The translations under genes and the position numbers were made by a program. Shown in pieces: positions 1 to 45,683 of a stretch of DNA of 45,683 nucleotides. The DNA lies in the NCBI GenBank assembly GCA_001593935.1, contig LUCE01000009.1:1-45683 (forward strand). Reading direction: 5' to 3'. Position 1 is the stretch's first letter; every line of letters starts with the position of its first letter. The notes under the pieces are model-generated. The model made no database searches, was not told where the DNA came from, and saw only the letters and a program-made list of their open reading frames with translations. The stretch comes from Candidatus Bathyarchaeota archaeon B26-2 (lineage in GTDB: Archaea > Thermoproteota > Bathyarchaeia > Bathyarchaeales > B26-1).

Positions 1-232
1 CTCCCTCGACCTGCAGTTGCTCGGTTCCGATGTCGATCTTCTGTATCTTGACGTCCGGTAGGAATCGACGTCTCGTTATCTCGACGACGTCTACCGCTCG
101 GCTTATGGCTCTTCACATAGCCTTGACGCTTACCTCCTTCGATCCGCTGTGAAAGAGGGTTATGCACGCCAAGACATAGTTCATCACGGGTTTCCGCCCA
201 ATCAGCACAGAGTTACTCTCTGACAAACTCAC
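1..232 (-). pseudogene. albA: DNA/RNA-binding protein Alba, partial at left edge, interrupted by in-frame TGA at codon 40
   Basis: Reverse-strand translation from GTG at 232: [76 protein letters not shown]... The Alba pattern ([39 protein letters not shown]) is clear. TGA is at 113-115. The frame is open on both sides of it up to the window edge. Confidence 0.85.
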
Positions 233-580
233 CGCCTCACTCCTCGTCTTTAGTCCTCAATTAGGCTTTTATCCCTTCACTCCACCAATAAATACCTTAC
301 GGTACAGCAAGCATTACCGGTGCCCCCACATATATAGTGCTTCTTTAGGTTTCAGAACTCACCCAGTAACTTCACCATTCCAAAACCTCGTCACCTTCTT
401 TTTTAGCCTCTCTCAAAACGTACACAAAACATTATCTCAGCAAGTATTCATCATCTTCGCCCTAGTCGTATCCAGTTCTGGCGGATTTATCGGTTTTAGA
501 GGAGTAACTTTGGCTCTCGTCTAATTTAAATACGCCTATAACCTACTATCATTAGATTTAGACGCCCGGGATGTTGCGGG

Positions 581-1570
581 ATGACGACGTTGGAAGATGA
601 AGAGAAGCCTAAATATCTAACGATTGAGAGTATTCCGGGCATTGGACCGGTGACCGCTAAGAAGCTGAGAGACCTTGGATTCAACACGATAGAATCTCTG
701 GCTATGGCAACAGTTAGGGAGCTAGAACAGGCTGGAATAAAAGATAAGAGGGCTTTCGAGATAATCAACGCCGCTAGATCATCGATTTCCCTCTCCTTCG
801 TCAGGGCTGATGAACTCCTGAAGATGAGACAGAACATCCTACGTCTAACTACGGGCAGCCGGAAGCTCGACGAGCTCTTAGGCGGAGGCATAGAGACCCA
901 GACTATAACCGAGTTCTACGGGGAGTACGGTTCCGGCAAGAGCCAGATAGCCCACCAGCTCTGTGTGAACGTGCAGTTACCTCCCGAAAGGGGCGGATTG
1001 AGTGGAGGAGCCCTGTACATAGATACAGAGAACACGTTCAGAACAGAGAGGATAGTCCAGATGGCTGAGCATCTAGGGCTTGAACCTGAGGATGTACTGA
1101 AGAACATAATCTTGGCCGAGGCTTACACATCGGACCACCAGATGTTCCTCTTAGAGAACTCTGACAGGATAATTAAAGAGAATAACATACGTCTCATAGT
1201 CATCGACTCCTTAACAGCCCACTTCAGAAGCGAATACCTAGGAAGAGAGAGCCTAGCAACAAGGCAGCAGAAACTTAACAAGCACATGCACAAGCTGATC
1301 AAGTTGGCGAGAGCCTTCAACGCCGCAGCCGTCGTAACAAACCAAGTCATGTCCAGTCCAGACGTCTTCTTCGGGGAACCCGTTAGGCCGATAGGCGGCC
1401 ACATAGTTGCCCACACAAGTCATACGCGGATCTTCTTGAGGAAGGCGAGACACGGTCCGGTTAGGGTGGCCCGCCTCGTCTCCAGCCCGTATCTTCCGGA
1501 GGGGGAGCAGCTCTTCAAGATAACGGAGAACGGAATCGAGGACGTTGAGGAAGAGAAGGGGAAGAGATGA
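581..1570 (+). CDS. radA: DNA repair and recombination protein RadA
   Basis: N-terminal HhH (IPGIGPVTAKKLRDLGF), Walker A GEYGSGKSQ, LIVIDSLTAHFRSEYLGRESLATRQQKLN, VTNQV; full length. TATA-like ttaaata lies about 50 nt upstream. Confidence 0.97.
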   Translation: MTTLEDEEKPKYLTIESIPGIGPVTAKKLRDLGFNTIESLAMATVRELEQAGIKDKRAFEIINAARSSISLSFVRADELLKMRQNILRLTTGSRKLDELLGGGIETQTITEFYGEYGSGKSQIAHQLCVNVQLPPERGGLSGGALYIDTENTFRTERIVQMAEHLGLEPEDVLKNIILAEAYTSDHQMFLLENSDRIIKENNIRLIVIDSLTAHFRSEYLGRESLATRQQKLNKHMHKLIKLARAFNAAAVVTNQVMSSPDVFFGEPVRPIGGHIVAHTSHTRIFLRKARHGPVRVARLVSSPYLPEGEQLFKITENGIEDVEEEKGKR

Positions 1571-1956
1571 AATCGCCTAAACCTCCCTACGATATGGTGA
1601 GACGGTTCTTCCAGCTCGCTATGGGGAGGCAGTTCGCTGAGGCTGAACGGGTTCTTGGCAGTATTCAGTCTCAGATGCGAGATGTTGAGTGGAGTAAAGG
1701 GTATCTCCAAGCTCTTAAGGGTATAATTCAAGTTCGGAGGACGAACCACGACCGGTACGCCTTCATCTCCAACTTAGATATGGATGACGTCAACGCTCTA
1801 ATGGAGAGCCACGAAGAATTCATTAGACACTCCAAGAGTCGCCTACACGACGTGTACGACCGAGGCTTCTTCTCCGCGTGGGCCGACTTCATGCGTTTCC
1901 TCTTAGACTTGCAAGACACAAGAAACGAAGCCTCTAAAAAAATTAATAACCCCTAG
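1567..1956 (+). CDS. conserved hypothetical protein, translationally coupled to RadA (ATGA overlap)
   Basis: 129-aa ORF overlapping the radA stop by 4 nt; coding-like composition. Confidence 0.7.
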   Translation: MKSPKPPYDMVRRFFQLAMGRQFAEAERVLGSIQSQMRDVEWSKGYLQALKGIIQVRRTNHDRYAFISNLDMDDVNALMESHEEFIRHSKSRLHDVYDRGFFSAWADFMRFLLDLQDTRNEASKKINNP

Positions 1957-2212
1957 AGATGATCGTGTACAAGAGTATCCATGTGAAGATGAACGTGATC
2001 ACGTAGATTCCTATCCCGGTCTTGGTGACGGTCACTGGCTTCTCGACCTTCTCTATGAAGATCTGCCTAAGTATCTTATCTGAGATCACGTAGGTTGCGA
2101 AGCCTATTCCCGCCCCTGTGATCACGTTATTAACCCTCAGAACTATGCAGATCACAGCCGCCAAAGCGCCTAAGCAGAGCTTGATCCAGTATATTAAGTC
2201 TAGGGGTTCCAA
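1943..2212 (-). CDS. small membrane protein, possible archaeal EMC6-like
   Basis: 89 aa, about 3 hydrophobic segments; C-terminal TFIFTWILLYTII resembles the EMC6/Rab5-interacting fold; tail-to-tail with the preceding ORF. Confidence 0.6.
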   Translation of the reverse strand: MEPLDLIYWIKLCLGALAAVICIVLRVNNVITGAGIGFATYVISDKILRQIFIEKVEKPVTVTKTGIGIYVITFIFTWILLYTIISRGY

Positions 2213-2370
2213 CCCAATCCCTTTTTCTGAATGATATTAGAAACCTTATTTGGTGCATCCTTTAAAGGTTTTTGTGGTTAATAAATAAGGGTCTTCAACA
2301 ATCTTATTGACGGAGGTTCATGGTCTCTCCTTCAAGCTCGAAGGCTCAGTCGAGAAGATTTGATTGATCG

Positions 2371-4389
2371 TTGGTGGACGCCTTGAGGATTGCGATGAGC
2401 AGCTTCGACATAGCGGCGGTGGTTAGGGAGCTCGGACCATCGATCTCTGGGATGAGAATTGATAACGTTTACCAACTTGACCCGAAGACCCTGCTTTTCA
2501 GGCTAAGGGGGCCTGGGAAGGAGCCTTCTAATTTGATAGTGGAGGCGGGTGTGAGGATACATCTGACCTCTTACTCCCTTGAGAAACCTAAGAGGCCGCC
2601 GGCCTTCTCTATGGCTTTGCGTAAGTACTTAAGGAATGGTAAGGTGGTCGATGTTCATCAGTACGGGTTTGAGCGTGTGGTTGTCATCAAGGTTTATGGT
2701 AAAGACGGAGATTACGCCCTCGTTCTTGAACTCTTCGGGGATGGTAACGTAATACTTGTGGCACCTAACGGAGAGATACTTCACGCCTTGAGATATAGGA
2801 GGATGAGGGACCGGAAAATCCTTAGAGGCGAAGTCTTCAAGTTTCCCCCAGCCAGCGGGAAAGACCCAAGGAACATAACACGCAGATGCCTTGAGGAACT
2901 AAGAAACTACGGCAACATGGAGGTTGTGAGAGCCCTTACAAGGCTACTGAGTATAGGGGGCCTAAACGCTGAGGAAATTCTGTTACGCGCCGGCGTAGAT
3001 AAGAGAACTCCTTGTGAGTCGCTCTCTGAGAGGGACCTCGACGAGATGTACACCAAGCTCAGAGAGGTTCTCTCCGAGATTGAGACCGGGAGATTGAGAC
3101 CGGTCGTCTTTCTCGATGAGGACGGCGAGATGGTCGATTTCGCTCCGGTTCCCCTTAAGGTTTATTCCCACCTCAGGCGGATTGAGTATAAGACCTTCAA
3201 CGAAGCCCTCGACGAGTACTACGCCAAGATCATCATAAGGGCCAAAGCTGAGGATGTGACGGAGAAAAGCGGACGTGAGATTGGAAGGCTGGAAAGAACG
3301 CTTCAAGACCAGAAGAAGGCTCTCAAGAGGCTTAAGAAGACCGCAGAACACAACAGAAAACTAGGAGACATCATCTACAGGCATCTGAATGAGTTGATAG
3401 CTTTAACGGAGAGGATAATGAACGAGAAGAGAAGAGGGAAAGAATGGTCTGAGATTATCAAGGATCTTGAGAAAGAGAAGAAGAGGATGGAGGTTCCCTC
3501 CGTATACTTCGAGTCTCTTAACCCCAAAGAGTTGATGTTAGAGGTCTCGGTTGAAGGGGAGAAGATTCGGCTTGATCTAAGGAAGTCCATTCAGGAGAAT
3601 GCTGCGAGATACTATGAGATGGCGAAGAAGGCTCGGAGAAAGATCGGTGGGGCTGAGAAAGCCATAGGTGAGGTTGAGGCCAAGATCGCTGAGCTGAGGA
3701 GACAGATGAGTGAACGCCTAGAAGAGGCGCAGAAGCCACCTCGAAGGGCTGTGAAGAGGGAGTGGTACGAGAAGTTCCGGTGGTTCTACTCTTCTGACGG
3801 CTTCTTGGTGATCGGGGGTAGAGACGCCTCAACGAACGAGGTCTTATTAAGGAGGTACATGGAGCCCAACGACGTTGTTCTCCACGCGGAGATTCCAGGT
3901 GCACCGTTCGTCCTGATCAAGGCTGGAGGGAAGAGTGTTCCGGAGAGGACGATTAGGGAGGCCGCCCAGCTTGCAGCCTCGTACTCTAGAGCTTGGAAGG
4001 AGATGTTCACTTCTCTAGATGTATATTGGGTCACGCCTCAACAGGTCAGTAAGAGCCCTCCTTCAGGCGAGTATCTGCGGAGAGGCTCCTTTATGATCTA
4101 TGGTCGCAAGAACTACATTAGGGGCGTGCCCTTAGAGGTAGCGATAGGTATCAAAGCGTACGGGTCTGAGTTGAAGGTTATAGGCGGACCGCCGGACGCC
4201 ATAGCCAGACAAGCTAAGGCGTATGTTAGGTTGGTGCCGGGGAGGGAGGCGAGCGGCAGACTCGCAAAGGCGGTTAGGTCCAAGCTGGCTGAAGCCTCGC
4301 CAAGCGAGATGCGTAACGAGGTTCTTAAGATACCGATCGAAGAGTTTCAGAGGTTCATACCTTATGGACGTGGAGCCTTGAAAACTTAA
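2371..4389 (+). CDS. rqcH: Rqc2/NEMF homolog RqcH (NFACT-N, coiled coil, NFACT-R/DUF814)
   Basis: SSFDIAAVVREL...G.RIDNVYQL, central coiled coils, C-terminal WYEKFRWFYSSDGFLVIGGRDASTNEVLLRRYMEPNDVVLHAEIPGAPFVLIK. Confidence 0.93.
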   Translation: MVDALRIAMSSFDIAAVVRELGPSISGMRIDNVYQLDPKTLLFRLRGPGKEPSNLIVEAGVRIHLTSYSLEKPKRPPAFSMALRKYLRNGKVVDVHQYGFERVVVIKVYGKDGDYALVLELFGDGNVILVAPNGEILHALRYRRMRDRKILRGEVFKFPPASGKDPRNITRRCLEELRNYGNMEVVRALTRLLSIGGLNAEEILLRAGVDKRTPCESLSERDLDEMYTKLREVLSEIETGRLRPVVFLDEDGEMVDFAPVPLKVYSHLRRIEYKTFNEALDEYYAKIIIRAKAEDVTEKSGREIGRLERTLQDQKKALKRLKKTAEHNRKLGDIIYRHLNELIALTERIMNEKRRGKEWSEIIKDLEKEKKRMEVPSVYFESLNPKELMLEVSVEGEKIRLDLRKSIQENAARYYEMAKKARRKIGGAEKAIGEVEAKIAELRRQMSERLEEAQKPPRRAVKREWYEKFRWFYSSDGFLVIGGRDASTNEVLLRRYMEPNDVVLHAEIPGAPFVLIKAGGKSVPERTIREAAQLAASYSRAWKEMFTSLDVYWVTPQQVSKSPPSGEYLRRGSFMIYGRKNYIRGVPLEVAIGIKAYGSELKVIGGPPDAIARQAKAYVRLVPGREASGRLAKAVRSKLAEASPSEMRNEVLKIPIEEFQRFIPYGRGALKT

Positions 4390-4504
4390 GCCGACACGTA
4401 GATTAGCCTTGACCTAACCGGTTCATAACTTTTAGTCAGAGTGTCTGTTGGCTTCTCTCTCATAACAAAAAGTTTAATACCTTGTTGAATTCTTATCGGA
4501 GGGT

Positions 4505-5098
4505 GTGGTGCTGAAGGGTATGGCAGAGCTGGGCATAAGGTCCCGGATGCTCGTCAAGGATGTGATGAGCAGCCCCGTCATCACAGTCTACGAAGATGAG
4601 ACCGCTCACAAAGTAGCTCAGATGATGAATGACTATAACGTAGGCTGCATCATTGTGAAGACGAGGGGAGACAAGCCAATAGGCATAATAACGGAGAGGG
4701 ACCTGGTCGTTAGGGTTATGGCCAAGGATATGCGTCCGAGCGAGATCGTGGCCAAAGAGATAATGACGACCCCGCTCATCACTGTGAAGCCGGAGGAGAC
4801 GGTGAGCGAAGCTGCTAGGAGGATGAGCCGCCTCAACATCCGAAGGCTCGGAGTTATGTACAAGGGAGACCTAATCGGGGTGGTCTCTAGCAAGGATATC
4901 CTAGCCGTAACGCCGGAACTCATCGAGATAATGCAGGAGAAGGCTCGAATAGAAGAGGAGTCTGAGGAGCCGGTGGAGAACCCGTCCTCAGCCGGATACT
5001 GCGACAACTGTGGAACTTGGTCTGACAACCTGAAAGAGGTTGAGGGAAACTTCCTCTGCGAGGAGTGCCAACTCGAACTTAAGAACCCAGAGTACTGA
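4505..5098 (+). CDS. CBS-domain pair protein with C-terminal zinc ribbon
   Basis: Two CBS repeats (VKDVMSSPVITVYEDET..., AKEIMTTPLITVKPEET...) followed by CDNCGTW...CEECQ. Confidence 0.9.
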   Translation: MVLKGMAELGIRSRMLVKDVMSSPVITVYEDETAHKVAQMMNDYNVGCIIVKTRGDKPIGIITERDLVVRVMAKDMRPSEIVAKEIMTTPLITVKPEETVSEAARRMSRLNIRRLGVMYKGDLIGVVSSKDILAVTPELIEIMQEKARIEEESEEPVENPSSAGYCDNCGTWSDNLKEVEGNFLCEECQLELKNPEY

Positions 5099-5194
5099 CT
5101 ATTCCAGCACTTTCTGCCACCCTGTCCATCCTCAATTCATTCATGCTTCTAAAGATTCTTATCGGTCCACCGCCAACTAATAGACGTTGAACGT

Positions 5195-6559
5195 GTGTGG
5201 TCTGAAGAGTTGACAGTCGATCTTGTCCTCAAGAACGCTAGAGTGTTCACTCCGAACGGAATCTTCAATGCTGGCTTGGCGATTGAGGGGGATAGAATAG
5301 TTAGGGTCGCCAAAGAGACGAATCTGCCTCCAGCCTCTGAAACCGTGAACCTAAACGGCGACCTGCTTCTACCGGGACTTGTGGACATTCACGTTCACTT
5401 GAGAGGGCAGGGCCTCTCCTACAAGGAAGACTTCTACACAGGGACGGCTGCAGCTGCAGCGGGCGGCGTGACTACCGTAGTCGATATGCCTAACAACATA
5501 CCCGTCACGATGAGCGTGGAGACAGTTAAAGAACGTATAAAATCGGCTGGAGACAAGATAGTCGTCAACGTCGCCTTCTATTCCGCCTTCCCCGAGAAAC
5601 ATGAGGAGGCTAAGCGCATAGTCGTAGAGGGAGGAGCAATCGCCTTCAAGTTCTTCATGTCCCGGAAGGTTGGAGGGATCGACCCAAAGGACAATTCAGC
5701 GATTTTAGAGGCGTTGAGGGAGGCCGCCGGCCTGGATGTCCCGGTAGCCATTCATGCAGAGGACATCAGACTCATAGAGGAGAGAAAGAAAAAAGTTGAA
5801 CTGTTAGAGAAGGAGGGCATAGAGGCCTATCTTGAAGTTCACTCTCCAAGCGTGGAGAAGGCTGCCATAGAACGGGCCGCCGGGTTGGCTGAAGAGACCG
5901 GGGCCAAGATACATATCTGTCACCTCAGCTCCTCTAAAGGGCTCGGAGCGGTCCTAGCCGCTAAGAAGAAGGGCTTACAAGTCTCATGTGAGGTCACTCC
6001 GCACCATCTCTTACTCACAGTGGAAGACCTCAAATCGAAGGGTGCAACCGCCTTAGTGAACCCTCCGTTGAGACCTAAGAGGGATGTCGATTCCCTCTGG
6101 AAGGCTCTCCGGGACGGCTCCATCGATGTATTAGCCTCGGATCACGCACCTCACAGGCTTGAAGAGAAGTTCCCTCCCATATGGGAAGCCAAGACGGGTA
6201 TCTCCGGTTTGGAGACTATGCTTCCCCTCTTGTTGACTCAAGTGGATAGGGGCCTCCTCACCTTAGAGACACTTATTCGGATGGCCTCCGAGAGGCCGGC
6301 TGAGATCCTCGGGTTAGAGGGTAGAGGCCGGATTGTTGAGGGCGGATACGCCGACCTCGTCGTTGTAGATCCCTCCGAAAGGTTTAGGATCGACCCTTCA
6401 ACCTTCCACTCGAAGGCTAAGCACTCACCCTTCGAAGGATGGACAGTCAAGGGTAGACCTGTCAAGACGTTCGTGAACGGCCGATTGGTGATGGATGAGG
6501 GTGAGATCGTGGCGAAGCCAGGGGATGGAAGGGTCATAAGGAGGTTGAGGGAGGCTTGA
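5195..6559 (+). CDS. pyrC: dihydroorotase/cyclic amidohydrolase
   Basis: DIHVHLRGQGLSYKEDF, HAED, HICHLSS, EVTPHHLLL, ASDHAPH metal and active-site motifs. Confidence 0.9.
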   Translation: MWSEELTVDLVLKNARVFTPNGIFNAGLAIEGDRIVRVAKETNLPPASETVNLNGDLLLPGLVDIHVHLRGQGLSYKEDFYTGTAAAAAGGVTTVVDMPNNIPVTMSVETVKERIKSAGDKIVVNVAFYSAFPEKHEEAKRIVVEGGAIAFKFFMSRKVGGIDPKDNSAILEALREAAGLDVPVAIHAEDIRLIEERKKKVELLEKEGIEAYLEVHSPSVEKAAIERAAGLAEETGAKIHICHLSSSKGLGAVLAAKKKGLQVSCEVTPHHLLLTVEDLKSKGATALVNPPLRPKRDVDSLWKALRDGSIDVLASDHAPHRLEEKFPPIWEAKTGISGLETMLPLLLTQVDRGLLTLETLIRMASERPAEILGLEGRGRIVEGGYADLVVVDPSERFRIDPSTFHSKAKHSPFEGWTVKGRPVKTFVNGRLVMDEGEIVAKPGDGRVIRRLREA

Positions 6560-7065
6560 GGTTCCTCTGTGACGGTATGCTTGGAAAACTGACGAGGTGG
6601 CTCCGCATCCTCGGACATGACGTCGAATACTCAAACAACCTCGACGATGAAGAGCTGATCGCACTCTCCCGTTCCGAGGATAGAATCCTCCTAACGAGGG
6701 ACGTCGAGCTCTACAGGAGAGCCTTAACAAGGGGAGGAAAGGCTTTCTTGGTTAGGGGCGGAAACGAGGCTGAGAGGCTTGCGGAGCTAGCCAGCCGTTT
6801 CAACCTCAAACTTGAGGTCGACGCCTCGACCTCCCGATGCCCAAAATGTAATGCAAGGATAAAACCTGTCAAAAAAGACGAAGTCTTAGAGAAGGTTCCG
6901 GAGTCGACTAGCCGTCTCTACGACGAGTTCTGGATATGCCTCGGGTGTGGGCAGGTATACTGGAGAGGCTCGCATTGGAGAAGGATAAACGAGACTTTGG
7001 AGAAGTCTAAGCAGATGGTAAGTTCCGGCTTTAGCGTCGGGGACTCACAAACTGACTCTAGATGA
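6556..7065 (+). CDS. Mut7-C RNase-domain (DUF82) protein with zinc ribbon
   Basis: RFLCDGMLGKLTRWLRILGHDVEY, LLTRD, CPKCN...CLGCGQVYWRGSHW; TTG start overlaps the preceding stop. Confidence 0.9.
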   Translation: MRFLCDGMLGKLTRWLRILGHDVEYSNNLDDEELIALSRSEDRILLTRDVELYRRALTRGGKAFLVRGGNEAERLAELASRFNLKLEVDASTSRCPKCNARIKPVKKDEVLEKVPESTSRLYDEFWICLGCGQVYWRGSHWRRINETLEKSKQMVSSGFSVGDSQTDSR

Positions 7066-7723
7066 TCTCCACGAAGCTCCGTTCGATGAACCTAAGTTCG
7101 CCGAGCCCTCTGCTCCTAACAGCCTTGCCGAGATTATGAAGCCGGTCGAGGGCGTTAGGGGCCTTAAGCGGACAAACCACTGCGTCTTCACACTGGATAA
7201 TTCTCAAGATGTCGTCCGCTACCAGCGAGTAGAAGACCTTGCCGCCGCTCCCGTACTTCTCTCTCAGCAGACCGTAGACCCTCTCAACTTCTCTACACTT
7301 GTGGTAGAAGTGGCCGGGTGGACAGACGTAATACTTGAACCCTCGAATTATCTGGCTCTCCATCCTCTTAAGGGACGTGATTGAGAGTTTTTCGAGGAGT
7401 CTCCTCTCCGAGGCCTCCTTGGACATGTACTTGACCATCAACTGGTGTATCTTCGAGGCGTCATCATCGTAGACCTCCTCTGACCTCGTCACCTCACTGT
7501 TCGAGCGGGTGTATTCTCCTATCCATAGACCGTGCCTACCTTCCCGAACTATGGGCCGGAGGATGAAGCCCCTACTGATCATACTCCTCTCGAGGAGCCA
7601 CTCTGCATCGTCGACTGGGTTATTGTAGCCCCTAAAGTTAGGGAAGATCGAGACTCCGAAGTCTCTGTCGAAGAGCACAAGCGTATCTCTAAGGCTGACA
7701 CCCTCATCGTCTCGGCTGGACAC
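7058..7723 (-). CDS. hypothetical protein
   Basis: 221-aa ORF with coding-like composition, convergent with the Mut7-C gene. Confidence 0.7.
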   Translation of the reverse strand: MSSRDDEGVSLRDTLVLFDRDFGVSIFPNFRGYNNPVDDAEWLLERSMISRGFILRPIVREGRHGLWIGEYTRSNSEVTRSEEVYDDDASKIHQLMVKYMSKEASERRLLEKLSITSLKRMESQIIRGFKYYVCPPGHFYHKCREVERVYGLLREKYGSGGKVFYSLVADDILRIIQCEDAVVCPLKAPNALDRLHNLGKAVRSRGLGELRFIERSFVEII

Positions 7724-7775
7724 GGCTAGATCAAGATTGACGGGTAAAAAGAGGATATAAACTTTTTCAGACCTA

Positions 7776-8081
7776 CTAACCTTCCTCTTCTTCCCGCTCT
7801 TCGTCGCCTTCTCTCGTTTCTTCCGGAATGGAGACCTTCCCTTTCACGGGTAGAGGTGGGGGAGTTGTAGCCATCGTCCACCCGATCCAAGCCACCACAA
7901 AGAGGAAGAGATAAACAAAGATCAGAACCGGGATTATTATAGCCCACTCACCGATAGTTCTCCCGAGTATTGGGTCTACGACGTCTCTAGGCGCCATAAA
8001 GACCGCCCAGAAGTACACTATCATGGTGACCACACTCAACGCAAAGAGTAAGCGCCCTTGAGATACGTCGCGCATATCCAC
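7776..8081 (-). CDS. small membrane protein
   Basis: 101 aa with two clear TM segments and an acidic tail; TATA-like sequence upstream on the minus strand. Confidence 0.65.
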   Translation of the reverse strand: MDMRDVSQGRLLFALSVVTMIVYFWAVFMAPRDVVDPILGRTIGEWAIIIPVLIFVYLFLFVVAWIGWTMATTPPPLPVKGKVSIPEETREGDEEREEEEG

Positions 8082-8257
8082 CCTCCTAAAGAGAAGGTTA
8101 GATTCGTCAACTTAAAACTTTTGAGAAAAGCGTGAAATAATTCTCTCGGGTGGAAACCATAAACGCTTCTCGTATCGGTTAAAGCTTGAAAAGGAACCTT
8201 ACAATTGAAAAGTTTTAATTCTTCAAGGGTCTTTAATTGATGATGGAGGTCTAACTT

Positions 8258-9454
8258 TTGGCTGGAGACTGTTCGGTTCGGGTCTTTGAACGGGTTCTAA
8301 CGGACGTTGGGGCTGGAATATATGTGGCGGATTGGAAGGTTACGAACGAGGAGTTTGGGCTTGGAGAGCGGTGGACGATAGAGAAGCGTAGACTCAGCGG
8401 AGGCCTGTCAGACGGCGTAGACATAGTAGCTGTGGACAATGGTGCCTTTTCCTTCACCATTGTTCCGACCAGAGGGATGGGCATCTGGAAGGGATTCTTT
8501 AAAGGAGTCCGCCTAGGATGGGATTCTCCGGTTGAAAACCCAGTTCACCCGCACCACATAAACCTCGAAGCCCGCGGAGGCCTCGGCTGGCTTGAGGGCT
8601 TCAACGAATGGATCGTAAGATGCGGCTTGGAAAACTTTGGCGCTCCTGGAACCGATGTAATAATCGACAACATGGGTAGAGAGCGGGAAGTAACACTTAC
8701 ACTCCATGGGAAGATAGCCAACATACCTGCAGAGAGAGTTACTGTTAGGGTTAGGTTAGAGCCAAAAGTGGAGCTCGAAGTTGAGGGAGTCGTCTACGAA
8801 AGATCGATGTTCGGACCGAACCTCAGACTAACCACTAGAATCGTTACCTCACCTGGGGACAACAAGGTCCGCATCATGGACACTGTGGAGAACCTTAAAT
8901 CCTCCCCTGCGGAGATGCAACTCCTATATCACTGCAACTACGGCAAACCGGTTCTAGACGAAGGAACACGAATCTTGGCGCCCTTCCGAATAGTTGCACC
9001 TAGAGACGCAAGGGCGGCTGAAGATATAGCATCTTTCGACGTCTACGGGCCACCCGAGACCGGGTTCGTCGAACAAGTATACTTCTGTGAACTCGCTGGA
9101 GATTCTGACGGACGTACAGTCGTTGCCCTCGTAAACCGTGACGAAACTTTAGCGACGTCGATCTCCTTCTCGTTGAGAGAACTCCCTTACTTCACAATCT
9201 GGAAGAACACAGCCTCCCTAGAAGAGGGCTACGTCACCGGGCTTGAACCGGCTACCAGCTTCCCGAACACCAGAAGGTTCGAGAGGGAGAAGGGCCGAGT
9301 GATAAAGTTAGAGCCTAAGGGCAAGTATAGAGCCGAGATCGAACTGTCGGTCCACATGGGGAGAGATGACGTCCAGAAGGTGAAGGCGGAGATCGAGAGG
9401 TTTAAGGTTGAACCTAAGATATACCAAAGGCCTATCCGAGACTATTCAACGTAG
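8258..9454 (+). CDS. DUF4432 family protein (aldose 1-epimerase-like fold)
   Basis: TTG start with ggaggt RBS; PTRGMGIWKGFFKGVRLGWDSP, GLGWLEGFNEWIVRCGLENFGAP, LLYHCNYGKPVLDEG. Confidence 0.85.
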   Translation: MAGDCSVRVFERVLTDVGAGIYVADWKVTNEEFGLGERWTIEKRRLSGGLSDGVDIVAVDNGAFSFTIVPTRGMGIWKGFFKGVRLGWDSPVENPVHPHHINLEARGGLGWLEGFNEWIVRCGLENFGAPGTDVIIDNMGREREVTLTLHGKIANIPAERVTVRVRLEPKVELEVEGVVYERSMFGPNLRLTTRIVTSPGDNKVRIMDTVENLKSSPAEMQLLYHCNYGKPVLDEGTRILAPFRIVAPRDARAAEDIASFDVYGPPETGFVEQVYFCELAGDSDGRTVVALVNRDETLATSISFSLRELPYFTIWKNTASLEEGYVTGLEPATSFPNTRRFEREKGRVIKLEPKGKYRAEIELSVHMGRDDVQKVKAEIERFKVEPKIYQRPIRDYST

Positions 9455-9473
9455 CCATCCGAAGGAGAGAGCC

Positions 9474-10589
9474 ATGAAGGTTCTCGTCGTAATAGCTTCG
9501 ATAAACGAGTTACGGAACATCAAGGACTTCGAGCCCATGTTGACCCAAGAAAACTCTAAGGTTGTCGTAGTTGACGAGTCGGATGGAACCGTACGGAGAA
9601 GAAACGACGAAATCCTCGAGGATATCCCCCATGAATATTATGGAGTTAGCGAAAGAAGTGAATGGTTCAGGGAGAGGTTCGGGTCATCCTCTTCTAAGTA
9701 TTTGAAAGTGATACCTGAACGGTGCCACGCCGAGACAAGTTTCGGCTTCTTAGTTGCCTATGAAGAAGAACCAGATGTCGTCTTGGAGGTGGACGACGAT
9801 GTCTTCCCCGTAAAAGGACATGATATACTGCGTGGGCACATCAGCAACCTCTTCTCCGAGGACGGAGTAACCGTCTCCTCTTCTTGGAAGTGGTATAACA
9901 CGCTAGAGAATCTAGAGCTCAACGTGGGTGACCCCATCTTCGCGAGGGGTCATCCATACTCAGAGGACACTAGAAAGGAGGAGTACAATTGGCGCACTCA
10001 GGGTGGACGGTGTGTTCTGAACATGGGGTTATGGACTGGACATCCAGATCTAGACGCTTTGACCATACTCTATTATGGAGGGCTTGATGGTAGGTGTAGG
10101 ATTAGAGCCTTAAGGTCTAAGAGGAAGAAGATAATTGTCGGTAGGGGAACCTACTTCGCCGTTTGTAGCATGAACACGGCCTTTAGGCCTAATGTCATCC
10201 CGGCGTTCTACCAGCTATACATGAACTATATGGGAGTAAACAGATTTGATGATATATGGTCCGGCCTCTTCTTGAAGAAGGTTGCCGACCATTTAGGCGA
10301 TAGAGTCTCCCTAGGTGAGCCAGTCGTCTATCACGACAAGAGGCCGCGGGACGTCTTTAAAGACTTGAAGAATGAGACGGACGGCTTAGCCATAAACGAG
10401 ACACTGTGGAGAACTGTTGAAGAGGCCGAGATAGAAGGCGAAACTTACTGGGACGCCTACAGTTCCCTAATCGAAGAGATGACTGTTAGGATTCCGAAGG
10501 CCTTCAAGAACCCAGACCACAAGAAGTTCTTGAAGGCTCAGATAGAGAGGATGAGGCTCTGGCTCGAGATCATAGATAAGATAAAGTGA
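9474..10589 (+). CDS. reversibly glycosylated polypeptide / UDP-arabinopyranose mutase-like glycosyltransferase
   Basis: EVDDDVFPVKG, FARGHPYS, VLNMGLWTGHPDLDA, FAVCSMNTAFRPNVIPA, RFDDIWSGLFLKKVADHLG, GEPVVYHDK match the RGP pattern. ATG at 9474 is preferred over 9408. Confidence 0.8.
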   Translation: MKVLVVIASINELRNIKDFEPMLTQENSKVVVVDESDGTVRRRNDEILEDIPHEYYGVSERSEWFRERFGSSSSKYLKVIPERCHAETSFGFLVAYEEEPDVVLEVDDDVFPVKGHDILRGHISNLFSEDGVTVSSSWKWYNTLENLELNVGDPIFARGHPYSEDTRKEEYNWRTQGGRCVLNMGLWTGHPDLDALTILYYGGLDGRCRIRALRSKRKKIIVGRGTYFAVCSMNTAFRPNVIPAFYQLYMNYMGVNRFDDIWSGLFLKKVADHLGDRVSLGEPVVYHDKRPRDVFKDLKNETDGLAINETLWRTVEEAEIEGETYWDAYSSLIEEMTVRIPKAFKNPDHKKFLKAQIERMRLWLEIIDKIK

Positions 10590-10851
10590 GAGGGAAGTTC
10601 TAACATCTCTCTTCTCTCCTTAAATTGTCCTTGGGCTTGATATGTTCTTCTGGTGGAGGATGGTACCTGCTGTTTCTTCATGGCTTGCGACAAAGTACGC
10701 TACGGGAAGAGAGATGAGAAAGCCAGTTTACTCTGAGGGTTAAAGGTTTTAGAGATTGCCCCTTAAAGCATCCTTGTAGATGAGCAGCGTCTCAACCTTC
10801 CCATCCTGTTGACGGTCTCGTGTGGAAGGGTCTAGGCTATGGTCCGCTGGC

Positions 10852-12042
10852 TCACTTAAGGCCTTTATAATAGTTGAGTAGAGTCTCTACTCCGGCCTCT
10901 ATGGCCTTCATCTCCCCGAGAAACTCTCCCGTCGTCTCTTCGGATGGTAGAAATATAGTCTTCGAGCCGGGTATTGGCTCTTGGGGAACATTCACCATAC
11001 CCTTCAACGGCTTATAATCGAACCGCATCTCTGGTATCCTCTCGTCTAGAGGATAATGCATACAAGACCAACTGCCGTTTGGGAGCTGGTTATCCATGAA
11101 CGTGAAGACCGCCACGAGCCTAGATATACGATAAGCCCTTTCGATCGTTTCGTCCGTCCCCTCGCCGTACTCTATTAGAACCCTTAGAAGTTCCCCTGCT
11201 CCCCAGCCGACCTTACACTTGGACGGCCAAAGATAGGTGTAGAGAGGCATAGTCGCCTCAAACTCGAGGAGTTTTATCGCCGCCTCCAAGTAAGGGTTGG
11301 CGTCCGCTTCTGAGTATCTCCACCTCCGCCTCATAGCATCGTAGAGAACCGCTAAATATGCCATGCATGTTCCGACATGCCAGAACTCCTGTTTTGGACC
11401 CTTGTTGTCCAGAACCTTGGAGATCCTCTCTCCGGGCTTCACTTCGGTTATGAGGTCGCCTTCCGGAGTCATCTGAGTATACATTAAGCCTCTTTCACGC
11501 ATGTAGTCCTCGTTTGCCTCCACAAATTTGAGTATCCAGTCTCCAGCCTTTATGGCTGGCTCTCTCATATCAAGGGCAACCATCAAGTGGCCGAAGAAGC
11601 TCGTGTTGAGTGAGCCTATGCTCGGCTGCTCCTCAACCTTATCTGGGTCGTCCCCAATGTAATGGAACACTCCCCCCGACTTGTGCTGATACTGGAGTAT
11701 CCGGTTTATCACCAGTCTATTCCTAGCCAAGGGGTGGTTGATCCAAGCCGCAACCTTGAGGAAGGTCATTGGCCTATAAACCCTCTGCAGGACCTTATAT
11801 CCAAAGCATTCCTCGTCAAAGTAGATGTCGCCGTTCGGTTTAACGGCGTTCTCAGCAACCCAATCGAGTATCTCACTGATCACCCTTTGGTCGACGCCTG
11901 CAGCATACAAGCCCCAAGAGGCCTTATGGACATACTCTATGCTGCGTACCTTCATGATCGGCCCGAGAGGAGCCCTCCTCCGAAGTAAGAAGCCCCCACC
12001 CTGCTGAATAGATATCCTGATCGCGCTCAAGAGGTGCTCCAA
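10852..12042 (-). CDS. uncharacterised alpha/alpha-toroid-like protein (squalene cyclase/prenyltransferase-like repeats)
   Basis: Repeated helical pattern with GGVFHYI, NGSWSCMHY QW-like elements; 396 aa. Confidence 0.6.
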   Translation of the reverse strand: MEHLLSAIRISIQQGGGFLLRRRAPLGPIMKVRSIEYVHKASWGLYAAGVDQRVISEILDWVAENAVKPNGDIYFDEECFGYKVLQRVYRPMTFLKVAAWINHPLARNRLVINRILQYQHKSGGVFHYIGDDPDKVEEQPSIGSLNTSFFGHLMVALDMREPAIKAGDWILKFVEANEDYMRERGLMYTQMTPEGDLITEVKPGERISKVLDNKGPKQEFWHVGTCMAYLAVLYDAMRRRWRYSEADANPYLEAAIKLLEFEATMPLYTYLWPSKCKVGWGAGELLRVLIEYGEGTDETIERAYRISRLVAVFTFMDNQLPNGSWSCMHYPLDERIPEMRFDYKPLKGMVNVPQEPIPGSKTIFLPSEETTGEFLGEMKAIEAGVETLLNYYKGLK

Positions 12043-12309
12043 GTTGAGGATGCGGCTCCTAATCTCGGACTTAATCTCAAGTTCACCTCTTGAAACTGGT
12101 CAACAGTTTTATGCACGGTTTCACGTTTAACATTTACCCAAGACCAGTTTTTCATTCTTTAGCCCCTAAAGCAGAGGTTGGTACGCTTCCTAAGATCGTG
12201 CTTCTACCTCTTCCTCGAGATGATTGTGTGCACGCTGAAATGTGCTGGGGTGTCGGGCTAGCTAGGGAGGCGATAAGGCTTGTTTGCTTAAGATATGACC
12301 GCAATGTTT

Positions 12310-12330
12310 ATATGTAAACGGTTTACATAT
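12310..12330. promoter_or_regulatory. 21-bp perfect palindrome, putative operator overlapping the TATA region of the RHH gene
   Basis: ATATGTAAAC-G-GTTTACATAT immediately after tttatat and 35 nt before ATG 12365. Confidence 0.65.
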
Positions 12331-12364
12331 TACGTAATTGATTTACATTATTGAGGGGATTGAG

Positions 12365-12910
12365 ATGCTTAATCAGGATGAGTGGAGGGAAAGACGTAAA
12401 GAGGCTATAAAAGAGTGGAAGGAGCGGATGAGAGAGTGGAGGGAGAGGCTGAAAGAGTGGAGAGAGTTGGTTAGGTCGAGGATAGGTCAGGAGGCCCTCC
12501 CTCTTCCACCGATGCCTCCTCTGCCTCCGATGCCTTCCATACCCAGACCTCGGTCTAATGTCGTTGCTTCGCGTATAGGTGACGAAGAATTGAACGCGAT
12601 CGATATGTTGGTCGAGGCCGGACTTTTCGGTACGCGATCGGAAGCGGTCGCTTACTTTGTCCGTGAGGGAATAAGAGCGCGGAGAGACGTCCTTGAGAGG
12701 GTCTCATCTGCGCTGGAGGAGATTCGGAGGATACGGAAGGAGGCCGAAGAGTATGTCACAAAATTAAAGAGGGAGATTGGACTTGTGGAGTTGGAAGAAC
12801 CCTCACAGCAAGAGAAGAGATGTCCCGAGTGCGGTAAGGACCTCACGAGTCTGCCTGAAGATATTGTAGCGTGTCCATACTGTGGATTCAGAGTTGGAAA
12901 AGAAGAGTAG
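12365..12910 (+). CDS. ribbon-helix-helix regulator with N-terminal charged coiled coil, Pro-rich linker and C-terminal zinc ribbon
   Basis: RIGDEELNAIDMLVEAGLFGTRSEAVAYFVREGI (RHH), CPECG...CPYCG (zinc ribbon), EWKERMREWRERLKEWREL heptads. ATG at 12365 with gagggg RBS. Confidence 0.8.
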   Translation: MLNQDEWRERRKEAIKEWKERMREWRERLKEWRELVRSRIGQEALPLPPMPPLPPMPSIPRPRSNVVASRIGDEELNAIDMLVEAGLFGTRSEAVAYFVREGIRARRDVLERVSSALEEIRRIRKEAEEYVTKLKREIGLVELEEPSQQEKRCPECGKDLTSLPEDIVACPYCGFRVGKEE

Positions 12911-12940
12911 ATGAACACTTCTTTATCCTTTCGGATTTCC

Positions 12941-13393
12941 TTATCTTCCACTTTTATACTCTTCATACTCTCTGAGTTTCTGTCTTATGTGGTCCCTTAT
13001 GTACTCGTCGGCGTTTCTGTAGGGGGCTCTCGTCTCCTCGATCACCTCGTTTAAGAGCTCGTAGTCTTCCCTTGGTATCGGCACGTCTATGTAATACTCT
13101 TCGCCCTTCACCTCCTCTAGGCGTCGCCGGACAGCGTCCCTGACGAAGTCGGACGGCGTCGTGTAGCCTACAAGTTTTCCATCCTTTATAGCCTCAGATA
13201 TCTCCCTCAAGAGGTCTTCTGGTAGTATTATCGATTTCTCGAGCATACTCGTTATCGCATCAGCATACGTCTGCATTCTCCCGCTCTGAGCTATGAGCTC
13301 CCCTACGAGGCTCGTCAGCTTTTCATGGGTCTCATCGTTCACTTTTAGCGTCTTCAAGAGCCTTTTTCCTCCATAAAGCCGCCTATCTACCAT
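12941..13393 (-). CDS. CopG/RHH-like DNA-binding protein
   Basis: LKTLKVNDETHEKLTSLVGEL and YTTPSDFVRDAVRRRLEEVKGEEYYIDVPIPREDYELLNEVIEE; TATA-like box about 25 nt upstream. Confidence 0.75.
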   Translation of the reverse strand: MVDRRLYGGKRLLKTLKVNDETHEKLTSLVGELIAQSGRMQTYADAITSMLEKSIILPEDLLREISEAIKDGKLVGYTTPSDFVRDAVRRRLEEVKGEEYYIDVPIPREDYELLNEVIEETRAPYRNADEYIRDHIRQKLREYEEYKSGR

Positions 13394-13462
13394 GAAGTTT
13401 CACCCTTAGAGGATTTATATTTTTTGTATAAGAAGTGTAAGAAGAGTTAAATATGTATAATG

Positions 13463-13477
13463 AATACTTGGTGTATT
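13463..13477. promoter_or_regulatory. 15-bp inverted repeat in the divergent promoter region between two RHH genes
   Basis: AATAC-TTGGT-GTATT, flanked by direct repeats TATAAGAAGT at 13427-13436 and 13490-13499. Confidence 0.5.
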
Positions 13478-13520
13478 GAATATACTCCATATAAGAAGTA
13501 GAAATGTGGGGGGGGACGCC

Positions 13521-13757
13521 TTGAAGACGTGTATGGCTGTGACCGTGGAGAGGAGCCTCTTCAACATGATCGAGCAGCTAAGGGGCAGAGAGAAGAGGTC
13601 AACCTTCGTCGAGCACTTACTGCGGCTCGGACTTGAAGTCTATCAGATGCAGATGTCTGAAGGAGGAGAAGTTCCAAACGGGCTCTTGACGTCCCCAAAC
13701 CATTGTATGATCAAAGGCCGGAGAGGAACCCAGATGCGTAGTAGGCTGCGGAAGTGA
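13521..13757 (+). CDS. small RHH-like protein
   Basis: MAVTVERSLFNMIEQLRGREKRSTFVEHLLRLGLEV fits an RHH; TTG at 13521 preceded by an 8-G run (RBS); 15 nt upstream of the portal ORF. Confidence 0.65.
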   Translation: MKTCMAVTVERSLFNMIEQLRGREKRSTFVEHLLRLGLEVYQMQMSEGGEVPNGLLTSPNHCMIKGRRGTQMRSRLRK

Positions 13758-13772
13758 AGAGGGAGTGAAGCC

Positions 13773-14981
13773 ATGAGCGGAGCTCTAAACTGGCTCAGAG
13801 AACGGATGGGTCTGATAGGCTCTGTCGGTCGATCCTCCGGCAGGCTCTTACCAGCATGGGCAAGTATATACGGCGAGATGCCTCCAATAGGATTCGACGA
13901 CTGCATAGCGGCGTACCTGAAGGACCCTGCATGCAAAGCCCTCGTCGACTTCTTGGCAGATCAGGTTGTTGGTGCGGGCTTCTACGTGACTGTTAACGAG
14001 AGATACGCGTACGCCGGTGAAGCTCGGCGGATCATAGAGGAGTTCTGTGAAGAGGTGAACTTAGACGGGTTGTTGCAGATAGGGGTTCGCGAGATCGTGG
14101 CGGCCGGCAACAGTTTCTGGGAGAAGGTTGAGCCCGATAGTCTAGAAGAGCTGAGGATACTACCCCTAACGAGCATCGAGAGGATTAGACGTGACCAGTA
14201 TGGACATGTTATAGGTTACGTCCAGTCAGCTCATTATGGCGGTAGAACTCTCAGTCCCAAAAGGATAATTCATTTCAAGTGGAACCCGGTAAACGGGGAA
14301 CCCTTCGGAACCGGCGTCTTAAGACCTCTGCTCGAGGCTTACCGACTGAGCGACGGAGAGACGAGGATGGGTTTCCTAGAGATGAAGGCTCGGATGGAGA
14401 TGATGCTGCCAAAGATCTTCGAGAAGTACGCCGGGCCGGATGAACTCTGGGTCTTCGAGGGTATAAGCGATAAACAACTCGAGGAGTACCAGAGGGTCTT
14501 GAGGTCTAGGCCCAGAGAGGGTGCAAGATTCGTCTATAACCGGCCTGCCGACATAAAGACTGTTCAGATAGACCCGCGTACACAGTTCCAGGCATACCTA
14601 GAACATATACTCAACCAAGTCTACTTGGGTGGCGAGACGCCGCTCCCAAAGCTCTTCACCACCCCAGGCTTCACGGAGGCCTCAGCACGGGCAGCCCTCG
14701 AACTCGCTGAAAGGAAGATAATCTCCCTGCAGCGGTTCGTCAAGCGTATCGTGGAACGCGAGGTCTTCAAGCCGGTTCTCGAGCAGGCTGGCCACGATCC
14801 GAAGGAGGCTTGCGTCCGCCTTAACTGGGGAATGCCTGAGAAGCCTGAGATATCAGTCGTAGACCTGATCAAGGCGTGTGAGCTCGGTCTTATACGTCCA
14901 GAAGAGTTCCGCAGTATGATGAAGAAGATGGGATGGGAACTCCGCGAGACCGTGGAACCGAGTTCAACAGTAGGAACTTGA
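13773..14981 (+). CDS. phage portal-like protein (orphan)
   Basis: 402 aa; DPACKALVDFLADQVVGAGFYV, RILPLTSIERIRRDQYGHVIGYVQ, LSPKRIIHFKWNPVNGEPFGTGVLRPLLEAYRLSDGE, and a late helical region (TEASARAALELAERKIISLQRFVKRIVE), as in tailed-virus portals. Confidence 0.75.
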   Translation: MSGALNWLRERMGLIGSVGRSSGRLLPAWASIYGEMPPIGFDDCIAAYLKDPACKALVDFLADQVVGAGFYVTVNERYAYAGEARRIIEEFCEEVNLDGLLQIGVREIVAAGNSFWEKVEPDSLEELRILPLTSIERIRRDQYGHVIGYVQSAHYGGRTLSPKRIIHFKWNPVNGEPFGTGVLRPLLEAYRLSDGETRMGFLEMKARMEMMLPKIFEKYAGPDELWVFEGISDKQLEEYQRVLRSRPREGARFVYNRPADIKTVQIDPRTQFQAYLEHILNQVYLGGETPLPKLFTTPGFTEASARAALELAERKIISLQRFVKRIVEREVFKPVLEQAGHDPKEACVRLNWGMPEKPEISVVDLIKACELGLIRPEEFRSMMKKMGWELRETVEPSSTVGT

Positions 14982-15014
14982 AGTGAAAGGAGAACAAGTC
15001 CTCTTGGACGTCTT

Positions 15015-15407
15015 CTAATCTGCTGAGGTCTTCCCTTCAAGGTTTTCGATCATGTTGATCAAGTATAAGAGTGCCTCAGCGATCACTGCGTGCTCCCAGT
15101 CCTCGGAGTCCTTTAGGGCTTTCAGGTTCGCCTTTAGGGCTTCAATCCCGGTTTTGGGCGGGGATAAGGGATCGACGATCACGTATGTCCGCGCCTCATA
15201 AATGATCTTGGCTTCGACAACTTGGCCTGGGCCTAACTGATCGTAGTAGGTGCTCTTTTTATTGAAGAGTATCACTTTACCGTCTGGGAGGCGGCCGATT
15301 ACTCCTCCATCCTTACCCTCAAAGGTTCTAACGATTAAGGTGTCTCCAACTTGGACTTTACTCTTCCTTTCAAAAAAATGACCTACCTCTTCAACCATAA
15401 ACGGCAC
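15015..15407 (-). CDS. TRAM/OB-fold-like small protein
   Basis: VQVGDTLIVRTFEGKDGGVIGRLPDGKVILFNKKSTYYDQLGPGQVVEAKIIYEARTYVIVDP. Confidence 0.7.
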   Translation of the reverse strand: MPFMVEEVGHFFERKSKVQVGDTLIVRTFEGKDGGVIGRLPDGKVILFNKKSTYYDQLGPGQVVEAKIIYEARTYVIVDPLSPPKTGIEALKANLKALKDSEDWEHAVIAEALLYLINMIENLEGKTSAD

Positions 15408-15805
15408 CCCGGAAATTTAACAACATTACTTCGATTTATAGACTGCATTTTGAGATTAATAACCTTTTGTTTTCTTCTTTTCTGAGAAGGGAAAGACGGA
15501 AAATCCCATTATTCCCACCAAAAAATCTCTACCAGCTACACGAGAGGCGAGCCTTAAGGATTGTCCTCCGCTTAAATTCATCGTTAATGAGACCTATAAT
15601 TGACACTTCCAATAACATTCTTCGGGAAGATTTCTCAAAGAATTGCTATTATTGTGGCAAAGAGTACGAATATCCAAGTGAACTTTTTTCTACTTAAAAG
15701 CGGTTTAAATAAAAGGAGGTTCTACATTTTTACTATTCTATGTAAATCAACCGGTATAACGAAGTTGCGAGTATCAACGTAACGTACGCGTTATGAGGGA
15801 TGCGG

Positions 15806-16162
15806 ATGGGAAAGACTACGGGGAGCTTCTTGGTGGGCTTCGGTCTATGCTTACTCCTGTTGGGTGTCGGGCCGCTCTCTCTAGCTGAGGTTGCGCGTGT
15901 ACTTAGGGACATGCCTGAATCTCCCTCTTCTAAAGCTATGAGGGCCTTCGCATCTCTCCTAAAGGGTAACCCCTACGCGTACGCCGCAGCGAAGAGGTTC
16001 TACGAGACCTGTGTAACCTTCTATGAAGTGATGAGTACCGTATGGGAGGTCCGGCTCTTCCACGTTTATAGCTCCATAATCGGAGCTATCATCATCGTGA
16101 AAGGCCTCCTATCACTTAGATCAAAAGAAGGGAAGATGAAACCCAAAGATGCACATAAATGA
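15806..16162 (+). CDS. small membrane protein
   Basis: Two hydrophobic segments (GSFLVGFGLCLLLLGVGPL; IIGAIIIVKGLLSL). Confidence 0.6.
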   Translation: MGKTTGSFLVGFGLCLLLLGVGPLSLAEVARVLRDMPESPSSKAMRAFASLLKGNPYAYAAAKRFYETCVTFYEVMSTVWEVRLFHVYSSIIGAIIIVKGLLSLRSKEGKMKPKDAHK

Positions 16163-16388
16163 TGAGAACTAAAGATTAGGGAGGTCTCTCCAAGAAGTCG
16201 ATCCCCATTACGTGAAGGCCCAGAAGTGTCGGCGCCGATAACCTTGATCTCCGTGTCACTTAACCATATCATAAATTTTTCAAGAATGTATTAATACTCA
16301 CAGGCCAAAACCCTTTTTTAGAGATCGTTCTTTCATTCACTATTTGTCGTGGGAGTTAATCGCATTAAAAGGGAGATCGTGGTGAGTT

Positions 16389-17414
16389 GTGGTGCCTGTG
16401 GGTGCTAGGAGAGGCTTAGTTGCATGCATTCTGATCGTAGTGCTGCTCTCTGTGCTGAGCCTCTGGCTTTATTCGGCCTATAGGTCTCTGATTGACCAGA
16501 TCGGCCGTTTAGAGAAGGAGAGAGAGGATCTACAAAATGAGGTTAACCGTCTTCGGGACCAAGTCGCGGAATTGCAGAGTAGAGTGAGAGAGCTGGAGAA
16601 GGAAGCCACCGAACTACATACCCAAGTAGCCTTACTCACACAGTACTTTCTCGTGGGAGACCACAACTTCACAGATGATCTTGGTAATAACGTTTGGTGG
16701 GTTGCTGAGCGATGGAATCACGATGGGGACGATTACGTCAAGATCGAAGAGGGCCTCTTGAAACTCTTCTACAACGAGACTCTCGGAAGGTACGGAAACT
16801 CTGGGGTTTTTCAAGGCAGACATGCAGATGGTAGGTACGCCCACCAGTTGTGGGTGAGGTCCTCTTCGGTGAGGGATGACTTCAGCGACTACGTGGTATT
16901 CCCTAAAGATTTGCCTGAAGGCAAGTTCTGGCTTGAGGTGAAGTTTAGAATCGTTAGGATGGGTTTCAATTGTTACCCCAACGAGACTCTGCTAGGTTTT
17001 TCGCATGACCCTTACGCCAGGGTGAACTTAGGGGTTACTCTGATGTGCGCCATAAACAACGGGGAGTTCACTCTAGACGCTCAGACCCTCTGGTTGGACA
17101 TCTTCTTCGCGGGTTTCGACTTGAATGAAACCCACAGTTGGAGTATAAGGAAGAACAAGAATTACACGTTTGAGAACCCCGAAACCCACGACATCCATGC
17201 CGGATACTGGGTCTCCGAGACCAGCCCCGATACAGCGTTGGGTGAATGGATAACCCTAAAGATCGATCTCGGAGCTTACATAGGAAAGACTCTGAGAAAC
17301 ATACACCAAATAGACGTTAAGACAGTTCGGGTCTACGGTTTCATCCTCTTTGTAGAGTCGATCGGAGCATACGCTGAGGTAGAGTATGACTACTTCGAGA
17401 CCTACATCCTCTAA
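16389..17414 (+). CDS. membrane-anchored coiled-coil surface protein with beta-rich ectodomain
   Basis: N-terminal TM LVACILIVVLLSVLSLWLY, long heptad coiled coil, then a Trp/Tyr-rich domain with several N-x-S/T sequons. Confidence 0.75.
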   Translation: MVPVGARRGLVACILIVVLLSVLSLWLYSAYRSLIDQIGRLEKEREDLQNEVNRLRDQVAELQSRVRELEKEATELHTQVALLTQYFLVGDHNFTDDLGNNVWWVAERWNHDGDDYVKIEEGLLKLFYNETLGRYGNSGVFQGRHADGRYAHQLWVRSSSVRDDFSDYVVFPKDLPEGKFWLEVKFRIVRMGFNCYPNETLLGFSHDPYARVNLGVTLMCAINNGEFTLDAQTLWLDIFFAGFDLNETHSWSIRKNKNYTFENPETHDIHAGYWVSETSPDTALGEWITLKIDLGAYIGKTLRNIHQIDVKTVRVYGFILFVESIGAYAEVEYDYFETYIL

Positions 17415-17487
17415 ACTCCCTAGAACATTACGAGCCGTCTCAGCTGTAGCCTCAAATCCTTCTTATCCGAGAGAAGGCAACTCTCCT

Positions 17488-17742
17488 TCATCCAGTGTTA
17501 AGTGCTTTAACATTCTTCAGATGTGAGTGATGCGCCTGAATGGATCGATGACTCACTGGCACCAAGAAGGCCTTCACCACAGCCCTTGAGATCGCTTTAT
17601 AGCTCATACCCTTACTGAGGCCTTCGTTGATGAACCTCTGTACCTCCAAGTCCAACTCGCAGACCTTACATCTCCTCATGGACATCGATAACGTTATCGT
17701 AAAAGCAGATTTAAAGTCGATGAACTTAAGATTCAGATTCAA
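17488..17742 (-). CDS. small CxxC-HTH protein (mobile-element-type)
   Basis: RRCKVCELDLEVQRFINEGLSKGMSYKAISRAV...VSHRSIQAHHSHLKN: CxxC plus HTH pattern. Confidence 0.55.
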   Translation of the reverse strand: MNLNLKFIDFKSAFTITLSMSMRRCKVCELDLEVQRFINEGLSKGMSYKAISRAVVKAFLVPVSHRSIQAHHSHLKNVKALNTG

Positions 17743-17796
17743 AGACCATCAGAAACAGAAGTTACCCCGAATTTCATCCCTCTCTAGGCTCTGCGA

Positions 17797-18375
17797 TTAC
17801 GCAGATGTCTCCGCCGATTCGACGCTGCATTCAACGTAGTATTGACCATTCTCTGTGAAGACCGCGATTCCTACATTTGTTCCAATGTCCTTCGGGCTGA
17901 TGTTGTCAGGGTTCTCGATGAAGATTATTACGGTGTATCCTGATGCCAAGGTTATGTCGCCGCTCGCTGCGGAGAACGATGCAACCCTGTTTTCAGTGTA
18001 CTCGAAGTTAGACCATGTGTGAGTTGAGTTGGGGCAGATGAGTTCCGTAGCGATCGCCGATGAGTTTCTGAAGTAGTAAACGGTTGACCATGGAACCTCG
18101 ACTCCCCTCACATGTATCCTATCTATCACGACGTCTCTTCCTCCGAGGTTCTCTATCACGATGGCGGCGTAGGCGGTGCCGTTGTCGTAGACCCAAACAT
18201 GCTGGTTTGAGAGCCTCAATATCTCTACTTGAATCATGGTCTCCGTCACTTGGTAAGCGTACATGATCACTCCCCCGGCAAGCATGACCGGAACGACTAG
18301 GAGAATCATGGTTGTGACGGGTGCGCTCAACGCCTTTCTATTCTTGACGGTCCTCATCATCTCTTCGAATTTCAT
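17797..18375 (-). CDS. archaeal type IV pilin-like secreted protein
   Basis: Short positively charged N-terminus then hydrophobic stretch KNRKALSAPVTTMILLVVPVMLAGGVIMYAYQ; beta-rich C-terminal domain. Confidence 0.7.
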   Translation of the reverse strand: MKFEEMMRTVKNRKALSAPVTTMILLVVPVMLAGGVIMYAYQVTETMIQVEILRLSNQHVWVYDNGTAYAAIVIENLGGRDVVIDRIHVRGVEVPWSTVYYFRNSSAIATELICPNSTHTWSNFEYTENRVASFSAASGDITLASGYTVIIFIENPDNISPKDIGTNVGIAVFTENGQYYVECSVESAETSA

Positions 18376-18644
18376 TTTTGGATCGTGGATTGATATATAA
18401 CCTTTGAAAATGAATTAAAAAATTATCTTTAGAAAATAGATTCTGTAAAAATCTTCGAGTTATGTTTAAAAACACTGTTTTATCCGCGTTCTTTTGGAAG
18501 CGTCCTCTCGGCATACGGTTAAATGAGAACGAAACCTCGCTGAGAAATATTGTCTTCTAGGTCTCGTGACCGAAATTTTTAGAGATTGTGACGCCCATGG
18601 GCCGTTGGAAAGATTTATCTTCTTAGGGGAGGAATCTCCCTTCC

Positions 18645-20099
18645 ATGAAGAATCGGGATAGACCAAACATCTTGATCTTTCTGATGGACACTCAGCCTGT
18701 CAGAAACATGACGCCTTACGGTTTCCCGAAGGATACGACTCCGAACATTCAGAGGATCGCCGATGAGGGCGTCGTCTACGAGAACCACTTCGTGACTGGT
18801 TCGTGGACTGTTCCATCTCATGCGTCTCTCTTCACTGGGAAGTATCAGTCGGGCCATGGAGCAGGGGTCTCTTACGAGTTTCTGTCACGAGATATGCCTA
18901 CGATGGCCGAAGTCTTGGCCAGAGCTGGATACCAAACTGTTGCGTTCTCAAATAACGGTTGGGTGAACCAAGATGAAACCGACATATGTAGAGGCTTCGA
19001 GCATTACACTTTGGTTCGGAGGAGAGGCCTAAAAGGTCAGACAGTCAACGTCGGCCCTGAGGACAAGTTGATCCTAGAAGCCGGCGAAGACTCCGGATCA
19101 GCCTACACGATCAGACTGGTCCAAGACTGGTTCGAGAGATCATACAACAAAGAGAAGCCCTTCTTCATGTTCATCAACTGCACCGAACCACATCTGAGGG
19201 TCTGGGCTCCTCAGCCGTTCAGGCGTAGGTTCTTGCTCGAAGGCGTCTCTGAGAAAGAAGCCTTAGAGGTCAACCAAGACGTGCATGCGGAACGTATGGG
19301 TCTGGTTGAAAACCGTCCAGACGGCCACATGACCGAGAGGGACTGGGAGATTCTCAAGAGCCTCTACGACGGAGAGACGTCCTGTCTCGACCATAGGATG
19401 GGCATACTCTTCGACTACATGGAATCCAAGGACCTCCTAGACGAGACTCTGCTGATCATAACAAGCGACCACGGAGACCTTCTAGACCGGAGAGGATACA
19501 TGGGCCACCACCTAGCACTCTTTGACGACCTAATCCATACGCCCCTGATCGTCCGTTGTCCAAGTCTCCTTCCAAAAGGAAAGAGGATAAAACATCTCGT
19601 TCAGATTTGCGACTGGCTACCGACCTTCATCGACCTTCTAGGGATAGAGGACCCGACCGTGAATAGAGAGGTACAAGGGGTAAGCCTCGTCCCGACGTGG
19701 GACGACGAACCAGTTAGAGATTTCGTCGTGGCGGAGTACCAGAAGCCCCTACAGACCATTGAACGAGCCTTGAGACGCGACCCAGAGTTCGATTACCGAC
19801 CATGGCTGAGACGGATAAAGACCATAAGAACGCTTGAGTGGAAGTACATATGGTACTCCGATGGGAAAGACATGATCTTCAACATAAGATCGGACCCGGG
19901 TGAAAGGGAGAACCTGATAGAAGAGGAGAGGGCGAAGGCCAAAGAGCTGCGGAGGCAACTGGAGAGGTTCCTTCTCACGATCGAACGTCGGGACTATGGA
20001 GATAAGCTGAGAAACCACTCCTTCAGGAAGGTCCGTTGGGAGAACGTCCACAGAATGAAGGCGTGGGGTATATACCGAGAACTGAGGTTTCCCACATAA
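18645..20099 (+). CDS. sulfatase/alkaline phosphatase superfamily protein (Thr at nucleophile position)
   Basis: RPNILIFLMDTQPVRNMTPYG, TGSWTVPSHASLFTGKY, LLIITSDHGDLLDRRGYMGHH. Confidence 0.88.
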   Translation: MKNRDRPNILIFLMDTQPVRNMTPYGFPKDTTPNIQRIADEGVVYENHFVTGSWTVPSHASLFTGKYQSGHGAGVSYEFLSRDMPTMAEVLARAGYQTVAFSNNGWVNQDETDICRGFEHYTLVRRRGLKGQTVNVGPEDKLILEAGEDSGSAYTIRLVQDWFERSYNKEKPFFMFINCTEPHLRVWAPQPFRRRFLLEGVSEKEALEVNQDVHAERMGLVENRPDGHMTERDWEILKSLYDGETSCLDHRMGILFDYMESKDLLDETLLIITSDHGDLLDRRGYMGHHLALFDDLIHTPLIVRCPSLLPKGKRIKHLVQICDWLPTFIDLLGIEDPTVNREVQGVSLVPTWDDEPVRDFVVAEYQKPLQTIERALRRDPEFDYRPWLRRIKTIRTLEWKYIWYSDGKDMIFNIRSDPGERENLIEEERAKAKELRRQLERFLLTIERRDYGDKLRNHSFRKVRWENVHRMKAWGIYRELRFPT

Positions 20100-20256
20100 A
20101 AATGCCGTAGACCGTTTAGGTTTCTCTTCGAGTCTCGGAGCGCATGTCCCGTCTAGAAGTTTCTCAGAAAGAACTGCAGATGTCAACTTTTCGCCTCCCA
20201 ACGTAACCGAACGAGAAAGCGTATAAACTCCAAACATAAGATTAGGTTAGATTGAG

Positions 20257-21585
20257 ATGCAGGTTATAGCTGACCTCCACATCCACAGCAAGTATAGCCG
20301 TGCGACGAGCAGTAAGATGGAGATAAAGGAGATCACCCGCTTCGCCGAGATTAAAGGGTTGAATCTCCTCGGGACCGGAGACTTCACTCACCCAAAATGG
20401 TTCGGGGAGTTACTGAAGAACCTGAGAGAAGTCCCTGAGACTAGCCTGTATGTTCCTCTCGAAGAGTCAACCGGGAAGCCGAGATCTTCCGTGAGGTATA
20501 TGATAACGGGCGAGGTCTCAACGATCTTCACTTACGAAGACTCGGTTAAGAAGATACATCACCTCATACTGACGCCGAGCCTAGAGACTGCGGACCAGAT
20601 AAACGACCGGTTGGCTAAGTATGGTGATCTCGGGGTGGATGGGAGGCCTACGCTAAATATGACGGCTCCCCAGCTCGTTGAGGAGGTTATGGAGGTCTCC
20701 TCCTACAATATGGTTATTCCCGCTCACGCTTGGACTCCGTGGTTCAGCCTCTTCGGAGCTTTTAGCGGCTTCGACCGGATCGAGGACTGTTATCAAGATG
20801 CAACTCGGCACATATCGGCCATCGAGACCGGTCTCTCATCCGATCCGCCTATGAACTGGCGGCTGAGCTCCCTAGACCGGTTCACCCTCATCTCGAACAG
20901 CGACTCCCACTCCCCTTGGCCTTGGAGGATCGGCCGGGAAGCCAACGTCTTCGACCTCAAGAGGTTCACGTACTGGGACGTGGTCGAGGCCATAAAGAGA
21001 AAGGATCCAAAACATTTCAAGTATACGATCGAGACCGACCCGGCCTACGGTAAGTATCACTGGACGGGCCACAGAGCATGCAACGTCTCCTTATCTCCCA
21101 GCGAAGCCATCAAGTTAGGAGGCATCTGCCCGGTCTGCCGCAGGGCCCTAACGAAGGGGGTCGAGCAGAGGGTTGAGGAGCTCGCCGACCGGCCTAGGGG
21201 TTACAAGCCTAGAGGCGTTCCGGGATACAGACATCTGTTGCCCTTATCCGAGATAATCTCGGTGGTGGTAGGAGCCTCAAGCTTGAGCCAGAAGAGGGTC
21301 TGGAGGACGTACAACGCCCTCATCTCGAGGTTCGGCGACGAGTACAAGGTCCTCATAGAGGCTCCATACGAGGAGATGGCTGAGGTCGTCGATCCTAGAG
21401 TCGCCAAGACTGTGATTCAGGTTAGAGAAGAACGGATCAAGATTATACCTGGCTACGACGGGGTCTACGGCCAGCTCGTCCTCCCCGAAAATGACCTGCA
21501 TCCAGATAAGATGAAGGAAGTCGAGTCTCATCCAAAACCTGAGGCGAAGAGGCCTAAACAGAGAACCCTCGCCGATTTCATGTAA
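20257..21585 (+). CDS. Endonuclease Q (PHP domain) with C-terminal PIP-box-like tail
   Basis: VIADLHIHSKYSRATSSKM, GTGDFTHPKW, IPAHAWTPWFSLFG, SNSDSHSPWPWRIGREAN, zinc-binding CPVCRRALTKGVEQRVEELADRP; C-terminus QRTLADFM. Confidence 0.9.
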   Translation: MQVIADLHIHSKYSRATSSKMEIKEITRFAEIKGLNLLGTGDFTHPKWFGELLKNLREVPETSLYVPLEESTGKPRSSVRYMITGEVSTIFTYEDSVKKIHHLILTPSLETADQINDRLAKYGDLGVDGRPTLNMTAPQLVEEVMEVSSYNMVIPAHAWTPWFSLFGAFSGFDRIEDCYQDATRHISAIETGLSSDPPMNWRLSSLDRFTLISNSDSHSPWPWRIGREANVFDLKRFTYWDVVEAIKRKDPKHFKYTIETDPAYGKYHWTGHRACNVSLSPSEAIKLGGICPVCRRALTKGVEQRVEELADRPRGYKPRGVPGYRHLLPLSEIISVVVGASSLSQKRVWRTYNALISRFGDEYKVLIEAPYEEMAEVVDPRVAKTVIQVREERIKIIPGYDGVYGQLVLPENDLHPDKMKEVESHPKPEAKRPKQRTLADFM

Positions 21586-21605
21586 CATAAGGAGACGTTC
21601 TCGCC

Positions 21606-22184
21606 TTGAAACGTATAGTCTTCTTGACGGGTCCCCCAAGGATCGGGAAGACCACCGTTCTCGTTAAGGCTGTTGAGGGCTTGAAATCTCTGGGTTATAA
21701 GGTTGGGGGGATGGTGAGCCGGGAGGTTCGTGAGGGAGGCGTTCGGGTGGGCTTCAAGATAATAGACCTCTCAACTGGCCGTGAGGGCTGGCTTGCGCAC
21801 GTTAGGCAGCCTACCGGCCCAAAAATAAGTAAGTATCGCGTCAACCTGAGCGACCTCGAGTCTGTTGGGGTGAAATCCATAAGAGACGCCGTCCTGAACG
21901 CAGACGTGATAGTAATAGACGAGGTTGGTCCGATGGAGCTCTTCTCAAGATCGTTTAAGGAAGCCGTGAAAACTGCTTTAGAGAGCGGTAAACCCCTCTT
22001 AGGCACGATCCATTATAGAGCTAGAGACCCTCTCATCAACATGATAAAGCGTCATGGTGACGCCGAAGTTTTGGAGGTTACGGCCATGAACCGTAGTCGA
22101 CTTCACGAGACCATAATCGAGGCCGTATCCGCAAGCGAACCCCTCCGTTCCCGGTGTCGGAGAATGGGTTCTGAGAAACACTGA
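21606..22184 (+). CDS. nucleoside-triphosphatase THEP1 family
   Basis: FLTGPPRIGKTTVLVKAVEGLKSLGYKVGGMVSREVREGGVRVGFKIIDL, VIVIDEVGPMELFS. Confidence 0.92.
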   Translation: MKRIVFLTGPPRIGKTTVLVKAVEGLKSLGYKVGGMVSREVREGGVRVGFKIIDLSTGREGWLAHVRQPTGPKISKYRVNLSDLESVGVKSIRDAVLNADVIVIDEVGPMELFSRSFKEAVKTALESGKPLLGTIHYRARDPLINMIKRHGDAEVLEVTAMNRSRLHETIIEAVSASEPLRSRCRRMGSEKH

Positions 22185-22248
22185 ATAGCTGAGGATTTCG
22201 GAGAGATGAGGAAACCTTAAATCCTTTCGGGTCGAGAAGATTGAAGAC

Positions 22249-22953
22249 ATGTCGGGAACCTTGGCAGCTCTTGGAAAGAAGACGCTGGGTCTGGCGTTGA
22301 TCTTCAACTCTTTGATGAGCCTAACCTCTGCTCTCAATATCCTCTCTGGCTTCTATGCCGCTAGACCTTGGTGGAAACCTTTCTCGCCGTACCTGGTAGA
22401 TGGCTCGCTCTTCTGGGTTGTGGTTCCGGTCTCGATCTTGAACCTTGTCCCGGCTAAGGTTCTGGGCGAGGTGAGGCTTAGAAGGATTCTGTTTCATCAC
22501 TACATTTACGGGTTATTCGTCTTCCTCATCTCGGCGGCATCAGCTTGGCTCTTTACGCTTCTATCTCCTTCTTGGTCACCCTTGAATGTGTCGTATGGAG
22601 GTCTCAGCGGCTTGATGCCGTATGTGGAGAGTTTCTTCATCTACGGCGGTCTCACACTCTTCTTAGACGATCTCTCCGACGTCTCCCCTAGAGTGAAGCG
22701 TCTCCTTAAAGAGATGGGAAGAAGAGCAGTTAGGTTCGGTAAGCCCCTTAAGGCTTTCCACGTGATCTGCAGCTTAACCTCACTCTACGTCTCGCTGAGT
22801 ATCGGTTTGTGGTTCTGCCAAAACCTGTGGGTAAACTCCTGGTCCATCGGCGCGATGTCGTATGTGGTCCTGATGGCAAGCATCCTCGTGACTAGCCTAT
22901 TCGGTTTGAGGGCTTCCCTAAGAGGCCGCTGCTTCGAGTACCTGTACCACTGA
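22249..22953 (+). CDS. conserved membrane protein
   Basis: 234 aa with multiple TM segments. Confidence 0.75.
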   Translation: MSGTLAALGKKTLGLALIFNSLMSLTSALNILSGFYAARPWWKPFSPYLVDGSLFWVVVPVSILNLVPAKVLGEVRLRRILFHHYIYGLFVFLISAASAWLFTLLSPSWSPLNVSYGGLSGLMPYVESFFIYGGLTLFLDDLSDVSPRVKRLLKEMGRRAVRFGKPLKAFHVICSLTSLYVSLSIGLWFCQNLWVNSWSIGAMSYVVLMASILVTSLFGLRASLRGRCFEYLYH

Positions 22954-23027
22954 TGCGTGGTATGAGCCGACAACCAAGCATATATAAGTGTGAACCAAGC
23001 CTCTATATTATCCCGAGAGAGTTAAGT

Positions 23028-25487
23028 ATGAGAAAGATAACAGCCTTCACATTAGGTTCGGTCACGGCGTTCACTGTAGGAGTCTCAATCGTACCGGTAG
23101 AATTCGGGCATATAATCGATTGGTTAGCCCCACTCTTTGGAGAATCTCTACGCGTACTCCTCTCGATGCTCTTCATACTCTTCGGAGACCCCTTCAAGTT
23201 CACGACGTTGGCTCTCATGTGGGCCGTAATAGGTCTCCTCTGCGGCTTGATCGTAAGGAAGATCACTGGAAGCCTGATCTCAGCCTGGCTCGTCTACGGG
23301 ATCATGTTCTTCGTGGCGTTGGTTTCTGCCCTCGGGATAGTTGAGGTAGTCTTGGACCTAGGCATACTTCAGAGGCCTGAGAGCTTACTGGCTCTGATGC
23401 CGCCTATACCTCCAGGAGTCTCGCTGAACACGATCTTGAACGCCCCGATTATAGGTTATCTCTTCAAGACTCTTCAGGAGACCTCGCTCTCGTCCATGGG
23501 TTCGCCGACTGAGATTATATCTCCACTGGCCTCAGCTGTAGCATTAAATGTATTAAAGAACGTACTCATACTCCTTGTCTCGTCTCTGATCGGGTGTGAG
23601 GCTGGGCAGATAATCGAGAGGTTGGTCCTACCTAAGATTGCCGGGAAGATATCCGCCAACAGAACTCCGGGAGGCTCGCATCCTCTCTTAGGCTCCGGTG
23701 GAATCGTTAGGTTCTTAACGAGGAAGTTAAGAACGCCTCAACGCCTCCTCTCTTCAGTCTCCATTCTGACAGTTCTGGTCTTCTCAACCTTAGCGGCATC
23801 CGTCACAACCCTTGAAAACGGCTCATCGGAACCGTATTACGCGGAGGGTCTCTTCTGTTTCGCTACACCTGACGGAACCGCCTACGTAGCAGCAGCCTTC
23901 ATAGACTCCGAGGCAGTTCTCCCCGAAATCGACCTATCAGATTCGGCGTTCGAGAACGCCCTCTTAGGCCTTTTGATATCGCATGACACAAGGGCAGACG
24001 CTCTCCCCCCGATCTTAACCTCTCCCGAGATGCTCAGCGGAATCCTCCCGCCGGACATTCCAAGCGAGTTCTTAGAAAACTTGACGAGGTACTATGCGGT
24101 TGTCCCCCCAACGGTCTTGATCTTAGCGTACCTAGATGTCCCTGAAGGCACGGCCCGAGGGAGAGCAGACTCCGTGGCTGAGGCTTTCTCCTCGGCCTTT
24201 GGGGCTTCCCTCTCCTATTTGGCCTCTTTCTCCCAGAGTTTCGAGATCTCTGGAGAACTTCACGAAGTTAAAGTCTTCGTGTACCAGTCGTCAGATGTCC
24301 TAAGCGACGTCGCCCCTAGGATTATGGGGGTTCTACCGGTCGCGAGGGGCGGCTTAGCAGTTCCCATAAACTCCGCTTATCTTTCAGGTATACTCAGCCC
24401 GGGATCAACCCCGATCTCATCGAACGGAACCGTGATGGTTGTGGGCTTCTTCTCATCCTCCGCGGCTCTCGACCTCTTCAGGGAGGTTGAGGACTTCCCC
24501 TCCGAGTTCATCGGGATGATCGTACCCAACACTACGGAGCCGACTGTCACTGTAGGCCTCTTCTCCTACTGGCTGGATAGGCTTCACTCTTCACCCCTCC
24601 AGCACACCTTCAATATCACTAGCCTACTGAACCTCACGGAGCCCTTACAGTTCTCTCCCGAGGCCACGATCTCAGTTCTCTCAACGGTAGTTCCGAACGC
24701 AACGATCACCGACGGGAAGATAACGTCGCAGACACCTATCGTCTCGTTGATACTCTCGGCGAACCTAACGGACCCAGGGTTAGAGCCAGTGAGGGAAGCC
24801 ATACAGAACCTAAACCTAACCAGAAACGTCACAATAAAGGAGGTTCCAAAGGGCTCCACGATCTCAGCTGAGGACCTCACCTTGAGTTTCACTCAGATCC
24901 TCCCGATGGAGATGGATGTGGAGAAGATGATCACTCTTTCTGAAGTGAGCCCCGGACAGGCGGTAGATGTCACGGTGACCATAACCAACAGAGATGACAC
25001 CCCAGCTGAGAACGTAACTCTGGACGATCGCCTTCTTCTAGCGTATTATGGAGCTGCAGCATCCATTGAGGTCAAGGACGGTAATCTGACGACGACTTGG
25101 GACCAGATCCCTGCGAACTCCTCGGTTACGCATAGATACACGATCGTGCTGAAGAAGGAAGGCTTATACACGATACCTTACGCCAAGGTTAGCTACAACT
25201 ACATGAACCTAACATTCACAGCCAGGTCTAGAAACCGCTACATAAGGGTTCGGGGACCATCCGCGCCAAGCCTCTTGATAACGGGCATACCGAAGGCGTG
25301 GGGAACCCTAACAAGGATGATCGATAGAGTTCCTGGCTTGGAGGGAATGGGTTCCGTGATAGTCTCCTCGATAACCTTGGCCATAGTCGGTCTGATAGGG
25401 TTCAACGAGTACAGAAACATAAGAAGATGGCTCAAAGCTAGAAGGGAGAGACGAGCGCTGGATGCATTCCCGCTGGGAACCACCTAA
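23028..25487 (+). CDS. large membrane protein, N-terminal multi-TM, extracytoplasmic region with DUF11-like C-terminal repeat and final TM
   Basis: ATG at 23028 preferred: TATATAAG at 22981-22988 falls inside the longer ORF start. LSEVSPGQAVDVTVTITNRDDTPAENVTLDDRL is DUF11-like. Confidence 0.75.
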   Translation: MRKITAFTLGSVTAFTVGVSIVPVEFGHIIDWLAPLFGESLRVLLSMLFILFGDPFKFTTLALMWAVIGLLCGLIVRKITGSLISAWLVYGIMFFVALVSALGIVEVVLDLGILQRPESLLALMPPIPPGVSLNTILNAPIIGYLFKTLQETSLSSMGSPTEIISPLASAVALNVLKNVLILLVSSLIGCEAGQIIERLVLPKIAGKISANRTPGGSHPLLGSGGIVRFLTRKLRTPQRLLSSVSILTVLVFSTLAASVTTLENGSSEPYYAEGLFCFATPDGTAYVAAAFIDSEAVLPEIDLSDSAFENALLGLLISHDTRADALPPILTSPEMLSGILPPDIPSEFLENLTRYYAVVPPTVLILAYLDVPEGTARGRADSVAEAFSSAFGASLSYLASFSQSFEISGELHEVKVFVYQSSDVLSDVAPRIMGVLPVARGGLAVPINSAYLSGILSPGSTPISSNGTVMVVGFFSSSAALDLFREVEDFPSEFIGMIVPNTTEPTVTVGLFSYWLDRLHSSPLQHTFNITSLLNLTEPLQFSPEATISVLSTVVPNATITDGKITSQTPIVSLILSANLTDPGLEPVREAIQNLNLTRNVTIKEVPKGSTISAEDLTLSFTQILPMEMDVEKMITLSEVSPGQAVDVTVTITNRDDTPAENVTLDDRLLLAYYGAAASIEVKDGNLTTTWDQIPANSSVTHRYTIVLKKEGLYTIPYAKVSYNYMNLTFTARSRNRYIRVRGPSAPSLLITGIPKAWGTLTRMIDRVPGLEGMGSVIVSSITLAIVGLIGFNEYRNIRRWLKARRERRALDAFPLGTT

Positions 25488-25605
25488 GTCGCTGAGTCTT
25501 TCTCCACTTTTAGATAAGATGGGCTTCGTCTCAAAGATTGCGTGACATATAATTCCCTGTGAACCAATACAGCGCAAACCCATGATTGCTGATTCACTCT
25601 ATGCC

Positions 25606-26298
25606 TCACTCGTCCATCATCGTCGAGTCTGCAACCGCTCTACGTACACCATTCCAGCCTTCACGTGCCTTCAGTTGAACGATCTTGAAGGCGGTCTCGG
25701 AATCCATAACCTCCACGGACTTGCCTGTGGCCTCCCTGATGAGATATTTTGCAGCCTTTAAGACCTTGCCGTTTAATATCGAGTCCGCAACGTCGGCTAC
25801 GTGGCAGATCAGGGCTTCAAGAGTCTTGGGCGACATCGGCCCGGCGTCTCCATGATGTGCGCAGACCACGTGAACGATGTCCAACGGTAAGCCTCTCCTA
25901 ACGAGTTCAGAAGCGATCAAGGTTAGGTGATCGATCCTTTCAGATACGGGCGACGGCTCGTAGCCTCCGCCCTCTTTGGCTACGTACGTGAGGGTCTTAA
26001 AGATGTCGTGGAGGATCACTCCGCTGATGACGAGGTCTCTGTTCACTCTTCCGTGGTAGACCTCCTCAACACAGTCACAGAGTGTCAATGCTATCCTAAC
26101 GGTTGACAAGATGTGCTCCAAGAGTCCTCCTGGGTAGCTGTGGTGCCGAGATAGGCTTGCAGGTGAGTCCTCAAGCCGTAAGCCCTTGTAGACAGTTCCG
26201 CCGAGATTAAGGGACGGCTCCTTAACGACCTCGAGGACGATCCTCCTGAGAGACTCATCCCGAATCTTGTTGATCACGTCTGCAAGTCGAGGGTCCAA
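25606..26298 (-). CDS. HD-domain phosphohydrolase
   Basis: SRHHSYPGGLLEHILSTVRIA, GVILHDIFKT, VVCAHHGDAGPMSPKTLEALICHVADVADS. Confidence 0.88.
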   Translation of the reverse strand: MDPRLADVINKIRDESLRRIVLEVVKEPSLNLGGTVYKGLRLEDSPASLSRHHSYPGGLLEHILSTVRIALTLCDCVEEVYHGRVNRDLVISGVILHDIFKTLTYVAKEGGGYEPSPVSERIDHLTLIASELVRRGLPLDIVHVVCAHHGDAGPMSPKTLEALICHVADVADSILNGKVLKAAKYLIREATGKSVEVMDSETAFKIVQLKAREGWNGVRRAVADSTMMDE

Positions 26299-26342
26299 CT
26301 TTCCTTCCTATCCCCTTCTTAAGGCCGTTATGCTTCAAACTC

Positions 26343-27017
26343 TTAGGTCAAGAGGCTCTTTAACCTTTCCTTCTCCATAGTAGCAGCCTGATGAGCTCTC
26401 AAGATGGGTTCAGGTATCCTATGCCCCCTCACGCACATCAACACTATCTTTATAGCGGTTTCGAGGGAGACCATGTGGCCTACACTCACGTAGACCGGTT
26501 TCCTTCCTGGTTTCGTGTGAACTTCGGCTCCAACAACCTCGCCCTCGTGAAATATCGGGTTCCAGCCTCTACCCAACCCGGGCTTAACCTCTCCGCATAA
26601 GATTCTCTTCGCTACACCTATCGTTGGAGCCCTTATCACCAAGCCGAGGTGGCTGGCGAAGCCTAAACGGTACGGATGAGCTCTACCATGCCCGTCCACC
26701 AAGAAGACTTGAGGCTTCATCCTCAACCTTCGTATCGCCGAAACAACTGAGGGAACCTCCCTAAAGGAGAGCAGAGTCGGCACATAAGGGAACCTCGTCC
26801 TCTGACGGACCTTCTCAACCTCCAAGGTCTTCCCCAACTGAAGATCAAAGACGGCGACAGCTCCTATGGAGAGTGAGCCGGCGTAAGCCACGTCCACGCC
26901 CCCCACGTAACGAAGAGGCATAGAGACCCCGTCCTCAGTTATGACCTTCCTTGATAGAAGCCTCTGAGCAGCTCGGGCTCTCTCTAACGAGAACCTGCCC
27001 TTCATCTCGACCCTCAA
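26343..27017 (-). CDS. nfi: endonuclease V
   Basis: YVGGVDVAYAG, FPYVPTLLSFREVPSV, VFLVDGHGRAHPYRLGFASHLGLVIRAPTIGVAKRIL. Confidence 0.93.
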   Translation of the reverse strand: MRVEMKGRFSLERARAAQRLLSRKVITEDGVSMPLRYVGGVDVAYAGSLSIGAVAVFDLQLGKTLEVEKVRQRTRFPYVPTLLSFREVPSVVSAIRRLRMKPQVFLVDGHGRAHPYRLGFASHLGLVIRAPTIGVAKRILCGEVKPGLGRGWNPIFHEGEVVGAEVHTKPGRKPVYVSVGHMVSLETAIKIVLMCVRGHRIPEPILRAHQAATMEKERLKSLLT

Positions 27018-27060
27018 GGTTGAGCCTCAAACGAGGATTTTGTGTAAGGACGCTCTCTGT

Positions 27061-28686
27061 TCAGACGTGTTGGTTCATAATCTCAGCTCTTATCCCTACG
27101 AAGACGGGTCCTGAGATGTCGATCCTCCTCTTCCGACCTGTTATGTACCTTCTGGCTACGTTGCTTATCTTGATGTTGACGTCACGGGGACGTCTGACGA
27201 TCCTCACGCGGACGTCCACTTGGTTCCGCCCAACTTCAGCGGCCTCCTCAATCTTAGCTGCGGCTAAGGCGGCTATCCCTTCTATATAGGTGAGGTTTGT
27301 TGAGACGCCCCTCTCTCTAGCCTCTCTGATGATTGGGATGTGGTCCATACCCTTCGCTGGAATTCCTAACACGTTTCCCTCGTAGACGTGGATGACATTC
27401 CTAGCCGCTGCCCCCAGAAGCTTGGCTCCGCGCTCCTTCTCGTAGAGGTAGACCCTCACCACCTTACCGAGGAGTCTTCCCTCGTAAGCGAGGACTTCAC
27501 ATGGGCTCGGGTCATCAGCGTGCGCCAGAGCCTCCTCGACGATTCTCCGCTTTATCTCGTGGCCTTCTCTGGTTTTGGGTTCAATCTCGTAGCCGATCAT
27601 CCCCGCGATCTCAACATCTGTGAGTCTCCATTCACCATAAAACTGGGGGTATACAAGTCTCCTAACGTCTTCTTCGCCGTAGAACGCCAAGGCAACCCTC
27701 TCAACCCCAACCCCAACGTTCAAGACTGGATGTTCAAGCCCATACCTCGCGAGGGCTATCGGGTTGTATAGACCGAAGTTGGCGACTTCGATCCACCGCC
27801 TCATTTTGGGATGGTATATGTAGCCTTCATACTCCATGCCAGGCGTGTAGTACTTTGAAGTTACCTTCTTTCTGACGAAGCGGAACTCCTTAAACCCCAG
27901 GGGTTCAAGTAGGTTCCTTGTGATCTTTTCGCCCTCTCTGACGTCTACCGCCTCGTCCATGACGACGCAGCTCGCCGCGTGATGGACTCGAAGGTGGGTC
28001 GGGTCTTCCTTCTGCTCCCTCCTGAACCGGATGCCGACCGAGAAGAGTTTTATCGGCATCTCGACTCTGTGCTGCAGAGCCTGCAATGAGAGGAACCAAG
28101 CGGTCGTCATGTGTGAACGAAGTGTTAGGTTTGTCGGCTCTGGACGTAGAGACGTAAACTCCGAAAAGACTTTTGAGATTATGAGTGTAGCTGTAGCATC
28201 GGGCACTTCTAAGGACTCAGATACTCTCTCTATAAGATCGTCGGCCTCGATCTCGCCCCGCTTATAATCTCTAAGGACAGTCTTCAAGTTGGATGTCCTC
28301 TCCTCGGTCATCTCAACTCCGAGGCCCTCGATCTCTCGGCACTTTGCTTTACTTAGACCTATATCCGGCCTCGGTAGGACCGCTAGGTAATAGCAACGGT
28401 CCAGTATCACTGGGGCCTCGGGTCCATACTGCCTGTAGACTTCCGTGTCCTCAACTATTACTGGGTTAGCGACCTCTGTGAAGCCTTGGTCTAGGAACGC
28501 CTTTCTCATTCTCTCTATGAGGTCGAAGAGAGGGTGGGAGGTTCCGCGTCCACGTAAGGGTAGGCTGTAGCCCTCGGGAGGTCTGGGTAGAAGGTTCCCG
28601 CTCTCCTTCCAGACCTTCTCGAACCCTTCAACCTCGACCCGTTTCAGTATCTCCTCCGGGTTGAGATTCTCCCTCACTTCCCCCAA
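27061..28686 (-). CDS. sepS: O-phosphoseryl-tRNA(Cys) synthetase SepRS
   Basis: NLTLRSHMTTAWFLSLQAL, RFRREQKEDPTHLRVHHAASCVVMDE, WIEVANFGLYNPIALARYGLEHPVLNVGVGVERVAL, C-terminal region consistent with SepRS. Confidence 0.92.
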   Translation of the reverse strand: MGEVRENLNPEEILKRVEVEGFEKVWKESGNLLPRPPEGYSLPLRGRGTSHPLFDLIERMRKAFLDQGFTEVANPVIVEDTEVYRQYGPEAPVILDRCYYLAVLPRPDIGLSKAKCREIEGLGVEMTEERTSNLKTVLRDYKRGEIEADDLIERVSESLEVPDATATLIISKVFSEFTSLRPEPTNLTLRSHMTTAWFLSLQALQHRVEMPIKLFSVGIRFRREQKEDPTHLRVHHAASCVVMDEAVDVREGEKITRNLLEPLGFKEFRFVRKKVTSKYYTPGMEYEGYIYHPKMRRWIEVANFGLYNPIALARYGLEHPVLNVGVGVERVALAFYGEEDVRRLVYPQFYGEWRLTDVEIAGMIGYEIEPKTREGHEIKRRIVEEALAHADDPSPCEVLAYEGRLLGKVVRVYLYEKERGAKLLGAAARNVIHVYEGNVLGIPAKGMDHIPIIREARERGVSTNLTYIEGIAALAAAKIEEAAEVGRNQVDVRVRIVRRPRDVNIKISNVARRYITGRKRRIDISGPVFVGIRAEIMNQHV

Positions 28687-29323
28687 CCTCTGTTATGGCG
28701 TCTTTCAACTCCCTGATTGAGCGTTCGAGATTGATCCTCCGCGCCTCTATGGTTATGTCTCCCCGCGTCGCCTCTATGATCCGTCGCGCGATGTCGCACT
28801 TCTTTCTAAGTCCGTGGATTAGGAAGAATGCCTCGTCCATACCTATCAGCTCCGAGTATATGGTCTCCATCAGCTCTAGGCTGCTCTCAGCAGTCTCTAT
28901 CTTGTTCCTCCTTATCGAGTCGAGAGCCCTACGTCTCAGCTCTCCAATGACGTCAGCCAACCCCAAGACATAAGAGACCATGGGGACGCCTATCTCGTCG
29001 AACCCGACGAACCTACCCTCCCTAACCAGCCTCAATAAGATATGAGCCTCAGAGTACTCTTGGAATGCGGCGTCTACTATGCCGGAGTAAGCCAGGTCAG
29101 GGCTCTTCTTCGACGCTTCTTCAAGTGTCTTGAAGAGGTTCTCCGCCTTCTCAAGAGTCTTCTCGGCCTCCTCTAGTCTCTCTTTGTGGATCAAGAAGAT
29201 CGCCTGCTTCGAGAGGCGTGTAGCTTTACGCATGGCCGTCTGGACTTCTTGGCGGACCTCGTCTCTACGCTTGACCTCTTCCTCAACCTTCTTAAGGAAC
29301 TCTCTCAGCGACATAGCGTCCAC
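28628..29323 (-). CDS. translin family protein
   Basis: RKATRLSKQAIFLIHKERLEEAEKTLEKAENL...SGIVDAAFQEYSEAHILL...GVPMVSYVLGLADVIGELRRRALDSIR; overlaps the sepS start by up to 59 nt. Confidence 0.85.
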   Translation of the reverse strand: MDAMSLREFLKKVEEEVKRRDEVRQEVQTAMRKATRLSKQAIFLIHKERLEEAEKTLEKAENLFKTLEEASKKSPDLAYSGIVDAAFQEYSEAHILLRLVREGRFVGFDEIGVPMVSYVLGLADVIGELRRRALDSIRRNKIETAESSLELMETIYSELIGMDEAFFLIHGLRKKCDIARRIIEATRGDITIEARRINLERSIRELKDAITEVGGSEGESQPGGDTETGRG

Positions 29324-29385
29324 ATACTTGTTGATTATATGCTGTTACGCAACCGTTACCTCATACACTCGAGTTAATAAGGTTT

Positions 29386-30642
29386 TTATCGTCCACCCGA
29401 CCTCTCCTTCTCGATCTTCTCTTGGTATCCGGACTCTCTATAGGCTTCAACCGGGTCTATCGGAAGTCCCTTCTCGAGCCTAGCCATGTAGAGGATCGGC
29501 CTCACATCTGTTAGGAACGCGTCTACAAGAACCCTGTTGGCGGGTATAACCTCGTTCTTATACTGGTATCTCTTCAGTCTCTCCACATCAACTATCAGAG
29601 CCTTGGCGTAGGAGACCATAAGAGAGTCAACCGAGTGCAGGACGGCTTCAATCCGGTTCTCTATAGGTGAACACTGGTCGATCATGTACGCCCACTCCCT
29701 ACTATGTTCGGTGCTGCCTATGACCCCTCCCTTCACGAGCTCATGAAAGACCCGAAAGATCAGCATGTTCGGCTCGACGGCATGGTCGTCATCGGCCACG
29801 TACCTGCTGTTAAAGTGGATCCCCGCGGGCATACCCTTCTCTATGAGCCTAGCCACGATGTGCTCAATGTTGACTCCGTGGGCGTGGTGACCGATGTCTA
29901 CGATGACCCCGGCCCTCCTACCAAGCCAGAGAGCTATCTCTGAGGCCGCCGAGACGTCTGAGACGACTGTGTGATAGGTTCCAGGTTCGAAGAGCTTGTA
30001 CTCGATCAGCATCTTCACAGAGTCTGGTGTGCGGTCGTAGATCTCTTTTAGGGAACTCTTCAGGTTGCGTTCCCTCCGGCGCATATCAACCTGTCCTGGG
30101 TAGAGGGAGCCATCCGGAAACCATAGGGTTAGGAGTCCAATCCCGTACTTTTCCGCCACCTCGGCCGAGGTTAACGTGTGTTCGATCATCCGCTTCCTCG
30201 TCTCAGGGTCGTTCGAGGATAGGCTTCCGAACTCCGTTCCTTCAAGGAAGTAAGTTGGGCTGACGGAGCCTATCTCCAAGTCTAATCCTTGAGCGTAGTC
30301 CTTAACCTTCTTGAAGGATGACGGCTTTATCTTGTCGAAAGGAGCCCCTTCAGGGTCGTCCCAACCCACATGAATCCCAATCTTAGGTGTGGCTCCGGTT
30401 AACCTGTTAACCATTGCGGCGTCCTCGATCTTCTCGAAGATGTTTCTAGCGGCCCCAGGAGGGATGTAACCGCTGAACCTTCCGCCTCCGAATGGTCCGA
30501 AAGCCCATGATGGAACCTCTACCTCGAACCTTGAGACCGCATCCTTGACGGCGTCGATGTCGATGTTCCTCTTCGCCAAGTCCTCGCCAAGAAGCCTGTA
30601 ACGCTCCAGAACCTCATCTCTAGAGTATTCATGCAAGACCAC
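29386..30642 (-). CDS. L-rhamnose isomerase-like TIM-barrel sugar isomerase
   Basis: 418 aa; GIHVGWDDP, IEYKLFEPGTYHTVVSDVSAASEIA, VIVDIGHHAHGVNIEHIVARL, GIHFNSRYVADDDH. Confidence 0.78.
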   Translation of the reverse strand: MVLHEYSRDEVLERYRLLGEDLAKRNIDIDAVKDAVSRFEVEVPSWAFGPFGGGRFSGYIPPGAARNIFEKIEDAAMVNRLTGATPKIGIHVGWDDPEGAPFDKIKPSSFKKVKDYAQGLDLEIGSVSPTYFLEGTEFGSLSSNDPETRKRMIEHTLTSAEVAEKYGIGLLTLWFPDGSLYPGQVDMRRRERNLKSSLKEIYDRTPDSVKMLIEYKLFEPGTYHTVVSDVSAASEIALWLGRRAGVIVDIGHHAHGVNIEHIVARLIEKGMPAGIHFNSRYVADDDHAVEPNMLIFRVFHELVKGGVIGSTEHSREWAYMIDQCSPIENRIEAVLHSVDSLMVSYAKALIVDVERLKRYQYKNEVIPANRVLVDAFLTDVRPILYMARLEKGLPIDPVEAYRESGYQEKIEKERSGGR

Positions 30643-30791
30643 TCGCCCTCCATGAGATTATCAGAGTAAGAGCTATTAATCTTTAGGCTGGTGAAGGCAC
30701 GGCTGTACCTGCATACCCGTCTCGCCGGAGCCTCTTGATGCTTATGGAGAGGTTCTGGAAAGGTAGGGTCGTTTAATTCGATGCTGAAAAC

Positions 30792-33026
30792 CTAAAGGGC
30801 GTTCAAAGGCTTAGTTACGTACTTCGCCGACTTCCTTACGAAGCGTACCATGTTCTTGACGGAACCGCAGACCGGGCATTTTGTGGCTTCTCCATAGAAG
30901 AGTCTATCGCAGTTGCTGCAGTAGGTCATGTCCCTACTGTAGGTGTATAACCCGATCTTATGCGCATTCACGATCTCCCTTGTGGTTGAGAGGAGGTTCT
31001 CTGGCTCGTCCTCTTTCTCGTGGATGGGTATCGGTGTTAAGTGGCTTCCCGGAGCCAGCCTATGGAACTGTTCCTCGATTCTAAGGTATTCCCGTAGAGG
31101 TATCCCCGCCTCAGCCGGCACAGCGGTCATGTCTGTGTACACTGGATTTCTCCTGCCTCCACGAACCCGAACCTTGGCAAGCCCGTACCTCTCTATGTCG
31201 AGCTCCGCAAGCCTCCTAGCGGCGCCTTCACACGGGACCATGGAGAGGTTGAAGCGGGCCTCAGGCCTCTTGGAGTAGTTCTCCAACTCCCTAGAGAGGA
31301 AGGTGACTATCTCTATGGCCGCCTTTAAGGACTCCTCGCTTCCGTGAATTGGGCTGCCGGAGATCGACTGAACGGCCTCATTTAACCCAACGAACCCAAC
31401 TAAACGGGATGAGTTCTCAAGCCTGTAGTATGGGTCTCCGTTCCTACACTGTGTCAGGAAGGGGAGCAGCCTCTCTCCCGCCCTCTGTTTGATCGTGAGA
31501 TACTTTATCTCTAGGGCTCGAGCCGCCATCTCCATCCTGTCGTGTAAGTGTTCGAAGAACCTACCTCGGTCTCCCCCAGAGTCGTAGTAGGCCCGTGGAA
31601 GGTTTATGATTACGCTGTCCATGATGCCCGTCCTCAAGGTGTCGAGCTCCCAGTCCCCACTCCATTCAGAAGCCAACCTGAATCCGGTAGCCGCGTAAGA
31701 GGCGTACATCTGCTCCTTCGGGACGAGGTTCGCGAAGTACGGGGTTCCCTTCTCGAGGGCCAGCCTATGAGCCTCGATGAGCGTCCGTTCGGCCCCCTCA
31801 TCCTTGAAGGCCTCAGCTCTGATCTTCACGATTACGCTTGGGTTGAGGAGCGGCTTCTCTTCATCTAGCATCGCTTTTATAATCGATGAGGCGATTAGGA
31901 GGCTCTCCCCGGCGAAGTCTCTGTAGGATCCGAAGGTTTTTCCGTTGGGGCCTATCGCGGGCGCCTCGGCTATAAACTCGGGGGTTATGAGTTCGATGCC
32001 TATGGAGACCCCCCTAGAGACTATGTGGTTCACCTCGATGAGGAAGTTGTGGATGACCTCCCTAACCTCGTCGCGGTTCATATTCTCAACAAAAGGCGCT
32101 AAGAACACGTTGAAGAAGTCCACGGTCTGTTCGCCTATAGACTCCCTCGCTGCGAGCTTGAGAACCTCAACCGTCATGGAGAGGGCTGACTCAAAGCTCT
32201 TAGGAGGCTTGCGGGAGGCCTTCACCAAACCTGGGCCCGCGGAGAGTCCGTGCTTAAAGAAGAAACGGATGTCGTGCATGATTCCGTAAGGCTTCAGAAT
32301 CCAGCAGCCTAGATTGTTTATGTTGAGGGAGCCGGAGATATGTGCGTCGGCTATATCCCGGGGTAAGATGTTGAGGAGAGCATACTCCTCTAAGACGGCG
32401 TCTCCAGCCGCCTCATGTACGGCTTCGACGTCGGCCGCTTTTAGGCTCATGGTCTTGATCAGCTGAGTTACGTCGTAGACTGGGAGTCCTAGGCGTGTGA
32501 GCTTGTGTCGGTACTCTTCGAGACCCCTCTCGATGAGGATGGCGTTCACGAACTCCCTTATGAGCGGGGCGGTCAAATACTTGGTCCTCAGCTTCGTTAG
32601 GCGTCTCTCAGCCTCTCGAGCTATGCTCTGAGCTAGGTCTGCGGGGACTCCCGCCTCCTTTATAAGTGATTCAGCTATCTTGCTCCTCTCAAAATATTCT
32701 AGGGAGAGCCGTGAAGTCCTGACGAGCATCCTCTTCCTCTGGAAGGCGCTCTCCTCTATCTCCTCGGCGACCTCGACGAGTTTCCTACCGAGGCCTGTAA
32801 GCCTATACTTCTTCTTCTCTACGTCGGGCTCGATCAAGTCCATCTTGAGCAGGGTCTTGAGGTGGTACGCGAATCTCCCCGCATCCCTACTCGGCTTGAG
32901 TTTCAGGAGGTTCATTATCTCAGTGTAGGAGAGGGGACCTCTGTTCATGAGCAGGTCGAGTATCCTCAGCCTAATCGGTGAGGAGACTGCCTTCAGCACC
33001 TTAACACCTAGAGGTTCACGGGGCAA
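30792..33026 (-). CDS. ArsR-type HTH + ATP-cone + NrdD-like protein with C-terminal Zn ribbon; lacks glycyl-radical and catalytic residues
   Basis: HTH SPIRLRILDLLMNRGPLSYTEIMNLLKL; ATP-cone VRTSRLSLEYFERSKIAESLIKEAGV...; RLGLPVYDVTQLIK; SVIINLPRAYYDSGGD; LVGFVGLNEAVQSISG; CSNCDRLFYGEATKCPVCGSVKNMVRFVRKSAKYVTKPLNAL. Confidence 0.85.
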   Translation of the reverse strand: MPREPLGVKVLKAVSSPIRLRILDLLMNRGPLSYTEIMNLLKLKPSRDAGRFAYHLKTLLKMDLIEPDVEKKKYRLTGLGRKLVEVAEEIEESAFQRKRMLVRTSRLSLEYFERSKIAESLIKEAGVPADLAQSIAREAERRLTKLRTKYLTAPLIREFVNAILIERGLEEYRHKLTRLGLPVYDVTQLIKTMSLKAADVEAVHEAAGDAVLEEYALLNILPRDIADAHISGSLNINNLGCWILKPYGIMHDIRFFFKHGLSAGPGLVKASRKPPKSFESALSMTVEVLKLAARESIGEQTVDFFNVFLAPFVENMNRDEVREVIHNFLIEVNHIVSRGVSIGIELITPEFIAEAPAIGPNGKTFGSYRDFAGESLLIASSIIKAMLDEEKPLLNPSVIVKIRAEAFKDEGAERTLIEAHRLALEKGTPYFANLVPKEQMYASYAATGFRLASEWSGDWELDTLRTGIMDSVIINLPRAYYDSGGDRGRFFEHLHDRMEMAARALEIKYLTIKQRAGERLLPFLTQCRNGDPYYRLENSSRLVGFVGLNEAVQSISGSPIHGSEESLKAAIEIVTFLSRELENYSKRPEARFNLSMVPCEGAARRLAELDIERYGLAKVRVRGGRRNPVYTDMTAVPAEAGIPLREYLRIEEQFHRLAPGSHLTPIPIHEKEDEPENLLSTTREIVNAHKIGLYTYSRDMTYCSNCDRLFYGEATKCPVCGSVKNMVRFVRKSAKYVTKPLNAL

Positions 33027-33158
33027 AACCTTGCACGGCCTCCCTAAGATATTAGATTGAACATCAATTTAAGAATTTGAGCCATGGAAAGGTTGAGGGC
33101 GCGGGCTGAGAGGCTCATAACCGAAGTTTACCTCTTGTAGAGTAGGTTATGGGTTCCA

Positions 33159-34205
33159 TCAACCATATCTTATTGCGAGCTTTATGGTCTCCCACGGCCT
33201 TTCATCGATCTTGCGGAAGGCTTCGGCGGCCTCCTCAAGTTTCACTATGGGATGAAGCAATCCATCGACCGTAATCCTTTCTTCCTCAAACAATTTTATG
33301 ACTGTCTCATAGATTCTATCCCTGTCCCACCTAGGATGTTCCCTATACGGCTCGCTCTCCACCCGGGCCCCAGAGACCATCACCTGACGGTTGAAGTGCC
33401 ACTCCTCCCCGAGGTTCAGGCCCGCCGGCTCCCCATGATACCACGAGACGGGGACGATGGTTCCGCCGTATGATGTTCCTCTGATCGCGTGGTGCAGAGC
33501 CCTATGCGAGCCGCTTGACTCTATCGATACATCGACTCCTTTGAGGTCGGTTGCCTTCCTAACCTCAAGCCCAGAGTCGCAGACCGTTGGGTCGATCAGC
33601 ACATCTGCACCGTAAGCCTTGGCTAAGCTCCGCCTCATCTCGATCGGGTCCACACCTATGATCAGGGTGGCCCCAGATAGCTTAGCCATCTGAACAGCCA
33701 TGAGACCTATCGCCCCCAACCCGAAGATGGCGACCTTGTCGCCCAACCTTACGTGTCCCTCACGGACAGCCATTAAGGCGACCGCCGCGGGGTCTATACA
33801 GACGATCTCCTCATCGCTCAGCTCTGGAGAAGCATTTTTAATCTCATCTTCGCTTACGGTGTGGGTCTCCCTTACGGGTAAGTATCCGTAAACCCTGTCT
33901 CCAACCTTGAACCTTTCAACGTCATCCCCAACCTCGGTGACTATGCCTACGGTCATGTTGCCTAGACTCATAGGAAAGGTGGGCTTCCACCCCTTTCCGG
34001 AATCCTTTGGAAGGAAGAGGTGAAGGTTTACGTCGTAGGTCTTCTCCTCAAACGGGGTCTCACCTCTGTATATTGCGAGGGTTGTCCCGTGCTTCACGGC
34101 TGAGAGGGTGCTCCTAACCCTGACCTGATTCGGCTTGAGAGGATTATCCTTGTACTCTCTTAAGATGGGTGTTCGAGGGCTTACCGCAACCAGCTCCTTC
34201 GGCAT
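33159..34205 (-). CDS. zinc-type alcohol dehydrogenase family (MDR) protein
   Basis: VGDRVYGYLPVRETH, VAIFGLGAIGLMAVQMAKLSGA, VDVSIESSGSHRALHHAIR. Start at MPKELVAV (34205) preferred. Confidence 0.85.
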   Translation of the reverse strand: MPKELVAVSPRTPILREYKDNPLKPNQVRVRSTLSAVKHGTTLAIYRGETPFEEKTYDVNLHLFLPKDSGKGWKPTFPMSLGNMTVGIVTEVGDDVERFKVGDRVYGYLPVRETHTVSEDEIKNASPELSDEEIVCIDPAAVALMAVREGHVRLGDKVAIFGLGAIGLMAVQMAKLSGATLIIGVDPIEMRRSLAKAYGADVLIDPTVCDSGLEVRKATDLKGVDVSIESSGSHRALHHAIRGTSYGGTIVPVSWYHGEPAGLNLGEEWHFNRQVMVSGARVESEPYREHPRWDRDRIYETVIKLFEEERITVDGLLHPIVKLEEAAEAFRKIDERPWETIKLAIRYG

Positions 34206-34306
34206 ACTGACACCAGAGCAGAGTCCTTCACCAAGCAATATAAACCTAAACCTTCCTTGAAAAAGGTTAAATGGCTTTTAATGGAACTCTCCTTGGGGTT
34301 ATTGGG

Positions 34307-35692
34307 ATGAACGTCATCGAGATAGTTTGTGACACCTTCAGGCGCGACTTCTTAGGGTGTTATGGGAACGAGTGGATCCACACGGAGCATTTAGACTCCT
34401 TCGCCGAGAAGGCGGTCGTCTTCGATAGGGCCTACATAGCGTCTTTTCCGACGATACCAAACCGGCACGACCTCTTCACCGGCCGTTACACCTTCATCTA
34501 CTCGGGTTGGGAGTCCCTCCCGAGGGACGAGGTTATACTGGCTGAGACTCTCCGCCAAGCCGGGTACACGACTATGCTCATCATTGATACCTACCACATG
34601 ATTAGGGATGGCCACCGTTTCGACAGGGGGTTTGACGGCTGGTGGTGGATCAGAGGCCAAGAACACGACCGTTACATGACGAACCCGACTGGAGACCCTG
34701 TAGAGAAGCAGAGGGCCTTCGGGGTCCAATACTTAAGGAACATCTCGCTCCGTAGGTTTGAGAGCGACTACTTCGTAGCCCAAACTGCGACGGCGGCCAC
34801 AAGGTGGCTCGAACTCAACTACGACAGACATGAGAAGTTCTTCCTACATATAGACATCTTCGACCCCCACGAGCCTTGGGACCCGCCTAAATGGTACACC
34901 GAGATGTACGATCCTGAATGGAAAGGCGGATACGTGATGGGTGGAGCCTACCTGTCCCCGTACGAGATGCCCTTCCCTAGGCTCGCCCCTAAACTGAGCG
35001 AGGAAGAGCTGAGGCACTTGAGAGCCCTCTACGCCGGAGAAGTGACTCTGGTCGACCGTTGGGTCGGTATGCTTCTGCAGAAGGTGGAGGACCTCGGCCT
35101 CTACGAGGATACGATGGTGATCTTCACGACAGATCACGGGTCGTACCACGGTGAGCACGGTTACATAGGGAAGAGGCCCAAACTTTACGAGGAGGTAGCC
35201 CACATACCTCTTATAATACGGTTGCCCGACTCGGAGGGCATAAAGGGTAGACGCGACGCGATAGTTCAGCCCCCAGACCTCATGCCCACGATCCTCGACT
35301 TCGCCGGAGTCGAGGTGCCAGAGACGGTTCAAGGTAAGTCTCTAATGCCCCTAATGAGAGACGAGGAGTTTGAGGAACGGGAGTTCGCGGTGAGCACAGC
35401 GCCCCTCATCAAACGTGGAGGAGGCCCGGCAAAGAGGATAACAATAACCACTAAGGAGTGGGCCTTCATAGATGTTAGACCGGACGTCACTGGGACGGAC
35501 GAACTTGGCAGAAGAATCGAGCCGGAACTATACAATCTCAAAAAGGACCCGAACCAGACGAGAAACCTATACGAAGAGCGTAAGGACATCGCCGAAGACC
35601 TCCACTCCAAGATGCTGAACTTCTTAAGGGATATGGGGGCAAGCGAAGAGATTATAAGCATGTGGGGGCCTTGCCGCAGTAGAGAACCCTAA
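34307..35692 (+). CDS. sulfatase/alkaline phosphatase superfamily protein (Thr at nucleophile position)
   Basis: MNVIEIVCDTFRRDFLGCYGNEWIHTEHLD, FPTIPNRHDLFTGRYTF, VIFTTDHGSYHGEHGYIGK. Confidence 0.88.
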   Translation: MNVIEIVCDTFRRDFLGCYGNEWIHTEHLDSFAEKAVVFDRAYIASFPTIPNRHDLFTGRYTFIYSGWESLPRDEVILAETLRQAGYTTMLIIDTYHMIRDGHRFDRGFDGWWWIRGQEHDRYMTNPTGDPVEKQRAFGVQYLRNISLRRFESDYFVAQTATAATRWLELNYDRHEKFFLHIDIFDPHEPWDPPKWYTEMYDPEWKGGYVMGGAYLSPYEMPFPRLAPKLSEEELRHLRALYAGEVTLVDRWVGMLLQKVEDLGLYEDTMVIFTTDHGSYHGEHGYIGKRPKLYEEVAHIPLIIRLPDSEGIKGRRDAIVQPPDLMPTILDFAGVEVPETVQGKSLMPLMRDEEFEEREFAVSTAPLIKRGGGPAKRITITTKEWAFIDVRPDVTGTDELGRRIEPELYNLKKDPNQTRNLYEERKDIAEDLHSKMLNFLRDMGASEEIISMWGPCRSREP

Positions 35693-35771
35693 GAGCTCGG
35701 TAGGGTTCATCTCAAAAACTCCTTTTTTATGTCTTTCAGTACGATATCCCATTTAGAGAAGAGTCTAAAGA

Positions 35772-35794
35772 CCGAAGAGGGTTCAAATCTTCGG
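35772..35794. other. perfect 7-bp hairpin with GGGTTCAAA loop
   Basis: CCGAAGA-GGGTTCAAA-TCTTCGG in the intergenic gap. Confidence 0.4.
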
Positions 35795-35856
35795 CTGTTA
35801 GTTACACAAATCCTATATCTCACGTTTCTATATTAACAAAATGGCGGGCGTTAGGG

Positions 35857-36636
35857 TTGGAAGGACTGGAGATCAGAGATGTCAATCTGAAGAACGCTGA
35901 TGACCTCATCAATCTCTGCATCCCACCGGAGAGAAGAAACGACCCATTATTCATCGAGGGCATTAGAACGAAGAAGAGATGGATAACTCAGGCAATCGAA
36001 AAGTACGGGAGCATAGCCAAGCTGGCTTACATAAACTCGAAGCCCGTAGGCCTGATTCAGTATCGGTACAACTTAGGAGAGAGACTGGTCGAGATAGATT
36101 GTATCTTTGTTCCGGAGGAGAAGTACCTCAGAAGGGGCATAGGGAGATCACTGTTGAACGCCTTGATCGAGGACGTGAAAAAGCGGGAGGCTAGGGGCGA
36201 AGGTCCCTTCTTGGCGCTCGTTACGTGGGCTTTTCAGGTTCCAGGACTTTATCCACAACACGAATTTTACCAGAAGATGGGCTTCAAGAGAGTGGAGGAG
36301 GACAACCCCTTTCTCCTCTACTATCCCCTTGAGGAGGGATACGTTCATAAAGTTAGAGAGAAGACATTCATTCCGCAGAAAGAAGACACGGGAAAGGCTC
36401 TGATCTTCTATGATCCTTCTTGTCCATTCTGCATCTACTTCTCAGAAAAGATCAAAGAGGCTGTGAGGGAGGTCGCTCCAGAGATTCCGGTGAGGATGAT
36501 AAATATGTTCGAGGAGCCTGAAGAGGTTAAGAAGAGAGGCCGGGTACCCCACTGCGCAGTTAATGGGAAACCGATCGAGACGTTCTTCATGGACAAGGAG
36601 AACTTCCAGAGAGAGGTCAAGAAGGCGTTAAGCTGA
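35857..36636 (+). CDS. GNAT acetyltransferase fused to C-terminal thioredoxin-like/YoaP-like domain
   Basis: GNAT core IDCIFVPEEKYLRRGIGRSLLNALIEDV; ALIFYDPSCPFCIYFSEKIKEAV; VPHCAVNGKPIETFFMDKENFQREV. Confidence 0.85.
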   Translation: MEGLEIRDVNLKNADDLINLCIPPERRNDPLFIEGIRTKKRWITQAIEKYGSIAKLAYINSKPVGLIQYRYNLGERLVEIDCIFVPEEKYLRRGIGRSLLNALIEDVKKREARGEGPFLALVTWAFQVPGLYPQHEFYQKMGFKRVEEDNPFLLYYPLEEGYVHKVREKTFIPQKEDTGKALIFYDPSCPFCIYFSEKIKEAVREVAPEIPVRMINMFEEPEEVKKRGRVPHCAVNGKPIETFFMDKENFQREVKKALS

Positions 36637-36672
36637 ATTCGTAGTCTCTCCGGTTCCGTAGTTCCATAAAGG

Positions 36673-36867
36673 TTAGCGGGCTCTCTCTTCCTTCCCGTAG
36701 TAACTTGTCCACTTGAACTTGCGAGAGTCTCTCCTGAGCTTTAGGGAGCTCTTCCTACACTTACTCGAGCAGAACCAGAGTATCGAACCGTCGTTTCTGA
36801 CGTACATTATCCCTGTTCCGGGTGGGAACTCGTATCCGCAGAATGAGCATCGTCTAGGCCTCGGCAT
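36673..36867 (-). CDS. rpl24e: 50S ribosomal protein L24e
   Basis: [50 protein letters not shown]. Confidence 0.95.
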
Positions 36868-37014
36868 CCCTTTGACCTACCTTCCTCCTTGGAGCATCCC
36901 TACTGATTTCTACACGGTCAAATATTAACATTTTCGATGGAGCTAGAGTGAAAGGTGGAGAACTCGCCAACCTTAAATATACTTACATAGTCAGAGTCTG
37001 ATGAGGAGCATAAA

Positions 37015-39291
37015 ATGAACCGTAGGGCACCCTATCTGGACCCAAGTCTCCCAGTTGAGGTTAGGGTTAAAGACCTGCTCAAACACATGACCGTGGAGGA
37101 GAAAGTAGCCCAGCTAGGCTCCGTCTGGGCTCCAGACCTCATGGAGAACGGAAGTTTCTCCAGAGTTAAGGCTGAGAGGCTTCTAAGGCATGGAATCGGC
37201 CAAGTAAGCCGGATCTCTGGAAGTCGAGGGATCGACCCAAAGAGGGCGGCTGAGACCGCGAACAAGATTCAAAAGTTCTTGATAGAGAAGACGAGGCTCG
37301 GTATACCAGCCATAATCCACGAGGAATGCCTGAGCGGGTTCATGGCGTTTGGGGCTACGACCTTTCCTCAAGCTATAGGCTTAGCCAGCACATGGAACCC
37401 AGACCTCCTAGAGAGGGTTACCTTCGCGATAAGGTCGCAGATGAGGACTGTTGGGGCTCATCAGGGGCTCTCACCCGTCTTGGATGTCTCGAGAGACCCG
37501 AGGTGGGGGAGAACCGAGGAGACCTTCGGGGAGGATCCATACCTCGTCGCTCGAATGGGACTCGCTTATATCAGAGGACTTCAAGGAACAGACCTTAGGA
37601 AGGGCGTAATAGCGACCCCAAAACACTTTGCTGCCCACGGTTTCCCTGAGGGCGGTAGGAACCTCGCTTCGGTCCACGTGTCCCCGAGGGAGTTGAGGGA
37701 GGTCTTCCTCTTTCCATTCGAGGTGGCTGTTAGGGAGGCTGGAGCCTCTTCCCTCATGAATGCTTACCACGAGATAGACGGCGTCCCGTGTGCGGCCTCT
37801 AGAGCGCTCTTAACCGAGATACTTAGAGGGGAGTGGGGGTTCGGGGGATTCGTAGTCTCAGACTACGGCTCTATAAGGATGCTTGAAACGTTTCACCACG
37901 TCGCCGCCGACGCTACAGAAGCCGCCATCACAGCCCTAGAAGCCGGCATAGACGTTGAACTGCCAAAAGCAGACTGCTACGGAGAGCCTCTCATAAAAGC
38001 TGTGAAGGAAGGAACGATCTCCGAAGCGGTGCTGGACGAGGCGGTCTCTAGAGTCTTGAGGGCAAAGTTCCAGATAGGCATCTTCGAGGAGCCATACGTC
38101 GAGGTTGAAACTGTCCCCAAAACCTTAGACTCGCCGAATGATAGGGCTTTAGCCCTCCAAGCTGCAAGACAGTCAATAGTTCTCCTCAAGAATGACGGAA
38201 TACTCCCCCTGGACAAAGCTGTTGGCTCTATAGCCGTCGTCGGGCCGAACGCCGCCACACCTAGAAATCTCTTGGGTGACTACAGTTACACGGCTCACTT
38301 AAGATGCGAAGAGGTCGCAGTCCCCGTAGTTAGCATCCTAGAGGGCATAAGGAGAAAGGTCTCTCCGACGACCAAGATACACTACGCGAAAGGCTGCGAG
38401 GTCTCCAACAGGTCTAAGGACGGCTTTGAGGAGGCATTAGAAGCAGCTGAAAAGTCTGAGGTTGTGGTCGCCGTCGTCGGTGAGAGGTCCGGGCTCTCGC
38501 CCATCGACGTCACGGGTGAAGGTAGGGACAGCGCCAACTTGAGGCTTCCAGGGGTCCAAGAGGACCTCTTGAAGGCCTTGCATGAGGTTGGTAAGCCCCT
38601 TGTGGTTGTCTTGGTGAACGGAAGGCCTCTCTCCCTAAGATGGGTCGCCGAGAACTCTTCAGCCTTAATCGAGGCATGGTTCCCCGGCGAAGAGGGAGGG
38701 AACGCCGTGGCGGATGTCCTCTTCGGAGACTATAACCCCTCTGGAAAGCTGCCGGTCTCCTTCCCGCAGGAGGTCGGCCAGATACCAGTCTATTACTGTA
38801 GGAGGCCGTCCTCGTTCAGGGACTACGTCTTCACCAGTTCTAGGCCTCTCTTTCCATTCGGCCACGGCTTGAGCTACACTCGGTTCGAGTACAGCAATCT
38901 CACCATAGAACCTAAGGAGGTTAACCCTTCAGGGAGTGTCGAGATAAGCCTCAAGGTTAAGAACGTCGGAGGCGTAGAAGGAGATGAGGTTGTCCAGCTA
39001 TACGTACGAGACGATGTCTCCAGCATGTCAAGGCCTCTCAAGGAGTTGAAGGGCTTCCAACGGTTGAATCTTAAGCCAGAGGAAGAGAAGACCGTGGTCT
39101 TTAGACTTTACATGGACCAGCTCTCCTTCTATGACCGCTACATGAGGCTCGTGGTGGAGCCTGGAACGTACACGGTGATGGTTGGTTCCTCCTCAGAGGA
39201 TATACGGCTGACTGGAAAGTTCGAGGTTGTGGGAAGGGTCAGAGCAATACCGCCTAGGAGGAGATACTTCAGCGAAGTATCGGTTGGTTAA
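37015..39291 (+). CDS. glycoside hydrolase family 3 (beta-glucosidase/beta-xylosidase type)
   Basis: DVSRDPRWGRTEETFGEDPYLV, ATPKHFAAHG, GGFVVSDYGSI, C-terminal fibronectin III-like domain. Confidence 0.93.
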   Translation: MNRRAPYLDPSLPVEVRVKDLLKHMTVEEKVAQLGSVWAPDLMENGSFSRVKAERLLRHGIGQVSRISGSRGIDPKRAAETANKIQKFLIEKTRLGIPAIIHEECLSGFMAFGATTFPQAIGLASTWNPDLLERVTFAIRSQMRTVGAHQGLSPVLDVSRDPRWGRTEETFGEDPYLVARMGLAYIRGLQGTDLRKGVIATPKHFAAHGFPEGGRNLASVHVSPRELREVFLFPFEVAVREAGASSLMNAYHEIDGVPCAASRALLTEILRGEWGFGGFVVSDYGSIRMLETFHHVAADATEAAITALEAGIDVELPKADCYGEPLIKAVKEGTISEAVLDEAVSRVLRAKFQIGIFEEPYVEVETVPKTLDSPNDRALALQAARQSIVLLKNDGILPLDKAVGSIAVVGPNAATPRNLLGDYSYTAHLRCEEVAVPVVSILEGIRRKVSPTTKIHYAKGCEVSNRSKDGFEEALEAAEKSEVVVAVVGERSGLSPIDVTGEGRDSANLRLPGVQEDLLKALHEVGKPLVVVLVNGRPLSLRWVAENSSALIEAWFPGEEGGNAVADVLFGDYNPSGKLPVSFPQEVGQIPVYYCRRPSSFRDYVFTSSRPLFPFGHGLSYTRFEYSNLTIEPKEVNPSGSVEISLKVKNVGGVEGDEVVQLYVRDDVSSMSRPLKELKGFQRLNLKPEEEKTVVFRLYMDQLSFYDRYMRLVVEPGTYTVMVGSSSEDIRLTGKFEVVGRVRAIPPRRRYFSEVSVG

Positions 39292-39395
39292 AAACGTCCT
39301 CTCTGAGGCTCTTCTATCGTTTCTCTCCCTGACACAATGGCGCCTATCCTTGAACGGTTAAAGCCTCAAATAATAGTTTTTAGAGAGAGTATCCT

Positions 39396-40007
39396 ATGGA
39401 TGATTTCCTCGGCCTCCTAGCTATGATGGCTCCGAGTCTACTGAAGGGGGTCATATCCCTCTTCATAATCGTGGACCCCCTCGGGAACATCCCCATATTC
39501 ATAAGCCTAACCAAAGAGATGGACGAGAACCAGAAGAGAAGAACATTCCACACGGCGACGGTCGTGGGGTTGATACTCTTGATGGCCTTCGCCTTGACCG
39601 GCCAACACCTCTTGATCTTCTTCGGGATATCCGTGTATAGCTTTATGGTTGCCGGAGGAATTCTACTCCTAATAATAGCCATACGCCTCCTCATGGCTGG
39701 CGGTTGGGAGGAGGGACCTACCTCGCCCGAGAGCGTCGGCGCAGTTCCCATAGCCTGCCCCCTCCTTGTTGGGCCTGGAGCCATAACCACGACGATCCTA
39801 ACTTTACAGGAGGCTGGGATCGTTGTGACCACGTTCTCGGTGGTCATCATATTTGCCATCGTGTGGCTCATCCTAAACTTCATCGACCCCATCTACAGAT
39901 TCCTCGGGAGGGTTGGCTCCTTGGTGATCTCGAGGGTCATGGCTCTCTTCATAGCGGCCATAGCCATCCAATACATAATCGGAGGAATAGAGCACCTCAT
40001 TGCATGA
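39396..40007 (+). CDS. MarC family integral membrane protein
   Basis: LFIIVDPLGNIPIFISLTKEM, PIACPLLVGPGAITTTI, RVMALFIAAIAIQYIIGGIEH. Confidence 0.92.
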   Translation: MDDFLGLLAMMAPSLLKGVISLFIIVDPLGNIPIFISLTKEMDENQKRRTFHTATVVGLILLMAFALTGQHLLIFFGISVYSFMVAGGILLLIIAIRLLMAGGWEEGPTSPESVGAVPIACPLLVGPGAITTTILTLQEAGIVVTTFSVVIIFAIVWLILNFIDPIYRFLGRVGSLVISRVMALFIAAIAIQYIIGGIEHLIA

Positions 40008-40186
40008 TGACCTCTCGCTATTATGCTGTTTAGTCAAGAGAAGATGTTTTCTCATAGAAAATCAGATCAAAGAAGGTTTAGGCCTCACAAGTTGCAATAG
40101 AGAGACGCTGTGGGCCTCCAATGAAACACGGGGTCACCCATAGAGGGACGCCCCACATCAAACCAAAAAGGGAGGAGAAAAAGAAG

Positions 40187-40462
40187 ATGCCTAAACCAGG
40201 CTACACAGCCATAACGGTCAGCCTCAGCTTGAAGCAACCTCTCAAAGAGACCATGAAGGCTCTCGGATACGGAAGTGTGCCAGCCTTAATCAACGACCTA
40301 CTCAACCGGTACCAGTACCAAAAACAACGGAGGGCTCTCACAACTTCCACAAACGGGCTTCACAGAAAACCACAAAATAATTTCCTTCAACAAAAACAAG
40401 GGAAGATTACAGGAAATCGTAAGTGTCTTTTGGTGCGGTCGCCGGGATTTGAACCCGGGTAG
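40187..40462 (+). CDS. small RHH-like protein abutting a tRNA gene (C-terminus reads antisense into the tRNA)
   Basis: PGYTAITVSLSLKQPLKETMKALGYGSVPALINDLLNRY; RBS ggaggag about 10 nt before ATG 40187; the ORF tail SPGFEPG is the antisense of the tRNA T-arm. Confidence 0.5.
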   Translation: MPKPGYTAITVSLSLKQPLKETMKALGYGSVPALINDLLNRYQYQKQRRALTTSTNGLHRKPQNNFLQQKQGKITGNRKCLLVRSPGFEPG

Positions 40463-40526
40463 CAGGCTTGGAAGGCTTACTCCGCCTCGGGCGTCTGAGT
40501 CCTAGACCAGACTAGACCACGACCGC
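40434..40526 (-). tRNA. tRNA-Gly(TCC) with 18-nt intron at 40477-40494 (position 29/30); encoded CCA at 40431-40433
   Basis: Acceptor GCGGTCG/CGACCGC, T-arm CCGGG-TTCAAAT-CCCGG, D-arm GTCT...GGAC, anticodon loop CTTCCAA. After intron removal the anticodon stem CAGGC/GCCTG is perfect and the mature tRNA is 75 nt. Confidence 0.95.
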
Positions 40527-40672
40527 GCGTATCTTCTGCGAGAAGATTTAGGTTTTGTTGGGATTAAAAACTTTATGGATGAGAGGTTACTCTCGATGGA
40601 CTAAGCTTATTTGGTCCTCCGAATGATCATTATTGAGGATCGTCCTTTAGTTCCGGGTCTGGAGGCCTTCTG

Positions 40673-40975
40673 ATGAGTTTGGGTGCTGGGGAACGCGCTT
40701 TAAGAGTGTTGAGGGAGGAAATGGCTCGAGTTACCTTGGAGATAGTTAGGCTTTGCGGTAGGAGGCTTATGCTGGCCGGGAGGATCGGCGAGGTTAAGGC
40801 CGGTCTGGGGCTCCCGCTGGAGAATAGGAGGGTGGAGGAGGGTCTGAGACGTATGATAATAGAGGAGTGTAGGCTTCTAGGTTTGAGCGAGGAGTTTGGA
40901 ACCGGCCTCCTAGACTTACTCATAGAAGAGTCTAAAAAAGTTCAGAGGAAGATACTCGAAAAGGGAAGAGAGTGA
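40673..40975 (+). CDS. chorismate mutase (AroQ type)
   Basis: LREEMARVTLEIVRLCGRRLMLAGRIGEVKAGLGLPLENRRVEEGL...: three-helix AroQ pattern, followed by TyrA. Confidence 0.85.
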   Translation: MSLGAGERALRVLREEMARVTLEIVRLCGRRLMLAGRIGEVKAGLGLPLENRRVEEGLRRMIIEECRLLGLSEEFGTGLLDLLIEESKKVQRKILEKGRE

Positions 40976-40986
40976 GGCGGTAAAAC

Positions 40987-41865
40987 TTGAGGGTCGCCGT
41001 TATAGGCGGGGCTGGGAGGATGGGCCGATGGCTCGTGAAGCACTTCCTCAACCAAGGACACGAGCTGACGATCTCCGACCCCCGGTTAGATGATGCCAGA
41101 GCATTCGCCAAGCATGTTGGAGCCGAAGTTGCAGCCAGTAACATAGATGCCGTGAAGGACGCCGACCTCGTCTCGGTCTCAGTCCCAATCGAGGTTACGC
41201 CCAAGGTCCTAATGGAGATCGCTCCAAGCCTCAAAGAGAACACAAAGTTCGTGGAGATAGCGTCCCTCAAATCTCATATCCTCCCGATTCTCAAAGAGAT
41301 CGCGGAGAGCAGAGGCGTGAGAACGATCTCGGTCCACCCACTCTTCGGCCCGGGAGTCCAGAGGCTCTCGGATGAGCGGATAGCCCTAATCCCGGTGTCG
41401 GAGTTGGAAGCGGAGACTGAGGAGGCTAGGAGGCTCTTCCCCGGAGCCGAGATAATCCCGGTTGATGCTGAGACCCATGACCGCGCGATGGCCCTAACGC
41501 TCTCGGTGCCCCATTTCATCAACATAGCCTTCGCCTCGCTCCTCGGCGAGGAGAACCTAAAACTCCTCAAGAGGTTGGGTGGGACGACCTTCACCCTCCA
41601 GCTCATACTGAGCGAAGGCGTGATGAGTGAGGACCCGCATCTATACGCTTCGATCCAGATGAATAACGACTACACAGTCCGATACCTCGATAGGCTCCTC
41701 ACTAGGATGAAGACCATCAAAGATATGATCGCCAGAGGAGACGAGGAGGCCTTCACCAACCTCTACAACGTGGCGCGCGCACAACTCTCCAGAGACGAGG
41801 CCTTCAAGGACGCCTACGAGAGGATGTATCGGCTCCTAGGGGTGATGAAGGCTTGTCAAACATAA
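40987..41865 (+). CDS. tyrA: prephenate dehydrogenase
   Basis: VAVIGGAGRMGRWLVKHFLNQGHELTISD, VEIASLKSH, SVHPLFGPGVQ. Confidence 0.9.
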   Translation: MRVAVIGGAGRMGRWLVKHFLNQGHELTISDPRLDDARAFAKHVGAEVAASNIDAVKDADLVSVSVPIEVTPKVLMEIAPSLKENTKFVEIASLKSHILPILKEIAESRGVRTISVHPLFGPGVQRLSDERIALIPVSELEAETEEARRLFPGAEIIPVDAETHDRAMALTLSVPHFINIAFASLLGEENLKLLKRLGGTTFTLQLILSEGVMSEDPHLYASIQMNNDYTVRYLDRLLTRMKTIKDMIARGDEEAFTNLYNVARAQLSRDEAFKDAYERMYRLLGVMKACQT

Positions 41866-41896
41866 ACCTATATTCTCTTGGAGCCGGTAGCGTCTC

Positions 41897-42667
41897 ATGA
41901 AGGTCTCCAAACTCAACCCCCGACTGGAGTCAACCTTCTGGGAGCACATCACCCAAGATGTACCTCACTACTTCTTCTTCATCTCGGACATGAAGCATGA
42001 GAGAGCCGTAACCGAGGTATGGCTTGCCCTAGACGATGAGAACGGAATCAGAGGGCTAATGCTCATATACCGGGGTAGAATCGTCCAGTTGAGGGGCAGC
42101 ATAGAAGCCGTGAGGGTTCTCCTCGACAGGTTGACGCTCAAAGAGGGCGAGGTCACAGGGGAGCCAGAACACAGGGTTCTGATCATGGAAAGGTTCCGTG
42201 TGGAGGCCAGCTCCGAGCTCACCCTGATGGCTCTCAGGAGGGGAGAGGAGACACCGCAGGTTAGGCATAGAGTCCACAGGCTCTCATCTGCTGAGGCTGG
42301 TTATATAGCCCACCTAATGAGGGTTGGAGACCCGGTGTGGTGGGGCCAAGTGACGGTGGAGAGGATAGCTGAGAGGCTCAATGAACGCTTATGGCTTGGG
42401 GTGAGGGCCGATGGACGGCTCGTCTCCGCCGGAGGGGCGATGGTCGATGATTGGGCCGGCCTCATAACGACGGTGGTCACCCACCCCTCTTATAGGGGTA
42501 GGGGCTACGCAACCTCCATAGTCTCCGCCTTGGTTAGAGAGATTCTGGAGAGGTCTAGGCTGGCCTTGATCTACGTAAGGAGCGATAACCTGCCCGCGTT
42601 GAGGGTATACCACAAGGTTGGGTTCAAGCCATGTAGAGAGTATTTCATGGCTAGAGTAAGAGGTTGA
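41897..42667 (+). CDS. GNAT family N-acetyltransferase
   Basis: TTVVTHPSYRGRGYATSIVSALVREILERSRLALIYVRSDNLPALRVYHKVGFKP. Confidence 0.9.
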   Translation: MKVSKLNPRLESTFWEHITQDVPHYFFFISDMKHERAVTEVWLALDDENGIRGLMLIYRGRIVQLRGSIEAVRVLLDRLTLKEGEVTGEPEHRVLIMERFRVEASSELTLMALRRGEETPQVRHRVHRLSSAEAGYIAHLMRVGDPVWWGQVTVERIAERLNERLWLGVRADGRLVSAGGAMVDDWAGLITTVVTHPSYRGRGYATSIVSALVREILERSRLALIYVRSDNLPALRVYHKVGFKPCREYFMARVRG

Positions 42668-42670
42668 GGT

Positions 42671-43063
42671 TTACTCCTTCATCTTTATCAAGGTGTTTGT
42701 GCTCAAGACCGATGGAAGTTTCCTGATTTCGTCAACTCTCCTGTTCAGCTCCTCGATCGTGTAGGCTTGGATGAAGGCCGCTATATCATAGTCGCCTGAG
42801 ACCTCAAAAGTCTTCTCGGCTATCCTTCTAACCTTGGACGCTGCTTCACCGGTCTTGGTAGGCTCGGTCTTGATTAGGACTATGCCTTCAACCTCGGCAG
42901 TCGTCTCGACGGTGAACCTCCTTATCACGCCCTTATCGAGAAGGCTCTTGATCCTTCTTCTGACCGCGCCCTCGCTCAGCCCGACCTCCTCAGCTATCCG
43001 CACGTACTTGGCTCTGGAGTTCCCGCGGAGTATCCGTAGAATCTTGAGGTCTATCTCGTCCAT
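42671..43063 (-). CDS. Lrp/AsnC family transcriptional regulator
   Basis: MDEIDLKILRILRGNSRAKYVRIAEEVGLSEGAVRRRIKSLLDKGVIRRFTVE plus RAM-type C-terminal domain. Confidence 0.93.
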   Translation of the reverse strand: MDEIDLKILRILRGNSRAKYVRIAEEVGLSEGAVRRRIKSLLDKGVIRRFTVETTAEVEGIVLIKTEPTKTGEAASKVRRIAEKTFEVSGDYDIAAFIQAYTIEELNRRVDEIRKLPSVLSTNTLIKMKE

Positions 43064-43143
43064 AATCCAGCCGCACCTCAAGCGGAGTCTATACGAAATC
43101 CGTAACTATGATCTGCCGGGGGTAGTTATATTTTTTGAGAGGC

Positions 43144-44058
43144 TTATACTTCGATGAAGGATGCTCCTATTCGTTCTGTGCCGCCGCGCCATCCGTCCCT
43201 TGCGTTGTAGTAGACTATGTTCTTCCCTTCATAGTTGAAAACTACGTCCAGTTGGTAGACCATCGCCCTCTTCCATCCCTCCGTAGGAGCTATTATGGGG
43301 TTATAAGGCGCGTCTACCCACTCGACGCCGTCGCTAGACACCATAACGTTTATGGCCGACCTGCTCCTTCCCTCATCATCCTTGTATATCCCATTGTTGA
43401 ACCCTAGAAAGGCATAATCCCAAATGAAAACCTTGAGGGCTCCTGCGCCAAAGTTCCTGTAAGGCACCCTCCTATCAGGCCTTATTATGGGTTCGCCGTA
43501 TTTCCTGTAGGGCCCGTATATGTCCTCAGCCTCAGCGAAGCTTACGTACTTGGGCTCCTCGTATCCGCAGTCATCAAACCACACGGTCCCACCAGAATAA
43601 TACAACCGATAGGTATCTCCGACCTTCAGAAGGCAGGGGTTCCTCACTTGGACGCATCTTCCCTCCGTCTCCCAGCTGAGTTCAGGTTCAAGGACTTCCT
43701 TCTCGTCAGACCATTTATCTAGGTCTCTACTCTCCCTGACGCATATTGTTGTGTTAGCTTCCCCATCTGCTTTGGTATAGAAGAGGTACCACGTTCCATC
43801 CTCCTTGTAGATGTACACGAGCCCGGCCCATCTGGCAAAATAATCGATAGTCTGCTCTAGGTTCCACTCTACGCCGTCCTCAGAGACGTAACGGTAGATC
43901 ACACCCCCACCGTGGGCGTACATGTGCCACCTCTCATCGTACTCTCCGGGCAGTATTATTTGGGGGTCCCCTATCACGTTGTGGGCTGGGGGTTCTATCA
44001 AAGGGTTCTGAGGGAAATCCCTCCATCTCTCAGGTCTCCAGTCGGGAATCTTCAACAT
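43144..44058 (-). CDS. glycosyl hydrolase, five-bladed beta-propeller (GH43/GH32-like)
   Basis: NVIGDPQIILPG, WYLFYTKADG, QVRNPCLLKVGDTYRLYYSGG, VEWVDAPYNPIIAPTEGWKRAMVYQLDVVF. Confidence 0.8.
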   Translation of the reverse strand: MLKIPDWRPERWRDFPQNPLIEPPAHNVIGDPQIILPGEYDERWHMYAHGGGVIYRYVSEDGVEWNLEQTIDYFARWAGLVYIYKEDGTWYLFYTKADGEANTTICVRESRDLDKWSDEKEVLEPELSWETEGRCVQVRNPCLLKVGDTYRLYYSGGTVWFDDCGYEEPKYVSFAEAEDIYGPYRKYGEPIIRPDRRVPYRNFGAGALKVFIWDYAFLGFNNGIYKDDEGRSRSAINVMVSSDGVEWVDAPYNPIIAPTEGWKRAMVYQLDVVFNYEGKNIVYYNARDGWRGGTERIGASFIEV

Positions 44059-44181
44059 CGCCGACTCGCTCCAGTCTTATCTCTCTACCATGTTAATAAA
44101 GTATGTTTTCGTTTCTGAAAGGGTATCCTTGAGCTCTTGTCATTTACGCCATACTTTCGGGTTGGGGGTTCTCGACCTAAG

Positions 44182-44198
44182 TTTACGATTTTCGTAAA
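44182..44198. promoter_or_regulatory. 17-bp inverted repeat upstream of the DapA-like gene promoter
   Basis: TTTACGA-TTT-TCGTAAA followed about 14 nt later by TATA-like aataaata. Confidence 0.5.
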
Positions 44199-44265
44199 TT
44201 ATGAACGAAAAAAATAAATATGGAACGTGACCAATCATCTCCAACAACGAGAGGAGAGTACGAGT

Positions 44266-45303
44266 ATGCACATCTTCGGTGGATGCTACACCGCATCCGT
44301 GACTCCCATGACCAAAGCTGGGAAGGTCGATTACGAAGGGTTGAGGAGGCTCGTCGAGTTCCAAGTTGAGGAGGGCGTAAGCGGAGTCCTAGCTGTTGGA
44401 ACGACCGGTGAAAGCCCCACACTCGGCTGGGACGAACATATAGACGTCATCAGGGAGGTTCACGAGCGAGTGGGGGAGAGAGGCCTAACGATAGCCGGGA
44501 CAGGAAGCAACTCGACCGAGGAGGCTCTAAAAGCGACGGAACATGCCGCAGACTTCGGGGTTCGATGCATACTCCTCGTAGACCCCTACTACAACGGGCC
44601 GAGCTCCCTAGAGATCAGGAAGGAATACATCGAACCGATAGCAAGCCGGTTCCCCGAGGTCCAAGTCATACCCTACGTGATCCCTGGTAGGACCGGAACC
44701 CAGCTTCTCCCACAAGACTTGGCTGTTCTCCACTCCAGCTACGAGAACGTCAAGGCAGTCAAGGAGGCGACGGGTAACCTTGAGAATATGAGGTTGACGA
44801 GGAGGCTCTGCGGGGAGGACTTCGACATACTCTCGGGAGACGATGACAAGACTTACACGATGATGACCGACCCCGAGATCGGGGCTAGAGGCGTGATCTC
44901 GGTAGCCTCAAACGTCGCCCCAAGAGCCGTCCAGAGGCTAACCCAATCCATCCTAGAAGGGAAGATGGATGAAGCGTCCCGTCTATACGACGCCCTTAAA
45001 CCCCTCTTCTCGATGGTGACGGTCAAGACGGAGGAGGAGACCCCGTACGGACCAGCGCTCTGCAAAGCGAGGAACCCCCTTCCATACAAGACTTTGATGA
45101 ACATCTTAGGGATGCCGTCCGGGCCGTGCAGGCGCCCACTGGGCAAGATGACCAAGAAGGGTTTAGATACGGTCTTGAAGACAATCAGAACGGTCTACGA
45201 GAGGAACCCAGAGATACTCGAGCCAATCGAGAGGTTCTTCGACGTAGACCTTGGAGAGCGGCTCTACAACGAGGAGAGCTGGAGAGGCCTAACATATGGT
45301 TAG
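44266..45303 (+). CDS. dapA: 4-hydroxy-tetrahydrodipicolinate synthase family (DapA-like)
   Basis: TASVTPMTKAGKVDYEGLRRLVEFQVEEGVSGVLAVGTTGESPTL, YVIPGRTGTQL, VKAVKEATGN. ATG at 44266 with gagaggag RBS. Confidence 0.88.
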   Translation: MHIFGGCYTASVTPMTKAGKVDYEGLRRLVEFQVEEGVSGVLAVGTTGESPTLGWDEHIDVIREVHERVGERGLTIAGTGSNSTEEALKATEHAADFGVRCILLVDPYYNGPSSLEIRKEYIEPIASRFPEVQVIPYVIPGRTGTQLLPQDLAVLHSSYENVKAVKEATGNLENMRLTRRLCGEDFDILSGDDDKTYTMMTDPEIGARGVISVASNVAPRAVQRLTQSILEGKMDEASRLYDALKPLFSMVTVKTEEETPYGPALCKARNPLPYKTLMNILGMPSGPCRRPLGKMTKKGLDTVLKTIRTVYERNPEILEPIERFFDVDLGERLYNEESWRGLTYG

Positions 45304-45683
45304 GATATGTGTGGCCGGCGCTACCGGTAGGATGGGAGGCACACTACTCAGGGAGGCTGTCTCCAGAGGCTTCGAGGTTGTAGGGGCGGTTGCAGCCCCC
45401 GATGACCCCAACGTAGGGCGGAGCTTAAGGGACGCCGGGGTCTGCGCCTCCGACGTCGTGATCAGGGGCCCATCTGGGATAAGGGAGGCCATCCGCGATG
45501 CCGACGTCTACCTGACCTTCACAACACCCGCAGCTGAGGTTAAGAACCTCCCTGTCGTCGCAAGTCTCGGCTGTCGCATAGTTATGGGGACTACCGGCTT
45601 CACGGATGACCAGATGAGGATAGTTAAGGAAGCCGTCTCCAGCAAGGTTCCAGCCGTCTTCGCGCCGAACTTCGCCCTTGGAG
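45296..45683 (+). CDS. dapB: 4-hydroxy-tetrahydrodipicolinate reductase, truncated by the right edge (not in ORF track)
   Basis: ATG at 45296 overlaps the dapA stop; MVRICVAGATGRMGGTLLREAVSRGFEVVGAVAAPDDPNVG...DVYLTFTTPAAE...IVMGTTGFTDDQM...APNFALG. Confidence 0.92.
   Translation, partial: MVRICVAGATGRMGGTLLREAVSRGFEVVGAVAAPDDPNVGRSLRDAGVCASDVVIRGPSGIREAIRDADVYLTFTTPAAEVKNLPVVASLGCRIVMGTTGFTDDQMRIVKEAVSSKVPAVFAPNFALG

Follow-up and report, generated by a model that had tools for sequence, protein, structure and literature searches.

The window analysed here is the whole 45,683-nucleotide stretch of contig LUCE01000009.1 from Candidatus Bathyarchaeota archaeon B26-2. It encodes a protein, hereafter HTH-NrdD, in which a winged helix-turn-helix (wHTH) and an ATP-cone precede a class III ribonucleotide reductase (RNR) fold that is devoid of key catalytic residues. 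Comparison with its relatives indicated that HTH-NrdD is probably a one-component transcription factor that senses nucleotides and controls RNR and pyrimidine genes; it would derive from an RNR, and resemble NrdR despite an independent origin. We consider this reading the best because catalysis has been lost, the HTH and the cone have been retained, the gene is linked to RNR genes whatever their class, and NrdR is scarce. The initial annotation had suggested that an RNR had become an allosteric transcription factor; the family-wide loss of catalytic residues, the presence of separate RNRs and the linkage to RNR genes across classes lend support to that proposal. The features of the protein are as follows.

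30792..33026, minus strand: HTH-ATP-cone-NrdD-like protein, 744 aa, TTG start (ORF, Pfam, AlphaFold and Foldseek)
32772..33002, minus strand: ArsR-type winged HTH, residues 9-85 (PF01022/PF24038 and alignment; 67% mean pairwise identity)
32502..32729, minus strand: ATP-cone, residues 100-175, VRTS-type like that of active NrdD types B and D (PF03477; 74% identity)
32442..32453, minus strand: lost NxN substrate flap site, residues 192-195, TMSL replacing ENAN (alignment; 0/39 HTH-NrdDs versus 19/19 catalytic NrdDs)
30957..32429, minus strand: NrdD-like barrel, residues 200-690, catalytically degenerate (PF13597, AlphaFold and Foldseek)
32283..32285, minus strand: Gly248 where the first catalytic Cys (E. 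coli C175) belongs (alignment)
31677..31691, minus strand: finger-loop residues 446-450, ATGFR replacing CCRL (alignment)
30867..30920, minus strand: zinc ribbon, Cys 703, 706, 717 and 720, all four invariant in the alignment of relatives
30795..30866, minus strand: C-terminal tail SVKNMVRFVRKSAKYVTKPLNAL at the place expected for RxxGY and the glycyl loop (sequence and alignment)

Pfam, AlphaFold and Foldseek agreed on the order of wHTH, ATP-cone, NrdD-like barrel and zinc ribbon read from the sequence by the initial annotation, and established that the protein has an NrdD fold with a zinc ribbon. HTH_5 matched residues 16-66 with 26.5 bits, above the 22-bit cut-off. The ATP-cone (residues 100-172) scored 22.8 bits, below the cut-off of 25.8; members of the family from ammonia-oxidising archaea (AOA) passed it. 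The NRDD profile PF13597 spanned residues 200-728 (E=8e-80) and profile positions 9-534 of 562, and since the match stops at position 534, the missing portion corresponds to the C-terminal glycyl stretch. The AlphaFold model, built from a 31-sequence alignment, had a mean pLDDT of 85.6, and its top Foldseek matches were all crystal or cryo-EM structures of NrdD (best E 7e-28, TM-score on target <=0.76). The ArsR/SmtB metalloregulator model NF033788 reached 27.7 bits against a cut-off of 55, and the NrdR profile TIGR00244 gave no match to the protein.

The loss of catalytic residues was analysed in a residue-level alignment of 39 HTH-NrdDs, E. coli NrdD and 18 catalytic NrdDs from archaea that represent four types, with residue roles taken from the P. 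copri and T. maritima enzymes (PMC11226230, PMC4493059). The 84 columns that are invariant or nearly so in catalytic NrdDs fell into a kept and a lost set. Positions on the HTH side and in the cone, N475-x-P-R, G547, E550, D610, Y630 and the zinc cysteines were kept; the NxN flap (ENAN, 0/39), the strand cysteine (0/39), both residues of the CC motif (0/39), the T-P-A-E stretch and RxxGY were lost. In the window protein, G248 occupies the position of the strand cysteine, YAATGFRL that of MCCRL/QCCRL, KSAKY is found with no RxxGY, and the flap ENANxxxN is gone. Thus the alignment recovered neither a catalytic cysteine nor a radical glycine motif, and the replacement of MCCRL and the missing RxxGY both stood as the initial annotation had described them; the loss of the flap was absent from it.

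The same pattern was examined in a larger set of 145 rows, from which one catalytic type-D protein (L146) was set aside to leave 144 distinct members. RxxGY was found in 0/144 members; the 50 catalytic NrdDs used for comparison had been chosen by possessing this motif. The strand cysteine occurred in 1/145 rows, taken to be the single catalytic type-D entry. The suggestion that Gly and Cys might be uniformly lost in these fusions therefore held for RxxGY, the strand cysteine and the CC motif. It did not hold for every single position: a Cys was present at the radical-Cys position in approximately 27/144 relatives, without its partner Cys and without the radical Gly-Tyr, and a Gly was present at the glycyl position in 5/39 aligned relatives, never within RxxGY. 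Absence of the finger-loop Cys was consequently dropped as a lone proof of inactivity, given these relatives and the counter-example of T. maritima NrdD (PMC4493059). Deep members of the family retain a glycyl loop in which the Gly has been substituted or stands in a different context (HYGRLTTRYETISSWDYGKR in L266, RVYGKYLP in L260), which suggests that the loop probably decayed gradually. A frameshift hiding an RxxGY tail, the other explanation raised at the outset, was ruled out, as the reading frame of an 82%-identical sister (L004/L033) terminates alike.

Conservation differed between domains. Within the order to which the window belongs, mean pairwise identity was 67% for the HTH, 74% for the ATP-cone and approximately 41% for the rear barrel, and 77% for the core of the catalytic type-A NrdD. 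The recognition-helix region D-A-G-x-F-A-Y-H-L-K (DAGRFAYHLK in the window protein) was invariant or nearly so across the order, as was much of the cone. The barrel retained a core of pocket residues (N475, P477, R478, G547 and E550). Shortened forms of 540-620 aa exist in some lineages, and in short forms from families f25, f29 and f40 much of the barrel has drifted past recognition, indicating that barrel ligands cannot matter in every member.

HTH-NrdD is widespread. Among 398 genomes sampled across the phylum Thermoproteota, 254 matched the combined HTH and cone profile at E <= 1e-12, a count that includes the cones of some catalytic NrdDs. The protein was found in all but a few of the 61 genomes in the order of the window, the closest named genome being Candidatus Bathyarchaeota archaeon B26-1 (82% identity over the protein), and carriers include AmoA-positive genomes, that is, AOA. 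In these AOA carriers, no NrdD-like protein besides HTH-NrdD, and no catalytic NrdD, was found. The tree placed all its HTH-NrdDs in a single clade (35 rows, SH-aLRT 100 by a quick method and with some long branches), which grouped near catalytic types B, C and D; branches joining these groups were weakly supported. Searches of viral contigs returned no HTH-NrdD relative, the phage matches being ordinary NrdDs. One genome of another class holds, in addition to its own shorter form, a Bathyarchaeia-like HTH-NrdD (L272, G065:C13) that reflects either transfer or binning contamination. At G027:C9:15617-15805, elsewhere on the contig, the C-terminal part of HTH-NrdD (residues 679-741) recurs as a short second copy with 51% identity. 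No description of HTH-NrdD was found in the open-access literature searched.

The genomic neighbourhood links the family to RNR genes. A same-strand RNR gene lies directly downstream (at +1, or at +2 past a glutaredoxin-like gene) in 36/143 loci with readable neighbours. The class of this RNR varies by lineage: type A in G027, type B in f6 and f2, type C in f4 and f5, type D in L146, and class II in AOA, G364 and G077. HTH-NrdD precedes the class II gene nrdJ in 42/42 AOA genomes checked (8 genomes, and 34 more compared by gene coordinates). Two members of genus g6 differ in this neighbour, G006 having type C and G027 type A; in one genus, the catalytic NrdD type has been swapped in place (A versus C) behind the same HTH-NrdD (L052:6948-9062 versus L036:5522-7732). 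By our estimate, the probability of one such pair arising by chance, within 1 kb and in that order, is near 0.001 per genome, which puts several independent pairings well outside what chance would give. Aspartate carbamoyltransferase (PyrB) adjoins HTH-NrdD in 78/143 loci; it is convergent in most of them, and lies on the upstream side on the opposite strand, divergent from HTH-NrdD, in five distant members. In 14 loci (L006, L036, L059, L099, L100 and L171 among them), a protein of approximately 165 aa with a glutaredoxin domain (PF00462) is encoded between HTH-NrdD and type-C nrdD, and is a candidate for a dedicated reductant of the type-C enzyme. Some catalytic nrdD frames are 974-2826 aa long and match NrdD in pieces (L046:3350-6274, G073:C7, G065:C17, G129:C28); inteins are likely in these, as the L031 frame resembles a Hint/intein domain.

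No RNR neighbour was present in the window genome or in families f1, f7 and f9. At the window locus the neighbours encode isomerase-like, alcohol-dehydrogenase-like, sulfatase and translin-family proteins and the O-phosphoseryl-tRNA synthetase SepRS, and neither RNR nor PyrB; the SepRS gene overlaps the translin-family gene on the same strand by approximately 59 bp (window 27061-29323). Proximity to RNR genes, as seen for NrdR, was thus found at the level of the family and not at the window locus. Separate catalytic RNRs were found elsewhere in the genome: a catalytic NrdD on contig C17 (658 bits, with MCCRL and RVVGY) adjoining a radical-SAM gene that probably encodes NrdG, and a class II RNR on contig C6.

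Could NrdR itself control these genes throughout? This was ruled out by its distribution. TIGR00244 scored above cut-off in 12/80 genomes, all Bathyarchaeia (family f7, G011 and G024), and in neither the window genome nor any AOA among the 80 tested. Most HTH-NrdD carriers lack NrdR. In its carriers, NrdR typically sits right before type-A nrdD, which it directly precedes or overlaps in L078, L079, L082, L083, L085, L088 and L090-L092 (f7, G011, G024). In G024, NrdR is paired with type A and, separately and in parallel, HTH-NrdD with type B. NrdR and HTH-NrdD both combine an ATP-cone with a DNA-binding module, both are encoded with RNR genes (as is nrdRJ in S. coelicolor; PMC9110341) and both would carry out the same task. 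They differ in architecture: NrdR has approximately 150 aa and an N-terminal zinc ribbon for DNA, whereas HTH-NrdD has 540-860 aa, an ArsR-type wHTH, a whole dead NrdD and a C-terminal zinc ribbon. The NrdR-like logic with a different origin, proposed from the sequence at the outset, is supported by the RNR linkage, the lack of a TIGR00244 match and the descent from NrdD.

With class III RNR (PF13597), HTH-NrdD shares the ATP-cone, the barrel fold, the zinc ribbon and, according to the tree, direct ancestry; unlike NrdD, it lacks the radical Gly, the catalytic Cys pair and the NxN flap, carries an extra HTH and has a faster-evolving barrel. The wHTH is common to HTH-NrdD and to the ArsR/HTH_5-type and DUF7347 winged-helix regulators, but these are stand-alone metal or redox sensors and not fusions to an RNR. 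Enzyme folds other than that of HTH-NrdD have been reused as ligand sensors with a fused HTH, as in ROK/NagC, MocR and NadR. To our knowledge, no enzyme-derived repressor with a fused HTH comes from ribonucleotide reductase.

Candidate operator elements were found upstream of some family members. In Nitrosopumilaceae, several elements resembling AAAAnTGATCyAAAA precede the HTH-NrdD-nrdJ operon. In Nitrosopumilaceae, 22 upstream regions contained 88 GATC, compared with 14.9 +/- 3.6 in dinucleotide shuffles, and GATC spacings were multiples of approximately 10.3 bp (p=0.0003, likewise with one sequence per genus). The array was the densest GATC window in 2/3 16-kb loci checked and was seen only in Nitrosopumilaceae; loci L276-L295 and L234-L236 contain 2-9 GATC elements in this phase, up to a conserved promoter block (AGTCAyAArTCTTAwTTA). 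These elements may be sites bound by HTH-NrdD. NrdR binds helically phased pairs of boxes, and does so best when an integer number of helical turns separates them (PMC12051234). Other elements were considered. An inverted repeat like GTCTAAAAAATTAGAC lies just before the TATA region of type-A nrdD in genomes without NrdR (L074, L076, L081, L084, L086, L087) and is a possible operator. The palindrome-like GTCTAAnnnnTTAGAC, found by eye before some type-A nrdD genes with weak look-alikes before HTH-NrdD, was not accepted as an operator shared by the lone HTH-NrdD and nrdD of the window genome and remains a lead. In f5, f6 and f7, HTH-NrdD is preceded by TTTAAACT; this was set aside, as it coincides in part with the position expected for the TATA box and could simply be the promoter.

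We propose that an ancestral thermoproteotal NrdD, related to types B, C and D, would have gained an ArsR-type wHTH and lost its radical Gly, both catalytic cysteines and the substrate flap, while keeping the ATP-cone, the barrel fold and the core of the pocket. Binding of dNTP or ATP in the cone, possibly also in the old specificity or substrate sites, would set the dimeric or oligomeric state, and thereby how the paired wHTHs sit on operator sites spaced in helical phase in the promoter of its own gene. Depending on the balance between dNTPs and NTPs, the class II or class III RNR gene downstream, and plausibly pyrB, would then be either activated or repressed. DNA binding, the identity of the ligand and the sign of regulation are predictions from sequence comparison, as are the targets wherever the gene stands alone, including in the window genome. 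Counting against a regulator are the canonical NrdR that already precedes catalytic nrdD in f7, the lack of an adjacent RNR in the window genome, f1, f7 and f9, the score of the window protein's ATP-cone below the Pfam cut-off, the finding of the GATC array in Nitrosopumilaceae only and the drift of the barrel in the short forms.

The most serious alternatives are a regulatory role at the protein level and a regulator acting mainly on pyrB. HTH-NrdD could be a pseudo-subunit adjusting the activity of the catalytic RNR (or of NrdG) through direct binding, with the HTH serving for dimerisation or for RNA or protein contacts. The immediate linkage to RNR genes would fit this, as would the facts that NrdD is dimeric and that ATP-cones mediate RNR oligomerisation (PMC11226230). 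However, the neighbouring RNR may belong to class II or to any one of the four class III types, which is hard to fit with one conserved interface; the recognition-helix region is among the most conserved stretches; and the HTH is still kept where the gene stands alone. We regard a pseudo-subunit as unlikely. That HTH-NrdD mainly controls pyrimidine synthesis (pyrBI), its RNR linkage being secondary, is suggested by PyrB being the commonest neighbour and by its divergent orientation in the five distant members, but in most loci the convergent arrangement leaves no shared promoter. As RNR ancestry and the ATP-cone point to dNTP sensing, and the gene stands in front of nrdJ in every AOA checked, we consider this quite unlikely.

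Residual catalysis by another radical route, a possibility once wondered about for T. maritima NrdD with its Ile at the finger-loop tip, would agree with the intact fold and the retention of N475 and E550, and a missing tip Cys alone is no proof of inactivity (PMC4493059). Yet SCCR and the radical Gly are both still present in T. maritima NrdD, whereas HTH-NrdD has neither of these, nor the partner Cys, nor the NxN flap; its barrel conservation has collapsed and it is carried by aerobic AOA, which makes an active enzyme highly improbable. Drift of the barrel and the shortened forms might instead indicate that HTH-NrdD is a paralogue or pseudogene in decay, with no defined role. We disfavour this strongly and think it very improbable, since the frame is open in nearly all of approximately 140 members across the whole phylum, and the conservation of the HTH and ATP-cone is similar to that of the active enzyme's cone.

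Collectively, the data presented favour an RNR-derived transcription factor. We lean cautiously towards a broader reading, in which a single exaptation early in Thermoproteota turned a whole RNR into a transcription factor; this would sense dNTP/NTP levels with its ATP-cone and former allosteric or substrate sites, and would govern both pyrimidine synthesis and RNR, whatever the class of the latter. If true, archaea would have in HTH-NrdD their own equivalent of NrdR, one kept by aerobic ammonia oxidisers, and no earlier regulator would be known to have arisen from an RNR. The finding also carries a warning for annotation, as aerobic archaea seem to possess an "anaerobic RNR" that they in fact lack. 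HTH-NrdD bears on whether RNR allostery can separate from catalysis and serve as a gene switch. It offers one testable candidate for the control of dNTP supply in archaea without NrdR across much of the phylum, including AOA, which are among the commonest cells in the sea.
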